From Aggregicoccus sp. 17bor-14 (GTDB lineage Bacteria; Myxococcota; Myxococcia; Myxococcales; Myxococcaceae): a DNA stretch of 64,000 nucleotides. Below are positions 1 through 64,000 of the stretch, in pieces. The notes beneath the pieces were generated by a model, which did no database searches, was not told the DNA's origin, and was given only the letters and a program-made list of their open reading frames with translations. Position numbers and translations under genes: made by a program. Each line of letters begins with the position of its first letter. The first letter of the stretch is position 1. The stretch covers positions 1 to 64,000 of the forward strand of contig NZ_VJZZ01000021.1 of the NCBI RefSeq assembly GCF_009659535.1, given 5' to 3'.

Positions 1-125
1 TCGAGGGCGTGGACGTTTTGCGCCCACGCCTCTGCGCACCCCTTCGACATAAAACCCAGCCCCGCTCCCGTCCTCCCTCGGGACTCCTCCTCACTCCCTC
101 GGGCTGAAACGGCGAAACACGAGTC

Positions 126-148
126 TGGGAGAGGGACGGGGTGAGGGA
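126..148. repeat. REP-like intergenic repeat, half copy
   Basis: The sequence reads GGGAGAGGGACGGGGTGAGGGA, the core of a short repeat that recurs at about 13.5, 40.4, 41.2, 56.8 and 62.9 kb. The left arm of the usual hairpin is not convincing here. It lies 35 bases upstream of the VOC gene start. Bases 1-125 hold no gene that I can recognise. Confidence 0.7.
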
Positions 149-182
149 TGATGGGCTTCACCCTGCGCTAAAAGGAGCACGC

Positions 183-929
183 ATGAGCGGAGCCTTCACC
201 CAGTACGACCTGCGCACGACGGACCCGGAGGCGGCGGCGGCCTTCTACGCGGAGGTCGTGGGCCTGCAGCAGCGCAGCGCAGGTGACGCCCGCGAGCTCT
301 ACTGGCGCGAGCAGCGCGTGGGCGCACTCACGCTGCTGCCCGAGCGCGCACGGGCGCAGGGCGCACCGGCGCACTGGCTCGGGCACATCGGCGTCGCGGA
401 CGTGGAGGCAGCGGTGCGCGACGTGCTCGGGCTGGGAGGCCAGCAGCTCGGCCCCACGCAGCGCACGAGCGACGGGCGCGTACTCGCCGCGCTGAAGGAT
501 GCCCAGGGCGTGCCCTTCGCGCTGAGCACCCCGCGCCCTGAGCCGCGCGCGGAGGTGGTGGTGTGGCACGAGCTCTACGCGACGGACTGGGAAGCAGAGT
601 GGGCGGGCTACTCGGGGCTGTTCGGGTGGCAGAAGGCGGAGGCGCTGGAGCTCGGCCCGCCGGTGGGCACCTACCAGCTGTTCATCTTGCCGGGCGCGCC
701 GCAGCCGCTGGGCGCGATGTCGAACTCGGCGCGCATCCCGGGCGTGCACCCGCAGTGGCTCTACTACTTCACGGTGCCGAACCTGGACGTAGCGCTCGCG
801 AAGGTGCGGCAGCTCGGCGGGCTCGTGGCGAACGGCCCCATGGAGGTGCCGGGCGGCGCACGCGTAGCGCAGTGCGAGGACCCGCAGGGCGGAGCCTTCG
901 CGCTGCACCACCACCCGCGAGGCGGCTGA
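183..929 (+). CDS. Two-domain VOC (glyoxalase/bleomycin-resistance fold) protein
   Basis: Predicted cytosolic protein of 248 aa with two vicinal-oxygen-chelate domains, roughly residues 5-120 and 135-245. Both show the FYAEVVGL- or YSGLFGW-type helix and a closing DPQG(V/G)PFAL strand (DAQGVPFAL in the first, DPQGGAFAL in the second). This duplicated form is common in actinobacteria and myxobacteria, where substrates are rarely known; some relatives are dioxygenases or antibiotic-binding proteins. The ATG at 183 was chosen over the in-frame ATG at 141 because AGGAG lies about 8 bases before it and homology begins there. Substrate and metal use cannot be told from sequence. Confidence 0.85.
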   Translation: MSGAFTQYDLRTTDPEAAAAFYAEVVGLQQRSAGDARELYWREQRVGALTLLPERARAQGAPAHWLGHIGVADVEAAVRDVLGLGGQQLGPTQRTSDGRVLAALKDAQGVPFALSTPRPEPRAEVVVWHELYATDWEAEWAGYSGLFGWQKAEALELGPPVGTYQLFILPGAPQPLGAMSNSARIPGVHPQWLYYFTVPNLDVALAKVRQLGGLVANGPMEVPGGARVAQCEDPQGGAFALHHHPRGG

Positions 930-931
930 GC

Positions 932-1255
932 GTGAAGCTGCGGCGCTCCATCCTCGCTGTATGCGGCGGAGGCTTGTTGGTTCTTGCAGCCAGCTCCCTT
1001 TACCGCCAGCGGCGAGCGGCCCGCATTGAGACCTTTTGTGGCTCGGTTCGTTACGGCGAGGAAGCTCGGCACGTAGCGGACCGCGCGCAGCAAGTGGGCC
1101 TCGCGATCTCGGGATGGGAATGGCGTGAACCGGGACGACAGCAAGCGTTCCGGCTCGAGGTGGGAATGTCCCCTTTCAAGACGCTCCTGGCCTATTGCTG
1201 CGTGAGCGGCCATGGCACCCGCGTCGATGACCACGGAATGTGCTCGAGCGGGTAA
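932..1255 (+). CDS. Small membrane-anchored hypothetical protein
   Basis: A 107-aa protein starting at GTG 932, two bases after the VOC stop, so probably cotranscribed with it. Residues 1-25 form a basic start followed by one hydrophobic segment (ILAVCGGGLLVLAASSLY), which could be a membrane anchor or a lipoprotein-like signal. The remainder is soluble and contains four scattered cysteines. I recognise no family. Codon use and spacing support it as a gene; the exact start is uncertain because no good ribosome site is visible. Confidence 0.55.
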   Translation: MKLRRSILAVCGGGLLVLAASSLYRQRRAARIETFCGSVRYGEEARHVADRAQQVGLAISGWEWREPGRQQAFRLEVGMSPFKTLLAYCCVSGHGTRVDDHGMCSSG

Positions 1256-1280
1256 CAGCAGCGCCGGCACCCTGAAAATT

Positions 1281-1415
1281 CTCCCGAAAAACCCCCGACA
1301 TTTCAGAACAGGTGCGGAGAGCACTGCGACCGGAGGGGGTAGGTGCTCGCGCGTGAAACGGACGTTTCGTTCCGCACGCCGCGTCACCCCGGAGCGTCAC
1401 GCAGGGCAGCGCCCG
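1281..1415. repeat. Dispersed two-module repeat, copy 1
   Basis: Module B at 1281-1317 carries CCCCCGACATTTCAGAACAG. Module A at 1381-1415 carries CACCCCGGAGCG and GCAGGGCAGCGCC. Read on the minus strand, the A-then-B order and orientation match copies at 13617-13836 and 28698-28836. Module A agrees with the 13.6-kb copy at about 30 of 34 positions. It fills most of the gap between the small membrane gene and the msrA remnant. No coding sequence is evident in it. Confidence 0.75.
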
Positions 1416-1503
1416 CGCGCGCTCGGCTCTCGCGCGCGGGACCCAGCCATCCGTCTTCCCCACCGGCCGACGCAGCGTACAGGGACGCTGCAAGCCCGAG
1501 TCG

Positions 1504-1656
1504 CTACGTGCGAAGCCCGATGGGGCAGGTCACGCCGGTGCCGCCGAGGCCGCAGTAGCCGCCCGGGTTCTTGTGCAGGTACTGCGGGTGGTAGTCCTCG
1601 GCGAAGTAGAAGGGCGGCGCGTCGAGGATCTCGGCGGAGGGCGCGATGGGCGTGAG
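1504..1656 (-). pseudogene. msrA: msrA remnant (C-terminal ~45 residues of peptide methionine sulfoxide reductase A)
   Basis: The last 44 codons read as the MsrA C-terminus, with [20 protein letters not shown] followed by [14 protein letters not shown], a family signature. The rest of MsrA, including the N-terminal GCFWC catalytic motif, is absent. Upstream of about 1650 the same frame turns into low-complexity antisense of the zincin gene. This is therefore a 3' fragment left after a deletion or replacement. The zincin gene's start and ribosome site (GGAGG at 1635-1640) lie inside the remnant. Recognition of the fragment is firm; the mechanism is inference. Confidence 0.85.
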
Positions 1657-2428
1657 GCAACAGGGGCTTGCGAGGCTCGTGGATGCGGGGCGCGGACTGG
1701 GCACGGGCCTGCTCGGCGCGGGCGTGGGCGCAGGGCGCAGCCTCGGCGCGGCGCTCGGGCACCTGGGACACGCGGTCGTCCGGCTCGCGCGGGGCGAGGG
1801 GCGCGCGGGGCTGGGGCACGTGGGGCACGCGCTGGTGCGGGTGGCGCAGACACCGGTGGATGCGCCGCTGCTGCTGGGCGGAAGGCTGCTCGCGGCGCTG
1901 CAGGTGCTCACGGGGCTGGAGCCTCCGGGGCGCCGGCTGACCGAGCGCGAGCGCACGCTGCTCGAGGGCGTGTTCGGCAGCGGAGTGGACCTGGACCGGG
2001 TGCGCATCAAGGAGGGGCGCGTGGGGGTGCTCGGGGTGAGCGGGCGCGCCTTCGCACTGGGCAGCACGGTGTACGTGCCGCGCGGGCGGGGGCCCTTGAG
2101 TCCAGGACTCCTCGTCCACGAGCTCACGCACGTGTGGCAGTACCAGCACGGCGGCACGCGCTACCTCAGCGCGGCGCTGTGGGCGCAGTTCCTCGGGGAC
2201 GGCTACGACTGGCGCAAGGGGCTCGCGGAGGGGCGGCCCTGGGAGGCGCTCAACCCGGAGCAGCAGGCGGCGCTGCTCGAGCACGCGTTCGAGGCGGGGG
2301 CCCTGGGAGGCGGCCCGGGCGCGGTGCGGGGCTGGACGGCAGAGCAGCTCGCGTACGTGCGCCGGGTGCAGGCGGGGCTGCCGCACGGGGTGGGGGCCGC
2401 GGGCGCGACCGTTGCGAAACGGGGCTGA
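1646..2428 (+). CDS. Putative zincin metallopeptidase with HELTH motif (DUF4157-like)
   Basis: 260 aa. The C-terminal half has a zinc-protease signature, [14 protein letters not shown], with H158-E159-x-x-H162. It follows a [10 protein letters not shown] strand typical of DUF4157-type proteins, whose role is mostly unknown and which often sit near secreted or contractile systems. Residues 1-90 are Gly/Leu/Ala rich with an internal repeat ([13 protein letters not shown], then [13 protein letters not shown]). No signal peptide is evident. The start at ATG 1646 follows GGAGG by six bases and overlaps the msrA remnant on the other strand. No injection-system genes are nearby, so its target is unknown. 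Confidence 0.75.
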
Positions 2429-2510
2429 AACGTGCGGGCCGCGCGCTCCGGGATTATCTCTGGAGACGGGGCGTTCCGGACCTTCAGCCAGCCCCAGGAG
2501 AAGACCGCCC

Positions 2511-2933
2511 ATGCGCATCCGAGCACTCGTCGTCACGGCCCTCCTCGCCGCCGCACCGGCTCTCGCCGAGGGACCGCGCGGAGAGGTGTTCTCGCAGCAG
2601 GGCAGCGCCTCGTTCGACTCGACGAACGTGCGCGGCACGGACGTGAACATGAGCCGCCAGCCCGACGGGCGGTGGGCCGGCTGGCTGAACGGCAGCTTCG
2701 TGACCGTGTCGGTGGACGGCAACACGGTGCGCGGGCCCAACGTGTCGCTCACCTACGAGCGCACGAAGAAGGAGACGCGGGTGCACGGCCTGCTGGGCAC
2801 GGGCACCATCGCCATCACGGTGCCCAACGAGCCCAAGGGCGCCGCGTGGCACAACTTCCGGCTCGAGGGCTCGGCGGCGGACCAGGACCCGCCCGTGCCG
2901 CAGATGATCTTCGCGCTCATCGCGGCGCTCTGA
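2511..2933 (+). CDS. Secreted hypothetical protein
   Basis: 140 aa with a clean Sec signal peptide (residues 1-19, cleavage after ALA). The mature region looks beta-rich, with alternating [12 protein letters not shown]-type strands and a final hydrophobic stretch. I know no named family for it. The ATG at 2511 is preceded by CAGGAGAAG, and upstream in-frame codons look non-coding. Its 3' end overlaps the convergent MauG-type gene by 17 bases, so the two transcripts run into each other. Confidence 0.7.
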
Positions 2934-4047
2934 GCGCACGCCCCTGCGACGGATCCGGCCGCGGCGTGGCCTTCGTGCTCGGAGGCAGCTGCGGCGGCGT
3001 GACGAGCAGCTGGGGCAGCTCGCCGGTGAGGCTCTCGAGGAACGCGACGAGGTCCCTCACCTCGGCGTCGCTCAGGTTCCGGCCGAGCTGGTAGCGGCCC
3101 ATGCGGCGCACGGCCTCGGGGAGCTCGCGGACGCTGCCGTCGTGGAAGTAGGGCGCCGTGCGGGCGACGTTGCGCAGGGTGGGGACGCGGAACTTCATCC
3201 GGTCCTCCGCGTCCTTCGTCACCTCGAAGCGGCCCGTGTCGTGCGCGTCCGGGTAGGGCTCCACGAGCCCGAGCCGCTGGAACGAGGTCCCTCCGAGCGC
3301 AGGCCCGTTGTGGCAGGTGGTGCAGCCGGCGGTGAGGAAGGTGCTCAGCCCGCGCAGCTCCGCGCCGCTGAGTGCGGCCTTGTCGCCGGCGAGGTAGCGG
3401 TCGAAGCGCGAGCGCGTGGTGAGCGTGCGCTCGAAGGCGGCGATGGCGCGCGCGGCGGTGTCCAGGCGCACCGGGTGGCGCTCCTTGGGGAAGGCCTCGC
3501 GGAAGAGGGCGCGGTACTCGGGGATGGAGGCGAGCGTGCGCGCGACGCGGGCCTCGTCCGGCATGGCCATCTCCACCGGGTTGAGCACGGGCACGGAGGC
3601 CTGCGCCTCGAGCGTGGGCGCGCGGCCGTCCCAGAACTGCGCGACGTGGCCGGCGGCGTGGAACACGGTGGGCGAGTTGCGGGTGCCGTGCTGGCCGCGG
3701 TGCCCGTTGCTCACGGCCTTGCCGTCCACGCCGTAGGCGCTCAGCACGTGGCAGGTGTTGCAGGAGACGTCGTGGTTCTTCGAGAGGCGCGGGTCGAAGA
3801 AGAGCAGCCGCCCCAGCGCCACCTGCGGCGCGGTGTCCTTCGGCGCGGGCGTGCCGCCGGGCGGCGGGGCGAAGAGCGCGAGCTGCTTCGCGGGGATGTC
3901 GATGGGCGCGTCGGGCACGGGCGCCGACGTCACCGCCGCAGCGGGCGCCGCGGCGCGCTCGGCGGGCTCCTGCGCGCAGCCGCCGCCCAGCAGCAGCGCG
4001 AGGCCGAGCAGGAGGGGGCGGGGCGAGGGGGCAGGGGCGGCGGACAT
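2917..4047 (-). CDS. Di-heme cytochrome c peroxidase / MauG family lipoprotein
   Basis: 376 aa with a lipoprotein signal (lipobox LGGGC, C24). Two c-type heme sites follow: CNTCH at residues 96-100 and CTTCH at 242-246. The family core is present: GRLLFFDPRLS, HRGQHGTRNSPTVF, FWDGRAPTLE, and PTLRNVARTAPYFHDGS near the C-terminus. Members reduce H2O2 with electrons from small cytochromes or oxidise protein residues (MauG). Lipidation suggests it is held at a membrane face in the periplasm. No partner cytochrome is adjacent. Family assignment is confident; the electron donor and exact reaction are not visible. Confidence 0.92.
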   Translation of the reverse strand: MSAAPAPSPRPLLLGLALLLGGGCAQEPAERAAAPAAAVTSAPVPDAPIDIPAKQLALFAPPPGGTPAPKDTAPQVALGRLLFFDPRLSKNHDVSCNTCHVLSAYGVDGKAVSNGHRGQHGTRNSPTVFHAAGHVAQFWDGRAPTLEAQASVPVLNPVEMAMPDEARVARTLASIPEYRALFREAFPKERHPVRLDTAARAIAAFERTLTTRSRFDRYLAGDKAALSGAELRGLSTFLTAGCTTCHNGPALGGTSFQRLGLVEPYPDAHDTGRFEVTKDAEDRMKFRVPTLRNVARTAPYFHDGSVRELPEAVRRMGRYQLGRNLSDAEVRDLVAFLESLTGELPQLLVTPPQLPPSTKATPRPDPSQGRALRAPR

Positions 4048-4234
4048 GGCGGCGCCAACCTAACAGCGAGCGCCGCCGGGGGCTTCCTCCGCGCCGCGGG
4101 TGTGGACAGCAAGAGGCGTACCGACGCGCCTGCGCGCGCGCCGGGGCCCGACGAATCGGCTCCGGAGACGACGCGCTTGAAACCGGCACTGAACATGTGA
4201 GCAGATCCGCGGCCCCACCCCGGAGGCCTACGCC

Positions 4235-4744
4235 ATGTTCGACGTGACCGAGAACGACCCCATCTCCCCCGCGCTGCACTCGCTGCTGGAGCTCTTCGCG
4301 AGCGACCTGAAGGCGGTGAAGTTCCCCGACATGGACGCGGGCGTGCTGCAGGAGGCCGCGGTGCGGGTGCGCGAGCGGGCGGAGGCCCTGGCGAAGGCGC
4401 AGGCGGCGATGGAGGCGGCGCGGCTCGCGCTGCACGAGAGCCAGGAGGCGCTGCTGCAGCGTGGCCAGCGCGCGCTCGCGTACGTGCGGGTGTTCGCGGA
4501 GGAGAACGCGGAGCTGAGCGCGAAGCTGGACGGCATCAGCCTGCCGCGCGCGGCGCGCAAGAGCATGCGCACGGACGCGCCGGTGGAGGCGCAGCAGGCG
4601 GCGGCGAACGAGGAGAGCGCGCCGAAGCGCCGCGGCCGTCCGCCAAAGGCGCGCCCCACGGCCGCCGCCTCCCTCTTCGCCGAGGGTGGTGAGGCCCCTG
4701 CCGCGGCGGAGCTCGAGGTCGAGGCGATCGAGTCCGCCGCCTAG
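4235..4744 (+). CDS. Coiled-coil protein with AT-hook-like tail
   Basis: 169 aa. Residues 25-115 are Ala/Glu/Leu/Arg rich and predicted helical or coiled coil, with no signal peptide. The tail contains KRRGRPPKAR, an AT-hook-like minor-groove DNA-binding motif, followed by an acidic alanine-rich end. Myxobacteria use AT-hook proteins (for example CarD) as architectural regulators, but this protein lacks the rest of CarD. The start at 4235 is supported by CGGAGG nine bases upstream. A nucleoid-associated role is inference. The stop overlaps the convergent GNAT gene by four bases. Confidence 0.7.
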   Translation: MFDVTENDPISPALHSLLELFASDLKAVKFPDMDAGVLQEAAVRVRERAEALAKAQAAMEAARLALHESQEALLQRGQRALAYVRVFAEENAELSAKLDGISLPRAARKSMRTDAPVEAQQAAANEESAPKRRGRPPKARPTAAASLFAEGGEAPAAAELEVEAIESAA

Positions 4745-5997
4745 TCCTCCCCCGCGCGCCACCAACCCAGGGCGCGCTGCACCCCCGGGAGCCAGCGCAG
4801 CCGCGCGGCGTGCAGGGCGCGCCCGCGGCGGCTCGCGCGAAACACCAGCAGCCGGCTGTGGGAGCACAGCCGGTCCGCCCAGGGCTGCGCGTCCGGAGCG
4901 TCGGGCCCCAGCAGCTCGCACTCCTCGAAGCCCTGCTCCACGAGGTGCTCGAGCAGCGCCGCGCTGAGCAGGTGCTCGGGGCCGAAGGCGCGGTAGGCCT
5001 CGTCGCAGGCGCTCCCGAGGCGCACGAGGCGCCGGCCGTCGCGCAGCGCGAAGTCGAAGGCGACGGGGTAGCCGCGGCAGCGCAGCAGGTGCAGCGAGAG
5101 GAAGCCGCCCTCCGCCGCCGCGAGCGCCACGTCCGTGTAGAAGCCGAGCGCGCGCACGTCCTGGGCCACGGCAGCTCCCCGCCGCCCGCGCGCGCCGCAC
5201 GTGTCCAGCGCGAGCCCCTCGGCCAGCCGCTCGACGAGCCGCGCCCCGCCCGTCACCTGCTCCAGCTCCACCGGCCCCTGGTCCTCGAGTCGCTTCCTGC
5301 GCCGGCGCAGGCTCCGGCTCCAGCGCGCGTGCAGTGCGTCCACGCTGCAGGGCAGCCGCAGCGCGGGCGACGTGCGCGTGGGCTCGCTGCCACAGGGCAG
5401 CCCTGCGTCCTCGGCCGCGTGCTGCAGGCTCCAGGCCCCTCCCCCGTGCGGCACGTCCTCGAGCCGCAGCAGGTCCCAGTTGGGGTCCTCCTGCAGGTGG
5501 CGCAGGAAGTGGCTCGCGGCGGCCGGTGCGTCCTCGGCCAGCAGGTCGAAGCGGCCGAGGTGGGCGCTGCCCGGGCTGCTCAGCTCGCGCACGGGCAGCC
5601 CCGCCCACCGGGCGTGACGCTGCAGCAGGGGCAGCACGGCGCTGAGCGCTCCGCCCGGTGCGCGCGCGGTGAGCACGCGCAATGAGATGGTGGGGGCGAA
5701 GTTCTCGAGCCACGCCCAGAGCAGCTCGTGGCGCGAGAGCACGGAGGCGCCCGTGCGCGCGAGGAGCCGGTTCCACTCGGGGCGCAGCGCGAGCAGCGCC
5801 TCGCGGGTGCACACCTCCTCCACCTGCAGCGGCTGCGGCAGGTCGAAGAGGCGGTGCGCGGGGTGCACGCTCGCGAGCGCGTTGCGCGGCGTGGCCGGCG
5901 GCGTGCGCGCGTCGACTGAGCTCCTCGAGGGCGGCGCCGCGCCGGGGCCCTGCCCCGTGCGCCCCGTGTCCGCGTCTTCGGCATCCCGGATGCCCAT
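4741..5997 (-). CDS. GNAT-fold acetyltransferase, CelD/BcsL family
   Basis: 418 aa resembling the CelD/BcsL-type proteins of polysaccharide loci. An N-terminal domain contains EWNRLLARTGASVLSRHELL, a recurring start in this family. The C-terminal GNAT-like domain includes SRSLRRRRKRLEDQG and a late strand with FDFALRDGRRLVRLGSACDE. These proteins are thought to transfer acyl or amino-acyl groups to polysaccharides or lipids; direct data are few. No polysaccharide synthase is adjacent. The start is backed by GAGGAGGG five bases upstream. The first 45 residues are disordered and proline rich. Confidence 0.8.
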   Translation of the reverse strand: MGIRDAEDADTGRTGQGPGAAPPSRSSVDARTPPATPRNALASVHPAHRLFDLPQPLQVEEVCTREALLALRPEWNRLLARTGASVLSRHELLWAWLENFAPTISLRVLTARAPGGALSAVLPLLQRHARWAGLPVRELSSPGSAHLGRFDLLAEDAPAAASHFLRHLQEDPNWDLLRLEDVPHGGGAWSLQHAAEDAGLPCGSEPTRTSPALRLPCSVDALHARWSRSLRRRRKRLEDQGPVELEQVTGGARLVERLAEGLALDTCGARGRRGAAVAQDVRALGFYTDVALAAAEGGFLSLHLLRCRGYPVAFDFALRDGRRLVRLGSACDEAYRAFGPEHLLSAALLEHLVEQGFEECELLGPDAPDAQPWADRLCSHSRLLVFRASRRGRALHAARLRWLPGVQRALGWWRAGED

Positions 5998-6091
5998 CGG
6001 CCCTCCTCGCCCGGAGGCAGCGTCGAAGGTCGGGCAGGGCCGCGCCCGCGGCCATTGCCCCCGGGCGCGCCCGCGCTGTCCGCGGCGTGAC

Positions 6092-7480
6092 TCAGAGCCC
6101 GGAGGCCTCGAGCAGCCGCAGCCACACCTCGCTCACCGTGGGGAAGGCGGGCACCGCGTGCCAGAGCGTCTCCAGGGGGAGCTCGCCCGCCACCGCCACC
6201 GTGGCCGCGTGCAGGAGCTCTCCCACGCCCGGCCCCACCAGCGTGACGCCGAGCAGCACGCGCCGCTCCTCGTCCACCACCCACTTCGCGTGGCCGTGCG
6301 CGCCCTCGCCCAGCAGCCCCGTGCCGGCGGCCGACTCCAGCGCCACCTCGGCGCAGCGCACCCGGTGCCCCGCCTTGCGCGCGGCCGCCTCGGTGAGCCC
6401 CACGCTGGCCACCTCCGGATGGGTGAAGAGGACCTGCGGCACCGCCCGCGCGTCCGCCCACGCGCGCGCCGGCCGCCCCTGCAGCACCTCGCCCAGCACG
6501 TGCGCCTGGTACTTGCCCATGTGCGTGAGCAGCGTGCGCCCGTTCACGTCGCCGCAGGCGTAGAGCCAGCCGCCCGCGACGCCCCTCGCGCGCAGCGAGT
6601 CGTCCACCTCCACCGGCTTGCCCGGGGTGAGCCCCACGCTCTCGAGGCCCAGGTCCTGCGTCGCGGGCTCGCGGCCCAGCGCGAGCAGCAGCTCGTCCGC
6701 GCGCACTTCGAAGCCGTCGTCGAGCCGCGCCACCACCTCACCGCTGCCCTCGCGCCGCACCTCCTTCAGCGTGCAGCCCAGGTGCAGCCGCACGCCTTCG
6801 TCCGTGAGCGCGCGCGCCACCGCGCGGGAGGCGAAGGGCTCCAGGCGCTCGAGCAGGTGCGCGCCGCGGTGCACCAGGCGCACCTCGCTGCCGAGGCAGC
6901 GCCACGCCTGCGCGAGCTCCACCCCCACCGCGCCGCCGCCCACCACCAGCAGCCGTCGCGGCACGCGCTTGGCCGCGGTGGCCTCGCGGTTGGTCCAGGG
7001 GCGCGCATCGCGCAGGCCGGGCACCTCCGGCACCCGCGCGCGCGAGCCGGTGGCGAGCACCACCGCACGCTGCGCTTCCAGCAGCTGCGTGCCCTCCGGG
7101 CCCTCCACCTGCACCCGGCGCTCGCCCGCGAGCCGCCCGCGCCCGCGCACCACGCTCACCTTCGCCCCCTCTGCCCACTCGAGCTGGCCCGCGTCGTCCC
7201 AATGGCTCGCCTTCTGGTCGCGCCAGGCGAGCACCGCCTCCGCACGCACGCCGCCGGGGGCGAGCAGCTCGCGCACCCCGGGCATCGCGCGCGCGAGCCG
7301 GTGCACCTCCGAGGGGCGCAGCAGCGCCTTGGACGGCATGCAGGCCCAGTACGAGCACTCGCCGCCCAGCAGCTCCTTCTCCACCAGCGCCGTGGACAGC
7401 CCCCCGGCCGCCGCGCGCTGCGCCACGATCTCGCCTGCGGGGCCTGCGCCCACCACCACCACGTCGAAGCGCTTCGACAC
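6092..7480 (-). CDS. Pyridine nucleotide-disulfide oxidoreductase family flavoprotein
   Basis: About 462 aa. It has an N-terminal FAD site (VVVGAGPAGEIVA), a redox-disulfide-like motif GGECSYWACMPSKALL (C42 and C47), an NAD(P)H site (LLVVGGGAVGVELAQ) and the second FAD motif YACGDVNG. The dimerisation tail reads HAVPAFPTVSEVWLRL. Lipoamide dehydrogenases have HxHPTxSE there, so the catalytic His-Glu pair looks altered. It may act as a quinone or mercuric-type reductase rather than as E3 of pyruvate dehydrogenase, whose other subunits are absent here. GTG 7480 was chosen because GAGGAGG lies just upstream; the earlier in-frame start lacks one. Confidence 0.85.
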   Translation of the reverse strand: MSKRFDVVVVGAGPAGEIVAQRAAAGGLSTALVEKELLGGECSYWACMPSKALLRPSEVHRLARAMPGVRELLAPGGVRAEAVLAWRDQKASHWDDAGQLEWAEGAKVSVVRGRGRLAGERRVQVEGPEGTQLLEAQRAVVLATGSRARVPEVPGLRDARPWTNREATAAKRVPRRLLVVGGGAVGVELAQAWRCLGSEVRLVHRGAHLLERLEPFASRAVARALTDEGVRLHLGCTLKEVRREGSGEVVARLDDGFEVRADELLLALGREPATQDLGLESVGLTPGKPVEVDDSLRARGVAGGWLYACGDVNGRTLLTHMGKYQAHVLGEVLQGRPARAWADARAVPQVLFTHPEVASVGLTEAAARKAGHRVRCAEVALESAAGTGLLGEGAHGHAKWVVDEERRVLLGVTLVGPGVGELLHAATVAVAGELPLETLWHAVPAFPTVSEVWLRLLEASGL

Positions 7481-7568
7481 GCGTGCCTCCTCGGGCGCCA
7501 GTGCCCAGAGGCACACGGTGGGAGGGGGCCCGGCCCGCGGAAAGGTCTCGGCCAGGCAGCCAAGCCCC

Positions 7569-7594
7569 CACTCCCTCCGGGAGAGGGCGGGGGC
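7569..7594. repeat. Degenerate REP-like repeat
   Basis: CACTCCCTCCGGGAGAGGGCGGGG forms a short hairpin (CTCCC/GGGAG) and matches the first half of the REP core. It sits between recX and the flavoprotein gene and may act as a weak terminator of recX. Confidence 0.4.
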
Positions 7595-7618
7595 GAAGAG
7601 GCAGAGAGCCCCGGGCCT

Positions 7619-8194
7619 CTACTCCTCCGGGTCGTCCTCTGCGCTCCCGTCGACGACCCGCTTCGCGGTGGCGAAGGAGAAGCCCGCGCGCGCGAGTGCC
7701 GCGAGGTCCTTCATGCGCGCGTCCTTGCGCGTGGAGAGGTCGCGCCGGAAGGGGCCGAGGCGCTTCTTGCGCGCCCAGATGCGCGCGGCCGCGTCCTCGG
7801 AGACCTCCTCGCTGGCCTGCGCGAGCTTCTGCGCCGCGAGCTCCGGGGCCACGCCCTTGAGGCGCAGCTTCTGGGAGATGACGCGCGCGCTGCGGCCCGA
7901 GGCGCGCAGCGCGTGGGCGCGCGTCTCCGCGTACGCGGTGTCGTTCACCAGCCCGTTGCGCACGAGCTTCTGCAGCAGCGCCTCGAGCCAGGCCACCGCC
8001 TGCGCCCGGTCTCCGCCGTGCTCCTTCAGCGAGCGGTTCACCCGGCGCATCATCACCCGGCGCACCCCGTCCACCGTGGCGGAGTAGCGCTTGAGGTAGT
8101 GCAGCGCGGAGTTCTCCAGGTAGCGCTCGGAGAGCTTGCGCGGCTTCTTGCGCTCGCGCGGCGTCGCGGGCCGTCTGTCGTCGTGCTCGTCCAC
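7619..8194 (-). CDS. recX: RecX-family regulatory protein
   Basis: About 191 aa, Arg/Lys rich and all-helical, with the three-helix repeats of RecX: ALHYLKRYSATVDGVRRVM, then VAWLEALLQKLVRNGLVNDTAYA, then ISQKLRLKGVAPELAAQ. RecX binds RecA filaments and limits recombination and SOS induction. recA is not in this window, so the gene is unlinked from it here. No ATG is available at a sensible place; GTG 8194 gives a full-length protein but has no good ribosome site, so the start is provisional. The C-terminal half (SFATAKRVVDG) fits the last RecX repeat. Confidence 0.85.
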   Translation of the reverse strand: MDEHDDRRPATPRERKKPRKLSERYLENSALHYLKRYSATVDGVRRVMMRRVNRSLKEHGGDRAQAVAWLEALLQKLVRNGLVNDTAYAETRAHALRASGRSARVISQKLRLKGVAPELAAQKLAQASEEVSEDAAARIWARKKRLGPFRRDLSTRKDARMKDLAALARAGFSFATAKRVVDGSAEDDPEE

Positions 8195-8288
8195 GGGAAG
8201 GGTCTTTGTAGCACCCGGGTCCGACCCGAGAGCGCGTGGCGCGCGTGCGTGATGCTCGGCTGCATGGCGGCCGAGAGCGCTGCGCGGA

Positions 8289-9302
8289 TTACTCGCGCGT
8301 CCGCGTGCGCGAACCGCCTGGCCCCGACTCCGGCGGCGGCTCGGAGATGGGCTGCAGGTCCCCGCGGTGCACGCCCTCCAGGGCATCCGCGACCGCGTCC
8401 ACCTCGTCGCCCAGCTTCTCGAGGCTCGCGCGCAGCTCACCCGCGCTGCTCTCCGCCGCGAGCGCATCCGCAGAGCGCGCGCGCAGCACCTGCGCGTGCA
8501 GGTTCTCGAGCGTGTAGTAGAGCCGCGTGTACTCGGCCTCGAGCCGGTCCGCCGCCGTGCCCAGCTCGCGCCGCTGCTCGCGCTGCTGGTCCAGCAGCGC
8601 GAGCGCCGCCGCGAGCCGCTCGCGCGCCACCGCGTCCGGCGCCCCCTCCACCCGCGCCGCGAGCGCCACCCGCTCCGCGTCCAGCCGCTGCACCTCCTCT
8701 GCGGACTGCAGCGCGCGCAGCTCCGCCTCGCGGCGCAGCAGCTCGTGGCAGCCGCGCCGCAGCGCCTCCACCGTGCGCTCCGGGTTCTGCACCACCTCCT
8801 GCAGCACCGCGGGGCCGCTCTTGAAGCTCTGCAGCAGCCGCTCGCACAGCGCGTCCACCCGCTTCGGACGCTCGTCCTCCGCGGGGGGCGGCGGGGGCGC
8901 GGGCGCACGCTGCTTCATGGGCGCGGGCACGGCCTCCGCTTCCACCTCGTCGACGTCCTCGAGCCCTTCGAGCCCATCCGTCCCGGCCGTGCCGGTCAGG
9001 TGGTAGGCGGCCTTCTTCCCCAGGCCGAGCACGATGAAGAGCATCCACCAGAACTGCGGCAGGCGCGTGAGGGCGAAGAGCGCGAGCAGCACCGCCACCA
9101 CCAGGTACACCACGCCCTGGCCGCGGTCGCGCACCCCGCGCTCCCGCCGCCGCCTCCGCTCGCGCCGCCGGTGCCGCGCGTTGTGCCGCTCGGCATGCCG
9201 CGTCCACTGCTCCACCACCCGCGCCTGGCGCTGCTCGCCCTCGTCCAGCGCCTGCAGGAGGCGCTCGAGGCGGTGCTGCAGGCGCGGGTCGTTCGGAGGC
9301 AT
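8289..9302 (-). CDS. Membrane protein with coiled-coil domain
   Basis: 337 aa. Residues 1-60 are highly charged (HNARHRRRERRRRRER), then two close hydrophobic segments around 63-95 (VVYLVVAVLLALFAL and FWWMLFIVLGLG) form a hairpin in the inner membrane. A proline-rich linker (130-142) leads to a long Ala/Glu/Arg helical region (150-320) likely to form coiled coil. The topology suggests both ends are cytosolic. It resembles 2TM-domain scaffold proteins, but I recognise no named family. No clear Shine-Dalgarno precedes the ATG. Confidence 0.7.
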   Translation of the reverse strand: MPPNDPRLQHRLERLLQALDEGEQRQARVVEQWTRHAERHNARHRRRERRRRRERGVRDRGQGVVYLVVAVLLALFALTRLPQFWWMLFIVLGLGKKAAYHLTGTAGTDGLEGLEDVDEVEAEAVPAPMKQRAPAPPPPPAEDERPKRVDALCERLLQSFKSGPAVLQEVVQNPERTVEALRRGCHELLRREAELRALQSAEEVQRLDAERVALAARVEGAPDAVARERLAAALALLDQQREQRRELGTAADRLEAEYTRLYYTLENLHAQVLRARSADALAAESSAGELRASLEKLGDEVDAVADALEGVHRGDLQPISEPPPESGPGGSRTRTRE

Positions 9303-9337
9303 CGGAGGGACCTCGGGGAGGAGGTAGGAGGGAGCGA

Positions 9338-9694
9338 CTAGCTACCGGCGCAGACGAGCTCCGGCTTGCACTGGTTCGCCACGGTGAGGAACTCGCCCAG
9401 GCCGTCCCCGCAGATGGTCACGTCGATCGCCCCGAGGCACAGGTCCAGGTCGTCCTGCTTCACGTGGTCGTCGCAGGCCTCCTTCGGCCAGCGCGAGTTC
9501 CAGAACGCCTCCGCCTTCACCTCGCAGTCGTCGCGGTCCACGAAGGTCTTGCCCGCGCCGACCTGGCCGCACTTCTCCGCGCGGTCGCAGGTGTGCTCGG
9601 TGGCCTGCTCGCGCGCATCCTGCTGGTCGAGGTTGCCGCCGCCGCAGCCGGCGAGGAGGGAGAGGGTGAAGAGGGTGGTCAGCGCGCGCTTCAT
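9338..9694 (-). CDS. Small cysteine-rich lipoprotein (DUF6184-like)
   Basis: 118 aa with a lipoprotein signal, lipobox LLAGC. The mature part has the pattern TCDRAEKCGQVGAGKTFVDR followed by DDC, and later cysteines in ACDD, LDLC, ICGDG, QCKPELVC. Paired cysteines of this kind match the DUF6184 lipoproteins frequent in myxobacteria, which have been linked by annotation to natural-product clusters, although none is present here. The protein is expected at the periplasmic face, with disulfides. The start was set at the ATG giving the signal peptide; the long upstream open frame is non-coding. Confidence 0.75.
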   Translation of the reverse strand: MKRALTTLFTLSLLAGCGGGNLDQQDAREQATEHTCDRAEKCGQVGAGKTFVDRDDCEVKAEAFWNSRWPKEACDDHVKQDDLDLCLGAIDVTICGDGLGEFLTVANQCKPELVCAGS

Positions 9695-9718
9695 GGGGAG
9701 AAGACTCCTGGGAGAGGG

Positions 9719-9736
9719 CCCCCGAACGGCCGGGGG
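9719..9736 (-). terminator. GC-rich hairpin downstream of the 9796-10530 gene
   Basis: CCCCCG-AACGGC-CGGGGG, a 6-bp stem without a U-run, lies between two minus-strand genes. It may attenuate readthrough from the upstream gene into the DUF6184-like gene. Weak evidence. Confidence 0.3.
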
Positions 9737-9795
9737 ACGGCCGCGGAGGCTACCACGCGCATTGCGCGCTGCGTCGCCCGCGGCGTCGCCGCCGC

Positions 9796-10530
9796 TCAGG
9801 GCTTCAGCGGCTGGTGGGGCAGCAGCTCCACGCCCACCCGCACCGCTTCCGCGCACCAGCCGCCCGAGCGCGCGCAGGGGAAGTCCGTGCCCTCGCCCAG
9901 CGCCAGCGTGCGCTCGAGCAGCAGCGCCCCGGCGGCCGTCCACAGCCGCAGCCGCACGTGGCCCGCGTCCAGCCGCTCCGCCTGCGCGCTCAGGGAGACG
10001 CCGGGCGCATCCTGGCGCGGCTCGAGCGGCGTGCGCCGGCCGGGCTCGAGCGGGTGCGCGTAGGTGAAGCTCTGCCCGCGGAAGGCGACGCGCAGCGGCC
10101 GCGCGAGCTCGGCGCGCGGGTCCACCTGCAGCGCCTGCTCCCCGGTCGCCGAGAGCTGCAGCTGCTGCAGCGCCGCGAGGCTCGCGCTCGCCAGGCCCGG
10201 CCGCGGGGTGAGCGCGAGCGGCGCCGGCGCGCGGCCCTTGCGCGGGCGCGGCCCCTCCACGTCCGCCACCACCCGCTCGCCCTCGCGCACGTTGCCCGTG
10301 CAGCGGCCTCCCGCGCACGCCACCCGCAGGCCCCAGCGGCCCCCGGCGCCGGGGCAATCTGCCGGCACCTGCAGCTGCGCCTCTGCCTCCGGCAGCAGCA
10401 CCAGCGGCGCGAGCGTGCGCCGCGCGCAGACGAACTCCGCGTCCACCAGCAGCGCGGTCACGGTGTGGGGCTTCGGGGACGCAGAGGCCGGCGCGGCGGC
10501 GGCGAGCAGCAGGAGCAGGGCGGGCAGCAC
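9796..10530 (-). CDS. Secreted hypothetical protein
   Basis: 244 aa with a Sec signal peptide (residues 1-18, ASA-S cleavage). The mature protein has two cysteine pairs, one near the N-terminus (FVCARR, ADCPG, VACAGGRC) and one near the C-terminus (FPCARSGGWC), with strand-rich segments between. The pattern suggests a disulfide-bonded periplasmic or outer-membrane-associated protein. I do not recognise the family. The frame carries good codon bias, and the opposite-strand open frames are shadows. Confidence 0.65.
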   Translation of the reverse strand: MLPALLLLLAAAAPASASPKPHTVTALLVDAEFVCARRTLAPLVLLPEAEAQLQVPADCPGAGGRWGLRVACAGGRCTGNVREGERVVADVEGPRPRKGRAPAPLALTPRPGLASASLAALQQLQLSATGEQALQVDPRAELARPLRVAFRGQSFTYAHPLEPGRRTPLEPRQDAPGVSLSAQAERLDAGHVRLRLWTAAGALLLERTLALGEGTDFPCARSGGWCAEAVRVGVELLPHQPLKP

Positions 10531-10653
10531 GGGGCGGCAGTCTAGGGCGCCGCGGCACCCGGGCCAGAATCCAGCGAGGGACCCCCCAAAAGGCTGCGGC
10601 GCGCGTCCCCTGGGCCCTTGGAGGGGACCGCCCGGAAGACGCGCGCCGCGAAG

Positions 10654-10695
10654 TTGGACTGCGTGACTTGGACTGCTCAGGTTGGACTGCTTGGG
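10654..10695. repeat. 14-bp tandem repeat, three units
   Basis: Three units begin TTGGACTGC with variable tails GTGAC, TCAGG and TTGGG at 10654, 10668 and 10682; a fourth decayed unit (TTGAACGCG) follows. CCTTGGAGGG-ACCG(C/T)CCGG-type sequence flanks it at about 10617 and 10731. It is non-coding on either strand as far as I can see. Confidence 0.75.
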
Positions 10696-10770
10696 TTGAA
10701 CGCGGAGGCGGGTGAGGCACCGGAGCCCTTGGAGGGACCGCTCCGGGGCGTCACCGGGCCCGCGCGGTTG

Positions 10771-10884
10771 CTACAGAAAGAGGCTGAAGAACACCGAGGC
10801 GCAGGCCACGTAGGCGACCATCACGGCCCCACACGCAGCGAGCTCCGGCTCGACGTCCTGGATCAGCGCTTCGACTTCACTCAT
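10771..10884 (-). CDS. Small hydrophobic peptide, 37 residues
   Basis: An ATG at 10884 opens a 37-codon frame ending in TAG. An acidic N-terminus (MSEVEALIQDVEPE) is followed by one membrane-length hydrophobic segment (AACGAVMVAYVACASVFF) with two cysteines. An in-frame GTG at 10896 would add four residues. The acidic head plus transmembrane tail is typical of small membrane regulators, and also of some peptide precursors, but no modification or export gene is adjacent. Codon use is less biased than in neighbours. The call rests on composition alone. Confidence 0.4.
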   Translation of the reverse strand: MSEVEALIQDVEPELAACGAVMVAYVACASVFFSLFL

Positions 10885-11217
10885 CACGGCATTCACGACG
10901 GACTACCCCCTGCCCAATCCGGCCCCACAGGTGCTGCAGGTGCTTCGGTTGATGCGGGGCGCTAGGTAGGGCACCGGCGGGCGGGAAGCAAATGCAAGCC
11001 CCCGGAATCCATGAGAGTCCTGCTGCGTCATCCTGTAGAGAAACTACTTGGCGTTCCTGTGACAATTAGCCCCAAGGCCTGCGGGGCGAAAGGTGCGCCC
11101 CGGGCGGAATTCCAGGGAAGCCAGGGTGGCCGGGAGAGCGCCCGCTCAACGCGAGGGTTTTCGAGGGCGGGGCCATGCCTTAGACTGCGCCACACATCAG
11201 CAACCGTGCGGACTTCC
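10885..11217. other. Non-coding stretch upstream of tRNA-Gln
   Basis: About 330 bases with somewhat lower GC than the surroundings. I find no convincing gene. It must hold the promoter of the tRNA (plus strand) and that of the small peptide (minus strand), but I cannot pick out a clear -35/-10 pair. Confidence 0.5.
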
Positions 11218-11291
11218 TGGGGCGTCGTCTAAGGGCAGGACGTCAGACTTTGAATCTGATCATCAAGGTTCGAATCCTTGCGCCCCAGCCA
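11218..11291 (+). tRNA. tRNA-Gln (anticodon TTG)
   Basis: The acceptor stem TGGGGCG (11218-11224) pairs with CGCCCCA (11281-11287), followed by G and an encoded CCA. The anticodon arm CAGACTTTGAATCTG presents TTG. The T arm is AAGGTTCGAATCCTT. Length is 74 nt. No integrase or second copy of the 3' end is visible nearby. Confidence 0.95.
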
Positions 11292-11346
11292 TTCCGCCTC
11301 CGGCCTGCTGGGGTGCAATAGACCTTCGCTCAAGGTGGGTGGGCCG

Positions 11347-11880
11347 ATGCCGCAGAAGGTGCTCCTGTTGGTCGCCGTGGGCAGCCCCCCGCCGCAGCTG
11401 CTCAAGGACGTGGAGGAGCCGATCCTGCAGCAGCTGGGGGTGCAGGTGGTCCCCAGCCGCCTCACGCTGCAGCGGCCGAGCTACGCGTTCAACAAGGACC
11501 GCGGCCAGTACCACTCGAACGCGATCATGCGCCGGCTCGCGCCGCTGCTCGAGCCCTCGCACAGCTTCGTGCTCGGGCTCACGGACGTGGACCTCTTCGT
11601 GCCGGACAGCCCCTTCGTCTTCGGCGAGGCGGACCGCGAGAGCCGCAGCGCCGTGGTGAGCACCGCACGCCTGGTGCCGGGCGCCGAGATGGGCACCGGC
11701 CAGCTGCGCCGCCGCATGCAGGTGGAGGCGCTGCACCAGGCCGGCCACCTGGTGGGCCTGAGCTACTGCGAGGACTCGCGCTGCGCCATGTTCCTCTCCC
11801 AGAGCCCCCAGGAGACGGACAAGAAGCAGCCGGCGCTCTGCAACCTCTGCCGCAACGAGCTGCAGAAGCTGCTGCGCTGA
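11347..11880 (+). CDS. Archaemetzincin-family protein with degenerate active site
   Basis: 177 aa, about the usual length for archaemetzincins (M54). The family signature HExxHxxGxxHC-x4-CxM...CxxC is present but altered: HQAGHLVGLSYCEDSRCAM (H130, Q131, H134, Y140, C141), then CNLC near the end. Catalytic Glu is Gln (codon CAG, 11737-11739) and the third zinc histidine is Tyr. The four-cysteine second zinc site is intact. It is probably not an active protease, though it could still bind metal or peptide. The ATG has AAGGTGG upstream. It lies 55 bases after the tRNA. Confidence 0.85.
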   Translation: MPQKVLLLVAVGSPPPQLLKDVEEPILQQLGVQVVPSRLTLQRPSYAFNKDRGQYHSNAIMRRLAPLLEPSHSFVLGLTDVDLFVPDSPFVFGEADRESRSAVVSTARLVPGAEMGTGQLRRRMQVEALHQAGHLVGLSYCEDSRCAMFLSQSPQETDKKQPALCNLCRNELQKLLR

Positions 11881-12037
11881 AGGCCCCCCTCTCACAGAGA
11901 CGCACGCGTGAATGCGCGCGGGGCAATTGACGTCCCAGCGCTCGCGGCCCGTAGAGTGCGGGTTCCGGCGTGAAGGCCCCGGGTGCGCGACTCCCGCACA
12001 CCTCGAGGGCCCGCAACAGCGGAGGGGAGTCCCAGCG

Positions 12038-13018
12038 ATGAAGCGCACGTGGAAGGTGGCAGCGGTGGCGGTGGTCGCCGCGCTCGGAGTGTTCGGCGCG
12101 GCCTGCGAGCCGCTCGACGAGGGCGGTGGCGCCGGCGTGGACGGGCCACTCACCTTCGACAGCGGGTACGTGTTCGTGCGCGGCAGCGCGAACGACGTGT
12201 ACCTCGTCAACGCGAGCGAGCCCAACGTGGCCCAGCAGCTCACCACCACCGGCAGCGCGCGCCACCCGGCGCTCTCGCGTGACGGGCGCAGCGTGGTGTA
12301 CGCGCGCTTCGCAGGCACCGCGAGCGAGCTCGTCATCCAGAGCACCACCCAGGGCTCCACCCCGCGCGTGCTCCTCACCGCCTCGGGCATCCAGGCCACG
12401 CGCCTGGGCAACCCCATCTTCAACCCCACCGCCACCCAGGTGGTCTTCGTCTACACCCAGGGCACCGGCGCCAGCACCGTGAGCCTGCTCGGCCTCGTGA
12501 ACGCCGACGGCACCAACTTCCGCCGCCTCGCGGGTGGCGCCACCATTTCCTACGGCGCCCCCACCTTCCTGCGCGACGGCAGCGCCGTCATCGCCCCGGT
12601 CGGAAGCTCGCCCAACGAGCTGGACGGCCTGGACGAGGTGTTCGTCTCGCAGGTGTCCACGCTGCCCATCACCAACAACCTGCAGAGCAACCAGACGCAG
12701 CTCATCGTGGCCAACCGCGTGGCGCTGTCTCCGGACGGCACCCACCTCGCGTTCGACGCGCAGCCGGTGTCCGGCGGCGCCACCCGCATCTACGTGGCGG
12801 CCTTCAGCGGCACCGTGGTGGACACCGCCGCGCGGCTCTCCAACAGCAACGAGGGCCAGGAGTCCTTCCCCACCTGGACCAACGCCTCCTCGGTGGCCTT
12901 CAGCTCCAGCGCGGGTGGCGGCAGCGACAACGTGTACACCGTGAACGTGAACTCCATCCCGGGCTCACTCGTCTTCGCGGCCCCCTCCGCGCGCGAGCCC
13001 TGGTTCGGGCCGCTCTAG
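12038..13018 (+). CDS. Lipoprotein with TolB/PD40-like beta-propeller repeats
   Basis: 326 aa. A lipoprotein signal with lipobox GAAC (C23) is followed by repeats of the TolB-type: ARHPALSRDGRSVVYARF, GNPIFNPTATQVVFVYT, APTFLRDGSAVIA, NRVALSPDGTHLAFDAQ and ESFPTWTNASSVAFSSS. These make a propeller of about five or six blades. Such lipoproteins act as periplasmic or surface protein-binding scaffolds. The next gene starts six bases on, suggesting cotranscription. No Tol-Pal genes are nearby, so a role in that system is not implied. Confidence 0.82.
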   Translation: MKRTWKVAAVAVVAALGVFGAACEPLDEGGGAGVDGPLTFDSGYVFVRGSANDVYLVNASEPNVAQQLTTTGSARHPALSRDGRSVVYARFAGTASELVIQSTTQGSTPRVLLTASGIQATRLGNPIFNPTATQVVFVYTQGTGASTVSLLGLVNADGTNFRRLAGGATISYGAPTFLRDGSAVIAPVGSSPNELDGLDEVFVSQVSTLPITNNLQSNQTQLIVANRVALSPDGTHLAFDAQPVSGGATRIYVAAFSGTVVDTAARLSNSNEGQESFPTWTNASSVAFSSSAGGGSDNVYTVNVNSIPGSLVFAAPSAREPWFGPL

Positions 13019-13023
13019 CCGCC

Positions 13024-13521
13024 ATGCCGGACGCGCCCCCCAGCCCCCTCTTCGACGCCGTCGCCGCCGGCGACGTGAAGGCGGCGCTCGCGCTGCTGGA
13101 CGGGGGCGAGGACCCCAACCCCTTCGACGCCGCGGGCCTCACCCCGCTGATGCACGCGGCGATGGAGGGCAGCGAGCCGCTGGTGCTCGCACTGCTGGAC
13201 GGGGGCGCGGACCCGGACCTCGCCGACCCGCTCGGCGAGACCGCCTTCCTCAAGGCCGCGGCGCACGGCCAGCGCGGCGTCTGCGCGCAGCTGGGCCGCT
13301 TCGCGGGCCGGGAGCAGCGCGAGCTCGCGGAGGCGCTGCTGCGCACGGGACCCGAGCGCCTCGCGGCCGGGCCTCCGGAGGAGGAGGGCGAGGCGCCCGG
13401 CGCGCTGCAGCGCGGGCTCGCGGCCCTCGGCGCGGGCGTAGCGGATGCGCTCGGCGACTCCGCGCCTCAGGAGAGACTCGACCGCGCGCGCCGCGCCCGC
13501 GAAGGAAAGAAGGGGTCCTGA
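13024..13521 (+). CDS. Ankyrin-repeat protein
   Basis: 165 aa, cytosolic. Two to three ankyrin repeats fill residues 5-95 (SPLFDAVAAGDVKAALALLD, GLTPLMHAAMEGSEPLVLALL, ETAFLKAAAHGQ). The remaining 70 residues are charged and Ala-rich without a recognised domain. Ankyrin repeats mediate protein binding. The start lies six bases after the propeller lipoprotein stop. Confidence 0.82.
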   Translation: MPDAPPSPLFDAVAAGDVKAALALLDGGEDPNPFDAAGLTPLMHAAMEGSEPLVLALLDGGADPDLADPLGETAFLKAAAHGQRGVCAQLGRFAGREQRELAEALLRTGPERLAAGPPEEEGEAPGALQRGLAALGAGVADALGDSAPQERLDRARRAREGKKGS

Positions 13522-13527
13522 GCTCAT

Positions 13528-13565
13528 TGTCCCCGCTCCCCCTGCGAGAGGGTCGGGGTGAGGGA
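13528..13565. repeat. REP-like repeat
   Basis: TGTCCCCGCTCCCCC followed by GAGAGGGTCGGGGTGAGGGA, the consensus right arm. It lies directly after the ankyrin gene and could terminate that operon. Between here and 13959 (about 400 bases) there is no gene, only this element and the dispersed repeat. Confidence 0.8.
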
Positions 13566-13616
13566 CGGGCCCACCACACACTGCGCCCCTCACGCATCGG
13601 CTCTGTGGGAAGCCAG

Positions 13617-13890
13617 GACGGGACGGGTGCCTATCGCATGCGCCGAGCGCGCACGGGCGCCGCCCTGCGCGATGCTCCGGGGATGCGCGACTGAGGGAGG
13701 GGTGTCGGGCTCGGCTCGGGAGATTTCAAAACCCCCGAGGTTTGTAGACAGCAGCTCACCGAAGTGCGGCCGGGAGGGGTACCCCTCGGGGCGCGGAGTC
13801 GCGCGCACCTGTTCTGAGATGTCGGGGGTTTTCCGGTACGTCTTACAGGCCCGAGTCCTCACCCCCGGAGCGCAGCGCAGGCCAACGCCC
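13617..13890. repeat. Dispersed two-module repeat, copy 2 (plus extra module A)
   Basis: Module A at 13617-13690 starts GACGGGACGGGTG and contains GCCGAGCGCGCACGGGCGCC and TGCTCCGGGG. Module B at 13803-13836 contains CACCTGTTCTGAGATGTCGG. An inverted, shorter module A-like stretch (CACCCCCGGAGCGCAGCGCA) follows at 13859. The space between modules is longer than in copies 1 and 3, and includes AACCCCCGAGGTTTG-type lower-GC sequence at about 13740. Confidence 0.75.
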
Positions 13891-13959
13891 CGCCGCGCTG
13901 GGCTTTCACGCGTCTCGTCCGTCCGGCCCGGCTCCCTCCGAGCCGAGCCCGGTCCTGCC

Positions 13960-14376
13960 TCACTCCTGCTGGCCCTGAAGCACCACGGTGCCGGTGGGCG
14001 ATGCCTCGGTGGAGTCGGGCTCGGCCGTCACCTGCGCGTCGAACTTGGGGAACGGGGTGACCACGTCGATGTGCGCCTGGCGGTCGTCGTTGAGCTTCAG
14101 CGCGCCCATGTTCTTCCAGTCCTGGCTCCCCGAGGGCCGGAACCACAGCACGTAGGTCTTGAAGCGCCCGTCGATGTCGCTGGGCTTGGGCAGGTGCTCC
14201 ACCTTCAGCTGCACCCGCTGGTTCCCGTTCTCGCCGGTCTCGACCTTCATCTGGCCCGAGGCCCCCGAGGTGTGCTCCACCGGCTTCAGCGTGTACGAAT
14301 GGGCGCCACCGCAGCCTGCCAGCGCGAGCCCCAGCACCCCTGCCACCACCCAGCGTCCTGCCTTGCTCATACGCAT
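13960..14376 (-). CDS. Hypothetical lipoprotein
   Basis: 138 aa with a lipoprotein signal (lipobox ALAGC, then GGAHS). The mature region is beta-rich (GNQRVQLKVEHLPKPSDI, KTYVLWFRPSG, GALKLNDDRQAHIDVVTPF), resembling the anti-sigma/'DUF' immunoglobulin-like proteins that describe an 'attribute plus response' fold, but I cannot name it. ATG 14376 follows CAGGAG by four bases; ATG 14370, two codons later, has better spacing and is equally possible. Confidence 0.7.
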   Translation of the reverse strand: MRMSKAGRWVVAGVLGLALAGCGGAHSYTLKPVEHTSGASGQMKVETGENGNQRVQLKVEHLPKPSDIDGRFKTYVLWFRPSGSQDWKNMGALKLNDDRQAHIDVVTPFPKFDAQVTAEPDSTEASPTGTVVLQGQQE

Positions 14377-14459
14377 CGATCTCCTGAAGAGGAGGAGGGC
14401 CCGACAGCCGGGCCCTCCTCCAGGGAAGATGCGCACGGACGCCGAGCCGTGCAGCCGCC

Positions 14460-15317
14460 TCAGTGCGCGGGCGCGGCGATGCGCCGGCAGCGCGCGACCA
14501 CCAGCTGGTACACCGCGTAGGCCACGAGCCCCACCGCGACGGCGCCCAGCAGCACGTCCCCCCACGGCTGGCGGGAGAGCGCCGAGAGCGCCTGGCCCAG
14601 CCCCTTCGCCTCGCGGGCGTTCGCGTGCAGCGCCGCGCGCACGAGGAAGACGCCCACGGTGAAGAACACCACCCCGCGCGCCGCGAGCCCGATGCGGCTC
14701 ACCTGCACCGCGAGGTGGCGGCGCGAGGCGGCGAGGCGCCCGAGGTCCAGCTGGCGCAGGAACTTCTGCTTCCACGCCGAGTGCACCTGCTGCACGGCGA
14801 AGGCGATGATGCCCACGCCCACCAGCCCCACCAGCACCTGCCCGAAGGGCTGCGCGAGCAGGCGCGCCGTCCAGCTCTGGGTATGGTCCGCACCCGCGCT
14901 GTGCGCCCGGCCCGCCAGGAGCTTCACGGCATTGAGCGCGAGGCCCGCGTAGACGAGCCCGCTGCCCAGGTACATGGCCCGCCGCGCGAGCCCCTTCGCG
15001 TCGTGGCCCTTTCCCTCCGGGTCCATGAAGGCCTGCACGAAGCGCCAGACGACGAAGCCCACCAACCCGAGGCTGAGCAGGGCGAGCAGCACCGCGCCGA
15101 AGGGCTGCGCCGCGAGCTCGGTGAGGGCCCCCTTGCTGTTGGTGGTTCGCCCGCCCTCGTGCAGCGCCACCTTCACCGCGAGCACCCCGATGATGGCGTA
15201 CACCGCGCCGCGCGCCGCGTAGCCCACGCGCGCGCAGCGCTCCACCGCGCGCCCGTGCGCCACCTCGTGCGCGAGCCGCTCCACCTGGGGTCCCCGCACC
15301 ATCCGTGCCGTCGTCAT
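14460..15317 (-). CDS. DUF1206 family membrane protein
   Basis: 285 aa built from three copies of a roughly 80-residue unit with two membrane helices each. Each begins RVGYAARGAVYAIIGVLAVKVA, RAMYLGSGLVYAGLALNAV or RIGLAARGVVFFTVGVFLVRAA-like sequence (the long copies differ slightly) and ends with QPFG or QPWG-x4-G. This triplicated layout defines DUF1206, an uncharacterised inner-membrane family common in actinobacteria and myxobacteria. The ATG at 15317 has GGAGG eight bases upstream. It may share transcription with the lipoprotein gene that follows. Confidence 0.88.
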   Translation of the reverse strand: MTTARMVRGPQVERLAHEVAHGRAVERCARVGYAARGAVYAIIGVLAVKVALHEGGRTTNSKGALTELAAQPFGAVLLALLSLGLVGFVVWRFVQAFMDPEGKGHDAKGLARRAMYLGSGLVYAGLALNAVKLLAGRAHSAGADHTQSWTARLLAQPFGQVLVGLVGVGIIAFAVQQVHSAWKQKFLRQLDLGRLAASRRHLAVQVSRIGLAARGVVFFTVGVFLVRAALHANAREAKGLGQALSALSRQPWGDVLLGAVAVGLVAYAVYQLVVARCRRIAAPAH

Positions 15318-15657
15318 CCCCGCGTCCTCCCTTCGTCCCCCGAAAGGTGTGCACGCCCGGCGCGCGTACGGGGCAGGCGCCTGCTCGCCTGCTCGCTGAG
15401 GGGAAGTCCGCCGCGGCGGCCGGCGCAGACCCCGGCAGAACGCCCCGGACGCAGGCCGCGCTGCCATCCGCCCGACGCTGCGCTGCGACCCTGCGACAGG
15501 CGCAGAGCGCCGGGCGGATGCGCAAGCTGCGCTGTCGGCTCGGGCCTCCTCTGGAGCAGGGCCCGGCGTCACGCGCGCCGCACCTCGTGCATCCGGGCCG
15601 TGGCCGATGGGGAGGGCCGGGACTCACTCCGGCAGAACCCCACCCGGGAGCTTGCCC
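15318..15657. other. Divergent intergenic region
   Basis: 340 bases between the DUF1206 gene (minus) and the YceI gene (plus), so it should carry both promoters. I see no gene, no clear -35/-10 and no strong hairpin. All open frames crossing it are antisense or low-complexity shadows. Confidence 0.5.
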
Positions 15658-16212
15658 ATGTGGATGACGCGCTCGAAGAAGTCGCCGTGGCTGCTCGCCT
15701 TCGCGCTGCTCGCCGCGCCGGCCGCGCTCGCGGCGGTGCAGCGGGTGGGGGACGCGAGCGCCACCTTCACCGGCAAGGGCCCCGGGGGCTTCAAGCTGGA
15801 GGGCCACACCGGCGAGCTGCGGCTGGAGGACGCGGGCGCGCAGCTGCGCATCGTCGTGCCGCTCGCGCACCTGGAGACCGGCATCGACCTGCGCGACCGG
15901 CACATGCGCGAGAAGTACCTCGAGGTGCAGAAGTACCCGGACGCCGTGCTCGAGGTGCCCTGGAGCGCGCTGAAGCTGCCCGAGGACGGCAAGGCGAGCA
16001 CCGGTGAGGCGCGCGGCAAGCTCACCCTGCACGGGAGGACGAAGGAGGTGCCCTTCCAGTACACCGTGCAGCGCACCGGAGCGGCCTACCAGGTCAGCGG
16101 GAGCATGCCCGTGAACCTCAAGGACTTCGGCATCGAGGTCCCCAGCTACATGGGCGTGACGGTGAAGCCCGACATCCAGACCGCCGTCCGCTTCGGCGCG
16201 ACGAAGTCCTGA
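15658..16212 (+). CDS. YceI-family periplasmic lipid-binding-like protein
   Basis: 184 aa. A Sec signal (1-26, ALA-A) precedes a YceI beta-barrel: GDASATFTGKGPGGFKLEGH, the RDRHMREKYLEVQKYPDAVLEV segment split around the conserved 'RD.HM...' helix, LTLHGRTKEVPF, and a final strand. YceI proteins bind polyisoprenoid-like molecules in the periplasm and are often near cytochrome genes, as here. The start was taken at ATG 15658; ATG 15664 is also possible. The monoheme-porin gene begins 18 bases downstream, so they form one operon. Confidence 0.88.
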   Translation: MWMTRSKKSPWLLAFALLAAPAALAAVQRVGDASATFTGKGPGGFKLEGHTGELRLEDAGAQLRIVVPLAHLETGIDLRDRHMREKYLEVQKYPDAVLEVPWSALKLPEDGKASTGEARGKLTLHGRTKEVPFQYTVQRTGAAYQVSGSMPVNLKDFGIEVPSYMGVTVKPDIQTAVRFGATKS

Positions 16213-16230
16213 AGGCCCGGCGAGGTCCCC

Positions 16231-17412
16231 GTGCGCATCGCGCTGCTCCTGTCCACCCTGCTGCTGCTCCTGCTGCCCGGCCGCGCCGAGGCCTACCCGT
16301 GGATGATTCGCCACGGCTACGCGAGCTGCGCCACCTGCCACGTGGACCCCTCCGGAGGCGGGCTCGTCACGAAGTACGGGCGCGCCCAGTCCGAGCTGCT
16401 GCTGGCGACGCAGTGGCGCAAGCGTCCAGAAGGCGAGCAGGCCGGAGAGGTGAGCCGCAGCACGGGCTTCCTCTTCGGGTTCGCGCCGCTGCCGGAGTGG
16501 CTGGACCTGGGCATCTCGCTGCGCGGCGCGCGCCTGTCCACGCGCGCAGGGGAGGCGCGCGACTCGCGCTGGCTGCAGATGGTGACGGACCTGCGCGGCG
16601 GGCTGAACGCGGGGCCGGTGCGCGCGGGCGCCTCCATCGGCTACCTGCACCAGCGCGGCCTGCCCACGGCGATCACCTCGCGGGACAAGGACAACCTCGT
16701 CTCGCGCGAGCACTGGCTGGGGCTGCAGTTCCTGGACGACACGGTGCTCGTGCGCGCGGGGCGCATGAACCTGCCCTACGGCCTGCGCAACGTGGAGCAC
16801 ACCTCGTGGGTGCGCGACGCCACGCGCACGGACATCAACGAGGACCAGCAGCACGGGCTCGCGGTCGCGTACATGGGAGAGCGGGTGCGCGCGGAGCTGA
16901 TGGGCATCGCGGGCAACTTCCAGCTGCACCCCTCGGACTACCGGGAGCACGGCTACTCGGGCTACGCGGAGCTCGCGCTCGCCGAGCACGCGGCGGTGGG
17001 GCTGAGCAGCCTGGTGACGCACGCCGCCTGGGACGTGGCCACCCTGCAGCCCTCGAGCACGCGCCAGGCGCACGGGCTGTTCGGGCGCTGGGCGCTCTTC
17101 AAGCCCCTGGTCCTGCTCGCCGAGGCGGACCTGCTGCTGCAGCACCCGCAGGGCGGCCCCACGAGCAGCGGCTACACGGGGCTCCTCCAGGCGGACTACG
17201 AGCTTATCCAGGGCGTGCACGCGATGGTCGCGGGCGAAGCACTGCGGCAGACGGACACCACCAGCATCGGCGCCTGGCTCACGCTGGACTGGTTCATCGG
17301 CCCGCACGCGGAGCTGCGCCTGGACGCGAACCCGCGCCGCTTCGGAGCGCCGCCGGGCGGCCAGTCCCAGGACGTGCTCACGCTGCTCGCGCAGCTGCAC
17401 CTGACGATTTGA
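16231..17412 (+). CDS. Monoheme cytochrome c - outer-membrane beta-barrel fusion
   Basis: 393 aa, GTG start. A Sec signal (1-21) is followed at once by a c-type heme site, RHGYASCATCHVDPSGGG (C33, C36, H37), then about 340 residues of alternating amphipathic strands with short turns, a pattern of an outer-membrane porin (GRMNLPYGLRNVEH and similar), ending in a hydrophobic strand LLAQLHLTI. A monoheme N-terminus plugged on a porin is the architecture of Cyc2-type iron oxidases, though those are longer. Electron transfer across the outer membrane is inference. It sits between YceI and another monoheme protein. Confidence 0.8.
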   Translation: MRIALLLSTLLLLLLPGRAEAYPWMIRHGYASCATCHVDPSGGGLVTKYGRAQSELLLATQWRKRPEGEQAGEVSRSTGFLFGFAPLPEWLDLGISLRGARLSTRAGEARDSRWLQMVTDLRGGLNAGPVRAGASIGYLHQRGLPTAITSRDKDNLVSREHWLGLQFLDDTVLVRAGRMNLPYGLRNVEHTSWVRDATRTDINEDQQHGLAVAYMGERVRAELMGIAGNFQLHPSDYREHGYSGYAELALAEHAAVGLSSLVTHAAWDVATLQPSSTRQAHGLFGRWALFKPLVLLAEADLLLQHPQGGPTSSGYTGLLQADYELIQGVHAMVAGEALRQTDTTSIGAWLTLDWFIGPHAELRLDANPRRFGAPPGGQSQDVLTLLAQLHLTI

Positions 17413-17438
17413 ATCACTCCCGGAGGGGGAGAAGCGCC

Positions 17439-17900
17439 ATGTCCGTCCGCCGCCGCCGCGCGCTGCTGCCGCTGCTGTTGCTGTCGCTGGGGGCGTCCGC
17501 CGGGGCGGCGCACGCGACCCAGAACTTCCCGGGCGCCATCCGCCGCGAGCTGGGGCTCTCGTACACGCCGGACTGCAGCCTCTGCCACGTGGGCGCGCAG
17601 CGGGTGGGCACGGTGAAGACGCCCTTCGGCACGTCGATGCGGGCGCGCGGGCTCGTCTTCTACGACGAGAGCTCGCTGCGCACGGCCCTCTCCGCGCTGC
17701 GCGCCGAGCGCACCGACAGCGATGGCGATGGGGTGGGGGACATCGACGAGCTCATCGCGGGCACCGACCCCAACCACGCGCCCGGCGCGACGTCCGGAGG
17801 CGAGGAGCCTCCGCCGCCGCCCACCTACGGCTGCAGCGCCGCGGGGGCGGCTGCTCCCCTCGCGCTGTTGGCACTGCTGCGCCTGCTGCGCCGCAGGTGA
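17439..17900 (+). CDS. Monoheme surface protein with Ca-repeat and MYXO-CTERM-like tail
   Basis: 153 aa: Sec signal (1-26), one c-type heme motif CSLCH (C46-H50), a TPFGTSMRARGL segment, and a calcium-binding thrombospondin-3-like loop (DSDGDGVGDIDELIAGTDPN). The C-terminus has Gly-Cys, a hydrophobic stretch and an arginine cluster (YGCSAAGA...LLRLLRRR), matching the MYXO-CTERM signal that directs myxobacterial proteins to the cell surface. It is the last gene of the YceI/porin operon, 26 bases after the porin. It could pass electrons to or from the fused cytochrome. Confidence 0.82.
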   Translation: MSVRRRRALLPLLLLSLGASAGAAHATQNFPGAIRRELGLSYTPDCSLCHVGAQRVGTVKTPFGTSMRARGLVFYDESSLRTALSALRAERTDSDGDGVGDIDELIAGTDPNHAPGATSGGEEPPPPPTYGCSAAGAAAPLALLALLRLLRRR

Positions 17901-17908
17901 AAGAACCG

Positions 17909-17959
17909 AGGCCCGGGCCTTCCCCTCGCGCGTGGGCGGGGAGAAGGAACCGGGCCTCC
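17909..17959. terminator. Bidirectional hairpin between convergent genes
   Basis: GAGGCCCGG (17909-17917) pairs perfectly with CCGGGCCTC (17951-17959), with a second inner pairing of CCTTCCCC with GGGGAGAAGG. It lies between the cytochrome operon and the convergent FeS oxidoreductase gene. It has no U-tract, as is usual in such GC-rich genomes. Confidence 0.65.
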
Positions 17960-18014
17960 GGGAGAGGCAGGAGCGGAGGAGCGCCCCTGCCTCACTGCAA
18001 CTGAATTGCAGGAA

Positions 18015-20186
18015 CTACTCGGGCTTCGCGCTCACCACCGCGCTGGGCGTGACGCTGGCCGCGCCCGTGCGCGTCTCCACCAGCGCGTCGGCCACCAGCT
18101 CGGTGATGTCCTTCACGCGGATGTTCTCCTCGCGGCCGGTGTCGTTGACCGCGTCCTTGAGCATGGTCGAGCAGAAGGGGCAGGCCACGGCGACGGTGCC
18201 GGTGCCACCCTTCTCCTTGTACTCGCCCACCTTGCCCGGCTTGTCCTTCGCGGTCGCGCTGGGGAACGGCGTGGAGGGGTCCTCGGCGTGCTTCAGGGTG
18301 AGGGCCACCTCGTTCACGCGGTTGTGGTTGATGCGCGTGCCGATGTGCTCCTCCATCCACATGCGGCCGCCGCCGGCGCCGCAGCAGAAGCCCTCGCGCT
18401 TGCTGCGCTGCATCTCCACCACCTCGAGGCCCGGGATGGCGGCGAGCACCTCGCGGGGCGCGTCGTACACGCCGTTGTGGCGGCCCAGGTAGCAGGGGTC
18501 GTGGTAGGTGAGCTTCTGGTTCATCACCTGGCTCAGCCTGATGCGCTTGGTCTTGATCAGCTCGTTGATCAGCTCGGTGTGGCTGATGACGCGGTACTCA
18601 CCGCCGAACTCCGGGTACTCGTTCTTGATGGTGTTGAAGCAGTGCGGGCACTGGGTGATGACCGCCTTCACGCCCAGGGCGTTCCAGCCCTCGACGTTCA
18701 TCTTCGCCATCGTCTGGTACAGGTACTCGTTGCCCGCGCGGCGCGCCGTCTCGCCGTTGCACATCTCCTGCTTGGAGAGCGTGGCGAAGGAGATGCCCGC
18801 CTCGCGGAGGATCTTCACCAGCGAGCGGCTGACCTTCTTCTGCTTGTCGTCGTAGCTGCCCGCGCAGCCCACGAAGAAGAGGTACTCGTAGGGGCCGCCG
18901 CCGTCGCCGTAGGTGGGCAGCGCGAGGTCGCTCGCCCACTCGTCGCGCGACTCCTGCGCGATGCCCCAGGGGTTGCCCTGGCGCTCGATGCCCTCGAACA
19001 CGCGCTGCAGCTCGGGCGGGAACTCGCTCTTCACCTGCACCTGGTAGCGGCGCATGTCGATGAGGCGCGGGATGTTCTCGATGAACACGGGGCAGGCCTG
19101 CTCGCACCAGCCGCAGCTGGTGCAGGCCCACACGGTCTCCGCCTGCAGCGCGCTGCCCACGATCTCGGGCAGCGGCTCCTTGCGGCCGGAGGGGCCGTAG
19201 CCCTCCTCGATCCACTGCTCGTGGCCCCACATCCAGCTCTTGATGTCCTGGTTCACGCCCTTGTGCGTGAGCGGCTTGCCGGTGATGTACGTGGGGCAGT
19301 GCGTCTGGCAGCGGCCGCACTCGGTGCAGCTGTACACGTCCAGGCCCTGCTTCCAGGTCAGGTCCTTCACCGTCGCCGTGCCGAACTGCTCCTTCTCCAG
19401 GTTCGGCGTGGGCAGGCGGCCGCTGGGGCCGGAGCGCTGGAAGAAGACGTTGGGCAGGCCGGTGATGACGTGGAAGTGCTTCCCGTGCGGCAGGAAGTTC
19501 AAGAACGTGAGGATGATGGCCAGGTGGATCCAGAAGCCGGCCACCCCCAGCCAGTGGCTGCCGGTGACGCCCAGCGGGCGCATCAGCAGCGCGAACACGC
19601 TGGTCACCGGCTCCCAGGGGGCCACCGCCCACCCGGTGCTCTGCGCCACCATGTGGCTGCCGCCGAACATGAACTCGGTGATCATCAGCAGGCCGATGAA
19701 GCCCAGGATGAGCACCGCCTCGCTCGAGCGGGTCATGCGGTCCGGCTTCACCTTGCCGCGCAGGTAGAAGAAGTAGAGCACGCCGGCCACCGCGAGCGCC
19801 GCCACCACGTCCTTCACCAGCAGGTAGGCCTTGTAGAGCGCCGCGAGCCCGGCCTTGTCCGCCCAGAACGGGTGGGTGAAGTCGGTGAGCACCTCGAGCG
19901 CCGTGGCGCTGAAGCCCATGCTGAAGAGCATGATGGTGCGCAGCGCCAGCACCATGAAGGCGCCGAAGATGAACACGTGCATCAGGCCCGGCGTGAACTC
20001 CTCCGGGTCCACCATGCGCTTCTGGCCCAGCCCGAACAGCAGCAGCCGTTTGGCGCGCCACACCGGGCGGTCCAGCCGGTTGTCCTGCTTGCTCATCGCG
20101 AGCAGCACGCCGATGCGGCCCGCCATCGTCATGACGAACACGGACACACCGACGGCGAGCATCAAGCCTGTGATGATGGGACTCAT
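18015..20186 (-). CDS. Membrane-bound FeS oxidoreductase (HdrD/GlpC-type, CCG domains)
   Basis: 723 aa. The N-terminal 250 residues carry about six membrane helices (a cytochrome b/NarI-like gamma module). Two 4Fe-4S motifs follow, CTECGRCQTHCP and CTSCGWCEQACP, then two cysteine-rich CCG domains, the second ending GFCCGAGGGRMWMEE. This is the layout of heterodisulfide-reductase-like quinone oxidoreductases that pair with electron-transfer flavoproteins, D-lactate or glycerol-3-phosphate dehydrogenases. No etfAB is adjacent here. Electrons probably pass between a soluble flavoprotein and menaquinone. The ATG at 20186 has no strong ribosome site. Confidence 0.9.
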   Translation of the reverse strand: MSPIITGLMLAVGVSVFVMTMAGRIGVLLAMSKQDNRLDRPVWRAKRLLLFGLGQKRMVDPEEFTPGLMHVFIFGAFMVLALRTIMLFSMGFSATALEVLTDFTHPFWADKAGLAALYKAYLLVKDVVAALAVAGVLYFFYLRGKVKPDRMTRSSEAVLILGFIGLLMITEFMFGGSHMVAQSTGWAVAPWEPVTSVFALLMRPLGVTGSHWLGVAGFWIHLAIILTFLNFLPHGKHFHVITGLPNVFFQRSGPSGRLPTPNLEKEQFGTATVKDLTWKQGLDVYSCTECGRCQTHCPTYITGKPLTHKGVNQDIKSWMWGHEQWIEEGYGPSGRKEPLPEIVGSALQAETVWACTSCGWCEQACPVFIENIPRLIDMRRYQVQVKSEFPPELQRVFEGIERQGNPWGIAQESRDEWASDLALPTYGDGGGPYEYLFFVGCAGSYDDKQKKVSRSLVKILREAGISFATLSKQEMCNGETARRAGNEYLYQTMAKMNVEGWNALGVKAVITQCPHCFNTIKNEYPEFGGEYRVISHTELINELIKTKRIRLSQVMNQKLTYHDPCYLGRHNGVYDAPREVLAAIPGLEVVEMQRSKREGFCCGAGGGRMWMEEHIGTRINHNRVNEVALTLKHAEDPSTPFPSATAKDKPGKVGEYKEKGGTGTVAVACPFCSTMLKDAVNDTGREENIRVKDITELVADALVETRTGAASVTPSAVVSAKPE

Positions 20187-20263
20187 GGTGCTTGCTTTGA
20201 CCTCGGGGCCACCCGGGGGAGGGCAGCCAGCCTGCCGCAATGCGGCAAAGGTGGAACCCACCG

Positions 20264-20291
20264 AGGGTAACAGGGTTGACACCCGTATCAA
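20264..20291 (-). promoter_or_regulatory. Candidate sigma-70-type promoter of the FeS oxidoreductase
   Basis: On the minus strand TTGATA (20291-20286) is followed after 16 bases by TACCCT (20269-20264), about 80 bases before the start codon. The -35 is good, the -10 weak. A GTGTCAACCCTG stretch between them is locally AT-richer than the flanks. Confidence 0.35.
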
Positions 20292-20637
20292 GCGCACAGC
20301 GCGCGCCGCCCGCCCCGGGCTGTCCGCCGCCCACCACCTGCGGGCCGCCCCCCGCGCTGCGAGGGCAGGCAGGCAGGCGCAGGGCCGGGGCCGGTCAAAG
20401 CCCTGGACTGGAGGGCGGTAAAAGGTTTCAACGCCAACGACTGCGGGCAACGGTCGGGCCACTGCCGGACGGTCCAGAGGACAAAAGCGTCCGGTGAGCG
20501 ACTGGGCAGGCGCGCTGCGTCAAGGTGGGCTTTACGCCGACCTCCGAAGTGGTCACTATGCGCGGTAAATCGGTCAATCGCTTCGACGGCACCGCATGGG
20601 GCGGGCGATACGAAAGCGAGCCCGAGGAGGCAGCGCG
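20292..20637. other. Intergenic region between divergent genes
   Basis: About 345 bases with no gene. It is lower in GC around 20400-20600 and contains imperfect inverted sequence GGACGGTCC / GGTCGGGCC near 20450-20475. It is expected to hold the promoter for the small acidic protein at 20638; TTTACG-N17-CACTAT near 20531 is the best but weak candidate. Confidence 0.4.
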
Positions 20638-20817
20638 ATGGGTCCTTACGAGGAGAAGTACACGCTGTTTTCGGATGACGAGCCGACCGGCTGGGTGGAC
20701 CTGGGCGCGGACGGCGAGTCGGGCTCCGTGTCGGAGGTGGGACACGATGGCGGGCGCCGCTGGGGCTATGACTCGGACGAGGGCTGGGGTCCGGGCTACT
20801 CCGACGTGACCGAGTAG
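20638..20817 (+). CDS. Small acidic hypothetical protein
   Basis: 59 aa, strongly acidic and Gly/Asp/Glu/Trp rich (SDDEPTGWVDLGADGESG and YDSDEGWGPGYSDV), without signal or membrane segment. The ATG at 20638 follows AGGAGG by eight bases, the best ribosome site in the region, which supports it as a real gene rather than chance. I know no family. It might bind metal or a basic partner; that is a guess from charge only. Confidence 0.6.
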   Translation: MGPYEEKYTLFSDDEPTGWVDLGADGESGSVSEVGHDGGRRWGYDSDEGWGPGYSDVTE

Positions 20818-21093
20818 CGGTTCGGGCCGGCGCCCCGCCTGTCTGGAGGCGCCGGCACGTGAGCGAAGGGCGCACATCCCCGCTGCCCTCTGCCCGTCGA
20901 GCGCTCCCCGCCCTGGGGATGCAGGCTCCGGGTGCAGTTCTCCTCCCCTGACACGTCCGGTCTGAAACTCCGCGCCTGCTCGCCGCACAGGTGGCCGGAA
21001 ATGGCATCCCCCTGCGTGCTGTTGCCGCGCGCCACCCTCCTGCGTTCTAGCGCGGGGTGGAAAGAGGGGCGAAGACCGGTTACGGGGAGGCCC

Positions 21094-23430
21094 ATGCACG
21101 GGCAGCGCAGGTCGCAGCAGCAGCAGAGGCGGGTGGTGAGCAGCGGGCGCGCGGCGCTCGCGCTGGCGATGCTCGTGTGCCTGGGAGCGGGCGGGGCGCA
21201 GGCGGCGCCGGTGGCTGCCGGGGCCACGGCCGAGGGCGCGAAGGATCGCGGCACCTACCGCGTCGCGGCGGAGCTGCTCACGGACGTGTCCCAGGTGCGC
21301 GCCGGGGACACCTTCCGCGTGGGCGTGCGCTTCCGGCTCTCCCCGGGCTGGCACATGTACTGGAAGAACCCGGGCGACAGCGGGCTCGCCACCGAGGTGG
21401 CCTGGGACACGCCGGGCACCACGGTGGACGCGCTGCAGTGGCCCTTCCCGTCCACCTTCCGCACCCCGGACGGCTTCATCACCACCTACGGCTATGCGGA
21501 CGAGGTGCTCCTGTGGGCGAGCGCGCGCGCGAGCGAGCAGGCGCAGGGCGGCCTCACCTTGAGCGCCGCGGTGGACGCGCTGGTGTGCGAGGTGCAGTGT
21601 CTGCCCGCCCAGCTGCTGCTCACCCGCACGCTGCCGGTGGGCCCCGCGAGCGCGAAGGACGCGCAGGCCTCGGCCCTCTTCGACGCCGCGGCCCTCGGCG
21701 TGCCGCGGCCCGCCGCGCCCGCGGGCTTCAGTGTGCAGGTGGCGCTCGAGCAGAAGGAGCTCACCGCGGGCAAGCCCTTCAGCGGCACCGTGACGCTCGC
21801 CGGCCCCGCGCTGCCGCGCGCGGCGGACGCCTTCGCCAAGGACTTCTTCGTGCCCGAGCGCATCCCGGGCGTGGCGAAGCTCGCGCTCGCGCCCACCGGC
21901 ACGCGCGGCACCTTCCGCCTCACCGGCGAGGCGGAGCCGGACGCGCCGAAGCAGGCCCCGCGGCTGCGCGGCGTGCTGCGCCTCGGCGATGCGCGCGCGC
22001 CCTCGCTCGAGCTGGATGCGCCGCTCGCGCCGGTGGCTGCGGCCGCTGCGGGTGAGGCCGCTGCCCAGGCGCCCGCGCCGGTGCGCGAGGTGCCCCTCAA
22101 GGTGCGCCCCGTGCTGCCCGCGGGCTCCGCGGGGGTCGCGCCGGGCGGCGCGCCCCTCTCGCTGCCGCTGGTGCTGCTCTTCGCCTTCCTCGGCGGCGCG
22201 CTGCTCAACCTGATGCCCTGCGTGTTCCCGGTGCTCGCGCTCAAGGCCTACGGCTTCAGCCGCATGGTGCAGGAGGAGCGGGGCCGCGTCGGGCTGCACG
22301 CGGGCGCGTACGCGGGCGGCATCCTCGCCGCGATGCTCGCGCTCGCGCTCGCGGTGCTCGGCGTGCGCGCCGCAGGGCGCAGCGTGGGCTGGGGCTTCCA
22401 GTTCCAGGAGCCGCTCTTCGTCGCGGCGGTGGCGGCGGTGCTCGTCGCCTTCGCGCTCAACCTCTTCGGCGTCTTCCACGTGGGCGGCGCGGGGGGCGGG
22501 CTCGCCGAGAAGGTGGACGCGAGCCACGGCCTCGCGCGCAGCGCGGGCGAGGGCGTGCTCGCGGTGGTGCTCGCCACCCCGTGCTCCGCGCCCCTGCTGG
22601 GCAGCGCGGTGGGCTTCGCGCTCGCGGCCGGGCCCTTCACGGTGCTCACGGTGTTCCTCACCCTGGGGCTGGGCCTCGCCTTGCCCTTCTGCGTGCTGGT
22701 GCTGGTGCCGGGGCTCGCGAAGCTGCTGCCGCGGCCGGGCGCGTGGATGGAGCGCGCGAAGCAGCTGCTGGGCTTCGCGCTGCTGGCCACCACGGTGTGG
22801 CTGCTGTGGGTGATGGGAGGCCTCGCGGGCGTGGACGGCATGGCGCGGCTCGCGGCCTTCCTCACCGCGGTGGGGCTCGCCGCGTGGCTGTACGGGCTCG
22901 CGCAAGGGGCGAGCGGCCGGCGCCGGCTCGCGGGGCTGCTCGCCAGCGCGCTCGTGGTGGTGAGCGTGGGCGCGCTCTCGCTGCGCTTCGCCGAGGGCGG
23001 CGAGCGGCGCGGCGCGGGCAGCGCGGAGGGCGTCGCCGGGCGCGCGGCCGCCTGGGACGAGGGCGCGGTGGCGAAGGCGCTCGAGAGCGGGCGCCCGGTG
23101 TTCGTGGACTTCACCGCCGACTGGTGCCTCACCTGCAAGTTCAACGAGCGCACCGTGCTGCAGCGCGAGGACGTGCAGGCCGCCTTCGCGCGCCACAAGG
23201 TCGCGCTCTTCGTGGCGGACTGGACGCGGCGCGACGCCACCATCGGCCAGAAGCTCGCGGCCCACGGGCGCGCCGGCGTGCCCATGTACCTGGTGCTCAG
23301 CCCCCGCGCCCCGCACGCCCCCGAGGTGCTGCCCGAGCTGCTCACCGCCGACACCGTGCTCGAGGCGCTCGCGCGCGCGGCCGGCCCCACCGCTCCCGGC
23401 GCCGGCTGCGCCGGACCCGAGAAGTGCTGA
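21094..23430 (+). CDS. ScsB/DsbD-type thiol:disulfide interchange protein
   Basis: 778 aa. A Sec signal precedes a periplasmic DsbD-alpha-like domain (SPGWHMYWKNPGDSG; C165 and C169 in VCEVQCLP). Eight or so membrane helices follow with the paired CcdA-type cysteines C376 (LMPCVFPVLALK) and C497 (ATPCSAPLLG), then a C-terminal thioredoxin domain with DWCLTCK (C678, C681). The protein carries electrons from cytoplasmic thioredoxin to periplasmic partners. The domain order resembles ScsB. The peroxiredoxin-like gene 24 bases downstream is the likely electron acceptor. GGGGAGG precedes the ATG. Confidence 0.92.
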   Translation: MHGQRRSQQQQRRVVSSGRAALALAMLVCLGAGGAQAAPVAAGATAEGAKDRGTYRVAAELLTDVSQVRAGDTFRVGVRFRLSPGWHMYWKNPGDSGLATEVAWDTPGTTVDALQWPFPSTFRTPDGFITTYGYADEVLLWASARASEQAQGGLTLSAAVDALVCEVQCLPAQLLLTRTLPVGPASAKDAQASALFDAAALGVPRPAAPAGFSVQVALEQKELTAGKPFSGTVTLAGPALPRAADAFAKDFFVPERIPGVAKLALAPTGTRGTFRLTGEAEPDAPKQAPRLRGVLRLGDARAPSLELDAPLAPVAAAAAGEAAAQAPAPVREVPLKVRPVLPAGSAGVAPGGAPLSLPLVLLFAFLGGALLNLMPCVFPVLALKAYGFSRMVQEERGRVGLHAGAYAGGILAAMLALALAVLGVRAAGRSVGWGFQFQEPLFVAAVAAVLVAFALNLFGVFHVGGAGGGLAEKVDASHGLARSAGEGVLAVVLATPCSAPLLGSAVGFALAAGPFTVLTVFLTLGLGLALPFCVLVLVPGLAKLLPRPGAWMERAKQLLGFALLATTVWLLWVMGGLAGVDGMARLAAFLTAVGLAAWLYGLAQGASGRRRLAGLLASALVVVSVGALSLRFAEGGERRGAGSAEGVAGRAAAWDEGAVAKALESGRPVFVDFTADWCLTCKFNERTVLQREDVQAAFARHKVALFVADWTRRDATIGQKLAAHGRAGVPMYLVLSPRAPHAPEVLPELLTADTVLEALARAAGPTAPGAGCAGPEKC

Positions 23431-23454
23431 CCCACACCCGCTGAAGGAGCCGTC

Positions 23455-24051
23455 ATGAAGCTTCTCTCCGCAGTCGCCGTGGTCCTCTTCGCCGCTGCCC
23501 CCGCTCTTGCTGCGGAGGCCCCGGGTGAAGCCAAGGTGGGCGAGGCCGCCCCCGCCTTCACCCTCAAGGACGAGAGCGGCAAGGCGCACAGCCTCTCCGA
23601 GTACAAGGGCAAGGTGGTGGTGCTCGAGTGGACCAACCCCGAGTGCCCCTTCGTGCAGCGCCACTACGAAGCCAAGACGATGGTGAAGACGCAGGGCGCG
23701 CTGGACCCCTCGAAGGTGGTGTGGCTCGCGGTGGACTCCACCAGCACCCACTCCGCGAGCAGCGCGAAGGCGTGGAAGGCAGAGCAGGGCCTCAAGTACC
23801 CCGTGCTGCTGGACACCGAGGGCACCGTCGGCCACGCCTACGGCGCGAAGCACACGCCGCAGATGTACGTCATCGACGCGAAGGGCGTGCTGCGCTACGC
23901 GGGCGCCATCGACGACGACCCGCGCGGCCGCAACACCGCGAACGCCAAGAACTACGTGAAGACCGCGGTGGACGCGGTGCTCAGCGGCAAGCCCGTGCCC
24001 TCGAGCACCACCGAGGCCTACGGCTGCAGCGTGAAGTACAAGCAGAGCTAG
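23455..24051 (+). CDS. Periplasmic AhpC/TSA-type peroxiredoxin-like protein
   Basis: 198 aa: Sec signal (1-20), then a thioredoxin fold with VGEAAPAFTLKDESGK and VVVLEWTNPECPFVQRHY, whose C64 is in the peroxidatic-type position, TPQMYVIDAKG, and a late cysteine in YGCSVKY. This redoxin subgroup is found next to DsbD/ScsB proteins; in Caulobacter a ScsB relay is known to feed a periplasmic peroxiredoxin. Here the pair alone suggests the same use, peroxide removal in the periplasm. AAGGAG precedes the start. Confidence 0.88.
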   Translation: MKLLSAVAVVLFAAAPALAAEAPGEAKVGEAAPAFTLKDESGKAHSLSEYKGKVVVLEWTNPECPFVQRHYEAKTMVKTQGALDPSKVVWLAVDSTSTHSASSAKAWKAEQGLKYPVLLDTEGTVGHAYGAKHTPQMYVIDAKGVLRYAGAIDDDPRGRNTANAKNYVKTAVDAVLSGKPVPSSTTEAYGCSVKYKQS

Positions 24052-24087
24052 CGCTTCCGCAGCAGCAGCACTCGCGCGGCCGGGCCG

Positions 24088-24651
24088 CTAGCCCAGCAGC
24101 TCGGCCGCGTGCGCCTCGAAGAGCGCGTTGGACTGCCGCAGCAGCTCCACCAGCCCGGTCGCCGCGTAGCGGATGGCGTCCGGCTCGTGCTGGTAGCTGA
24201 GCACCTGGCCGTAGTGGCCGCCGGGGGCCGGGTCCGCGTCGAAGAGCAGCAGCGCGTTGCCGTTGCCGAAGTCCGCGAAGGGCAGCCAGCGCGTGTGTTG
24301 ATCGTAGCGCCGCGCGCGCGGGTCCCACGCCACGCCTCCGTTGTTGCGCGCCGCATCCACGTGCGTGCGCTGCCAGCCGTGCAGCGTGCACACCTCGTCC
24401 AGCGGGCAGAGCCGGAAGGGCTCGAGCTGGTCGGTGTGCACCGCGAACCAGGCCTCCTCGTACTCGCTGCCGTTGCTGAAGCGGTAGAGCGCGCGCAGGT
24501 CCTCGTCCATGCGGATGCCGGTGCGCCGCTCCGCCCGCGCGATGTCCAGGTCGCTCGCACCCGTGCGCCGCGTGAAGGGCGCGCCGTGTCGGCGCAGCAG
24601 CCGCTCGAGCCGCTCCAGCTCCGCCTGCAGCTCCGGGCGCATGCCGCTCAT
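24088..24651 (-). CDS. SMI1/KNR4 (SUKH) family protein
   Basis: 187 aa, cytosolic. SUKH features are seen: an N-terminal helix pair then DLDIARAERRTGIRMDEDLR and ALYRFSNGSEYE, a WLPFADFGNGNALLLFDADP strand block, and a helical end. SUKH proteins are common immunity proteins against nuclease toxins, but many serve other protein-binding roles. No toxin is next to it. The start codon overlaps the stop of the VOC gene just upstream (ATGA), so they are translated together. Confidence 0.88.
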   Translation of the reverse strand: MSGMRPELQAELERLERLLRRHGAPFTRRTGASDLDIARAERRTGIRMDEDLRALYRFSNGSEYEEAWFAVHTDQLEPFRLCPLDEVCTLHGWQRTHVDAARNNGGVAWDPRARRYDQHTRWLPFADFGNGNALLLFDADPAPGGHYGQVLSYQHEPDAIRYAATGLVELLRQSNALFEAHAAELLG

Positions 24652-24908
24652 GGCGCCGGCTCCGCGAGCGCGTCATAGCCGCGCCCCTTCAGCTGCAGGA
24701 GGCAGAAGCCGTGGCCGAAGGGGTCCGCCAGGTTCGCCATCCTCCCCCACGCCTGCTCCTGCACCGCGCCCTCCTGCCGCGCGCCCGCGGCCCAGGCGCT
24801 GCCCAGCCGCCGGCCCACCCGCAGCCTGAACGCCGCCGTGTAGAAGGCGATGCCCCGCTCGAGCTCGTCCACGTCGATGCAGATGCGCAGCTCAGGCCCG
24901 GACCCCAT
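24648..24908 (-). CDS. VOC-family protein with internal deletion
   Basis: 86 aa. The start (ELRICIDVDELERGIAFYTA, AFRLRVGRRLG) and end (AGARQEGAVQEQAWGRM, LADPFGHGFCLLQ, GRGYDAL) match one well-known single-domain VOC subfamily of about 130 aa, but the middle 45 or so residues are missing and the join is in frame at GSAW-AAGARQ. The lost part holds one of the two beta-alpha-beta-beta-beta motifs' strands and a metal ligand. The frame is intact and still coupled to the SUKH gene, so it may be translated but is likely non-functional as an enzyme. Confidence 0.75.
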   Translation of the reverse strand: MGSGPELRICIDVDELERGIAFYTAAFRLRVGRRLGSAWAAGARQEGAVQEQAWGRMANLADPFGHGFCLLQLKGRGYDALAEPAP

Positions 24909-25145
24909 ACGCCCTGCATGCTCCCGGCAGCGGCCGCTCGCCGTCAATTCGACGTGGCGACCAGGCCCCGGCCCCACCGGGCGCAGGGGAGGGGAGCGCG
25001 CGCCGGCATTCCGCCCTGTGGGAGCGCGCCCTCCTGCGCCCGCGCAGCAGGCGGGCCTGCCTGCCGCGCCTTGCCGCACCCCGCCCGCGCCCCGAGCTTT
25101 TCCTGTCGGAACGCAGCCCCCAACCCCTTCAAAAGGCACTCCCCC

Positions 25146-25415
25146 ATGACGAAGAAGAGCGACGCGACCGAGAAGCACGGCATGCACGGCCAGAAGGACA
25201 TGAACAGCGGCGAGCTGAAGAAGGACGTGGAGCGCATGCACGCGGACATGGCCCACCGCGATGAGGGCGGGCGCGCCAGCGTCTCCGACGAGGAGAGCGG
25301 CGAGGCGGGCATCGGCCGCAAGGCGGTGGATGCCGCGGACGCCGGCGACGACGTCATCGACCGCAACACCCGCCGCGCCCCTCCGCTCAGCGACAACGGC
25401 AACCGCCGCGAGTAA
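25146..25415 (+). CDS. Small hydrophilic hypothetical protein
   Basis: 89 aa, very polar, rich in Asp, Glu, Lys, Met and His (KHGMHGQKDMNSGELKKDVE), with no membrane segment. Likely disordered, in the style of stress-related hydrophilins, but no family is recognised. AAAAGG lies about 11 bases upstream of the ATG. Confidence 0.6.
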   Translation: MTKKSDATEKHGMHGQKDMNSGELKKDVERMHADMAHRDEGGRASVSDEESGEAGIGRKAVDAADAGDDVIDRNTRRAPPLSDNGNRRE

Positions 25416-25459
25416 CACCGCACCGCCGCCGCCCGCCCCGGCGGGGTGAGCCCGCGCCC

Positions 25460-25495
25460 GAGCCCCGGGCGCCGGGGCTCTCCCGCGTAGGGAGA
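25460..25495. terminator. Tandem hairpins after the small hydrophilic gene
   Basis: GAGCCCCGG-GCG-CCGGGGCTC is a perfect 9-bp stem (25460-25480), followed at once by TCTCCC/GGGAGA. The pair makes a strong GC-rich terminator-like structure. A further imperfect inverted pair GGAAAAGTCCC/GGGATTTCC follows at about 25508-25535. Confidence 0.65.
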
Positions 25496-25664
25496 GGGCC
25501 TACAGGGTGGAAAAGTCCCATCGTACGGGATTTCCCTCATGGCCAACCGGGGCGTTCTGCGCCAAAACGGTCGCTGGAGTTTCCGGGCCTGGGGGGGAGC
25601 CCTGGTTTTACCTCAGCGTCCCGGTTTGGCCGGGTCCCACCCTCCCGCGTGCGCGCCGTACCCT

Positions 25665-26696
25665 ATGCCCCGACTGTCGAGCCGTGACCTCTCGCTCCTG
25701 CACGCGCTGACGCAGCAGCTGAACACCTGGGTGGAGGGCGCGCCGCCGGTGCTCGAGGCGCTGCTGCCCGGCGTGCAGACGCTGCTGGGCGCCGACGCCG
25801 TGGTCGCCTACGGGGTGCGCGTCGAGGGCGAGCGGGTGCACCTGGACTTCCTGCACACCGTGGGGCTGCGGCCCGAGGCGCCCCGCCTCGTCGCCGAGTT
25901 CTTCGAGGGCGCACCGGTGCGCTTCGGCCACTTCGATGCGCTCGCCCCCGAGCCCTGGCAGCGCAACGTGCCGCGCACGCTCGCGGAGCTGCATGCCCAC
26001 GGGCGCCCCACGCCGCCGCCCCTGCACGCGCTCTACACGCGCCTGGGCATCGCGGAGCTGGACCAGCTGCGCGTGCTGGTGTGCGAGGGCAGCGCGCTGC
26101 GCTGCTGGCTCGGCGCCCTGCGCGCCCGCCCCTTCGGCGCCCGCGAGCGCCAGCTGATGGGCCGCCTCGCCCCCGTGCTGCGCGACCGGCTGGTGCGCGA
26201 GCGCGCGCTGCGGCTCGAGCGGCTCAAGGCCAGCGCCTTCGAGGTGGCGCTCGAGGCGCTGCCCGCCGCGAGCTACCTCGTCACCGGCGCCGCCGAGGTC
26301 CTGCACGCCAACGCCGCGGGCGAGGCCGCACTCGCGCGCGACGGCGAGCAGGTGCGCGAGGCGCTGCGGCGCGCGCTCGCCCAGCCCTCCGCGCCGGACG
26401 CGGGCTTCCGGCTCACCCGCGTGAGCCTGCCCGAGCAGCCCGCGGCCTACATGGCCGTGCGCGAGGCCGCCGAGGCCCAGGTGCCCGCCCGCGTGGACCA
26501 GATGGCGCAGCGCTGGAAGCTCACCGCCCGCCAGCGCGAGGTGCTCGCGGGGCTCGCCCGCGGCCATACCAACCGCGCCCTCGCCCAGGCGCTCGGGTGC
26601 GCGGAGAAGACCGTGGAGGTGCACGTGTCCGCGGTGCTCGAGAAGAGCGGGGTGCCCAGCCGCGCCGCGCTCCTCGCGAGGCTGTGGAGTCCCTGA
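25665..26696 (+). CDS. LuxR-type helix-turn-helix transcription factor
   Basis: 343 aa. The C-terminal 60 residues are a clear LuxR/GerE DNA-binding domain (WKLTARQREVLAGLARGHTN, RALAQALGCAEKTVEVHVSA). The N-terminal 200 residues look like a GAF/PAS-type sensor fold (LEALLPGVQTLLGADAVVAYG, LDFLHTVGLRPEAP). There is no receiver aspartate, so the input is a ligand or protein rather than phosphorylation. The ATG at 25665 was chosen from domain extent; the 42 preceding in-frame codons look non-coding. Target genes are unknown; the proteases downstream are convergent. Confidence 0.82.
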   Translation: MPRLSSRDLSLLHALTQQLNTWVEGAPPVLEALLPGVQTLLGADAVVAYGVRVEGERVHLDFLHTVGLRPEAPRLVAEFFEGAPVRFGHFDALAPEPWQRNVPRTLAELHAHGRPTPPPLHALYTRLGIAELDQLRVLVCEGSALRCWLGALRARPFGARERQLMGRLAPVLRDRLVRERALRLERLKASAFEVALEALPAASYLVTGAAEVLHANAAGEAALARDGEQVREALRRALAQPSAPDAGFRLTRVSLPEQPAAYMAVREAAEAQVPARVDQMAQRWKLTARQREVLAGLARGHTNRALAQALGCAEKTVEVHVSAVLEKSGVPSRAALLARLWSP

Positions 26697-26736
26697 GCGG
26701 TCAGGGTGAGGGAGGAAGGTTCCCCCACCGTGCCCC

Positions 26737-27660
26737 TCAAGCCGCCTGCGCCTGTTGTGCCGCCGCGGCCCGCGCGAACACCAGCCGCCGCGTCCCCCCG
26801 CGCAGCAGCGCGAGCTGCACCTCCTCCCCCGCCGAGAGGCACAGGAGCCGCTGCACGTCGTCCACGCTGCCCACGGGATGTCCGTCCAGCGCGAGGAGCA
26901 AGTCCTCCGCCTGGACTCCCGCGCGCGCCGCCGCGCTTCCCTCGCCCACCTGCACCACGCGCACGGCGCGCGCCTGCCCCGCCTCGGCCGCGCGCGCGGG
27001 CGAGAGCGCCATCGCCACTGCGCTGATGCCCAGCAGGCGCCGCTCCACGCTGCCCTTCTGGATGAGCAGCGCCGCCACCCACGTGGCCGTGGTCGCGCTC
27101 ACCGCGAAGCCGATGCCCTGCGCGTACGGGAGCACCAGCGTGCTCAAGCCCACCACCTGCCCGCGCGCGTTGAGCAGCGGCCCGCCGCTGTTGCCCGGGT
27201 TGATGGCGCAGTCCGTCTGCAGCAGCCCCTCCAGCACCACGCCCGGCGCCACCGGCAGCGTGCGCTCCACCGCGCTCACTACGCCCAGCGTCACCGACTG
27301 CTCGAGGTGGAAGGGATTGCCGATCGCCACCACCAGCTGCCCCACGCGCACGTCCTTCGCCTCCGCGAGCGGCAGCGTGGGCAGCCCCGCCGCCCCCTCC
27401 ACCCGCACCACCGCGAGGTCCGTCAGCGCGTCCGTGCCCACCCGCTCCGCGCGCCGCGTCTCGCCCCCCGCGAGCACCACGCGCAGCCGCCGCGCGCCCC
27501 CCTTCACCACGTGCGCGTTGGTCAGCACGTAGCCGTCCGGCGTGAGCACCAGGCCGCTGCCGTGGCCGCGCGCGTGCTCCACGCCCACCACTGCGGGGCT
27601 CGCCTGCGCGACCAGCGCCTCGAGCTCGTCGCTGAAGCGCTGCAGCATCGTCGTGCTCAC
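26737..27660 (-). CDS. Trypsin-like serine protease with PDZ domain (HtrA-like)
   Basis: 307 aa. The catalytic triad is visible: H50 (VLTNAHVVKG), D81 (ALTDLAVVRV), S158 (INPGNSGGPL). A C-terminal PDZ domain (about 215-295) includes GEGSAAARAGVQAEDLLLALDG. No signal peptide is seen, so it is either cytosolic or exported by an unknown route; DegP/HtrA relatives are usually periplasmic. Its ATG overlaps the stop of the upstream second protease (ATGA), so the two are coexpressed and may form mixed complexes. Confidence 0.9.
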   Translation of the reverse strand: MSTTMLQRFSDELEALVAQASPAVVGVEHARGHGSGLVLTPDGYVLTNAHVVKGGARRLRVVLAGGETRRAERVGTDALTDLAVVRVEGAAGLPTLPLAEAKDVRVGQLVVAIGNPFHLEQSVTLGVVSAVERTLPVAPGVVLEGLLQTDCAINPGNSGGPLLNARGQVVGLSTLVLPYAQGIGFAVSATTATWVAALLIQKGSVERRLLGISAVAMALSPARAAEAGQARAVRVVQVGEGSAAARAGVQAEDLLLALDGHPVGSVDDVQRLLCLSAGEEVQLALLRGGTRRLVFARAAAAQQAQAA

Positions 27661-28556
27661 GGCCGCTGCCCCACCGAGAGCGCCACCTCGCGCGCCTCGC
27701 CCGCGCGCAGCACGCGCGCCTTCACGCCCGCACCGACGCGCTCCTCGCCGCCGAGGAAGCCGAGCAGGTCCGGCAGGTCCTGCAGCGGCTGCTCGTCCAG
27801 GCTCACGAGCACGTCACCCTGCACGAGCCCCGCGCGGTCCGCCGGGCCTCCGGGCTCCACCGAGTGCAGGATGAGTCCGCCCCCGCGACCCAGTTCCTTC
27901 GCGACCGAAGGCGGCAGCCGCACCGGGTACGCCCCCACGCCGAGGTAGCCGCGGCGCACGCCGCCGTGGCGCTGCAGTCCCTCCGCCACGCGCGCCAGCG
28001 TCTCCACCGGCAGCACCACGTTCGCGTGCCGCGCGAGCGCCGCGCTCGTCATGCCGAGCAGCCGCCCGCCGGTGTCCACCAGCGCCCCGCCGCTGAAGCC
28101 GGGCGGCCGGTCCGCATCCGTCTCCAGGTAGCGCTCGACTTTGCCTCCGGCGTGCGTGCGCCAGCCCTCGCCCTGCGCGCTCACGATCCCCAGCGTCGCG
28201 CGCACCGTGCGCCCGGGGCGGCCGAGCGCGAGCACCAGCTGGCCCACCTGTGCGTCAGGGGCGTGCGCGAGCGGCGTGAGGGGGGCGTCGACCTTGAGCA
28301 GCGCGAGGTCGAGCGCGGGGTCGCGCCCCACCAGCTTCGCCTCCAGCGTGCGGCCGTCGGAGAGCGTCACCTGCAGCGCCTCCTCTGCTTCCACGGCGTG
28401 GCTCGCGGTGAGCACGTGACCGTCCGTGCTCCACGCGATGCCGGTGGCGCCGTGGCGGCGACCTCCCTCGATGCGCAGCAGTGAAGGTGATGCAGCGGAG
28501 ACGGCGGAGGCGAGGGACTCCGAGAGAGAGGTGAGATCGGGGGTCTTCGAGGTCAT
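27657..28556 (-). CDS. Second trypsin-like serine protease with PDZ domain
   Basis: 299 aa, paralogous in layout to its downstream neighbour: H53 (VLTASHAVEA), D83 (PALDLALLKV), S155 (RPPGFSGGAL) and a C-terminal PDZ (LILHSVEPGGPADRAGLVQG). The oxyanion segment reads PPGFSGG in place of NPGNSGG. It also lacks a signal peptide. It is the first gene of a two-gene operon; AAGGA lies about ten bases before ATG 28556. The substitution may affect substrate choice rather than catalysis, since the serine is kept. Confidence 0.88.
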   Translation of the reverse strand: MTSKTPDLTSLSESLASAVSAASPSLLRIEGGRRHGATGIAWSTDGHVLTASHAVEAEEALQVTLSDGRTLEAKLVGRDPALDLALLKVDAPLTPLAHAPDAQVGQLVLALGRPGRTVRATLGIVSAQGEGWRTHAGGKVERYLETDADRPPGFSGGALVDTGGRLLGMTSAALARHANVVLPVETLARVAEGLQRHGGVRRGYLGVGAYPVRLPPSVAKELGRGGGLILHSVEPGGPADRAGLVQGDVLVSLDEQPLQDLPDLLGFLGGEERVGAGVKARVLRAGEAREVALSVGQRP

Positions 28557-28697
28557 GGCGGGTGCGTCCTTTCTTGCCTCGAAGGCTAAGAAGGCCGCCC
28601 GCGCGCCACATCCGCTGGAAGGGGAGGGGAGCGACCTGCCCATTCGGGGAGGATTGGCTCCTGGAGGGCAGGGGAGGGAAGGTCGCGGAGCGCAGGT

Positions 28698-28836
28698 GCC
28701 GAGCGCTTGAGGGCGCCACCCTGCGAGGTGCTCCGGGGGCGCGCGGTGCTGGACGAAGTGCTCCGTCCAGATGAGTGACCACCCCTCCCGGGACGAGTGC
28801 TCCGCGCTGCTGTTCGGAAATGTCGGGGGTTCTCGT
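28698..28836. repeat. Dispersed two-module repeat, copy 3
   Basis: Module A (28698-28741) reads GCCGAGCGCTTGAGGGCGCC then ACCCTGCG..GTGCTCCGGGG; module B (28806-28836) reads CTGTTCGGAAATGTCGGGGG. Order and strand match copy 2, with about 65 bases between modules. It occupies most of the gene-free stretch 28557-28929, upstream of the serine protease pair; the rest of that stretch shows nothing I can identify. Confidence 0.72.
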
Positions 28837-28929
28837 CCGCGGTCTCAACCGCTGAACGCACCATTCGGGATGCGTAACACAGCGTGCCCGACGCGGTGTC
28901 CGGTGAGGGAGTCGGGGCAGGCTCGGCAG

Positions 28930-29220
28930 CTAAAGGTCGAGCTTGGCCATCCGTCCACTGGAGAAGTACTCAACCTTGGAGCCAGGTAGCTCGTCCCTCA
29001 CGACGCGAGCAATGGCGAGTCCCTCTGCATCCAACTCCGAAAGCTCGTCAACGCTGTCGTACTGCCTGAAGTGGGCCTGCTCGTACCGGCTGAGCCAATT
29101 GGAGATTCTTCTCTGCAGGAGCTCGGACAGCTTCAGGTCACTGGGGCTGATGTACCCACCCGCGAAGCTGTCTCGGATGCCGGTGCCCGACATCAGGCCG
29201 TCGATCGTCACGTAGTGCAT
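28930..29220 (-). CDS. Hypothetical protein in lower-GC patch
   Basis: 96 aa. A compact helical protein (MHYVTIDGLMSGTGIRDSFA, then LSELLQRRISNWLSRYEQAH, then DELSELDAEGLAIARVVRDE). The local GC and codon use are clearly lower than in neighbours (codons such as AAA, TCA, GAA are frequent), a sign of recent acquisition. Size and isolation resemble orphan immunity proteins of myxobacterial polymorphic toxin loci, but no motif proves it. The ATG at 29220 was preferred; an upstream in-frame ATG at 29256 would add 12 residues. Confidence 0.65.
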   Translation of the reverse strand: MHYVTIDGLMSGTGIRDSFAGGYISPSDLKLSELLQRRISNWLSRYEQAHFRQYDSVDELSELDAEGLAIARVVRDELPGSKVEYFSSGRMAKLDL

Positions 29221-29271
29221 GGCTCTTTCAGTGAAGCATCTGCGATCGAGATCCACTTTGCCTACCCGGAT

Positions 29272-29898
29272 CTAGAGCGTCACCCACCCGAGCCGCGCCG
29301 CGCGCACGACCGCCTCGGTGCGTCGCTGCACGCCGAGCTTCGCTAGCACCGCGTTCACGTGGAACTTCGCCGTGTGCTCGCTGATGGCGAGCCGCTGCGC
29401 GATGTCCTTGTTGCTCGCGCCCTCTGCGAGCAACTGCAGTACTTCGCGCTCGCGCGGGGTGAGGGCCTCGGGAACCGTGCGGTGAGGAGTGCTGCTGCGC
29501 AGCGGCGCGAGTGAGGGCTCGAAGACGAGCAGCCCGTGAGCGAGCGCCGTGAGCCCCGCGAGCAGCTGCGCGGCGCTCGCATCCCGCGGGAGCAGGCCCC
29601 GCGCACCCGCCTCCAGCGCCCGCTCGGCCACCGCTTCGTCCGGCACCAGCGCGAGCACCGGGGCGCCGCCCACCTCCGGCGCTTCCAGCGGCCCCGCGGC
29701 GTGCAGCCCCGCGTCCCAGAGCAGCGCATCGGGCGCACTCTCGGCCAGCGCCGTCTCCAGCTCGCCCACCGAGCTCCCGGGCGTGACCCGCGGCGCGCCC
29801 GCGTCCGAGAGCGCCCGCGCGAGCGCCCCGCGCACCAGCGGGTCCTCCGCCAGCAGCGCGATGTGCAACTCGAGGGTGGCGTCGTCGTGCAGCCTCAC
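29272..29898 (-). CDS. NarL/FixJ-like response regulator with reduced receiver
   Basis: 208 aa. The C-terminal LuxR HTH is clear (EALTPREREVLQLLAEGASN, KDIAQRLAISEHTAKFHVNA). The N-terminal 125 residues follow the receiver fold (ELHIALLAEDPLVRGALARA, ESAPDALLWDAG, GGAPVLALVPDEAV) with D61-like Asp in LLWDAG possibly serving as phosphoacceptor. The conserved Lys (normally in a K-P pair) is replaced, as the segment reads GARGLLPRDAS. It may be atypically controlled. No kinase is next to it; it is divergent from the S41 protease gene 62 bases away. Confidence 0.82.
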   Translation of the reverse strand: MRLHDDATLELHIALLAEDPLVRGALARALSDAGAPRVTPGSSVGELETALAESAPDALLWDAGLHAAGPLEAPEVGGAPVLALVPDEAVAERALEAGARGLLPRDASAAQLLAGLTALAHGLLVFEPSLAPLRSSTPHRTVPEALTPREREVLQLLAEGASNKDIAQRLAISEHTAKFHVNAVLAKLGVQRRTEAVVRAARLGWVTL

Positions 29899-29960
29899 GG
29901 TGTCTGCTGCACTAACGGCCGCCCGCTCCGCGCGCTCGCCCCCGCCCGGTTGCGCGTTAA

Positions 29961-31145
29961 ATGCGCCCGCTGCTCCTGCTCCTGCTGCTGCTCGCCTCCA
30001 CGGCCCGCGCCGCGGCCCCGCGCTACGGCGCGCTCGGCGACGAGCTGGTCTCCACGGTGCGCGCGAACTTCTACGACCCCGGGGCCGCAGAGAGCTGGGC
30101 GCGCGCCCACGCCGGCTACGCGCGCGAGGCGAAGGGCGCGGACGACTTCACCCGCCTCACCCGCGCCGCGCTCGCCGAGTTGCACACCTCGCACACGGCG
30201 TACTACCCGTCCGACAGCGTGGAGCACCCGCAGCTGCGCGCCATCTTCGGCGCCGCGCTCAAGGGCCCCTGGCGCAGCCCTCCGCGCGCGGTGAGCGTGG
30301 GCATCGACGTCGTCGAGCTCCCCGAGGGCCTCATCGTGCGCCACGTCTTCGCCGCGAGCCCCGCCCGGGCCGCGGGCCTGCTGCGCGGAGACCGCCTGCT
30401 CGAGGCGGACGGCCGCCCCTTCCACCCGGTGCGCTCCTTCGCGGGCAAGGCCGGCAAAGACGTGAAGCTCACGGTCGAGCGCGAGCGCGGCGCACCCCCG
30501 CTGCAGCTCACCGTGCGCCCGCGCTCCGTGGACCCCAAGGCCGAATGGTTGCAGGCGCAGGAGAAGGGCAGCGAGGTGGTGCAGGTCGCGGGCAAGCGCA
30601 TCGCCTACCAGCCCCTCTTCTCCTGTGCGGGCACCGAGCACCAGGACCTCCTCGAGGCCACGCTGCAGGGCGCGTTCAAGGACGCGGACGCGCTGGTGCT
30701 CGACTTCCGCGACGGCTGGGGCGGCTGCAACCCGGACTTCGTGAACCTCTTCAACCCGCTCCTGCCCGTGCTGCGCTTCTCCGGCCGCGACGGGCGGGCC
30801 AACAGCTGGTCACCGGGCTGGAAGCGGCCCGTCGTCCTGCTGGTCAACGGCAACGCGCGCAGCGGCAAGGAGCTCGTCGCCTTCTCGCTGCAGCGCCACC
30901 ACGCTGCGACCCTGGTGGGCGAGCGCACGGCCGGCGCGGTCATGGCGGGCCGCGCCTTCGCGCTGTCCGACGGGTCGCTGCTCTACCTCGCGGTACAGGA
31001 CGGGCAGGTGGACGGGGTGCGGCTGGAGGGGCGGGGCGTGCCGGTGGACGTGGCCGTGGAGGCCGCGCTCCCGTGGGCGGCGGGGAAGGACCCCCAGCGC
31101 GAGCGCGCCCTCCATGTGGCCGCCGAGCAGGCAGGCGGGTCCTAG
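29961..31145 (+). CDS. S41 family peptidase (CtpA/tail-specific protease-like)
   Basis: 394 aa: Sec signal (1-18), an N-terminal helical region, a PDZ domain around residues 110-175 (HVFAASPARAAGLLRGDRLL), and an S41 catalytic core with LVLDFRDGWGGCNPDF and VVLLVNGNARSGKELVAF, where Ser and Lys of SGKE form the dyad. These enzymes cleave C-terminal tails of periplasmic proteins and can shape the peptidoglycan system. No partner lipoprotein is adjacent. The ATG lies very near the upstream divergent gene, with little space for a leader. Confidence 0.87.
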   Translation: MRPLLLLLLLLASTARAAAPRYGALGDELVSTVRANFYDPGAAESWARAHAGYAREAKGADDFTRLTRAALAELHTSHTAYYPSDSVEHPQLRAIFGAALKGPWRSPPRAVSVGIDVVELPEGLIVRHVFAASPARAAGLLRGDRLLEADGRPFHPVRSFAGKAGKDVKLTVERERGAPPLQLTVRPRSVDPKAEWLQAQEKGSEVVQVAGKRIAYQPLFSCAGTEHQDLLEATLQGAFKDADALVLDFRDGWGGCNPDFVNLFNPLLPVLRFSGRDGRANSWSPGWKRPVVLLVNGNARSGKELVAFSLQRHHAATLVGERTAGAVMAGRAFALSDGSLLYLAVQDGQVDGVRLEGRGVPVDVAVEAALPWAAGKDPQRERALHVAAEQAGGS

Positions 31146-31266
31146 AGAGACGTGCGGGGCTGTCCCGCGGGGCAAGCGCAGTGTCGGATCGCGGGCCCGG
31201 TTTGGTGGGATGCAGGCCGATCCCCTAAGGTGCAGTGCGACGTGGCCGGGAAGCGGGGGGGACGCC

Positions 31267-31650
31267 ATGCAGCCTCTGGAAGCGGACAAGACGGAGTTCA
31301 GCAAGTCGGTGGTCGTCGTCGACGACGACCCGGACGTGCGCTCCAGCGTGCAGGAGCTCCTCGAGCTGCAGGGCTACCCGGTGCTCACCGCGGGCAACGG
31401 CCACGAGGCCCTGAAGCTGCTCTCCCAGAAGGGGGCCCCGGGCCTCATCCTCCTGGACATGCGCATGCCGGTGATGGGCGGCCAGCAGCTGCTCGGCCTG
31501 CTGCAGCGCCACGAGGCCCTGCGCGAGATTCCCGTGGTGGTGGTCTCCGCCACCCAGGCCAGCCCCCCGGAGGGCACCCAGGCCTGCCTCCTGAAGCCCT
31601 TCCAGACCCACGAGCTGCTCACCGTGGTGCGCCAGCACTGCGGGACATGA
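31267..31650 (+). CDS. Single-domain response regulator
   Basis: 127 aa, receiver only. Acidic pocket DDD in VVVVDDDPDVR, phosphoacceptor D64 in LILLDMRMPVMGG, conserved Thr/Ser (VVVSATQ) and Lys (LLKPFQ) are all present, so it should accept phosphate. It has no output domain and must act by binding a partner, as CheY-like proteins do. The hybrid kinase 2 kb downstream is a possible source of phosphate. Confidence 0.88.
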   Translation: MQPLEADKTEFSKSVVVVDDDPDVRSSVQELLELQGYPVLTAGNGHEALKLLSQKGAPGLILLDMRMPVMGGQQLLGLLQRHEALREIPVVVVSATQASPPEGTQACLLKPFQTHELLTVVRQHCGT

Positions 31651-31685
31651 AATCGCCGGGCGCGCCTGGCGTAGAGAGGGTCACC

Positions 31686-32429
31686 ATGCGCCACTCCCTC
31701 CTCCGCACCGCCCTGCTGCCCCTCGCCCTGCTCACCGCCGCGCCCGCCCTCGCGAGCCCCTTCTCCTGGCTCGGCGGGACGAAGGGCAACGGCCAGCTCA
31801 AGACCGAGGAGCGCAAGCTGCCGGCCTTCCAGAAGGTCGACCTGCGCACCTCCGTGGACGTCGTCATCACCGAGGGCTCCACCCCGAGCACCCGCGTCAC
31901 GGTGGACGGCAACCTGCAGCCCCTGCTCACCACCAAGGTGGAGGGCGACACGCTGGTCATCTCCACCGAGGGCAACGGCATCGACGAGAGCCGCGGCTCG
32001 AAGGTCGAGCTGGTGATGCCGGCGCTCGCGGCCGTGAACATCCACGGCTCCGGGGACGTGAAGGTGCAGCGCTCGAGCCCCGCCGATGCGCTGGAGCTCG
32101 GCGTCGAGGGCTCCGGAGACCTCACCTACCGCGGCTCGGCGAAGAGCCTCACCGTGCACATCAACGGCAGCGGGGACGTCACCCTCGAGGGCGGCAAGGC
32201 CGAGCGGCTCGAGGCGGGCATCCACGGCTCGGGCGACCTCAAGGCGCGCGGCCTCAGCGCCCGCGACGCGAGCGTGGCCATCCACGGCTCGGGCGACGCC
32301 GCCATCACGGCCGACGGCGGCACCCTTGCCTTCGAGATCCACGGCTCGGGCGACGTGACCTGGTACGGCGAGGGCAAGGTGGAGCGCACCTCCATCCACG
32401 GCAGCGGCGACGTCACCCACCGCCAGTAG
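31686..32429 (+). CDS. DUF2807 (auto-transporter adhesin head, GIN) protein
   Basis: 247 aa: Sec signal (1-23, ALAS), then a beta-solenoid of the DUF2807 type. HGSGD or NGSGD/EGSGD recurs about every 20 residues from residue 120 on (seven or eight times), once per turn, which is the family hallmark. The protein is probably periplasmic or surface-bound; function is not established for the family. It follows the receiver gene by 35 bases and ends in a strong hairpin. Confidence 0.9.
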   Translation: MRHSLLRTALLPLALLTAAPALASPFSWLGGTKGNGQLKTEERKLPAFQKVDLRTSVDVVITEGSTPSTRVTVDGNLQPLLTTKVEGDTLVISTEGNGIDESRGSKVELVMPALAAVNIHGSGDVKVQRSSPADALELGVEGSGDLTYRGSAKSLTVHINGSGDVTLEGGKAERLEAGIHGSGDLKARGLSARDASVAIHGSGDAAITADGGTLAFEIHGSGDVTWYGEGKVERTSIHGSGDVTHRQ

Positions 32430-32436
32430 GCTCCCC

Positions 32437-32464
32437 GCGCTTTTTCCGCCCCTGGGAAAAGCGC
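32437..32464 (+). terminator. Rho-independent-like hairpin
   Basis: GCGCTTTTTCC (32437-32447) and GGGAAAAGCGC (32454-32464) form a stem of 11 pairs with one mismatch around a GCCCCT loop, eight bases after the DUF2807 stop. Confidence 0.75.
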
Positions 32465-32608
32465 TTCCCACCCGGCCGCCCCACCCGCTTGCGAAGGCCC
32501 CCTTGCGGCCCTGTGCTCCGCTGCACAGGTGCGCGGGCGCGGCGGCTGGCATGTGGCTTGAAAGCCCTCTGCTCCGTCGGGGCAGGGGCCGGAGGGGGGG
32601 GACACGCG

Positions 32609-33001
32609 GTGGCGGCGGCAAGGACAGTCGTGGTGATGGAACCCTATGCGCCGCTGAGGCAGTCGCTCGTGCAGCTGCTGGAGGAGGACGGGTACCAGGT
32701 GCAGGCGGCGGCGAGCGCGGAGGCACTGCTCGCGCAGCTGCGGACCGGGCACCCCGCAGAGCTTCCCGCCCTGGTGCTGCTGGGCACGAAGTACCCGCTG
32801 CGCGAGGGGCGCGAGGTGCTCGCCCGCCTCGCCGAGCGCGGGCTCCTGCAGCACGTGCCCGTGGTGCTGCTCTCGCCGCGGCGCCAGTGGCCGGAGGGTG
32901 CGGCGGACCTGCTCGAGATGCCCTTCAGCCTCGAGCAGCTGCGCAGCGTGGTGGCGCGCCACGCCGGCTGGGCCCGCGCCGAGCCCGTGCCCGCCGTCTG
33001 A
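32609..33001 (+). CDS. Pseudo-receiver protein lacking phosphoacceptor Asp
   Basis: 130 aa, receiver-like fold: VVVMEPYAPLRQSLVQLLEE, LPALVLLGTKYPLREGREV, VPVVLLSPRR, LLEMPFSLEQL. Each conserved site is changed: the acidic pair is EP, the phosphoacceptor Asp of LLLD is Gly (VLLG), and the Lys of KPF is Met (EMPF). It therefore cannot be phosphorylated in the usual way, and may act as a constitutive or protein-binding module. GTG 32609 follows a GGAGGGGGGG ribosome site; no ATG fits. Confidence 0.78.
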   Translation: MAAARTVVVMEPYAPLRQSLVQLLEEDGYQVQAAASAEALLAQLRTGHPAELPALVLLGTKYPLREGREVLARLAERGLLQHVPVVLLSPRRQWPEGAADLLEMPFSLEQLRSVVARHAGWARAEPVPAV

Positions 33002-33020
33002 GCGCGGGTTAGGGTAGGGG

Positions 33021-33704
33021 ATGGCCGAGGACGCGAGAGCCGAGGAGCCCCAGGTGCGCGCGCTCTACGCGGCCCTCGCCCCCCTCTACGACGCGCTCTA
33101 CCCCACGCTGCACCGCTACGCGCCGCGCGCCGAGCGCTTCCTCGAGGAGCGCCTGCAGGAGGGGGGTCCCGCGCCGCGCGTGCTGGACCTGGGCTGTGGC
33201 AGCGGGCAGCTCACCCGCGCGCTTCCGCCGCAGGTGCAGGTGGTGGGGCTGGACCTCGCCGAGCCGATGCTCGCGCTCGCCCGCGAGGGCCGCCCCTCCG
33301 GCGTGTACCGGGTGCACAGCTTCCTCGAGCCCGTGCCCGCGGAGCTCGGCCCCTTCGATGCGGCGCTCGCGCTCGGCTGCCTCGACTTCTGCGCGGACCT
33401 GCCGCGCGCGCTCGCGCACCTGGGTGCGGCGCTGCGCCCCGGCGGCCGCGCCCTCTTCAGCGTGCTCGAGCGGCGCGCGGGGCTGCCCGGCCACGAGGCC
33501 CCCCACCTGCGCCTCCCCGCCGTGGAGCCCCCGGTGACGCTGCACCTCTGGCCCTTCCTCGCCTGCGCCGAAGCCCTGGAGGCGGCCCGGCTGCAGCCGC
33601 TCGCGTACGCGCACGCGCCCGCCTTCGAGCTGCACCCGGACGGCCCCCAAGGCCCCGCCCTCACCCTGCACTACGGGTTCTGGGAGGTCGCGCGGCGCGG
33701 GTAG
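33021..33704 (+). CDS. SAM-dependent methyltransferase (class I)
   Basis: 227 aa. Motif I VLDLGCGSGQLTRAL, motif II-like VVGLDLAEPMLALAREG, and FDAALALGCLDFCADLPRAL then LRPGGRALFSV are all in the expected order of a Rossmann-like methyltransferase. The acceptor is unknown; the C-terminal part with PVTLHLWPFLACAEALEAA resembles small-molecule methyltransferases. It follows the pseudo-receiver by 19 bases, so they are likely cotranscribed. The start ATG has TAGGGG close upstream. Confidence 0.88.
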   Translation: MAEDARAEEPQVRALYAALAPLYDALYPTLHRYAPRAERFLEERLQEGGPAPRVLDLGCGSGQLTRALPPQVQVVGLDLAEPMLALAREGRPSGVYRVHSFLEPVPAELGPFDAALALGCLDFCADLPRALAHLGAALRPGGRALFSVLERRAGLPGHEAPHLRLPAVEPPVTLHLWPFLACAEALEAARLQPLAYAHAPAFELHPDGPQGPALTLHYGFWEVARRG

Positions 33705-33754
33705 GTGCGGGGCGCCGGGTGTCGGCGGACCCGGACAGGCGGGCAGGCTGCGCA

Positions 33755-33774
33755 CCCGGGGCTTTGCTCCCGGG
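33755..33774 (+). terminator. Hairpin after methyltransferase gene
   Basis: CCCGGG-GCTTTGCT-CCCGGG with flanking GGGGCC, 50 bases past the methyltransferase stop and just before the hybrid kinase start. GC-rich, without a U-run. Confidence 0.4.
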
Positions 33775-33791
33775 GCCCCTGCCGCGCAACG

Positions 33792-36167
33792 ATGCGCGCC
33801 AGCTCCCCGCCCATGTCCTCGCGCACCCCCGTCCTGCTCCCCGGAGCGCTGCCCCCTTCCGCGCAGTCGTCGGGGCCTGCCGCTCCGGCGGAGACCTCGC
33901 TCCCGGCCCTCTTCGTCGCGGCCTTCGAGTCCTCGCCCGTCGGCATGTCCATCTGCTCGCTGGAGGGCGAGCTGCTGCGGGTGAACCCCGCGTACCGCGA
34001 GATGTTCGGGCTCTCGGAGGAGGAGGTGCGCGGCCAGCACTTCCGCACCCGCGTGCACCCGGAGGACCGCTACCAGGCGATGTGGGCGCACGCCGAGCTC
34101 GTCTCCGGCCGGCAGCGCGCGGTGAAGTACGAGCGGCGCAGCCTGCACCGCGATGGACGCGAGGTGTGGACCGAGGTCAGCGCCTCGCTCGTGCTCGGCC
34201 CCGCGGGAGAGCCGCTGCACGTGCTCTCCCACCTGATGGACGTGAGCGAGCGGCGCCAGCGCCAGCAGGCGCTGCTGGACGCCGAGGAGCGGCTGCGCAT
34301 GCTCGGGCGCGCCACGAAGGACCTGGTCTGGGACTGGGACATCCCCAGCGGCGAGCTGCGCTGGAACGAGGCGATGCAGACGATGCTCGGCTACTCGCCG
34401 CACGAGGTGCAGCCCTCGCTCGCGTGGTGGGAGGCGCAGCTGCACCCGGACGACCTCGCGCGCGTGCTCGCGAGCCTCGACCGCGCGCTGCAGGGCGAGG
34501 GCCACGCGTGGGTGGACGAGTACCGCTTCCGCCGCGCGGACGGCAGCTACGCCGCGGTGCTGGACCGCGGCTACTTCCTGCGCGATGCGCAGGGCCAGGC
34601 GGTGCGCGGCATCGGCGCGATGATGGACCTGAGCGAGCGCCGCGCCGCCGAGGAGCGCCTGCGCAAGAGCGAGGAGTACTTCCGCGCCCTCATCGAGAAC
34701 GCGCGCGACCTGGTGGCGGTGCTCGATGCGCAGGGGCGCTTCGCGTACGTGAGCCCCGCCGTCACCCGCGTGCTCGGCTTCTCCTCCGAGCAGATGGTGG
34801 GCCACCGCGGCTTCGACTTCGTGCACCCCGAGGACCTGTCCGCGGTGCGCGCGCGCCTGGAGGAGTGCTCACGCGCCCCGGGCAACGCCGTGACGGTGGA
34901 GTACCGCGCACGCCACCGCGACGGCAGCTGGCGCACGCTGGAGACCTACTGGTGGAACCAGACCCACCACCCAGCCATGGCCGGCTTCGTGGTGAACGCG
35001 CGCGACGTGACGCAGCAGCGCGCGCTGGAGGAGCAGTTCCGCCAGGCGCAGAAGATGGAGGCGGTGGGCCGGCTCGCGGGCGGCGTGGCCCACGACTTCA
35101 ACAACCTGCTCACCATCATCACCGCGCACACGGACTTCGCGCGCGAGGAGGTGGCCGCGGGCAGCCAGGCGCGCGAGGACCTCGCGGTGGTGGCGGACAC
35201 GGCGCAGCGCGCGGTGCGCCTCACCCGGCAGCTGCTCGCCTTCAGCCGGCGCCAGGTGCTGCAGCCGGCGCTCCTGGACCTCAACGAGAAGGTGCGCGGC
35301 CTGGAGGGCATGCTGCGCCGGCTCCTGAGCGAGGACATCGTGCTCGCCACGGAGCTCGCGCGCACGCCCTCGCGCGTGTGGGCGGACCCCGGCCAGGTGG
35401 ACCAGGTGCTGATGAACCTGGTGGTCAACGCGCGCGACGCCATGCCCCACGGCGGGCTGCTCGGCGTGGAGACCTCGGAGGTGGCGCTCGCGCAGGGCAA
35501 CGCCGCGGGGCTGCCCGCGGGGCCCTACGTGGTGCTGAGCGTGCGCGACACCGGAATCGGGATGGACGCGGCCACCCGCGCGCGCCTCTTCGAGCCCTTC
35601 TTCACCACCAAGGCGGCCGGCAAGGGCACCGGGCTCGGGCTCTCCACGGTGTACGGCATCGTGCAGCAGTCGGGCGGCGCGCTCGAGGTGGAGAGCAGCC
35701 CGGGCGCGGGCTCCACCTTCCGGGTGCTGCTGCCGCGCGCCCCCGCGGCCCCGCAGGGCACGGAGGACGAGGCGGACGGCGCGCACCCCGCGCCCGGCGG
35801 CCACGAGACGGTGCTGGTGGTGGAGGACGAGGCGCCGGTGCGGGGCGCGGCCTGCCGCATCCTCGAGCGCCAGGGCTACCGCGTGCTCGAGGCGAAGCAC
35901 GGCGCGGACGCCCTTCAAGTCCTCGCCGCGCATGACGGGCCCGTGCACCTGGTGCTCACGGACGTGGTGATGCCGGAGATGGGCGGCGCGGAGCTGGTGC
36001 GCGAGCTGCGCGCGCGCGGGGTGCCGGCGCGCGTGCTCTTCATGTCCGGCTACAGCGAGGAGGCGGTGGCCACCCGCGGCGTGCTGGTGGAGGGCGTGGG
36101 GCTGCTCGAGAAGCCCTTCGACCTGCAGGTGCTGCTGCGCCGCGTGCGCGAGGTGCTGGACGCCTAG
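33792..36167 (+). CDS. Hybrid sensor histidine kinase: three PAS, HisKA, HATPase, receiver
   Basis: About 791 aa, cytosolic (no membrane helices). Three PAS/PAC units span roughly residues 45-400 (AAFESSPVGMSICSLEGELL; ATKDLVWDWDIPSGELRW; LIENARDLVAVLDAQGRF). The phosphorylated H434 lies in LAGGVAHDFNNLLT; the ATPase has NLVVNARDAMP, DTGIGM and GTGLGLSTVYG. A C-terminal receiver has D724 in LVLTDVVMPEMGG and a KPF lysine. Cytosolic PAS proteins sense redox state or small ligands, here unknown. The start may instead be ATG 33813. The stop overlaps the convergent Sel1 gene by four bases. Confidence 0.9.
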   Translation: MRASSPPMSSRTPVLLPGALPPSAQSSGPAAPAETSLPALFVAAFESSPVGMSICSLEGELLRVNPAYREMFGLSEEEVRGQHFRTRVHPEDRYQAMWAHAELVSGRQRAVKYERRSLHRDGREVWTEVSASLVLGPAGEPLHVLSHLMDVSERRQRQQALLDAEERLRMLGRATKDLVWDWDIPSGELRWNEAMQTMLGYSPHEVQPSLAWWEAQLHPDDLARVLASLDRALQGEGHAWVDEYRFRRADGSYAAVLDRGYFLRDAQGQAVRGIGAMMDLSERRAAEERLRKSEEYFRALIENARDLVAVLDAQGRFAYVSPAVTRVLGFSSEQMVGHRGFDFVHPEDLSAVRARLEECSRAPGNAVTVEYRARHRDGSWRTLETYWWNQTHHPAMAGFVVNARDVTQQRALEEQFRQAQKMEAVGRLAGGVAHDFNNLLTIITAHTDFAREEVAAGSQAREDLAVVADTAQRAVRLTRQLLAFSRRQVLQPALLDLNEKVRGLEGMLRRLLSEDIVLATELARTPSRVWADPGQVDQVLMNLVVNARDAMPHGGLLGVETSEVALAQGNAAGLPAGPYVVLSVRDTGIGMDAATRARLFEPFFTTKAAGKGTGLGLSTVYGIVQQSGGALEVESSPGAGSTFRVLLPRAPAAPQGTEDEADGAHPAPGGHETVLVVEDEAPVRGAACRILERQGYRVLEAKHGADALQVLAAHDGPVHLVLTDVVMPEMGGAELVRELRARGVPARVLFMSGYSEEAVATRGVLVEGVGLLEKPFDLQVLLRRVREVLDA

Positions 36168-36619
36168 CGCTTCGCCTCGGCGCAGGCGCGCGCGTCCTTC
36201 AACTCGCAACCGCGTTGCATCAGGCGCTTCATTTGCGCCTCGTCCTTCGTCGCGCAGGTGCCGGTGCGGTGGCAGATGGCGGCGCTGAAGCAGCCCGCGC
36301 CGTCCCCGAGCTCGCAGGCGCGCGCGTAGAGCGCGTACGCGCCCGCGGGGTCCGCCGCCACGCCCAGGCCGCCCCAGGTCATCGCGCCCAGCCGGTTGCA
36401 GGCGCTCGCCTCGCCGTCGTCGCAGGCGCGGCGGTACATGGCCGCGGCGCCCTTCGTGTCGCCCGTGCGCTCGGCCTTGTAGGCCGCCTGCAGGCAGCCC
36501 TGCACGAAGCCGCCCGGGCACTGCGCGTCCGCGCGGCCTGCATCCGGGGCCGCGTTGTCCGAGGAACGGGAGCAGGCACAGAGCAGCAGGAGGAGGGCGA
36601 GGGCGGAGGCGTGGCGCAT
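36164..36619 (-). CDS. Sel1-repeat cysteine-rich lipoprotein
   Basis: 151 aa. Lipoprotein signal with lipobox LLCAC (C14 or C16). The mature part is helical with Sel1-like repeats, each closed by a cysteine pair: CPGGFVQGC, CDDGEASAC, CELGDGAGC and CELKDARAC, spaced about 35 residues. Disulfide-bonded Sel1 proteins of this kind (Helicobacter Hcp type) act as secreted scaffolds. No partner is visible nearby. The ATG at 36619 is the only start that gives a signal peptide. Confidence 0.82.
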   Translation of the reverse strand: MRHASALALLLLLCACSRSSDNAAPDAGRADAQCPGGFVQGCLQAAYKAERTGDTKGAAAMYRRACDDGEASACNRLGAMTWGGLGVAADPAGAYALYARACELGDGAGCFSAAICHRTGTCATKDEAQMKRLMQRGCELKDARACAEAKR

Positions 36620-36803
36620 GGTACGCCGCAGCCTAGCGCTCGACTGCAGCGACGAGCAGGAGGGACTTGCGGGAGTGGCGCGAGGTGCACGGACTCGAGA
36701 AGGAGAAGCTTGGGAGGGGACGGGGCTTCTCCGGCTGGGTGAAGCCGTCCACGGCGTGCGGGACTGCCGTCTCGAAAGGAGACGCCCCTCCCGGGCGCAC
36801 AGG
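36620..36803. other. Gene-free stretch (part of 36620-37221)
   Basis: The 600 bases between the Sel1 gene and the esterase hold no gene. This part contains only low-complexity open frames. The region's recognisable features are the palindrome at 36814-36846 and the module A repeat at 37029-37102. Confidence 0.5.
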
Positions 36804-36851
36804 GGCGCGCGATGCAAAAACGTAAAATCCTATTTTACGTTTTTGCGCGCC
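36804..36851. repeat. AT-rich perfect palindrome, 15-bp arms
   Basis: GCAAAAACGTAAAAT (36814-36828), a 3-base loop CCT, then ATTTTACGTTTTTGC (36832-36846) are exact inverted copies. An outer GGCGC/GCGCC pair (36804-36808 and 36847-36851) extends it after a small internal loop. This is the most AT-rich stretch of the window (arms about 27% GC in DNA near 72%). It could be a terminator hairpin for the + strand, an operator for a dimeric regulator, or a mobile-element end. It stands 370 bases upstream of the esterase. Confidence 0.85.
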
Positions 36852-37028
36852 GCAGCCGTCGGCTCCGGAGGGGGCCCGCACGGTAAGTGAAGGGTGGAGA
36901 GGGCGAGCCAAGCTTCATTCCAGGGGCAGCCGGGGCGGCGTGCGGGTGGGGCCGCCCCGAGCCGACGCAGAGCCGGTGGCGGCAAGAGCGCGCGAGGGAC
37001 GCCATCACCCGTGCGCCAAGCGGCGCGC

Positions 37029-37102
37029 GTGTCACCCCTGAGCGGTGCGGGCAGGCAGCGCCCCCTCGCGAAGGGCGCAGGCGCTCCATCACCCGTCCCG
37101 TC
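37029..37102. repeat. Dispersed repeat, module A only (copy 4)
   Basis: Read on the minus strand it begins GACGGGACGGGTG, identical to the copy at 13617, and continues to GGGGGCGCTGCCTGCCCG and CTCAGGGGTGACAC, aligning with copies 1 and 2 at the A module. No module B is found within 250 bases on either side. Confidence 0.6.
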
Positions 37103-37221
37103 TCGACGCTCTACCTGCGCCGTGTGGCTCGCTCGAACGCAGAGGCACGCATCGGCAGCGCCGCCGCCATCCACGCGAGGGAGCACTCGCTGATGCGCGC
37201 GCACTCGGGCAGCATCGGCCC

Positions 37222-38055
37222 ATGTCCGCGCTCTCCGTGCTCGCCGCCGCGCTCCTGCTCGCTGCTCCTGCGCCCCGCAGCCAGCGCGACGTGGCCTATG
37301 GCAGTGCGCCCGCGCAGCGGCTCGACCTGCAGTTGCCCGAGGGCCCGCAGCCCGCGCCCCTCTTCCTCTTCGTGCATGGCGGCGCCTGGACGCAGGGCGA
37401 CAAGGTGTTCCACACGCCACACCCGGACTTCTTCCTCCAGCGCGGCTGGGCGTGGGCGAGTGCGAACTACCGGCTCGCGCCCGCGGTGCGTCACCCCGAG
37501 CAGGTGCAGGACCTCGCGCGCGCCGTGGGCTGGCTCTATCGCAACGCGAGCGCGCGCGGGCTGGACCCCCAGCGCTTCGTGCTCTGCGGCTTCTCCGCGG
37601 GCGCGCACCTCGTCGCGCTGCTCGTGGCAGACCCACGCTACCTCGCGGCGGAAGGCGTGCCCCTGAGCGCGGTGCGCGGCGTGGTGCTGCTGGATGGCGC
37701 GGGCTACGACGTGCCCCGCCACGCGGCGCTCAGTCCGCGGCTGCGCCAGGTGTTCCACGTCGCCTTCGGCGAGCCGGGCCCCGCGTGGGAGGATGCCTCC
37801 CCCGTCACGCACCTGCGCCAGAAGCGCGCCGTGCCGCCCTTCCTGGTCTTCTACACCGGCGAGGGCCCCCGCGCGGGCCAGCAGGCGCGCCTGCTCACGC
37901 GCGCGCTCGAGCACGCGGGCGGCCACGCGGAGCTGTACCCCGCGCCCGGCAAGGACCACGTGCAGCTCAGCGTGGACCTGGGCAAGAGCGCCCAGGACGG
38001 CCCCACGGCGCGCACGCTCGCGTTCCTCGAGCGCGTGCGCCGCGAAGCGAAGTAG
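37222..38055 (+). CDS. Alpha/beta hydrolase, HSL/BD-FAE-like esterase
   Basis: 277 aa: possible Sec signal (1-19), then the esterase core with oxyanion-hole motif FLFVHGGAWTQGD, nucleophile elbow LCGFSAGAH (Ser in GFSAG), an acid near FLVFYTGEGPRAG and histidine in GKDHVQLS. This arrangement is seen in carboxylesterases and in enzymes that deacetylate polysaccharides. The substrate is unknown. The ATG at 37222 lacks a clear ribosome site. Its stop directly abuts the stop of the convergent SUFU gene. Confidence 0.87.
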   Translation: MSALSVLAAALLLAAPAPRSQRDVAYGSAPAQRLDLQLPEGPQPAPLFLFVHGGAWTQGDKVFHTPHPDFFLQRGWAWASANYRLAPAVRHPEQVQDLARAVGWLYRNASARGLDPQRFVLCGFSAGAHLVALLVADPRYLAAEGVPLSAVRGVVLLDGAGYDVPRHAALSPRLRQVFHVAFGEPGPAWEDASPVTHLRQKRAVPPFLVFYTGEGPRAGQQARLLTRALEHAGGHAELYPAPGKDHVQLSVDLGKSAQDGPTARTLAFLERVRREAK

Positions 38056-38745
38056 CTACAGCTTCACTTCCGCGCGCGTGCAGTCGGTGACCACGCCGCT
38101 GCCCGCCTCGTGCAGCTTGGCCATCAGCTTGTCCACGCCGTTGGAGCGCGCGAAGGCCATCTCGTTCTTCGTCGCGCCCACCAGGGTGAGCAGCTGCACG
38201 CGGCCGCTGGGCAGGTCGAAGTGCGCGGGGCGCGAGGGGTCGCGCACGAAGACCACGCCGTTCAGCTTCGTCTCCGCCGCGCCGTCCAGCGTGCCCTCCA
38301 CCGGGTAGCGGTGGCCGAGCGCGAAGGCGCGCAGGCACACGAGGTTGTAGGCCATCATGTCCAGCAGCCGCAGCACCGGCCACTGCGCCTCCTCGGGCGT
38401 GTGGATGACCATCTCGTAGCCGATGCCGCTCGGAGCGTCGTCCGCGAACTCCATGCCCGGCGCGAGCGTGAAGGGGTTGGACAGGCCGCTCGTCACGTAG
38501 CTCCAGGACGGGTGCTCGGGCGTGGGCGGGGCCACGCGCACGCCGTAGCCGCCCCAGTTCGGGTCCAGCTCGCCCACCTGCGCGAGGTCAGACTCCAGCC
38601 AGGCCTGCAGGGCGTCCGTCTGGTCGAGGGTGAAGACCCCCTCGCTGATCTCTCCGAACAACTTGGGGTACTCGACCTCGTCGCGGTCGGCCCAGACATC
38701 CTCGTACCACTGCCAGAACGCGTCGTGCTCCTCGGGCGCTTTCAC
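38056..38745 (-). CDS. Suppressor-of-fused (SUFU) domain protein
   Basis: About 229 aa. It shows the SUFU-domain pattern: PSWSYVTSGLSNPF, then GIGYEMVIHTPEEAQWPVLR and LLDMMAYNLVCLRA, then FDLPSGRVQLLTLVGATKNE. In bacteria this domain is a frequent immunity or protein-protein interaction module in toxin loci; the metazoan member inhibits Gli. No toxin is seen beside it. The start is set at GTG 38745, just before homology begins; an in-frame ATG lies 16 codons upstream. Confidence 0.85.
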   Translation of the reverse strand: MKAPEEHDAFWQWYEDVWADRDEVEYPKLFGEISEGVFTLDQTDALQAWLESDLAQVGELDPNWGGYGVRVAPPTPEHPSWSYVTSGLSNPFTLAPGMEFADDAPSGIGYEMVIHTPEEAQWPVLRLLDMMAYNLVCLRAFALGHRYPVEGTLDGAAETKLNGVVFVRDPSRPAHFDLPSGRVQLLTLVGATKNEMAFARSNGVDKLMAKLHEAGSGVVTDCTRAEVKL

Positions 38746-38866
38746 GGGGCCCAAACTACTCCAGCGGGCCGCGAGGGGAAGCGCGGATTCATGCATGGGC
38801 GCCCTGCAGGCAGCCAGGCGCTGCAATAGGCTCGCCGCTCCCCCCGTAGCCCCGAGCGTGCGCCCC

Positions 38867-40420
38867 ATGACCTCCCGCTCCGAAGCTGCTCCCGCCGCTC
38901 CCGAGGCGCCTGGTCTCGGTCCCGCCGTGTGGGGCGTGGCGCTCGCCGCGCTCGCGCTGCACCTGGCGACCAACGGCCGCTATGGCTTCTTCCGCGACGA
39001 GCTGTACTTCATCGCCTGCGGGCAGCGGCTCGCGTGGGGCTACGTGGATCAGCCGCCGCTCATCGCGCTCGTCTCGCGGCTCTCGAGCGCGCTCGCGGGC
39101 GACAGCGTGGGGCTGTTCCGCCTACCCGCGGCCCTCGCGCACACGGGCCTGGTGCTGCTCACCGCGCGGCTCGCGCGGGCGCTCGGCGGCGCGAGGCCCG
39201 CGGCGCTGCTCGCGGGCGTGGCGGTGGCCGTGGCGCCGGTGCTCGTGGTGGGCGGACACCTGCTCACGATGAACAGCTTCGAGCCGCTGCTGTGGACGGG
39301 CGCGGCGCTCTTGCTCGTGCGGCTGCTGCAGGCGGAGACGCCGCGCACCGGCACCTGGGCCGCGCTGGGGCTGGTGGTGGGCGTGGGGCTGCTGAACAAG
39401 TACTCGATGGCCTTCTGGACGGTGGCGCTGGTGGCGGGGCTGCTCGCCACGCCCTCGCGCCGGGTGCTCGCCACGCGCGTCTTCCTCCTCGCGCTGGGGC
39501 TCGCGCTGCTCTGCGTGCTGCCGAACCTCTACTGGCAGGCGTCGCGTGGCTTTCCCATGCTCGAGCTGCTGCGGGCGGGGCAGGCGGGAAAGAACGCGCC
39601 CTTCAGCGTGGGCAACTTCCTCGGGCAGCAGCTGCTGCTCATCGGGCCGCTCGCAGCGCCGCTGTGGCTTGCGGGGCTCGCGGCGCTGCTCGCGTGGCGG
39701 CCGCTGCGGCCCTACCGCGCGCTGGGGGTGGGCTTCGTCGCCGTGCTGCTCGTGATGGTGGTGCTCAAGGCGAAGACCTACTACCTCGCGCCGGCGTTCC
39801 CGCTGCTGCTCGCGGCCGGAGGGGTGTGGGCGGAGGCGCGCCTGCCGCGGCTCGCGCGCGGGGCGGTGGTGGCGCTGGTGGGGCTCACCGGGCTCGCGGT
39901 CGCGCCGCTGGGAATTCCGGTGCTGCCGGTGGACACCTTCGTGCGCTACCAGGCGGCGCTCGGCGTGCAGCCCCCGCGCGACGAGAACCACCAGTTCAAT
40001 GCGCTGCCACAGCACTTCGCGGACCAGTTCGGCTGGCCGGAGCTGGTGGACGCGGTGGCGGGCGCGGTGGGCAAGCTCTCGCCGGAGGAGCGCTCCCGCG
40101 CAGGCATCTTCGTGCAGAACTACGGCGAGGCCGGCGCGCTCGAGTGGCTCGGGCGCAACCGCGGCCTGCCGCCGGTGCTCAGCGGCCACAACACGTACTT
40201 CCTGTGGGGACGGCGCGGGGTCACCGGCGAGGTAGTGCTCGTGGTGGGCGAGGGCGACGTGGAGCAGCTGCGCACGTTGTGCCGCGAGGTGACGCTGGTG
40301 GGGCGCGTGCCGCGCGTGGAGAACGCGATGCCCTACGAGCAGGCCCTCACGATTCACCTCTGCCGCGGCCTGCACCCCCCACTCGCGGAGCTGTGGCCGA
40401 AGGTGAAGAACTACAACTGA
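38867..40420 (+). CDS. GT39-type (dolichyl-phosphate-mannose-like) glycosyltransferase
   Basis: 517 aa with about 11 membrane helices. The N-terminal family motif is present: NGRYGFFRDELYFIACGQRL (acidic D-E in the first periplasmic loop) followed by WGYVDQPPLIAL. A C-terminal periplasmic domain of about 130 residues starts near VRYQAALGVQPP. Members move a sugar from a polyprenyl-phosphate carrier onto lipid A or protein in the periplasm (ArnT, PMT families). The acceptor is unknown. The ATG at 38867 is close to a GTG at 38858. A REP element follows the stop. Confidence 0.9.
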   Translation: MTSRSEAAPAAPEAPGLGPAVWGVALAALALHLATNGRYGFFRDELYFIACGQRLAWGYVDQPPLIALVSRLSSALAGDSVGLFRLPAALAHTGLVLLTARLARALGGARPAALLAGVAVAVAPVLVVGGHLLTMNSFEPLLWTGAALLLVRLLQAETPRTGTWAALGLVVGVGLLNKYSMAFWTVALVAGLLATPSRRVLATRVFLLALGLALLCVLPNLYWQASRGFPMLELLRAGQAGKNAPFSVGNFLGQQLLLIGPLAAPLWLAGLAALLAWRPLRPYRALGVGFVAVLLVMVVLKAKTYYLAPAFPLLLAAGGVWAEARLPRLARGAVVALVGLTGLAVAPLGIPVLPVDTFVRYQAALGVQPPRDENHQFNALPQHFADQFGWPELVDAVAGAVGKLSPEERSRAGIFVQNYGEAGALEWLGRNRGLPPVLSGHNTYFLWGRRGVTGEVVLVVGEGDVEQLRTLCREVTLVGRVPRVENAMPYEQALTIHLCRGLHPPLAELWPKVKNYN

Positions 40421-40426
40421 GACCTG

Positions 40427-40456
40427 TCCCCTTTGGGAGAGGGTCGGGGTGAGGGA
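40427..40456. repeat. REP-like repeat between convergent genes
   Basis: TCCCCTTTGGGAGAGGGTCG then GGGTGAGGGA. It lies between the GT39 gene and the convergent lipoprotein gene, as a likely shared terminator. Confidence 0.85.
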
Positions 40457-40474
40457 TTGCCGCTTCTCTCTGCG

Positions 40475-40840
40475 TCACTCGTAGATCGTCCACCGCGCAC
40501 GGCTGCAGCGACCCGCTGCATCGAACTCGAGGCGTAGGACACGCCCGAGCCCGAACGAGCCCGGAGCCAGGCGCGTGAAGACGTACTCCTCGACCTGACG
40601 CTCCTCTTCGTAGAACACGCGCTCTGGAGTCCCGAGCTGTGCGCGCAACTCTTCGCGAGAAGTCCCGACGAGCGAGCGCACGGAGTAGCCACCACGCTCG
40701 ATGGACTCCTCACTCGCGGGCGCGTCCTGCAGCCACTGCCGGTCCGCGCGAAGGTGCGCGAGCGTCTCGCCACGGCTCGCGCAGCCACTGAGCGCAAGCG
40801 CCGCGAAGAGCCCCAGGCAGTGCCGCAGCGAGCCCCTCAC
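40475..40840 (-). CDS. Small lipoprotein, BamE/SmpA-like
   Basis: 121 aa with lipobox LSGC (C20). The mature protein has an N-terminal helix (ETLAHLRADRQWLQDA), then SVRSLVGTSREELRAQLGTP, a helix-turn like the BamE/OmlA start, and strands ending RLEFDAAGRCSRARWTIYE. BamE-like folds occur in the outer-membrane assembly complex and in many unrelated small lipoproteins. Its start codon overlaps the stop of the upstream membrane gene (ATGA). Assignment to the Bam machine is not supported by context. Confidence 0.7.
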   Translation of the reverse strand: MRGSLRHCLGLFAALALSGCASRGETLAHLRADRQWLQDAPASEESIERGGYSVRSLVGTSREELRAQLGTPERVFYEEERQVEEYVFTRLAPGSFGLGRVLRLEFDAAGRCSRARWTIYE

Positions 40841-41151
40841 CGGCAGAAGAGGACCAGCGTCGCGAAGCTGAGGACCAAGCAGGCCAGCATGCTGCCGACC
40901 AGGAGTTCGTCACCGCCGTCCACCGTCGAGGCCTCGTTGCGCAGGAGGAGCAGGGCGCGGCGACCCGAGTGCACGACGAGGCTGGTGGCAAAGCCCAGCC
41001 AACATGGCCAGAAGAGGAAGACCCCGTCGCTCGTGGAGGCGTGCCCGATGGCAGCGAGCGCCACAGCGAAGACGCCGAGAAAGAGGAAGACGAAGCACCA
41101 GTCCCCCCAGTCCGTGGGCGTCAGGGAAACAGGCATCCCCTTTCCCAGCAT
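40837..41151 (-). CDS. Small membrane protein, hypothetical
   Basis: 104 aa with three predicted membrane helices (CFVFLFLGVFAVALAAIG; VFLFWPCWLGFATSLVV; ELLVGSMLACLVLSFATLVL). No family is recognised. It overlaps the downstream lipoprotein start by four bases, so the two are likely a functional pair. GC is slightly lower than in neighbours. An internal ATG six codons on (MPVSLTP) is a possible alternative start. Confidence 0.65.
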   Translation of the reverse strand: MLGKGMPVSLTPTDWGDWCFVFLFLGVFAVALAAIGHASTSDGVFLFWPCWLGFATSLVVHSGRRALLLLRNEASTVDGGDELLVGSMLACLVLSFATLVLFCR

Positions 41152-41234
41152 GCGGCACCTCCTCTTCGGCCCGGCATCGTGGGCTCGCGAGAAGGTACAG
41201 CAGGTGGTGCGCGGGTGCTCGGGAGAAGCCCTCT

Positions 41235-41270
41235 TCCCTCACCCCGTCCCTCTCCCAGAGGGAGAGGGGA
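41235..41270. repeat. REP-like repeat, full hairpin
   Basis: TCCCTCACCCCGTCCCTCTC then CCAGAGGGAGAGGGGA, inverted relative to the 40427 copy, with CCCTCTCCC/GGGAGAGGG-type arms. It lies ten bases past the stop of the minus-strand GNAT gene and is its likely terminator. Confidence 0.85.
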
Positions 41271-41279
41271 CATCTTCGC

Positions 41280-42497
41280 TCACTTCTTCGCGTTGCCTGC
41301 GGGAGCGAGAGGCCACGGCTTCATGCCGGCGATCTCCTCCGCCTCGTCCACGGCGCGCTGCAGGTGCTCGCGCTCGTGGATGAGCGACGCGCGCACCGCG
41401 TTGTCCAGCCTGCGGTCGTGAATCAGGTGCGCGCTGTGGATGCCCGTGGGCAGGAAGCCGCGGGAGATCTTGTGCTCGCCGCCTGCGCCCGGCTCGAAGG
41501 CCTCGCGCCCCTGTTGGATGCACTCGTCCACCGAGTGGTAGAGGCACACGTTGAAGTGCAGGAAGGGGTGCTCCTCGAGCGCGCCCCAGTACCGCCCGTA
41601 CAGCCGCGTGCGGCTCGCCACGTTGAAGGCGCCTGCGATGACGCGCCCCTCGCGCTCGGCCACCACCAGCTCCACCGCGTCGCGCATCGTGCGGAACACG
41701 CGCAGGAAGAAGTCGCGGTTGAGCTGGATCTGCCCCCAGGAGTGCTTCTCGTTGGTGCTCTCGTAGAAGTCGTACGCGAGCCGCGCGTGCGCCGCCGTCA
41801 GCTCCTCGCCCTTCACCGTGCGGATGGTGATGCCCTGGAAGCCCGCCGCCGCGCGCTCGCGCTTGAGCTGCGCGCGCCGCTTGCTGTCGAAGCGTGAGAG
41901 GTAGTCCGCGTACGTCGCGTAGCCCGGGTTGCGCCAGTGGTACTGCAGCGTGAGCCGCCGCGCGAGCCCGTGCGCCTCCAGCCTCGCGGCCTCGGCCTCG
42001 GGCGGGAAGATGACGTGCAGGCCGCTGAGCCCCTCCTCCTCCGCGCTCGCGCGCAGCGCCTGTGCGAGCGCGTCCTGCAGCGCGGGCACGTCCTCGCCCG
42101 CGGCGACCAGGAGCCTCGGCGCAGTGGCGGGGCTCAGGGGCACGCCCACCAGGAGCTTCGGGTAGTACTCGATGCCCAGCCGCGAGGCCGCCCCCGCCCA
42201 GCCGAAGTCGTAGATGTACTCGCCCATGCTGTGGAACTTCCGGTACGCGGGCGCCGCGGCCACCAGCTGCTCGCCGCGCCACAGCGTGTGGTGCATGGGC
42301 TCCCAGCCCGTCTCACTGCTCGCGCTGCCGCTCTCCTCGAGCGCGAGCAGCCACGCGTGGCGCAGGAAGGGCGGGGCGTCCGCGCCGACGAGTGCGTCCC
42401 ACGTCGCGGCGGGGACCTCGCGGATTCCCGCGAGCAGGCGCAGGCGGGGCGTCTCGGGGGCGGCGGCGGCGAGGGAGGGGAGGCCCTGCTTCGTCAT
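41280..42497 (-). CDS. GNAT-family acyltransferase, DUF482/peptidogalycan type
   Basis: 405 aa. Recognisable by PPFLRHAWLLALEESGSASSE near the start, HHTLWRGEQLVAAAPAYRK, and in the second half LQYHWRNPGYATYADYLSRF, SKRRAQLKRERAAAGFQG and HFNVCLYHSVDECI, with EHKISRGFLPTGIHSAH before the end. This large FemABX-like double-GNAT family is annotated as peptidogalycan biosynthesis or DUF482; its reaction is not established. Cytosolic. The start ATG sits just downstream of a gene-free 180 bases shared with the plus-strand small gene. Confidence 0.85.
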   Translation of the reverse strand: MTKQGLPSLAAAAPETPRLRLLAGIREVPAATWDALVGADAPPFLRHAWLLALEESGSASSETGWEPMHHTLWRGEQLVAAAPAYRKFHSMGEYIYDFGWAGAASRLGIEYYPKLLVGVPLSPATAPRLLVAAGEDVPALQDALAQALRASAEEEGLSGLHVIFPPEAEAARLEAHGLARRLTLQYHWRNPGYATYADYLSRFDSKRRAQLKRERAAAGFQGITIRTVKGEELTAAHARLAYDFYESTNEKHSWGQIQLNRDFFLRVFRTMRDAVELVVAEREGRVIAGAFNVASRTRLYGRYWGALEEHPFLHFNVCLYHSVDECIQQGREAFEPGAGGEHKISRGFLPTGIHSAHLIHDRRLDNAVRASLIHEREHLQRAVDEAEEIAGMKPWPLAPAGNAKK

Positions 42498-42679
42498 AGG
42501 CCCCCTGTCTAACGAAGCCCCCGCGGCCGCGCACCCGCTCCGTCCGCCTGGCCGTCCGCCCTGCACCCGGGCGCACGGGGCGGCGCGTGGGCGGGCCGGG
42601 CCCGGGATGCACACCGTGAGCCTGTGACGTGTGCGGCCGGCACCAGCGCCGGCCCTCCCAGACCCGGAGCGCAAAAGAC

Positions 42680-42976
42680 ATGGACCGCAAGGAGTGGCTC
42701 AAGAAGCCGATGGGCATCCCGGTGGACCCGGCGAAGCAGAAGGATCCCGAGGCCGCGGGCGACGAGGTGCCCGCCGAGGGCCGCGCCGAGTTCCTCAACA
42801 GCATGGACGACCAGCGCGGCGGACAGCGCACCGAGGTGGGCAGCCCCTACAACGGCGCCGGCAACGAGCGCGGCCTGCCGGACACGTACACGGGCGGCGA
42901 CGAGACCCGCAAGAAGCTCGAGGACGACTCGATTCCTCCCGAGCGCAAGCTGTACGGGAACAAGAAGGACGAGTGA
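42680..42976 (+). CDS. Small hydrophilic hypothetical protein
   Basis: 98 aa, polar and likely disordered, rich in Asp, Glu, Lys, Pro and Gly (GDEVPAEGRAEFLNSMDDQR and DETRKKLEDDSIPPERK). Reminiscent of the small hydrophilic gene at 25146. No family is recognised. The sugar-porter gene starts 31 bases downstream, which may put it in the same operon. Confidence 0.62.
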   Translation: MDRKEWLKKPMGIPVDPAKQKDPEAAGDEVPAEGRAEFLNSMDDQRGGQRTEVGSPYNGAGNERGLPDTYTGGDETRKKLEDDSIPPERKLYGNKKDE

Positions 42977-43007
42977 CGTGAGCGGGACGTAGTCAGGAGG
43001 GAACGCG

Positions 43008-44411
43008 ATGGCGCGCGTGCTCGAGGTGGGGCCTCCCGCGGGGGCCACCGGGCGCATCGTGCTCATCGCGGCGGCGGCCGCCGTGGGCGGCTTCCTCTTC
43101 GGCTACGACACCGCCGTCATCAACGGCGCGGTCGCCGCGCTCGCGAGCAGCTTCGCCGCGGGCAGCACCGGCACCGGGCTCGCGGTGAGCTCGGCGCTCC
43201 TGGGCTCGGCGGTGGGCGCGGCCTTCGCAGGGAGGCTCGCGGACCGCTCGGGCCGCCTGGGCGCGATGCGCGTGGCCGCGGTGCTCTTCACGCTGAGCGG
43301 CGTGGGCTCGGCGCTCGCCTTCTCGCTGTGGGACTTCAGCCTCTGGCGGCTCGTGGGCGGCGTCGCGGTGGGCGTCGCGAGCGTGGTGGCGCCCGCGTAC
43401 ATCGCCGAGGTCGCGCCCGCGCACCTGCGCGGCCGGCTCGGCAGCCTGCAGCAGCTGGCCATCGTGGTCGGCATCTTCCTCGCGCTGCTCGCCGACTATG
43501 GCCTCGCGCGCGCGGCGGGCAGCGCGCAGGGGACGCTGTGGCTGGGGCTGCCCGCCTGGCGCTGGATGTTCCTCTCCGAGGTCCCGCCGGCGCTGCTCTA
43601 CGGCCTGGGCGCCTGGCTCATCCCGGAGAGCCCGCGCTACCTCGTGGCCAGGGGGCGCGGCGTGGAGGCGCTGCTCACGCTGCGGCTCATCGAGGGCGCG
43701 GCGGCCGAGTCCCGCGTGGAGCAGATCCGCCTCACCCTGCAGCTGGAGCACGCTCCGCGCCTCTCCGACCTGCGCGGCCCCGCGCTGGGCCTGCTGCCGG
43801 TGGTCTGGGTGGGCGTGGTGCTCAGCGCCTTCCAGCAGCTCGTGGGCATCAACGTCATCTTCTACTACTCGAGCGTGCTGTGGCAGGCGGTGGGCTTCAG
43901 CGAGCAGGACGCGCTCGCCATCACCGCGCTCACGGGCGTCACCAACATCGTCACCACGCTCATCGCCATCGCGTGCGTGGACCGCTTCGGGCGCCGGCCG
44001 CTGCTCCTGCTGGGCAGCGCCGGGATGGTGCTCGCGTTGGGGACGCTCGCGTGGACCTTCGGCAGCGCGCCGGTGGACGCCGCGGGCAACCCCGCGCTCG
44101 CAGGCGGGCAGGGCACGCTCGCGCTCGTCGCGGCGAACCTCTACGTCTTCTGCTTCGGCTTCTCGTGGGGGCCGGTGGTCTGGGTGCTGCTGGGCGAGAT
44201 GTTCCCCAACCGCCTCCGCGCGCTCGCGCTCTCGCTCGCCGCGAGCGTGCAGTGGGTGGCCAACTTCCTCGTCTCCGCCACCTTCCCCGCGCTGAAAGAG
44301 GCAGGGCTGGGCCTCGCCTACGGGCTGTACACGGGCGCGGCCCTGCTCTCGCTGCTCTTCGTGCTGCGCTTCGTCCGCGAGACGAAGGGGAAGCACCTGG
44401 AGGAAATGTAA
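43008..44411 (+). CDS. Sugar porter family MFS transporter
   Basis: 467 aa, 12 membrane helices. Sugar-porter signatures are all present: GGFLFGYDTAVINGA in helix 1, GRLADRSGRLGAM between 2 and 3, RLVGGVAVGVASVVAPAYIA (R-x-G-x7-P), PESPRYLVARGR, QQLVGINVIFYYSSVLW in helix 7, and DRFGRRPLLLLG. It should bring hexoses or polyols into the cell by proton symport. No sugar catabolic gene is adjacent. AGGAGG precedes the ATG by eight bases. The stop lies 55 bases before BioA. Confidence 0.94.
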   Translation: MARVLEVGPPAGATGRIVLIAAAAAVGGFLFGYDTAVINGAVAALASSFAAGSTGTGLAVSSALLGSAVGAAFAGRLADRSGRLGAMRVAAVLFTLSGVGSALAFSLWDFSLWRLVGGVAVGVASVVAPAYIAEVAPAHLRGRLGSLQQLAIVVGIFLALLADYGLARAAGSAQGTLWLGLPAWRWMFLSEVPPALLYGLGAWLIPESPRYLVARGRGVEALLTLRLIEGAAAESRVEQIRLTLQLEHAPRLSDLRGPALGLLPVVWVGVVLSAFQQLVGINVIFYYSSVLWQAVGFSEQDALAITALTGVTNIVTTLIAIACVDRFGRRPLLLLGSAGMVLALGTLAWTFGSAPVDAAGNPALAGGQGTLALVAANLYVFCFGFSWGPVVWVLLGEMFPNRLRALALSLAASVQWVANFLVSATFPALKEAGLGLAYGLYTGAALLSLLFVLRFVRETKGKHLEEM

Positions 44412-44465
44412 CGGCGAGATGTCGCCGCTTGAACCCGGGGCCGGTTGGGGGCAAACCCTGCGGCC

Positions 44466-45806
44466 GTGAACCGCTCCGACCTCGTCACCCTGGACAAGCG
44501 CCACGTCTGGCACCCCTACACCGCGATGGACGCGTACATCGCGCACACGGATCCGCTCGTCGCCGAGCGCGCGGAGGGCGCCTACTTCTGGGACGTGGAC
44601 GGCACGCGCTACCTGGATGCGAACGGCAGCTGGTGGGTGTGCACGCTGGGCCACCGCCACCCGCGCCTGGTGCGCGCGCTCACCGAGCAGGCCGCGAGCC
44701 TCGCGCACGTGTCGCTCGCGGGCGTCACCCACGCGCCCGCGGCCCGGCTCGCCGCCGAGCTCGCGGCGCTCGCCCCCGGCGCGAAGGACCCGCAGCTGCC
44801 GGCGGAGCGCAAGCTGGGGCGCGTCTTCTACTCCGACAACGGGAGCACCGCGGTGGAGGTGGCCATCAAGATGGCCGCGCAGTACTGGGCGCAGAACGGG
44901 CGCCCCAGGCGCACGCGCTTCATCACGCTCTCGGGCGCCTTCCACGGCGAGACGGTGGGGGCCACGAGCGTCGGCGGTGTGGCGCTGTTCCGCGACGTGT
45001 TCGGCCCGCTGCTCTTCGACGTGGTGCAGGTGCCGAGCCCCGCGGAGGAGGGCGGCTGGGAGCGCGCCTTCGCCGAGGTGCAGCAGGCGCTCAGCGCGCA
45101 CCCGGACGAGATCGCCGCCGTCATCCTCGAGCCCCTGCTGCAGGGCGCGGCCGGGATGCAGCTGTACTCGCCCGAGTTCGTGCGCGCGGTGCGCGAGGCC
45201 ACGCTCGCCACGGACACGCTGCTCATCGCGGACGAGGTGTTCACCGGCTTCGGGCGCACCGGCGCGCTCTTCGCGTGCGACCTCGCGGGCGTGGTGCCCG
45301 ACCTGCTCTGCCTCGCGAAGGCGCTGAGCGGAGGGCTGCTGCCCTTCGGCGTGACGCTGGCCTCGGAGCGGCTCTTCGCGGGCTTCCTCGGCGGCGCTCA
45401 GCGCGCGCTCTACTACGGCCACTCGTACTGCGGAAATCCTCTCGGCGCGGCGATCGCGCGCGAAGTGCTCGCGGTGTACCGGGACGAGGACGTGCTGGGA
45501 CAGGTCGCCCGCAAGGCGCCGCGCATCCACCAGGCCTTCCACCGCATGGCCGAGGAGATTCCGGGCCTGGTGCGCCCGCGCGCGCTCGGCATGGTGGGCG
45601 CGGTGGACCTGGGCGAGGGCGGCTACCTCGCGCAGAGCGGCTGGCGCGTGTACGCAGCGGCGCGCCGGCGCGGCGTGTACCTGCGCCCCATGGGGAACAC
45701 CGTGTACATCGCTCCCGCGCTCAACCTGCCGGACGCGGCGCTCGAGGAGCTGCTGGGCGTGGTGGAGGAGAGCCTGCGCGAGGCGGCCAGCGCCCCTACC
45801 AGCTGA
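44466..45806 (+). CDS. bioA: Adenosylmethionine-8-amino-7-oxononanoate aminotransferase
   Basis: 446 aa, class III PLP aminotransferase. BioA features: KRHVWHPYTAMDAYIAHTDP, SWWVCTLGHRHPRLV (tryptophan pair), FYSDNGSTAVEVAIKM, SGAFHGETVGATS, the PLP lysine in LLCLAKALSGGLLP, and YYGHSYCGNPLGAA. It converts KAPA to DAPA with SAM as amino donor in biotin synthesis; the other bio genes are not in the window. GTG 44466 is preferred over TTG 44445. The end overlaps the convergent gene by 11 bases. Confidence 0.92.
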   Translation: MNRSDLVTLDKRHVWHPYTAMDAYIAHTDPLVAERAEGAYFWDVDGTRYLDANGSWWVCTLGHRHPRLVRALTEQAASLAHVSLAGVTHAPAARLAAELAALAPGAKDPQLPAERKLGRVFYSDNGSTAVEVAIKMAAQYWAQNGRPRRTRFITLSGAFHGETVGATSVGGVALFRDVFGPLLFDVVQVPSPAEEGGWERAFAEVQQALSAHPDEIAAVILEPLLQGAAGMQLYSPEFVRAVREATLATDTLLIADEVFTGFGRTGALFACDLAGVVPDLLCLAKALSGGLLPFGVTLASERLFAGFLGGAQRALYYGHSYCGNPLGAAIAREVLAVYRDEDVLGQVARKAPRIHQAFHRMAEEIPGLVRPRALGMVGAVDLGEGGYLAQSGWRVYAAARRRGVYLRPMGNTVYIAPALNLPDAALEELLGVVEESLREAASAPTS

Positions 45807-46371
45807 TGGTCACCTGGGCGCTGCGCCCGCCGGCATCGAAGCGCGCCGCGCGCACGTGCGCGCCCTTCACGCCGCAGGCCTCGGGCAGGAAGAGGAAGGC
45901 GCCCTCCCACACGGCCGCGAAGCCGTCGTTCATCGGCACCTCGGTGCGAAACGCGAGGGTGCCGCCGCGCGGGTCGGTGGGAGTCCAGGTGAAGTCCACC
46001 CCGCGCATCAGCAGCGCGGTGTAGGTGCCCAGCCGCGGGTAGAGGTTCGCCGGCGTGCTGCCGAAGAGGGCGAGCGCCGTCTTGGCCATGGGGGCGAGCA
46101 CGCCGCCCACCATGTCGTGCGACATCGCGAGCCCCAGCTCGCGGCAGGCCTCGCGGCCCGCGAGCAGCTGCAGCGCCTGCGTCGTCTCCAGCACCCACGC
46201 GGCGGAGGTCCAGCTCACGGGGCCGGGGGGCTCGCTGATGGCGCGCGCGCTCGCCGGAGAGAGCCGCGCGCACAGCGGCACGAGCAGGCCCCGCTCGCCG
46301 AGCGCCTTGCGATAGCTGCGCGCGAGCAGCCCGCTCGCCTGCAGCGTGCCCTCCGACTGCATCTGCCTCAT
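45796..46371 (-). CDS. Possible TIGR02265/DUF2378-type myxobacterial paralogue
   Basis: 191 aa, no signal peptide, alpha/beta (VSWTSAAWVLETTQALQLLA, LAMSHDMVGGVLAPMAKTA, RLGTYTALLMRGVDFTWTPT). Its size and a central helical layer with a C-terminal sheet suggest the myxobacterial DUF2378/V4R-like group, which is rich in paralogues and thought to sense small molecules. The match is loose and only a suggestion. The next gene, a pseudo-receiver, lies upstream on the same strand about 160 bases away. ATG 46362 is an alternative start. Confidence 0.55.
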   Translation of the reverse strand: MRQMQSEGTLQASGLLARSYRKALGERGLLVPLCARLSPASARAISEPPGPVSWTSAAWVLETTQALQLLAGREACRELGLAMSHDMVGGVLAPMAKTALALFGSTPANLYPRLGTYTALLMRGVDFTWTPTDPRGGTLAFRTEVPMNDGFAAVWEGAFLFLPEACGVKGAHVRAARFDAGGRSAQVTISW

Positions 46372-46532
46372 CGGGTACGTCCCCCCGCAGGAGGGCCCGC
46401 GCATCGGAGCGCGCCGGCCGCGGCCCTGCTGAGGCCACAGGCTATCCGGTGCGGTGCGGGTAGGTGCAAGCCCCTGTCCTCGAGTGCAGGGCTGCGCTTC
46501 CGCCAGGGAGGAATCGCGGTAGGGGATGTCCC

Positions 46533-46997
46533 TCAGTCGCTCAGCGTCTCGAGCACCTCGAGCAGTTGGTCGGCGCTGCAGTCGCTCGCGAGCCGCGCCT
46601 GGGCGTGCAGGTGCGGGGGCAGCTCGCCGCCGCCGAGCACCACGAGCGAGAACCACCCGAGCGCGCCCGCGTGCTGCAGCACCTGCAGCCAGTGCGCGGT
46701 GCCCTCGCCGGGTGCGGCCCAGTGCACGAGCAGCAGCGAGGGCACGGGCTCCTCCACGATGCGCCGCAGCGCCTGGTCTCCCGTGTACGCGAGCGAGGGC
46801 GCGAAGCCGGCGCTGCGCAGCGTGCGCGCGAGCGCGACGAGCTCGGGGCGGCGCGCGCCCACCACCAGCACGCCGCGCACGGAGGCCGTGGGCAGCGCAA
46901 CGCCGAAGGCCTGGGCCCGGGGCACGTCCGCGCCGAACAGGGAGAGCGCGTCGGCGGCGGGACGCGGGCGCAGGGAGGAGGGAGGGCAGTGACTCAT
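46533..46997 (-). CDS. Degenerate receiver-like protein
   Basis: 154 aa. After a 35-residue variable start the fold follows a receiver: VRGVLVVGARRPELVALART, AGFAPSLAYTGDQALRRIVE, VPSLLLVHWAAPGEG, FSLVVLGGGELPP. The acidic pair is replaced by GAR and the phosphoacceptor region reads LLVHW, so it is not expected to be phosphorylated. This is the second pseudo-receiver of the window, unrelated in sequence detail to the one at 32609. Divergent from the exonuclease gene. Confidence 0.7.
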   Translation of the reverse strand: MSHCPPSSLRPRPAADALSLFGADVPRAQAFGVALPTASVRGVLVVGARRPELVALARTLRSAGFAPSLAYTGDQALRRIVEEPVPSLLLVHWAAPGEGTAHWLQVLQHAGALGWFSLVVLGGGELPPHLHAQARLASDCSADQLLEVLETLSD

Positions 46998-47107
46998 GGC
47001 GGCGCACCCTGCGCGCGCGGAGGTGACTGGACCGTGACGTCCCCCCAAGGCCGGAGAGCCCTTGGACTTTGGGGCAGGGTGGGGCGGGGCGTGTACGCTG
47101 CGCGGCC

Positions 47108-48001
47108 GTGAGCCCTCCTCCCCGCCTGCACCTCATCGACGGCACCTACGAGCTGTTCCGCGCGCACTTCAGCCCGCGTCCCGGGCACACGAGCCCCGAG
47201 GGCCAGGACGTGAAGGGCGTCGCCGGGCTGATGGGCTCGCTGCTCGCGCTGCTGCACGACCCCGCAGAGGCGGTGAGCCACGCGGCCGCCGCCTTCGACA
47301 ACCCCATCCGCTCCTTCCGCAACGCGCTCTTCGACGGCTACAAGACCGAGGAGGGCGTGCCCCCGGAGCTGCTCGCGCAGTTCGACCTCGCCGAGGAGGC
47401 GGTGGCGGCGCTGGGCCTGCGCGTGTGGCGCATGGGGGACTACGAGGCGGACGATGCGCTGGCGACCGCGGCCGCGCGCTTCGCCTCCGAGGTCTCCCAG
47501 GTGCGCCTCCTCACCCCCGACAAGGACCTCTCCCAGTGCGTGGTGGGCGAGCGCGTGGTGCAGGTGGACCGCATGCGCGAGCGCGTGCTGGACGAGGCGG
47601 CCGTGCGCGCCCTTCGCGGCGTCGCGCCCGAGAGCGTGCCGGACCTGCTCGCGCTGGTGGGGGACGCGGCGGACGGCATCCCCGGGCTGCCCGGCTTCGG
47701 CGAGAAGGGCGCCGCGACGCTGCTCGCGGCCTACGTCCACCTGGAGGCGATTCCCGCGGACGCCGCGCAGTGGAGCGTGCGCCCGCGCGGCGCGGACAAG
47801 CTCGCCGCCACCCTGCGCGAGCGCCGCGAGGACGCGCTGCTCTACCGCCGCCTCGCCACCCTGGTGACGGACGCGCCCCTGCCCGGCACCCCGGGGCTGG
47901 ACTCCCTCGCCTGGAAGGGCGTCCCGCGCGCGCCCTTCGAGGCCCTGTGCAGCCGCCTGGGACTCGAGCGCCTGCGCACCCGCCCGCAGCGCTGGGCCTG
48001 A
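47108..48001 (+). CDS. 5'-3' exonuclease (FEN/PolA N-domain type)
   Basis: 297 aa from GTG 47108. Motifs of the flap-endonuclease family: LHLIDGTYELFRAHF, VSHAAAAFDNP with YKTEEGVPPELLAQF, DYEADDALA, TPDKDLSQ, and GDAADGIPGLPGFGEKGAATL (helix-hairpin-helix). It matches the 5'-3' exonuclease domain of DNA polymerase I but has no polymerase part, as in E. coli ExoIX-type genes. A role in removing RNA primers or flaps is probable; two metal-binding Asp clusters appear intact. Confidence 0.9.
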   Translation: MSPPPRLHLIDGTYELFRAHFSPRPGHTSPEGQDVKGVAGLMGSLLALLHDPAEAVSHAAAAFDNPIRSFRNALFDGYKTEEGVPPELLAQFDLAEEAVAALGLRVWRMGDYEADDALATAAARFASEVSQVRLLTPDKDLSQCVVGERVVQVDRMRERVLDEAAVRALRGVAPESVPDLLALVGDAADGIPGLPGFGEKGAATLLAAYVHLEAIPADAAQWSVRPRGADKLAATLRERREDALLYRRLATLVTDAPLPGTPGLDSLAWKGVPRAPFEALCSRLGLERLRTRPQRWA

Positions 48002-48047
48002 GTGGACGAGACACCCCCCGCTCCGTTACTTCCCGCACCCCTTTCCC

Positions 48048-48554
48048 ATGACGACGACGAACGACGACTGGCTGCCGAGCCTCGAGGACTCTCCCTTCAC
48101 CCGCCTGGGCGGCGAGCCCGGGGTGCGCGCGCTCGCCGAGCGCTTCTACGACGAGATGGACGCGCACGAGCCGGCGCTCGCCCGGCTGCACCGCCTGGAC
48201 GAGGCGGGCCGCGTCTCGCGCGAGTCGCGCGAGCGCTTCGGCCTCTTCCTCGTGGGCTGGCTCGGCGGCCCCCAGCACTACACCGAGCGCCACGGCCACC
48301 CGCGCCTGCGCATGCGCCACTTCCAGACGCCGGTGGACAGCGCCATGCGCGACGCCTGGCTGCGCAGCATGGGGCGCGCCCTGGACGCCTTCGAGGTGAA
48401 GGGCGGCCTGCGCCGCTTCCTCGACGAGCGCTTCGCCCAGGTGGCCAACTTCCTGCGCAACGTGCCCGAAGAGGAGGCGCAGCCGGCCGCCGCGGGCCCC
48501 GCCCCGGAGCTCGCCCAGCTCGGGGGGGTTGCGAAAAAAGAACGACCGTCCTAA
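48048..48554 (+). CDS. Group II truncated hemoglobin
   Basis: 168 aa. Pattern of group II (TrHbO-like) globins: PFTRLGGEPGVRALAERFYD, with FLVGWLGGPQHYTERHGHPRLRMRH, where the proximal H lies in the R(M)RH segment and Y/W contacts appear around GGPQHYTERHG. Binds O2 or NO via heme; often tied to peroxide or nitrosative stress. The 3' end overlaps a strong promoter for the TetR gene (its TAA is part of the -10). Confidence 0.88.
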   Translation: MTTTNDDWLPSLEDSPFTRLGGEPGVRALAERFYDEMDAHEPALARLHRLDEAGRVSRESRERFGLFLVGWLGGPQHYTERHGHPRLRMRHFQTPVDSAMRDAWLRSMGRALDAFEVKGGLRRFLDERFAQVANFLRNVPEEEAQPAAAGPAPELAQLGGVAKKERPS

Positions 48555-48557
48555 TTT
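48529..48557 (+). promoter_or_regulatory. Promoter of the TetR gene; possibly leaderless
   Basis: TTGCGA (48529-48534), 17 bases, TAATTT (48552-48557). The ATG follows only six bases after the -10, so the transcript would start at or near the start codon; no Shine-Dalgarno is present, as expected. An AT-rich tract (AAAAAAGAAC) between the boxes may be a repressor site. It lies within the end of the globin gene. Confidence 0.6.
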
Positions 48558-48563
48558 CCTCCC

Positions 48564-49169
48564 ATGCGCAAGGGAGAGCTCACCCACCAGGCCATCCTCG
48601 AGCGCGCGGCGCAGCTGGCGAGCCGCGTGGGCCTCGAGGGGCTGTCCATCGGCGGGCTGGCCGAGGACCTGGGGCTCTCCAAGAGCGGGCTCTTCGCCCA
48701 CTTCTCCTCCAAGGCCGAGCTGCAGGTGCAGGTCATCGAGATGGCGGGCGAGCTGTTCAGCCGCCACGTGGTGCGCCCCGCGCTCGCCAGGCCCCGCGGT
48801 GAGCCCCGGCTGCGCGCCGCCTTCGAGGGCTGGCTCGACTGGGGCCGCGCCGCCGCGCTCGAGGGCGGCTGCCTCTTCGTCGCGGCCGCCGTGGAGCTGG
48901 ACGACCGCGAGGGCCCCGCGCGCGAGCGCCTCGTGCAGCTGCAGCGCGACTGGCTGGACACCCTGGCCACCATCGCCCGCACCTGCGTGAGCGAGGGCCA
49001 CTTCCGCGCCGACACCGACCCGGAGCAGGTGGCGCACGACCTGTACGCCATCGCGCTCGGCTACCACCACGCGGCGCGCCTGCTGCGCGACCCCCGGGCC
49101 ATCGAGCGCGCCCACCGCGCCTTCGAGGCGCTGCTCGCCCAGCACCGCCCCCCCGCCGCCCAGGCCTGA
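48564..49169 (+). CDS. TetR-family transcriptional regulator
   Basis: 201 aa. The N-terminal helix-turn-helix is clear: ILERAAQLASRVGLEGLSIG, then GLAEDLGLSKSGLFAHFSSK. The C-terminal ligand pocket (residues 80-195) resembles the TetR_C_6 or YcdC class with LEGGCLFVAAAVELDDREGP. It is probably autoregulated and controls the hydrolase gene 33 bases downstream. A CGAACGTTCG palindrome at 49220-49229, inside the start of the hydrolase gene, is a possible operator. Confidence 0.88.
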   Translation: MRKGELTHQAILERAAQLASRVGLEGLSIGGLAEDLGLSKSGLFAHFSSKAELQVQVIEMAGELFSRHVVRPALARPRGEPRLRAAFEGWLDWGRAAALEGGCLFVAAAVELDDREGPARERLVQLQRDWLDTLATIARTCVSEGHFRADTDPEQVAHDLYAIALGYHHAARLLRDPRAIERAHRAFEALLAQHRPPAAQA

Positions 49170-49202
49170 CTTCCCCCGCCTTCCCCACCCGGAGCCCCGA
49201 CC

Positions 49203-50135
49203 ATGGCCAAGAAAAGCACGAACGTTCGGACGGAAATGACCCTCGCCACGCTGCGCCTCACCGCGCGCACGCTGGGGCGGCTCTCGCCGGCGCTCGCGGC
49301 GCGCTGGGCCGAGCGGCTCTTCTTCACCCCGCGCCGCCACGTGGCGGGGGCGCGCGCCCAGGCGGTGCTGCAGCAGGGGCGGCCGCGCACGCTGGAGCTC
49401 GTGGGCGAGCGGCTGCGGGTGTGGAGCTGGGGCGAGGGGCCGCGGGTGCTGCTCCTGCACGGCTGGAGCGGCAGCGCGGGGCAGCTCACCGCCTTCGTGG
49501 GGCCGCTGGTGGAGGCGGGCTTCAGCTGCGTCGCCTTCGACGCGCCGGCGCACGGCGAGTCCACGGGCACGCGCACGAACCTGCCCGCCTTCGCGGACGC
49601 GGCGCTCGCGGTGGGCAGGGCCACGGGCGGCCCGGTGGCCGTCATCGCCCACTCCATGGGGGCGGCGGCCGTGGCGGCGGCGCTGCGCTCGGGGCTGCCC
49701 GCCACGCGCGCGGTGCTGCTCGCGCCGCCCGCGGACCCGCGCGTCGTGCTGCGCGAGTTCGCGGACTTCCTGCACCTGCCGCACGTCGTGCTCGAGCGCA
49801 TGGTGGCGCGCTTCGAGGCGCAGCGCGGCGAGCCGCTCGCGCACTACAGCGTGCCGGACCTCGCCGGAGCCCTCGGCCACGTCGCGGCGCAGGTGGTGCA
49901 CGATCGGCAGGACCGCGAGGTGCCCTTCGCGGCCGGCGCGCAGGTCGCCGCCGCCTGGCCCGGCGCCCGCCTCCTCTCCACCGAGGGGCTCGGCCACAAC
50001 CGCCTCCTCTACGCGCCGCAGGTGGTGCAGGGGGCGGTGGAGTTCCTGAAGAGGGGCCTCGAGCAGGAGCAGGCGCTGCTGCCCCTCGGCAGCCCGTCCG
50101 TTCCGGGGCCGCGCGCGCTCGCGGCGAACGGCTAG
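49203..50135 (+). CDS. Alpha/beta hydrolase
   Basis: 310 aa. Oxyanion motif VLLLHGWSGSAGQL, acid-like FDAPAHGESTGTRTN, nucleophile elbow AVIAHSMGAAAVAAAL (Ser in HSMGA), then VVHDRQDREVPFAAG for the acid and EGLGHNRLLY for the catalytic histidine. Clear hydrolase with an N-terminal 65-residue helical extension. The TetR gene upstream likely controls it; together they may answer a lipophilic or ester compound. No signal peptide. Confidence 0.88.
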   Translation: MAKKSTNVRTEMTLATLRLTARTLGRLSPALAARWAERLFFTPRRHVAGARAQAVLQQGRPRTLELVGERLRVWSWGEGPRVLLLHGWSGSAGQLTAFVGPLVEAGFSCVAFDAPAHGESTGTRTNLPAFADAALAVGRATGGPVAVIAHSMGAAAVAAALRSGLPATRAVLLAPPADPRVVLREFADFLHLPHVVLERMVARFEAQRGEPLAHYSVPDLAGALGHVAAQVVHDRQDREVPFAAGAQVAAAWPGARLLSTEGLGHNRLLYAPQVVQGAVEFLKRGLEQEQALLPLGSPSVPGPRALAANG

Positions 50136-50179
50136 GGCCAGACAGCGCACACGGGGCCGCGCTAGGGTGCGCGCCCGCC

Positions 50180-50929
50180 GTGCCCATCACCCTCCCAGCC
50201 CACCCCGCGGCGGTGCTCCCGCTCCTGCGCTACCGCCGCTGGCTGCCGCCCACGGCGCTGGTGGTGGGCGCGTGCGTGCCGGACCTGCACTACGTGCTGC
50301 GCATGGGCTCCGAGGTCTCGCACTCGCTGCACGGGCTCTTCCTCTTCTGCCTCCCGGTGGGGCTCGCCACCCTGCTGTGGCTCGAGCTGCTGGTGCTGCC
50401 CGTGCTGCGGCGCACGCTTCCCGAGGTGGGCGGCGTGCAGCCCGCGCGCTTCCTCGCCGGAGACGGGCTGCCGCGGGGCCTGCGCGGCTGGGCGCTCGTG
50501 CTGCTCGCGCTGCTGCTCGGCGCCCTCACGCACCTGCTGTGGGACGGCTTCACCCACGACCTGCAGTGGCCGGCGCGCGCCCTCTACCGCTTTCACATCG
50601 TGAGGGTGGCCGGGCGCAACTACACGCTCGCGCACCTGCTGCAGTACCTCACCAGCCTGCTCGGCTCGCTCGTGGTGCTCGCCGCGATGGTGCGCGCCTA
50701 CCCGCGCCTGCCGCCCGCGCCCGGCGCGCCCTGGGGCCGCTTCCTCCCGGTGCTGCTCGCCACCGTGCTCGGCGGGGTGTGGATGCTGGGGCTGCGCCTG
50801 CCGCACGTGCAGCACGTGCACGGCTACCGCGTGCTGGTGTGGCACCTGTTCTGGCCCGCGCTCACCGGCGCGCTCGTGGGGCTCACGCTCGCGTGCGCGT
50901 GGCTGCGGCCGCGCCTCGAGCCTGCGTAG
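50180..50929 (+). CDS. DUF4184 family integral membrane protein
   Basis: About 249 aa from GTG 50180. Starts with PITLPAHPAAVLPLLR and LVVGACVPDLHYVLR, the conserved opening of DUF4184 proteins, then SEVSHSLHGLFLFCLPVGL and LGALTHLLWDGFTH (His and Asp residues in membrane helices suggest metal or lipid binding). About six helices. The family function is unknown; it resembles metal-dependent membrane hydrolases. The stop abuts the convergent receiver gene with no gap. Confidence 0.85.
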   Translation: MPITLPAHPAAVLPLLRYRRWLPPTALVVGACVPDLHYVLRMGSEVSHSLHGLFLFCLPVGLATLLWLELLVLPVLRRTLPEVGGVQPARFLAGDGLPRGLRGWALVLLALLLGALTHLLWDGFTHDLQWPARALYRFHIVRVAGRNYTLAHLLQYLTSLLGSLVVLAAMVRAYPRLPPAPGAPWGRFLPVLLATVLGGVWMLGLRLPHVQHVHGYRVLVWHLFWPALTGALVGLTLACAWLRPRLEPA

Positions 50930-51358
50930 TCAGGGCGCGTGCGCGTCCCACGACTCCTGCGCGGGGCCGGGCGGCGCCTGGCCCGCGTGCGCCTGCACCA
51001 GGTGCAGCAGCTGCTCCAGCTGCACGGGCTTGTACGCGAGCGCGTCCACCTGCAGCGGGGGGCTGTCGTGCAGGTTGCGGCTCGCGGTGAGCACCACCAC
51101 GGGGATGCGCGCGAGGCGGGGGTCTGCGGCTTGCGCCTCGCGGAACTGCCAGCCGTCCATCACCGGCATCATCAGGTCCAGCAGGATGAGCTGGGGCAGG
51201 GTAGAGGACGCGCGCAGCAGGGCGAGCGCCGCGGCGCCGTGCTGCGCCGTCTGCACCCGGTAGCCCTCGTCCTCCAGCAGCTCGCACACGGCCTGGCGCA
51301 GGTCCGCGTCGTCGTCCACCACGAGCACCTGCGGGGCGTTGTGCGCGGGCTCGGTCAT
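50930..51358 (-). CDS. Response regulator, receiver domain only
   Basis: 142 aa. Acidic DDD (15-17), phosphoacceptor D61 in LILLDLMMPVMDGW, VVVLTAS and K110 in LAYKPVQLEQL are complete, so it should be phosphorylated. A tail of about 20 residues is disordered. The sensor kinase gene lies upstream on the same strand with a 7-base gap, and the pair is probably cognate. There is no DNA-binding output. Confidence 0.9.
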   Translation of the reverse strand: MTEPAHNAPQVLVVDDDADLRQAVCELLEDEGYRVQTAQHGAAALALLRASSTLPQLILLDLMMPVMDGWQFREAQAADPRLARIPVVVLTASRNLHDSPPLQVDALAYKPVQLEQLLHLVQAHAGQAPPGPAQESWDAHAP

Positions 51359-51365
51359 GGGTCGC

Positions 51366-52985
51366 TCAGTGCCGGGGCAGCTCCACGGTGAAGGTGGAGC
51401 CCACGTCCGGGCGGCTCTGCACGTGGATGCTGCCCTGCATCGCCTCCACCAGCTGGCGGGTGAGCCACAGCCCGAGGCCGAGGCCTCCGTAGTTGCGCCC
51501 CGAGGCCGCGCGCTCGAAGCGCCCGAAGATGCGCTCCAGCGCCTCTTCGGGGATGCCGATGCCCTCGTCGCGCACCTGCAGCCGCGCCACCGCCGGGGTG
51601 CCCTCCACGCGCACCTCCACCGGCCGGTCGCGCCCGTAGCGCAGCGCATTGGTCACCAGGTTCGTGAGCACCTGCTCGAGCCGCAGCCGGTCCCAGTGCC
51701 CCACCACGGACACCGGCGCGCTCAGCCGCAGCCGCCCGCCCGACGCCTCCCCCATCCGCTCGACCAGCTCACCCGCGAGCTCGCGCAGGTCGACTTCTTC
51801 CGTCTGCAGCTCCAGCTTGCCGCTGCTCAGCCGAGAGACGTCCAGCAGCCCGCTCACCAGCGCCTCGAGCCGGCCCACCTGACGGTGCAGGCTCTCGGCC
51901 TTCTTGAGCAGGCGCGCGCGGGAGAGCTCCCCGTCCTCGCCGCCAGGCTCGGGGCGCAGCGCGCGCAAGAGGCCGCTCGCCTGCAGCGCGAGCGTGGAGA
52001 GCGGGGTGCGCAGCTCGTGGCTCGCGATGGAGAGGAACTCGTCGCGGGTGCGCACCGCCTCGTGCAGCGCGCGCTCGGTGCGCCGCTGCTCGGTGATGTC
52101 GCGGGTGATGAGCACGGCGCCCGCGAGCCGCCCGTCCACGTGGTGCAGCGGGCTCGCGTGGCCCTCGAGCAGCCGCGCACTGCCGTCCGGGCGGCGCACC
52201 GCCCACTCGCTGTCGCGCACCTGCTCGCCGGCGAGCGCGCGGGCGAGCGGCGCGTCCTGCTGGGGCAGCGGCTCGCCGTTGGGCTGGGTGAAGCCCAGCA
52301 CCAGCGGCCAGCGCGAGTTGAAGAGCGCGTCGCGCGAGACGCCGTGCTGGCGCTCGGCCTCGGTGTTGAAGAGCTTCAGCACGCCGCGCGCGTCCGTCAC
52401 CACCAGGCCGTCGCTGCACTGCGCGACCAGCAGCCGCAGCAGCTCCTCCTGCAGTTGCTCGACGTCCACGTGGCCCAGCTCGCGCTTCGCGAGCGCCGCG
52501 GCGCCGCGGCGCAGCTCCAGCTGTCCGGACACCTGGCGCGCCAGCGCGCGCAGCGCCTCCAGCTGGCCCGCGTCCAGCACGCGCGGCTCGCGGTCCAGCA
52601 CGCACAGGGTGCCCACCACCGCGCCCTCGCGGCTGCGCAGGGGGAAGCCCGCGTAGAAGCGCACGAAGGGGACGTGCCTGACGTAGCGGTTGTGCTTGTA
52701 GACGGGGTCGCGCTGGGCGTCCGGGACGATGAACTCGCGGCCGCGCGCGAGCACCTGCGCGCAGAAGGAGTCCTCGCGCTCCACGCTGCGCAGCTCCACG
52801 CCCACCACGCCCTTGAACCACTCGCGGTCCGCCTCCACGAGCGACACGATGGCGATGGGCACCTCGCACAGCTCGGCCGCGAGCGCCGCCGCGTCGTCGA
52901 ACTCCTTCTCCGGGCTGTAGTCCAGCCGCGCGAAGCTGCGCAGCACCTGCAGGCGCTCCTGCTCGTTCTCGGGGACCGGGAACAT
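51366..52985 (-). CDS. Cytosolic sensor histidine kinase: GAF, PAS, HisKA, HATPase
   Basis: 539 aa. GAF at about 25-160 (the [20 protein letters not shown] opening and [19 protein letters not shown] typical of GAF kinases), PAS at 185-305, HisKA with H323 ([12 protein letters not shown]), and HATPase with [17 protein letters not shown] and [11 protein letters not shown]. It shows no membrane segment. GAF of this type often binds small cyclic or redox ligands. GGAGGG lies eight bases before ATG 52985. It is transcribed first, then the receiver. Confidence 0.92.
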
Positions 52986-53176
52986 GGCGAACCCTCCGCG
53001 ACCCTCCACTCTCTGGCGCCAGCTTCTCCCTCCCAAGATGGGGACGGCGCCATCCGACTGGAGGAGGCAGGCGGGCGCGTCCCGCATGGGCGGCTCCCCG
53101 CCGAGTGGGCGTGCCGGCCGCCCGCTGCCCCGCTAAGGTGGGCCGCGCCCCCGCTGCCCCTCGAGGTCCGCCCCGC

Positions 53177-54517
53177 ATGAACCGCGCCCTGCTCCTCTCC
53201 GTCCTCCTGCTCGGCTGCGCGGGGGGGAAGTCCTCCACGCGGCCCCCGCCCGTCGCCGAAGGGACGGCCGCCGGCAGCTGGACCGCCCCCTTCAGCGAGC
53301 AGCTCGCGCTGCGCGAGGGCTGGCTGCAGCAGCGGCACGCGGGGCTGCTCGCGCAGATGCGCCGGCACGGGGTGGGGATGTGGATCGTCCTCAACGAGGA
53401 GTTCCACGACGACCCGCTCACGCAGTACGTCGCCCCGCCGCGCCCCTACGCGGGCAACCGGGACGTGTTCGTGTTCGTGGACGGCGGCGAGCGCGGGCTG
53501 CAGAAGGTGGCGCTGGTGGACTACGCGGAAGGCGGCCTCGAGCGCTTCTTCCGGCTCGAGCCGAGCAAGCCCGAGACGCTCGCGGCGCTCGACCGCGAGT
53601 TCCACCCGGCGCACATCGCGCTGTCCATCGACAGCACGCGCGGGGTCGCGCGCAGCCTCACCCGCTCGAGCTACGAGTGGCTGGTGAAGGCGCTGGGCCC
53701 TGAGGCGGAGAAGCGCTTTGTGCCGGCCGAGCCGCTCATCGAGGAGTACCTGGACACGCGCCTCCCCGAGGAGCTGCCGCACTACACGCGCATGGTGCAG
53801 CTCACCGAGGCGCTGGTGAAGGAGGCGCTCTCGTCCACGGGCATCCAGCCGGGCAAGACCACGGTGGGGCAGCTGCGCCGCCGCCTCTACGACGGCCTCA
53901 GCGCCCACGGCGTCACCACCTGGTTCCAGCCGGACGTGCGCGTGCAGCGCCAGGGCGAGACCGGGAACATGGCGCGCGGCTTCCTCGAGCCCGCCGAGGA
54001 GAGCGTGGTCATCCAGCGCGGGGACCTCGTGCACGTGGACTTCGGCATCACGTACCTCGGCCTCAACACCGACTGGCAGAAGATGGCCTACGTGCTGAAG
54101 GAGGGCGAGACGGACGCGCCGGAGGGGATGAAGCGCGCGCTCGCCAACACCAACGCCCTGCAGGACGCGCTGATGCTGCGCGCGAGCCGCCCGGGGCGCT
54201 CGAGCGCGGACGTGTACGACGCCACCATGGCGGAGATGAAGGCCAGGGGCATCGACGCGCAGGTGTACAGCCACCCCATCGGCGCGCAGGGCCACGGGCT
54301 CGGCGCGGCCATCGACTTCCGCTCCGCGAGCCGCAAGAGCCCCCCGAAGCCGCTGCGGCTCGGCTCCTACATCGCCATCGAGCTCGCCACGCGCACCGCC
54401 GTGCCGGAGTGGGGCGGGCAGGTGGTGCACATGATGGAGGAGGACCCCGCCCACCTCACCCCCGAGGGCTGGCGCTTCTTCGTGCCGCGCCAGGAGGCGC
54501 TGTACCTCGTTCGTTAG
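53177..54517 (+). CDS. M24 (Xaa-Pro peptidase-like) lipoprotein
   Basis: 446 aa. Lipobox LLGC (C14). The N-terminal domain (about 40-190) precedes a pita-bread M24 core: [18 protein letters not shown] (metal Asp pair), [14 protein letters not shown] (His), [10 protein letters not shown] (Glu) and [14 protein letters not shown] (late acidic residues). Typical M24 peptidases use two metals; ligands look complete. Lipidation places it in the periplasm or on the surface. It ends 50 bases before the cobalamin riboswitch and is on the same strand; it might be cotranscribed only if the riboswitch is a separate promoter region. Confidence 0.85.
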
Positions 54518-54569
54518 CGCGCCCGCGCGTTTGACACGCGCCCGCCGAAGCCATATTCCCCCGCTCGCT

Positions 54570-54765
54570 CGTCGGTGCTCCTCGCGCAGTGTGGCGGTGG
54601 GCTCCAAGGGAAGCCGGTGAGAGTCCGGCACTGCCCCGCAGCGGTGAGCAGGAACGAACGCCGTCATCTGAAGCACTGGTCCGCAGCTGGACTGGGAAGC
54701 GACGGCCAGTAGGTGGGAGCGCCCCGTGCGTCTCCCGCGCCTGTGAGTCCGAAAACCTGCCGACG
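54570..54765 (+). ncRNA. Cobalamin (adenosylcobalamin-type) riboswitch
   Basis: All main parts are visible. P1 closes with CGTCGG (54570-54575) and CCGACG (54760-54765). The conserved core GGGAAGCCGGTGAGAGTCCG then GCACTGCCCCGC lies at 54608-54639. The B12-box GTGAGTCCGAAAACCTGCC lies at 54743-54761. High cobalamin is expected to lower expression of the three downstream lipoprotein genes. The nearest possible expression platform is a GGCGTGCGC/GCGCACGCC hairpin at 54774-54794. The first gene's start is 180 bases after the aptamer. Confidence 0.95.
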
Positions 54766-54773
54766 GCCCGGTG

Positions 54774-54794
54774 GGCGTGCGCCTCGCGCACGCC
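54774..54794 (+). terminator. Hairpin after riboswitch aptamer
   Basis: GGCGTGCGC-CTC-GCGCACGCC, a perfect 9-bp stem starting nine bases after the aptamer. There is no U-run, so it may work with Rho or as an anti-SD-independent switch element. A second pair, ACCTCC/GGGAGGT, follows at about 54815. Confidence 0.5.
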
Positions 54795-54944
54795 TCCCGG
54801 ACATACCGAGACCTCCGAGGGGAGGTGGCGGACGGCGCACAGGTCAGGTCTGCCTCCAACAGCCCCTCTCCCCCGCGCCTCCCCCCACGCTCCCCCTCGC
54901 GTCTGCACATCCGGCCCTCGGGGGCCGGCAAAGGGATGGGGACC

Positions 54945-56033
54945 ATGAAGGCGACGAAGACGATGCTCCTGGGCGCGGCGCTGCTGGCGCTCGCGAGTGG
55001 CTGCGGTGACGACGCGGCGAAGCAGCAGTTCACCGTGTACGGCCTGAAGGACGACGGCCGCAGCGTGTACAGCCTGGGCACCTGGCCCGACCTCAGCGCG
55101 GGAACCACGCCGCTGTTCGACGTGTTCGCGCCCGAGGACCGGCAGCTGGACCCGGACAAGTTCCAGATCTTCACCGGCGGCTACCTCGCGAATGATGGCA
55201 AGCGGCTGCTGAGCGGCTACACCAAGCCGGACGTCACCGGGAAGGTGGCGGTGCACACGCTCGAGGGCAGCAGCACCCAGTACGTCTCCATCCCCGGCAA
55301 CTTCACCGCGGTGGGCAACGACGGCACCTTCTACGTGAGCGGCCTGCAGGGCGCCTCGTTCAGCTCGGGCTCCGCGGTGTATGCGCTGCGCGATCAGACG
55401 CCGCAGCTCGTGATGGTGGGCAGCCAGGACTCGGCGAGCGGCCCGCTCGCCATCGCCACCAACGGCGCGGCGGTGTTCGGCTACGCGGACGCGAGTGCGA
55501 ACTACGAGAACGTGCTGCCTCTCGTGGCTCCCAGCCTCTACGGTCCGGACAAGGCGGCGGTGACGAGCTTCAGCGGTCCCCTTGGGCTCAGCGGCGTCTT
55601 CGACATCGCGGGCTTCCGCGACGGAATCGCGGCGCTTCAGGGATCGCAGGACCCCCAGACCTTCAAGCGCCACTATGACGGCGTCGTGCGCGTGCCGCTG
55701 AAGGTGGAGGGGGATCTCGTCAAGACGTCGGGCCTGACTGCGCTGGTGCTGCGCTTCGCGGACCAGTGCAGCCGCGTGTCGCTCGAGGGCAGCATGGGTG
55801 ACGACCTGCTCGTGCGCATCTCGGATCCGCAGGGCAAGGACGCGCACCTGGTGCGCATCGCGATCAAGAAGGACGCGAAGAACCCCACCCGCAGCGCCGC
55901 CACCGACTGCGCCACGGCCCAGCGCGACCCGGTGCTCGGCACGCTCGAGCTGCAGACCGGCTTCGTCGTGGAGAGCTCCGCCGCGCTGCCCGAGGGCGTG
56001 GGCGCCGTCACGGCCGTCCCGGTTGCGCAGTGA
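54945..56033 (+). CDS. B12-regulated lipoprotein, beta-propeller-like
   Basis: 362 aa. Lipobox LASGC, then strand-rich repeats that look like a propeller (GLKDDGRSVYSLGTWPDL; GGYLANDGKRLLSGYTKP; GNDGTFYVSGLQGASF; SAVYALRDQTPQLVMVG; GLSGVFDIAGFRDGIAAL). Late cysteines (FADQCSRV, ATDCATAQ) could form a disulfide. No enzyme motif is seen. Placement directly behind the cobalamin riboswitch suggests a surface or periplasmic cobalamin-related binder, as BtuG (also a propeller lipoprotein) is in Bacteroides; sequence kinship to BtuG is not claimed. The next gene overlaps by GTGA. Confidence 0.75.
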   Translation: MKATKTMLLGAALLALASGCGDDAAKQQFTVYGLKDDGRSVYSLGTWPDLSAGTTPLFDVFAPEDRQLDPDKFQIFTGGYLANDGKRLLSGYTKPDVTGKVAVHTLEGSSTQYVSIPGNFTAVGNDGTFYVSGLQGASFSSGSAVYALRDQTPQLVMVGSQDSASGPLAIATNGAAVFGYADASANYENVLPLVAPSLYGPDKAAVTSFSGPLGLSGVFDIAGFRDGIAALQGSQDPQTFKRHYDGVVRVPLKVEGDLVKTSGLTALVLRFADQCSRVSLEGSMGDDLLVRISDPQGKDAHLVRIAIKKDAKNPTRSAATDCATAQRDPVLGTLELQTGFVVESSAALPEGVGAVTAVPVAQ

Positions 56034-56785
56034 GCACCTCCTTCGCAAAGACGCTGCTGCTGCCACTCACGCTGGCCCTCGCGCTCGCAGCGGGCTGTGG
56101 CGGCAGTGACGGCGGCGGGGAGCCCCAGGACGACGCGGGCACGCCGCCGCCCGAGGAGAACCTCAACCCCTGTCTCGGGCCGGCGTCCGTGACGCACGCG
56201 GCGGACCCCTTCGCGGACCGCATCGTGAGCTTCACGCCGGGCGCCGGTGCGGGCTTCGGACAGGACCTGTGCCCCAGCGTGGTGCTGGGCTCACCCGAGG
56301 GCACGGGCACGGCGAATGGCTCGCTGCACGTGCTCTCGCTGGGCAACGGCGGCAGCATCGTGCTCGAGTTCACGGACACCGTGGCGGTGAACGGCCCCGG
56401 CGTCGACTTCATCGTCTTCGAGAACGCCTTCGCGCGCGCAGGTGGCGGCACCTTTGCCGAGCCGGGCCGCGTCGCGGTGAGCGAGGACGGTGTCACCTGG
56501 AGCGAGCGCAGCTGTGCGGTGAGCGACGAGGCCGGGGGCTACCCGGGCTGCGCCGGGGTGAAGCCGGTGTTCGCCTCCAGCACCAACGGGGTGAGCGCCA
56601 CCGACCCGGACGCGGCCGGCGGCGATGCGTTCGACCTGGACGACTTCCCCAGCCCGCCCGCGCGCGTGCGCTTCGTGCGCATCACGGACAGCGGCGTGAA
56701 CAGCTACCTCGCTCCCTCTGGCGGCTTCGACCTCGACGCCGTGGCGGTGGTGAACGGCGCGCCACTCACGGGGCCTGCACCGTGA
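56030..56785 (+). CDS. B12-regulated 'cell surface' lipoprotein
   Basis: 251 aa. GTG start inside the preceding stop. Lipobox LAAGC then GGSDGGGEP linker; mature domain with VVLGSPEGTGTANGSLHVLS, SIVLEFTDTVAVNGPGVDF, IVFENAFARAGGGTFAEPGR and VRFVRITDSGVNSYLAPSGG, the pattern of a broad family annotated only as 'cell surface protein' and often found by cobalamin riboswitches. Two cysteine pairs are likely bonded (SCAVS, GCAGV). No transporter is alongside. It likely stays on the outer surface and binds ligand or partner. Confidence 0.8.
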   Translation: MSTSFAKTLLLPLTLALALAAGCGGSDGGGEPQDDAGTPPPEENLNPCLGPASVTHAADPFADRIVSFTPGAGAGFGQDLCPSVVLGSPEGTGTANGSLHVLSLGNGGSIVLEFTDTVAVNGPGVDFIVFENAFARAGGGTFAEPGRVAVSEDGVTWSERSCAVSDEAGGYPGCAGVKPVFASSTNGVSATDPDAAGGDAFDLDDFPSPPARVRFVRITDSGVNSYLAPSGGFDLDAVAVVNGAPLTGPAP

Positions 56786-57303
56786 GCGAGGTGTCGAAGC
56801 CGTCCCCTCTCCCGCTGGGAGAGGGTCGGGGTGAGGGATGTGAGACGCTCACCCGCCGCGCCGCCCTTTGCACCCTGGTGGGCGGCGGCTGCGCGCTCGT
56901 GCTCGCGTGCGGAAGCGGAGACGACGCACCCTCCGAGCCGCTCGCCGCCTGCGTCCCCGGGCCCCGCGACGGGCGCTCGGGCTGGGTGGAGCTGAAGCTC
57001 TCGGACTACCCCGCGCTGCAGCAGGTGGGCGGCAGCGCGGCGGTGGAGAAGCCCGAGGCCTTCCTCAATGCCGTCGTCTTCCACAGCAGCGAGGGCTGCT
57101 ACGGCGCGGTGTGGAGCGTGTGCACCCACGGCGCGTGCACGGTGGAGTACAAGCCGGACGCGCACCGCCTCGAGTGCCCGTGCCACGGCAGCCGCTTCAG
57201 CGAGGAGGGGCAGCTGCTGCGCGGGCCTGCGCAGCGAGGGCTCTTCGCGTACGACGTGGCGCGCGAGGGGGACTCGCTGTTCCTGCGGCGGCGCACGGGC
57301 TGA
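56782..57303 (+). CDS. Rieske [2Fe-2S] lipoprotein
   Basis: 173 aa, GTG start coupled to the preceding stop (GTGA). Signal: RR at 25-26 (TRRAALC), then hydrophobic stretch and lipobox LAC (C43), so Tat-exported lipoprotein is likely. Rieske ligands C114-T-H116 and C132-x-x-H135, with C119 and C134 for the disulfide of high-potential members. It probably hands electrons to a periplasmic partner. Residues 8-19 (SPLPLGEGRGEG) are the translation of an inserted REP element, an odd extension of the start. No other in-frame start exists downstream of the REP before the signal. Confidence 0.85.
   Translation: MSEVSKPSPLPLGEGRGEGCETLTRRAALCTLVGGGCALVLACGSGDDAPSEPLAACVPGPRDGRSGWVELKLSDYPALQQVGGSAAVEKPEAFLNAVVFHSSEGCYGAVWSVCTHGACTVEYKPDAHRLECPCHGSRFSEEGQLLRGPAQRGLFAYDVAREGDSLFLRRRTG
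56803..56838. repeat. REP-like repeat inside the Rieske coding start
   Basis: TCCCCTCTCCCGCTGGGAGA then GGGTCGGGGTGAGGGA: a perfect CCCTCTCCC-GCT-GGGAGAGGG hairpin plus the tail shared with other copies. It is in frame (36 bases is a multiple of three) with the Rieske gene. All other copies in the window are intergenic. Confidence 0.85.
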
Positions 57304-57364
57304 CGAGGGACATCCAGAGGGAGAGGGGACGGCTTCGCCCGCGTTCTCCTCTTCTTCTCTTCGT

Positions 57365-58441
57365 TCAGCGCAAGCGGCGGCAGGCGGAGCTCTTCGCGGC
57401 GAGGTAGACGGGGCTGCCCACCTGCAGTCGCAACTCCGCAATCGCCGCGCGCGTGAGGCGCACCGCGAGCCCCACGCCTGCGCAGCGCACGGTGGCCACC
57501 GCGCCGTCCACGCCCACGGGCTCCAGCGCGGTGATGGCGCCCGCGAAGACGTTGCGCGCGGAGACGCCCTCGAGCGGATGCACCGAGAGCAGCAGGTCCT
57601 CGGCGAGCAGCGCATAGACGGCGCGCGCGCCAGCCTGCAGCTCGGGCGCGTCCGGCACCCAGAGGCGCAGCGCCTCCGTCACCCGCAGGCGCAGGCCGCC
57701 CTCCTCGGGACGCTCGAGCACGCCCTCCAGCACGTTCTCCTCGCCCTCGGCGCCGAGCACCGCACGCGCGGGCGCTCCCAGCACCTCGCTCGCGCTGCCC
57801 GCCGCCTGCACCCGCCCGCGCTCGAGCACCAGCGCCTCCTCGGCGAGCGCGCGCGCCTCGCCCAGCTGGTGCGTCACGTACACCAGCGGCACGCGCGCCT
57901 CGTCGCGCACGCGCAGCAGGAAGGGCAGCACGCGCTCCTTCAGCTCCACGTCGAGCGCTGCGAGCGGCTCATCCAGCAACAGCAGCGCCGGGTCCGTCGC
58001 CAGCGCGCGCGCGAGTGCCACCCGCTGCCGCTCCCCGCCGCTCAGCCCCTGCACGCTGCGCCCCAGCAGCGGCACCAGCCCGAGCAGCTCCAGCGCCTCG
58101 TCCACGCGTCCGCCGCGCTGCCCCTTGCGCACGCCGAAGCGCACGTTGCCCTCCACGCCCAGGTGGGGAAAGAGCAGCGCGTCCTGCGGCACGTAGCCCA
58201 TGCGCCGCTTCTCGGGCGCGACCTCCAGGCCCTGCGCGCTGTCCAGCAGCGCGCGGCCCTCCACCGCCACGCGCCCTCTCGCCCCGTGCCGCAGCCCCGC
58301 GAGCACCTCCAGCAGGCTCGTCTTGCCCGAGCCCGAGCGCCCCAGCACCGCGAGGCTGCGCGAGCCGAAGCGCGCCTGCACCTCGAGCGCGAAGGCAGCG
58401 AGCGGCAGCCGCACGTCCAGCTCCAGCAGCGGGGCGCTCAC
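57365..58441 (-). CDS. modC: Molybdate ABC transporter ATP-binding protein
   Basis: 358 aa from GTG 58441. Walker A GRSGSGKTSLLEVLAG, signature LSGGERQRVALARAL, Walker B LLLLDEPLAALD, and a switch histidine (VTHQ). The C-terminal 130 residues form the MOP/TOBE-like molybdate-binding region (SARNVFAGAITALEP). Powers molybdate import with ModB. GTGA overlap with the modB stop. A degenerate REP (57305-57330) lies just past its stop. Confidence 0.93.
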   Translation of the reverse strand: MSAPLLELDVRLPLAAFALEVQARFGSRSLAVLGRSGSGKTSLLEVLAGLRHGARGRVAVEGRALLDSAQGLEVAPEKRRMGYVPQDALLFPHLGVEGNVRFGVRKGQRGGRVDEALELLGLVPLLGRSVQGLSGGERQRVALARALATDPALLLLDEPLAALDVELKERVLPFLLRVRDEARVPLVYVTHQLGEARALAEEALVLERGRVQAAGSASEVLGAPARAVLGAEGEENVLEGVLERPEEGGLRLRVTEALRLWVPDAPELQAGARAVYALLAEDLLLSVHPLEGVSARNVFAGAITALEPVGVDGAVATVRCAGVGLAVRLTRAAIAELRLQVGSPVYLAAKSSACRRLR

Positions 58442-59124
58442 GCGCGCACCTGCCGCTCGCGCCGGCGCACCAGCAGCTCCGTCGCGTACACCGCCGCGAA
58501 GGCGAGCAGCGTGGCCACCGCCGTGAGGCGCAGCGCCTCGGCGTCCTCGCCCAGCTGCGCGTGCTGGAAGATGGCGAGCGAGAGCGTCTGGGTGAGGCCC
58601 GGGATGTTGCCCGCCACCAGCACCGTGGCGCCGAACTCGCCCAGCGCGCGGCTGAAGGCCAGCAGCGCCCCGGTGAGCACCCCGCGCCACGCGAGCGGCA
58701 GGCTCACCCGCCAGAAGGCCTGCAGGGGCGAGAGTCCCAGCGTGCGCGCCACCGCGACGAGCCGCGGGTCCACCTCCTCGAAGCCGCTGCGCGCCGAGCG
58801 CACGAAGAGGGGCAGCGCCATCACGCTGCTCGCGAGCACCACCGCGCGCGGGGTGAAGAGCAGCTCCACGCCGGCCGCATCGAGCAGGCGCCCCAGCGGG
58901 CTCTGGCGCGCGAACAGCTCCAGCAAGAGCAGGCCCACCGCCGTGGGCGGCAGCACGAGCGGCAGGGAGAGCACGGTCTCCACCAGCGCGCGCCCGCGGC
59001 CCCGCCAGCGCGCGAGCGCGTAGCCTGCGCCCACGGCGAGGGGCAGCAGCAGCAGCGTCGCGAGCAGCGCCACGCCCAGCGAGAAGCCGACGAGCCGCAG
59101 CGTGTCGCTCAGCGCGTCACTCAA
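58438..59124 (-). CDS. modB: Molybdate ABC transporter permease
   Basis: About 228 aa, five or six membrane helices with the ABC permease loop RALGEFGATVLVAGNIPGLT, the EAA region of ModB. The only plausible start is TTG 59124, which overlaps the modA stop as TTGA; codons before it fall within modA. The homologous N-terminus begins at LSDALSDTLRLVGFSLGVAL. TTG starts are uncommon and tend to give lower yield. Confidence 0.9.
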   Translation of the reverse strand: MSDALSDTLRLVGFSLGVALLATLLLLPLAVGAGYALARWRGRGRALVETVLSLPLVLPPTAVGLLLLELFARQSPLGRLLDAAGVELLFTPRAVVLASSVMALPLFVRSARSGFEEVDPRLVAVARTLGLSPLQAFWRVSLPLAWRGVLTGALLAFSRALGEFGATVLVAGNIPGLTQTLSLAIFQHAQLGEDAEALRLTAVATLLAFAAVYATELLVRRRERQVRA

Positions 59125-59891
59125 GGGTGGGCCGCGCTCCCGAAGCCGTGGCGCAGGAAGACGGCGCGCGCCGCGGGGCTCTGCAGGAAGCGCACGAAGG
59201 CCTCGCCGCCCGCCGGCGCGTGGCCTCCCGTGAGCGCGGCCGCGGGGTAGACGATGCGCGGAGACTCGGAGGTGGGCACCTCGAAGGCCACCCGCACGCG
59301 CTTCGAGTGCGCCGCGTCCGTGGCGTACACCACGGCGGCCGCCACCCGCCCGGTCTCCACCGCCGCGAGCGCCGCGCGCACGTCCACCGTGGGCACCACG
59401 CGCGCCGCGAGCTGCGCCCACAGCCCGCGCCCCTGCAGCCAGTTGCGCGCGTACACGCCCGCGGGCACGGCCTGCGGATCCGCGAGCGCGAGCCGCGGCA
59501 GCTTCAGCAGCCCCGCCGCATCGCGCGGTGCCTCCTGCGCGCCCGAGGGCACCACCACCACCAGCCGGTTGCTCAGCAGCGGCACGCGCGTGCGCGTCAC
59601 CAGCCGGCCACTGGACGCCGCGCGCTCCAGCTGCGCCTCGTCCGCCGAGAGGAAGGCGTCCGCCGGCGCGCCCGCGGCCACCTGGCGCGCGAGGTCGCTC
59701 GAGGCGCCGAAGGCGAAGCGCACCGTGCGCCCCGTCTCGTGCTCGAAGGCGCGCCCCAGCTCCTGCAGTGCGTCCGCAGTGCTCGCCGCGGCGAACACCA
59801 GCACCGGCGACTGCTCCGCGTCCTCCGAGGCCGGCCGCGCCCCGAAGGCGGCGAGCAGCGGCAGCAGCGGGAGCAGCAGGAGCGGGCGCAT
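59121..59891 (-). CDS. modA: Molybdate-binding periplasmic protein
   Basis: 256 aa. Sec signal (1-20), then VLVFAAASTADALQELGRAF, FAFGASSDLARQVAAGAPAD and LVVVVPSG, with oxyanion-contact Ser and Ala in AASTADAL, VVYATDA near 190, and a helical end. It collects molybdate (or tungstate) for ModBC. modA is the first gene of the operon. Two SPFH genes lie divergent 160 bases away. No ModE site could be identified upstream. Confidence 0.93.
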   Translation of the reverse strand: MRPLLLLPLLPLLAAFGARPASEDAEQSPVLVFAAASTADALQELGRAFEHETGRTVRFAFGASSDLARQVAAGAPADAFLSADEAQLERAASSGRLVTRTRVPLLSNRLVVVVPSGAQEAPRDAAGLLKLPRLALADPQAVPAGVYARNWLQGRGLWAQLAARVVPTVDVRAALAAVETGRVAAAVVYATDAAHSKRVRVAFEVPTSESPRIVYPAAALTGGHAPAGGEAFVRFLQSPAARAVFLRHGFGSAAHP

Positions 59892-60048
59892 GGCGGCGCC
59901 AGTGTGCCCTTCCCGCTCCGCGCTGTCGCGCGTGGCAAGCGCCGCCGCGAGGGCGCGCTCAGCTCGCGCAAGCGCCCGCCGCGGCTCGACTTTCCGGAGG
60001 TGGGCTGGGCACCCACCCCCCGGACGGGCTATTCATGGGTGAACACCC

Positions 60049-60714
60049 GTGCCCACCCGCTCCCCGACCTCTGACGCCGCTGGCCCCCACACCGCCGTGG
60101 GCCAGTGGGTGGACCGCCTCCTCCAGGGCTTCGAGAACCGGCGCTCCGCGCTGCCCGCCCTGCTGGACGAGGAGGGCGTGCGCCGCTTCTACCTCCAGCA
60201 CCTGGAGGCGGAGCTGCCGGCGCTGCGCGAGGCGGCGCGCCAGAGCGGCGAGGCGCTGGCGCCCGCGGCCGCGCAGCGCTTCGTGGACGAGGCCGAGGGG
60301 CTGGTGCGCGGCGTGGTGCTGCCCGCCTACGTGCGGCTCGCGGCGCGCTACACGGCGCGCGAGCGCAACGACTTCTACCGCGCCCCGGAGCGCTTCCACG
60401 CGCTCGAGCGGGTGGGGCTCGCGCTCGCCGGGATGCTCGCGGGCCTCTTCGTCGTCTGGGCGCCCTTCATCCCGCTCTGGAGCAAGGAGTGGGTGGCGCT
60501 CTTCGTGGTGGGCGGGCTGCTCTACCCGGAGCTGCGCCGCTGGGCAGCCACGCGCACCTACGAGCGCGAGGTGAACGCGCTGGTGCATGCCGCCGACCGC
60601 GAGGCCAGCCGGCTCGCGCTCGGGCACCTGCTCACGGCGCCCGAGCTGAGCGCAGCGCCCGAAGAGCTGCCTCTTCCGTCGATGTCCCCGCGTCACCCGA
60701 ACAGGAGCACCTAA
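60049..60714 (+). CDS. Hypothetical membrane protein preceding SPFH genes
   Basis: 221 aa from GTG 60049. Long charged helices (residues 15-110) with two membrane segments at about 120-165 (VGLALAGMLAGLFVVWAPF and WVALFVVGGLLYPEL), then a helical C-terminus with a short disordered tail. No family is recognised. The next gene begins six bases after its stop, so it is the first gene of the SPFH operon. The ribosome site is weak and GGGTG-AA-CACCC hairpins over the start codon. Confidence 0.65.
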   Translation: MPTRSPTSDAAGPHTAVGQWVDRLLQGFENRRSALPALLDEEGVRRFYLQHLEAELPALREAARQSGEALAPAAAQRFVDEAEGLVRGVVLPAYVRLAARYTARERNDFYRAPERFHALERVGLALAGMLAGLFVVWAPFIPLWSKEWVALFVVGGLLYPELRRWAATRTYEREVNALVHAADREASRLALGHLLTAPELSAAPEELPLPSMSPRHPNRST

Positions 60715-60719
60715 GCGCC

Positions 60720-61880
60720 ATGGTCCAGGTTCCCGGTCGTCGCCTCGCACTCGCCCAGCTGAGGCAGGGTGCACGGCGCCTGCTCGTCGTCTCGCTCGGC
60801 ACGCTGGTGGGGCTCGCCGTGCTCTACGGCTCCTGCACCGCGCGCGTGCAGCCCAGCGAGCTGGGAGTGATGCAGCGCCGCTACGCCTCGAGCGCGAACA
60901 TCGAGGACCGGGTGTACGGCCCGGGCCTCTACTTCGTGGGCCCCGGCATGGCGCTGCACCGCTTCCCGCGCACCGTGCACATCCTCGAGGCGAGCAACGA
61001 CCGCCTCGAGAGCCGCGCCAAGGCGGGCGGCAGCGACCGGCTGCGCAAGGTGGACGACTACTTCCTGCGCCGCACCGAGCTGCTCGGCGACGACACCCAC
61101 CGCACGGTGGATGCGCTCACGGTGCAGACCTCGGACGGCTACGCGGTGAGCGCGGACGTGACGCTGCTCTACAGCATCCAGAACCCGGTGCAGGTGGCGC
61201 GCGAGTTCGGGCTGGGGCAGGGCTACGTGGACAGCTTCGTCGTGAACACCTTCCGCAACGGCGTGCTCAGCACGCTGGGCAAGCTCAACGCGGAGAGCTT
61301 CTTCCACGAGGAGGACCGCATCCGCACGCTGGGCGAGGCGGAGCAGCTGCTGCGCGAGCGCTTCGCCGCGCGCGGCTTCCACGTGGAGCGCCTGCTCTTG
61401 GGCGGCTACAGCTACGCGCCCAACTACGAGAAGAGCCTGCACGACAAGAAGGTGGCCGTGCAGCTCACGGTGAAGAACCGCAAGGAGGGCCTGGTCAACG
61501 AGGAGCGCGCGAAGCTGCAGCAGCTCTCCTCCAAGGGCAGCGCGGACATCACCATCGCGGAGAGCCAGGTGTCCGCGGAGATCTCCAAGGTGCTGAGCGA
61601 GGCGGAGCTGAACGCGGCCGAGACGCGCGCGAAGGCGGACCGCGAGTTCGGCCTCGCGCAGGCGGAGGCCAAGCGGCTCAAGGTGGATGCGCTGAACGCC
61701 GCGGGTGGCCGCTACGTGGTGGCGCTGGAGACCGCGAAGATGTTCGACGCCGTGAGCCAGGGCGTGATGACGCCCGAGCAGTACATCACCTTCGTGCGCC
61801 AGAGCTGGCAGCTGGTGGGGCTCTCGCCCGGGGCGCCCATGTCCGTGCAGCCCGCCGCCGTGACGGGAGGTGCCAAGTGA
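60720..61880 (+). CDS. SPFH/band 7 domain protein 1 (prohibitin-like)
   Basis: 386 aa. One N-terminal membrane helix (LLVVSLGTLVGLAVLYGSC), then the SPFH core: SELGVMQRRYASSANIEDR, VYGPGLYFVGPGMALHRFPR, TSDGYAVSADVTLLYSIQNP, and a long Ala/Glu/Lys coiled coil from about 240 to 330 (EAELNAAETRAKADREFG). Such proteins assemble into membrane-bound rings or microdomains. AGGAG precedes the ATG. Its stop overlaps the next SPFH gene (GTGA). Confidence 0.88.
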   Translation: MVQVPGRRLALAQLRQGARRLLVVSLGTLVGLAVLYGSCTARVQPSELGVMQRRYASSANIEDRVYGPGLYFVGPGMALHRFPRTVHILEASNDRLESRAKAGGSDRLRKVDDYFLRRTELLGDDTHRTVDALTVQTSDGYAVSADVTLLYSIQNPVQVAREFGLGQGYVDSFVVNTFRNGVLSTLGKLNAESFFHEEDRIRTLGEAEQLLRERFAARGFHVERLLLGGYSYAPNYEKSLHDKKVAVQLTVKNRKEGLVNEERAKLQQLSSKGSADITIAESQVSAEISKVLSEAELNAAETRAKADREFGLAQAEAKRLKVDALNAAGGRYVVALETAKMFDAVSQGVMTPEQYITFVRQSWQLVGLSPGAPMSVQPAAVTGGAK

Positions 61881-62911
61881 AGCGCGTACTCGTGAGCTGC
61901 GTGCTCGCGCTGGCCCTGTGCGGCTGTGAGTCCACCAGCAGCACCGAGGTGGGCGTGCGCACGAACATGCTCGGACTGATGGAGAAGCGCGGCGAGCAGC
62001 AGATCTACCCCGCGGGCGGCACGTACCTGGTGATGCCGCTGCTCAACAGCTGGGACGTGCTGCCCTTGAGCCAGCAGAACCTCCTGATGAACGCGAACAC
62101 GGACGAGGGCGACCGCCCCGTGCCGGACGACATCACCTTCAAGACGAAGGACGGCAACAACGTCCACATCGACGTGAACGTGATGTGGCGCGTGAACCCG
62201 CAGAAGGCCGGAGAGGTGGTGACGCGGGTGGGGCGCTCGGCGGAGGAGATCAAGGAGCGCGTGGTGCGCCCCATGGCCCGCAGCGCCATCCGGGACGCCT
62301 TCAACACCATCACCAGCGAGGAGTACTACCAGGTGGCGATGAAGAACCAGGTGGCGCAGAAGGCGCGCGACCTGCTCGCCAAGGAGCTGGAGGGTTACGG
62401 CCTGGTGGTGGACAGCCTGCAGGTGCAGCAGCACCGCTTCGACCCGGAGTACCAGGAGGCGATCAACGCCCAGAAGCAGGCGGAAGCGGACGTGCAGACG
62501 CTGCTCGAGCAGCAGAAGAACATCGTGGTGCAGAAGGCGAGCGAGCTGGAGGCGAAGCGCGCCGAGTGGAACCGGCGGCTGGAGGAGGCGCGCGGGCGCG
62601 CAGGCTCCATCCGCAACGAGGCGGACGGCTACTTCCAGACGCAGAGCAACGCGGCGAAGGCGCTGCTCGCGCGCGCTCGCGCGGAGTCGGATGCGACGCG
62701 CAAGGAGGCGGAGGCGCTCAATCGCCTCGGCGGCGACGCGTACGTGAAGATGCAGCTCGCGAAGCAGTTCGCGGGCAAGCGCATCCTGCTGGTGCCGGCG
62801 ACGAACGTGTCCACGGTGAACGTGAACGACCTGGTGGGCTCGATGCTGGGTCAGCAGCAGTCGAAGGCCGCCCCCTCCGTCGCCCCCTCGGCCAACGCCG
62901 ACGGCGAGTAA
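61877..62911 (+). CDS. SPFH/band 7 domain protein 2, lipoprotein form
   Basis: 344 aa. Instead of a transmembrane anchor it has a lipoprotein signal (lipobox LCGC, C17). The SPFH core follows: EVGVRTNMLGLMEKRGEQQI, GGTYLVMPLLNSWDVLPLS, TKDGNNVHIDVNVMWRVNPQ and a coiled-coil arm (EALARAESDATRKEAEALN region). The two genes likely build one hetero-oligomer, as HflK/HflC do, but with one lipid-anchored partner. No HflB/FtsH is nearby. A full REP hairpin follows. Confidence 0.88.
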   Translation: MKRVLVSCVLALALCGCESTSSTEVGVRTNMLGLMEKRGEQQIYPAGGTYLVMPLLNSWDVLPLSQQNLLMNANTDEGDRPVPDDITFKTKDGNNVHIDVNVMWRVNPQKAGEVVTRVGRSAEEIKERVVRPMARSAIRDAFNTITSEEYYQVAMKNQVAQKARDLLAKELEGYGLVVDSLQVQQHRFDPEYQEAINAQKQAEADVQTLLEQQKNIVVQKASELEAKRAEWNRRLEEARGRAGSIRNEADGYFQTQSNAAKALLARARAESDATRKEAEALNRLGGDAYVKMQLAKQFAGKRILLVPATNVSTVNVNDLVGSMLGQQQSKAAPSVAPSANADGE

Positions 62912-62931
62912 CGAGCGAAGCCGCGTGAAGG

Positions 62932-62968
62932 TCCCCTCTCCCTCTGGGAGAGGGAAGGGGTGAGGGAG
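62932..62968. repeat. REP-like repeat, full hairpin
   Basis: TCCCCTCTCCCTCTGGGAGA then GGGAAGGGGTGAGGGA, with CCCTCTCCCT-CT-GGGAGAGGG arms. It lies between the SPFH operon and the convergent hypothetical gene and probably ends both transcripts. Confidence 0.85.
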
Positions 62969-62981
62969 GGGCGCGCCGCCG

Positions 62982-63593
62982 CTACCTCTCCGGGAGCGGC
63001 GCGAGCCACGGCGCGAAGCGCAGCCGCGCCGTCGCGCGCTCGTGGGCCCGCGGAAGGAACAGGTCCGCGCCGCCCTGGAAGGGCGAGAACGCGCGGCCGC
63101 TGTGCAGCTCCACCCACATCACGCTGCCCACGTCCCCGGTGGCGCACGCGCGCAAGAGCGCATCCCACGCACCGGCGACCCAGAGCACGCGCGCGCCATA
63201 GAGCCACACCTGCGCGTCCTCGAAGGACTCCTCCAGCGCGGGCGAGCCCGTGAGCCGGGTGAGCCGCCGCAGCCCGTAGCCCGCGAGCGGATTGCCGCTC
63301 TCGCCGAGCACCTCGTCCAGCGCTTCGAGTGACGCAGGCGCGAGCGTGAGCGCATCCGTGGTGCGCAGGGTGACGAGCGCGCACGCGGCGCCCGGCCCCA
63401 GCACGTGGTCCGCGAGGGCGTGGTAGCGCGAGCGCACCTCCTCCAGGTCGGCCCAGTGGCGCACGTTGAACAGCGTGTACGCGCGCAGCCAGGTCTGCTC
63501 CGCCGCGCGCCGCAGCACGTGGGGCACGGGCGGGACGCCGGGATACCAGCGCTCCCAGCGGGCGAGGAAGTCCTCCAGCTCCGGAGCGCTCAT
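62982..63593 (-). CDS. Hypothetical protein, DUF3885-like
   Basis: 203 aa, no signal or membrane segment. WERWYPGVPPVPHVLRRAAE and WLRAYTLFNVRHWADLEEVR near the start, then DAQVWLYGARVLWVAGAWDAL and HSGRAFSPFQGGADLFLPRA at the end; the latter pattern resembles DUF3885 or immunity-like proteins, but loosely. Its start overlaps the stop of the upstream acetyltransferase (ATGA), so they are co-translated. Confidence 0.6.
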   Translation of the reverse strand: MSAPELEDFLARWERWYPGVPPVPHVLRRAAEQTWLRAYTLFNVRHWADLEEVRSRYHALADHVLGPGAACALVTLRTTDALTLAPASLEALDEVLGESGNPLAGYGLRRLTRLTGSPALEESFEDAQVWLYGARVLWVAGAWDALLRACATGDVGSVMWVELHSGRAFSPFQGGADLFLPRAHERATARLRFAPWLAPLPER

Positions 63594-64000
63594 CCCGCCC
63601 GCAGCGGCTTCTGCAGCACGAGGAAGGTGGGCTCGTCGTAGCCCGCGTGCGTGCCGTGCGCGTGGAACACGTAGCCGCGCCGCGCGTAGTACCGCTGCTG
63701 CTCCGTCAGCGCGAGCCGCACGCTGAGCCGCACCGCGCCCAGTCCCTCGGCGCCCGCCTCCACCGCATCCATCAGTGCAGCACCAACGCCCGCGCCGCGG
63801 AACGCCGGCAGCACCGCGAGCCGGTCCAGGTACACGTGGTCCTCCTTCGGGTGGAAGAACACGCAGCCCACGGGCGCTCCCTGAACGTCGGCAATCAGCG
63901 CCCCGCCGCCCGCCAGCTCGCGCAGCACGGCCTCGGCCGTCTTGCCGTGCGCGCTGGAGGGCGGGTCCAGCCTCCCCCGGAACTCCTCGAAGGCCTCGCG
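63590..64000 (-). CDS. GNAT acetyltransferase, 5' end beyond window
   Basis: At least 136 codons; the frame stays open to the window edge and reads REAFEEFRGRLDPPSSAHGK at the start, so the true N-terminus lies beyond 64000. Core GNAT motifs follow: VGCVFFHPKEDHVYLDRLAV, LPAFRGAGVGAALMDAVEAG (acetyl-CoA-binding RGxGVG) and YYARRGYVFHAHG. The substrate is unknown. It overlaps the following gene by four bases and shares its operon. Confidence 0.85.
   Translation of the reverse strand, partial: REAFEEFRGRLDPPSSAHGKTAEAVLRELAGGGALIADVQGAPVGCVFFHPKEDHVYLDRLAVLPAFRGAGVGAALMDAVEAGAEGLGAVRLSVRLALTEQQRYYARRGYVFHAHGTHAGYDEPTFLVLQKPLRAG

Follow-up and report, generated by a model that had tools for sequence, protein, structure and literature searches.

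A cobalamin riboswitch ahead of three lipoprotein genes

We asked what a cobalamin riboswitch does in front of three lipoprotein genes that have no B12 transporter beside them. The locus belongs to Aggregicoccus sp. 17bor-14 and lies in a stretch of 64,000 nucleotides (positions 1 to 64,000 of contig NZ_VJZZ01000021.1), which was analysed at its full length and is called the window below. Everything that follows in this section is on the plus strand unless stated otherwise. A search with cmscan finds a full-length RF00174 aptamer at 54556..54778, covering model positions 1-189 and scoring 81.5 bits against a cut-off of 31.5 (E 1.6e-18). Between the aptamer and the first gene there is a leader (54779..54944), a putative expression platform, in which a G+C-rich hairpin (CCGGCCCTCGGGGGCCGG) can be read immediately 5' of the ribosome-binding region; the RNA fold of the leader is no more stable than that of shuffled sequences (z -0.29).

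The three genes are called P3, P1 and P2 in the order in which they occur. P3 (54945..56033, 362 aa, lipobox LASGC) encodes a beta-propeller lipoprotein, P1 (56030..56785, 251 aa, GTG start, lipobox LAAGC) a lipoprotein with the predicted fold of the BtuH B12-binding domain, and P2 (56782..57303, 173 aa, GTG start, lipobox VLAC) a Tat-type Rieske [2Fe-2S] lipoprotein that matches PF00355. The signals of P3 and P1 are of the lipoprotein type and have no twin arginine. Both gene junctions are GTGA start/stop overlaps (P3-P1 at 56030..56033 and P1-P2 at 56782..56785), and the 4-base overlap of P1 and P2 also occurs in the related loci L072, L074, L085 and L086. The operon ends with P2 and is followed on the minus strand by modABC, with TIGR02142, TIGR02141 and TIGR01256 all matching above their cut-offs. 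The first-pass annotation, made from the letters of the window, had described a complete cobalamin aptamer, three GTGA-coupled genes of which the last is a Rieske lipoprotein, and an adjoining ABC transporter of the modABC type, and it was correct on all of these points.

The B12 transporter lies elsewhere in the genome

The same annotation had stated that the operon comes with no transporter. This is true of the immediate surroundings, as no BtuB, BtuF or BtuC gene adjoins the P3-P1-P2 triad in its own genome. On the other hand, the genome has two cobalamin riboswitches, and the second RF00174 element, on another contig (C2), heads genes for a TonB-dependent receptor, a Stig1/NHL-type cysteine-rich lipoprotein, a BtuF-like binding protein and a BtuC-like permease. 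The best NCBIfam match of the receptor is the TonB-B12 receptor model, at a score below the cut-off of that model. A BtuD orthologue, 68% identical to the BtuD of relatives, is encoded about 33 kb further on along C2. Since the genome (99.95% complete) yielded no CbiC, which is required for making the corrin ring, the bacterium most likely depends on B12 uptake.

In several relatives the transporter genes are found in the neighbouring operon. For example, the loci L072 (Citreicoccus), L085 and L086 (Myxococcus) and L074 (labelled Comamonas) have the order riboswitch-btuB-lip2-btuF-btuC-riboswitch-P3-P1-P2-FHA-kinase-btuD. A single riboswitch heads P3-P1-BtuB-lip2-BtuF in L091 and L039, and the Corallococcus loci L075-L078, L080 and L090 carry two riboswitch-headed P3-P1 units in tandem. 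Because the two units are adjacent in relatives, we interpret the triad as the second of two units of a B12-uptake locus, which became separated in this lineage. To read the operon as one without a transporter is misleading and reflects an accident of genome layout in the strain.

Conservation of the riboswitch and P1

The gene order is not unique to this strain: the same riboswitch element precedes the orthologous operon in relatives, and the riboswitch-headed order recurs across the Myxococcaceae loci. We collected 79 P1 loci from genomes labelled as Myxococcota, Deltaproteobacteria, Planctomycetes, Nitrospirota, Binatia and others, and assigned riboswitch positions by matching contig coordinates. 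A same-strand riboswitch lies upstream of P1 in 56 of these loci, and among the 68 whose upstream sequence extends to 2.5 kb or more the number is 51; direct cmscan searches of chosen loci confirmed it in 11 out of 11 cases. Linkage to the receptor is seen as well, with a TonB receptor gene directly 3' of P1 in five loci, and with btuB either within the P1 operon (L091, L039) or in the adjacent one (L072, L085 and others). P1 is present in 96 of 195 Myxococcota genomes, and no copy was found in plasmid records.

P1 has the predicted fold of the BtuH domain

P1 has no domain in Pfam and nothing above the cut-off in NCBIfam, where a sub-threshold match points to the Leptospira LIC_13355 family. 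A sequence-profile search of the PDB returned chance matches only; none of those listed up to E 10 was a BtuH chain. As sequence searches fail to reach BtuH, the identity of P1 rests on structure and context. An AF2 model was built from an alignment of 70 sequences (pLDDT 88.3), and BtuG1 and BtuH chains take Foldseek ranks 1-3 when it is searched for similar folds. With VIA-align, P1 matches BtuH (7biz, chain residues 315-592) with Z 13.6 and an rmsd of 3.0 over 155 residues, and the H-domain of BtuG1 (8blw chain B, chain residues 388-660) with Z 13.3 and an rmsd of 2.9 over 162 residues; the identity in these structural alignments is 20-24%. The next-best fold has Z 9.4, which leaves a gap of about 4 Z units, and CBM32 and F5/8 domains come lower in the list. 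The entry 7biz is the B12-bound BtuH2, in which cyanocobalamin sits on the C-terminal domain (PMC8941943); for BtuG1, PMC10404256 describes the additional domain as a BtuH domain that has been fused to it. Judging from the model, P1 is a BtuH-like protein whose predicted fold is that of the domain with which BtuH binds B12. The first-pass annotation had named BtuG/BtuH and other cobalamin binders as the proteins to compare with, and for the middle lipoprotein the best fold matches are BtuH and BtuG1.

We also considered BtuJ/DUF4465 (PMC12751083, PMC13398666), beta-sandwich B12-capture proteins that are likewise linked to B12 transport loci. This assignment was rejected, since the family model PF14717 does not match P1. 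PF14717 was found in one of 146 Myxococcota genomes, and the genome studied here is not among the carriers. BtuJ structures are absent among the fold matches listed for P1, which excludes nothing.

P3 is a permuted propeller

The AF2 model of P3 (pLDDT 84.9, pTM 0.86) agrees with the earlier description of this protein as propeller-like, as VIA-align gives Z values of up to 18.1 to TolB and other propellers. Its best fold matches are TolB, YWTD and kelch propellers; BtuG2 with bound cyanocobalamin (8ptf) is among the matches, at Foldseek rank 15 (E 8.5e-4), and is outranked by these other propellers. In Pfam, neither PF16819, a propeller domain family named in PMC13398666, with a search up to E 1, nor the DUF5074 of BtuG was found in P3; NCBIfam has nothing above its cut-off, and PDB sequence profiles give chance matches only. 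Taking BtuG to be a seven-bladed propeller that lids BtuB, we consider the propeller fold of the P3 model clear and the match generic, and P3 is not assigned as BtuG. It was also rejected as a homologue of the Stig1/NHL lipoprotein encoded beside BtuB, with no profile match between them.

The C-terminal stretch of P3 matches the N-terminal part that precedes the propeller in its relatives, mostly with 40-63% identity. The strand LGTLELQTGF... is at the C-terminus in our P3 and in L016 and L083, whereas over 40 further homologues have it ahead of the propeller, following an N-terminal linker. P3 is thus a natural circular permutation relative to most of its relatives, which is possible because a closed propeller permits it.

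P2 belongs to a distinct Rieske subfamily

P2 matches PF00355 with E 5.4e-11 (42.7 bits vs 20.3). Its cluster motifs are CTHGAC...CPCHGSRF, with the ligands CxH...CxxH, and its twin-arginine signal ends in the lipobox. Among 12 aligned P2 members the twin arginine, the lipobox cysteine, CxHGxC and CPCHGSxF are invariant, and the cluster motif is kept in 31 of 32 copies. When Rieske proteins of 60 relatives were scored, the B12-linked copies reached 185-274 bits and all others at most 87. We conclude that P2 represents a distinct subfamily of Tat-type Rieske lipoproteins.

The resemblance to the high-potential Rieske proteins of the bc1 and b6f complexes lies in the CxH...CxxH ligands, the disulfide cysteines and the CPCHGS motif; the disulfide cysteines and the serine of CPCHGS are features of high-potential Rieske proteins. 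The bc1/b6f proteins have a tyrosine after CPCHGSx where P2 has a phenylalanine, an exchange that would lower the Rieske potential somewhat. P2 differs from them in being a Tat-type lipoprotein with no cytochrome b partner in its operon, and it falls below all the cut-offs for a cytochrome bc1/b6f subunit, with a best score of 52 bits against equivalog cut-offs of 154 and 250.

B12-linked Rieske genes occur in 55 of 195 Myxococcota genomes, and every one of the 55 also has P1. The two genes directly adjoin each other in 52 of them, as seen when the two gene lists are read side by side. Among the other three, P2 lies 1.4 kb from P1 in one genome (G219), the separation in another (G267) may be due to a contig break, and in the third (G266) P2 is truly separate. 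Its place there is the same as in Hyalangium (G067), where P2 starts one base after metE and near the gene of a B12-dependent acyl-CoA mutase. The pair P1-P2 is also found in five distant MAG loci (L088, L101, L105, L111, L113), and the two genes are close by in L106 and L118. The distances of P1 and P2 are correlated with r 0.85, a value that is also expected from shared ancestry. Of the 96 Myxococcota genomes that have P1, 41 lack P2, so the module can do without it. The genomes of L105 and L118 have a second, weaker Rieske match elsewhere (92-98 bits).

Proposed function

The best supported reading is that the B12-riboswitch operon is the accessory half of the BtuB-BtuF-BtuCD uptake system of the genome. 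We think it likely that the operon encodes a surface cobalamin-capture module similar to BtuG/BtuH but outside Bacteroidota, and that the Rieske protein genuinely belongs to it, a judgement that leaves aside any redox step on the cobalt. Going by the known behaviour of RF00174, the riboswitch would permit expression when intracellular cobalamin is scarce. P1, as a BtuH-type lipoprotein, would bind corrinoids at the cell envelope, the propeller P3 might play a BtuG-like part in capture or in the handover to BtuB, and the capture module would feed BtuB-BtuF-BtuCD. For P2 our best guess is that it might carry out one-electron redox of the cobalt of the bound corrinoid, e.g. for a change of axial ligand or for release from a very tight binder. 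Given the intact cluster ligands, the disulfide cysteines and the serine of CPCHGS, P2 could reasonably exchange single electrons with the cob(III)/cob(II)alamin couple. We put forward tentatively the possibility that the redox chemistry of this dedicated exported Rieske protein acts on cobamides bound at the surface or in the periplasm, so that B12 capture would include a reductive (or oxidative) cobalt step. The first-pass annotation had proposed a surface cobalamin-related module with a redox partner; the predicted fold of P1, the propeller of P3 and the recurring gene order argue for the module, while the redox role stays conditional.

Potentially, P3 and P1 capture B12 and P2, rather than acting on cobalt, is one more gene of the response to B12 limitation, e.g. 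for electron transfer in the envelope when B12-dependent metabolism is down-regulated. The Hyalangium copy, which follows metE (the cobalamin-independent methionine synthase, a classic B12-independent replacement enzyme) and not P1, would fit this explanation, as would the many P1 loci that lack P2 and the similarity of P2 to the bc1/b6f type. We regard it as less likely than not, as P2 directly follows the gene of the presumed B12 binder in nearly all Myxococcota genomes that have it. The same holds for several MAG loci of distant origin, and the two genes often overlap by 4 bases.

It is improbable that P1 is an adhesin or glycan binder with a galactose-binding-like fold (F5/8, CBM32) and that the module serves surface attachment that is merely responsive to B12. 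These domains do follow BtuH and BtuG1 in the fold list of P1, and for the related Leptospira lipoprotein LIC_13355 there is a report of binding to laminin and plasminogen (PMC11891782), but BtuH and BtuG1 stand clear of every other fold by the gap given above, and P1 homologues are found behind cobalamin riboswitches and in some cases beside BtuB. Finally, riboswitch and operon could have been joined in this strain by a rearrangement that is recent or has no function; the triad is separated from btuB here, unlike in several relatives. This is very improbable, as the riboswitch-P3-P1 junction is precisely the part that is conserved across Myxococcaceae loci, and the aptamer scores well.

Comparison with known systems

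With BtuH, the surface B12-binding lipoprotein of B. thetaiotaomicron (PMC8941943, 7biz), P1 shares the predicted domain fold, the lipoprotein nature, the riboswitch control and, in relatives, the linkage to btuB. It differs in having no PKD domains, in an identity of 20% that sequence search misses, and in its occurrence in Myxococcota and other non-Bacteroidota genomes; its cobalamin binding is predicted. As in BtuG1 (PMC10404256, 8blw), whose H-domain P1 matches, a propeller and a BtuH-type domain are combined within one B12-riboswitch operon. The two are fused in BtuG1 of B. theta and are separate proteins here (P3 and P1); furthermore, P3 is closer to many propellers than to BtuG, is permuted, lacks DUF5074 and is not encoded beside btuB in its own genome. 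For cobalt chemistry linked to uptake there is a precedent in BtuM, a predicted B12 transporter that carries out reductive decyanation (PMC6072759). BtuM is a membrane protein that uses a cysteine, whereas P2 is an exported Rieske lipoprotein.

The riboswitch, the BtuB system and capture of the BtuH/BtuG type are of already known kinds. New are their myxobacterial form, with its split locus and permuted propeller, and most of all the presence of a Rieske protein. BtuH-type capture has so far been described in gut Bacteroidetes, with three predictions in Firmicutes (PMC8941943); our reading would extend it to a large group of bacteria from soil and water, suggest what an unannotated family of lipoproteins (P1) is likely to do, and tie a specific subfamily of exported Rieske proteins to B12. 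In agreement with the earlier remark that a Rieske protein under B12 control matches no described system, a literature search for a Rieske protein with a cobalamin riboswitch, BtuB, BtuH or B12 uptake found no relevant description. If P2 does act on cobalt, its function would be one of which we found no account, either for Rieske proteins or for systems of B12 uptake. With an electron-transfer protein encoded in the operon, the way in which a cell releases or remodels a cobamide held by a picomolar surface binder becomes directly testable.

Candidate contact residues in P1

The contact residues of BtuH2 include Asn399, Phe401 and Gln333 (PMC8941943). Mapped by spacing, they suggest Asn132, Phe134 and Gln78 of P1 as candidates, which we list as such and do not claim as contacts. 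P1 also has two conserved patches, E-N-x-F and GGFDLDA, which are candidates for the lining of the pocket. In the alignment of P1, Asn132 is conserved in 70 of 70 sequences and Phe134 in 67 of 70.

Circular permutation of the propeller and candidate cobalamin binders

In more than 40 homologues of P3, the beta-propeller lipoprotein of the riboswitch-led operon, the N-terminal stretch that precedes the propeller matches the C-terminal stretch of P3 itself (window 54945-56033), and the same holds for the copies at loci L016 and L083. By this match, P3 of the window and its L016 and L083 counterparts are natural circular permutants of the beta-propeller. Another lipoprotein, encoded directly 3' of BtuB (L024 11526-12926 and relatives; A6), has Stig1 cysteine repeats and weak matches to NHL, a propeller repeat, and may be the equivalent of the BtuG lid on myxobacterial BtuB.

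P1, the lipoprotein with the predicted BtuH-like fold (window 56030-56785), matches the Leptospira LIC_13355 lipoprotein family (NF033170) with 49 bits, which is under the cut-off, and is a distant relative of this family. The Leptospira protein has been reported to bind laminin and plasminogen (PMC11891782). The family may itself consist of BtuH-like cobalamin binders.

Gene arrangements and the Rieske gene

In some Deltaproteobacteria MAGs, yet another lipoprotein, with the motif IAGDWxDxWGGxHxI (L113 2767-3375; L105 7442-8740; L147 8392-9642), stands between riboswitch and P1 or is fused to P1; the L113 copy has no Pfam match. Corallococcus genomes (L075-L078, L080, L090) carry two riboswitch-led P3-P1 units in succession.

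A dispersed palindromic repeat, CCCTCTCCCGCTGGGAGAGGGTCGGGGTGAGGG, occurs four times in the window at up to 3 mismatches (0 expected), at 13532, 41236, 56805-56837 and 62934. The copy at 56805-56837 falls inside the Rieske gene, towards the 5' end of its coding sequence, where it encodes SPLPLGEGRGEG, preceding the Tat signal.

In Hyalangium (L156 5821-8842, genome G067, contig C34), the start of the B12-linked Rieske gene lies a single base past metE, and no RF00174 riboswitch was found at this locus. An IcmF-like B12-dependent mutase and an ScfR regulator are encoded nearby; P1 is located elsewhere. In many Myxococcaceae, two genes, one for an FHA-domain protein and one for a protein-kinase-like protein, lie between the Rieske gene and btuD (Citreicoccus, L072 10313-16591, and relatives).
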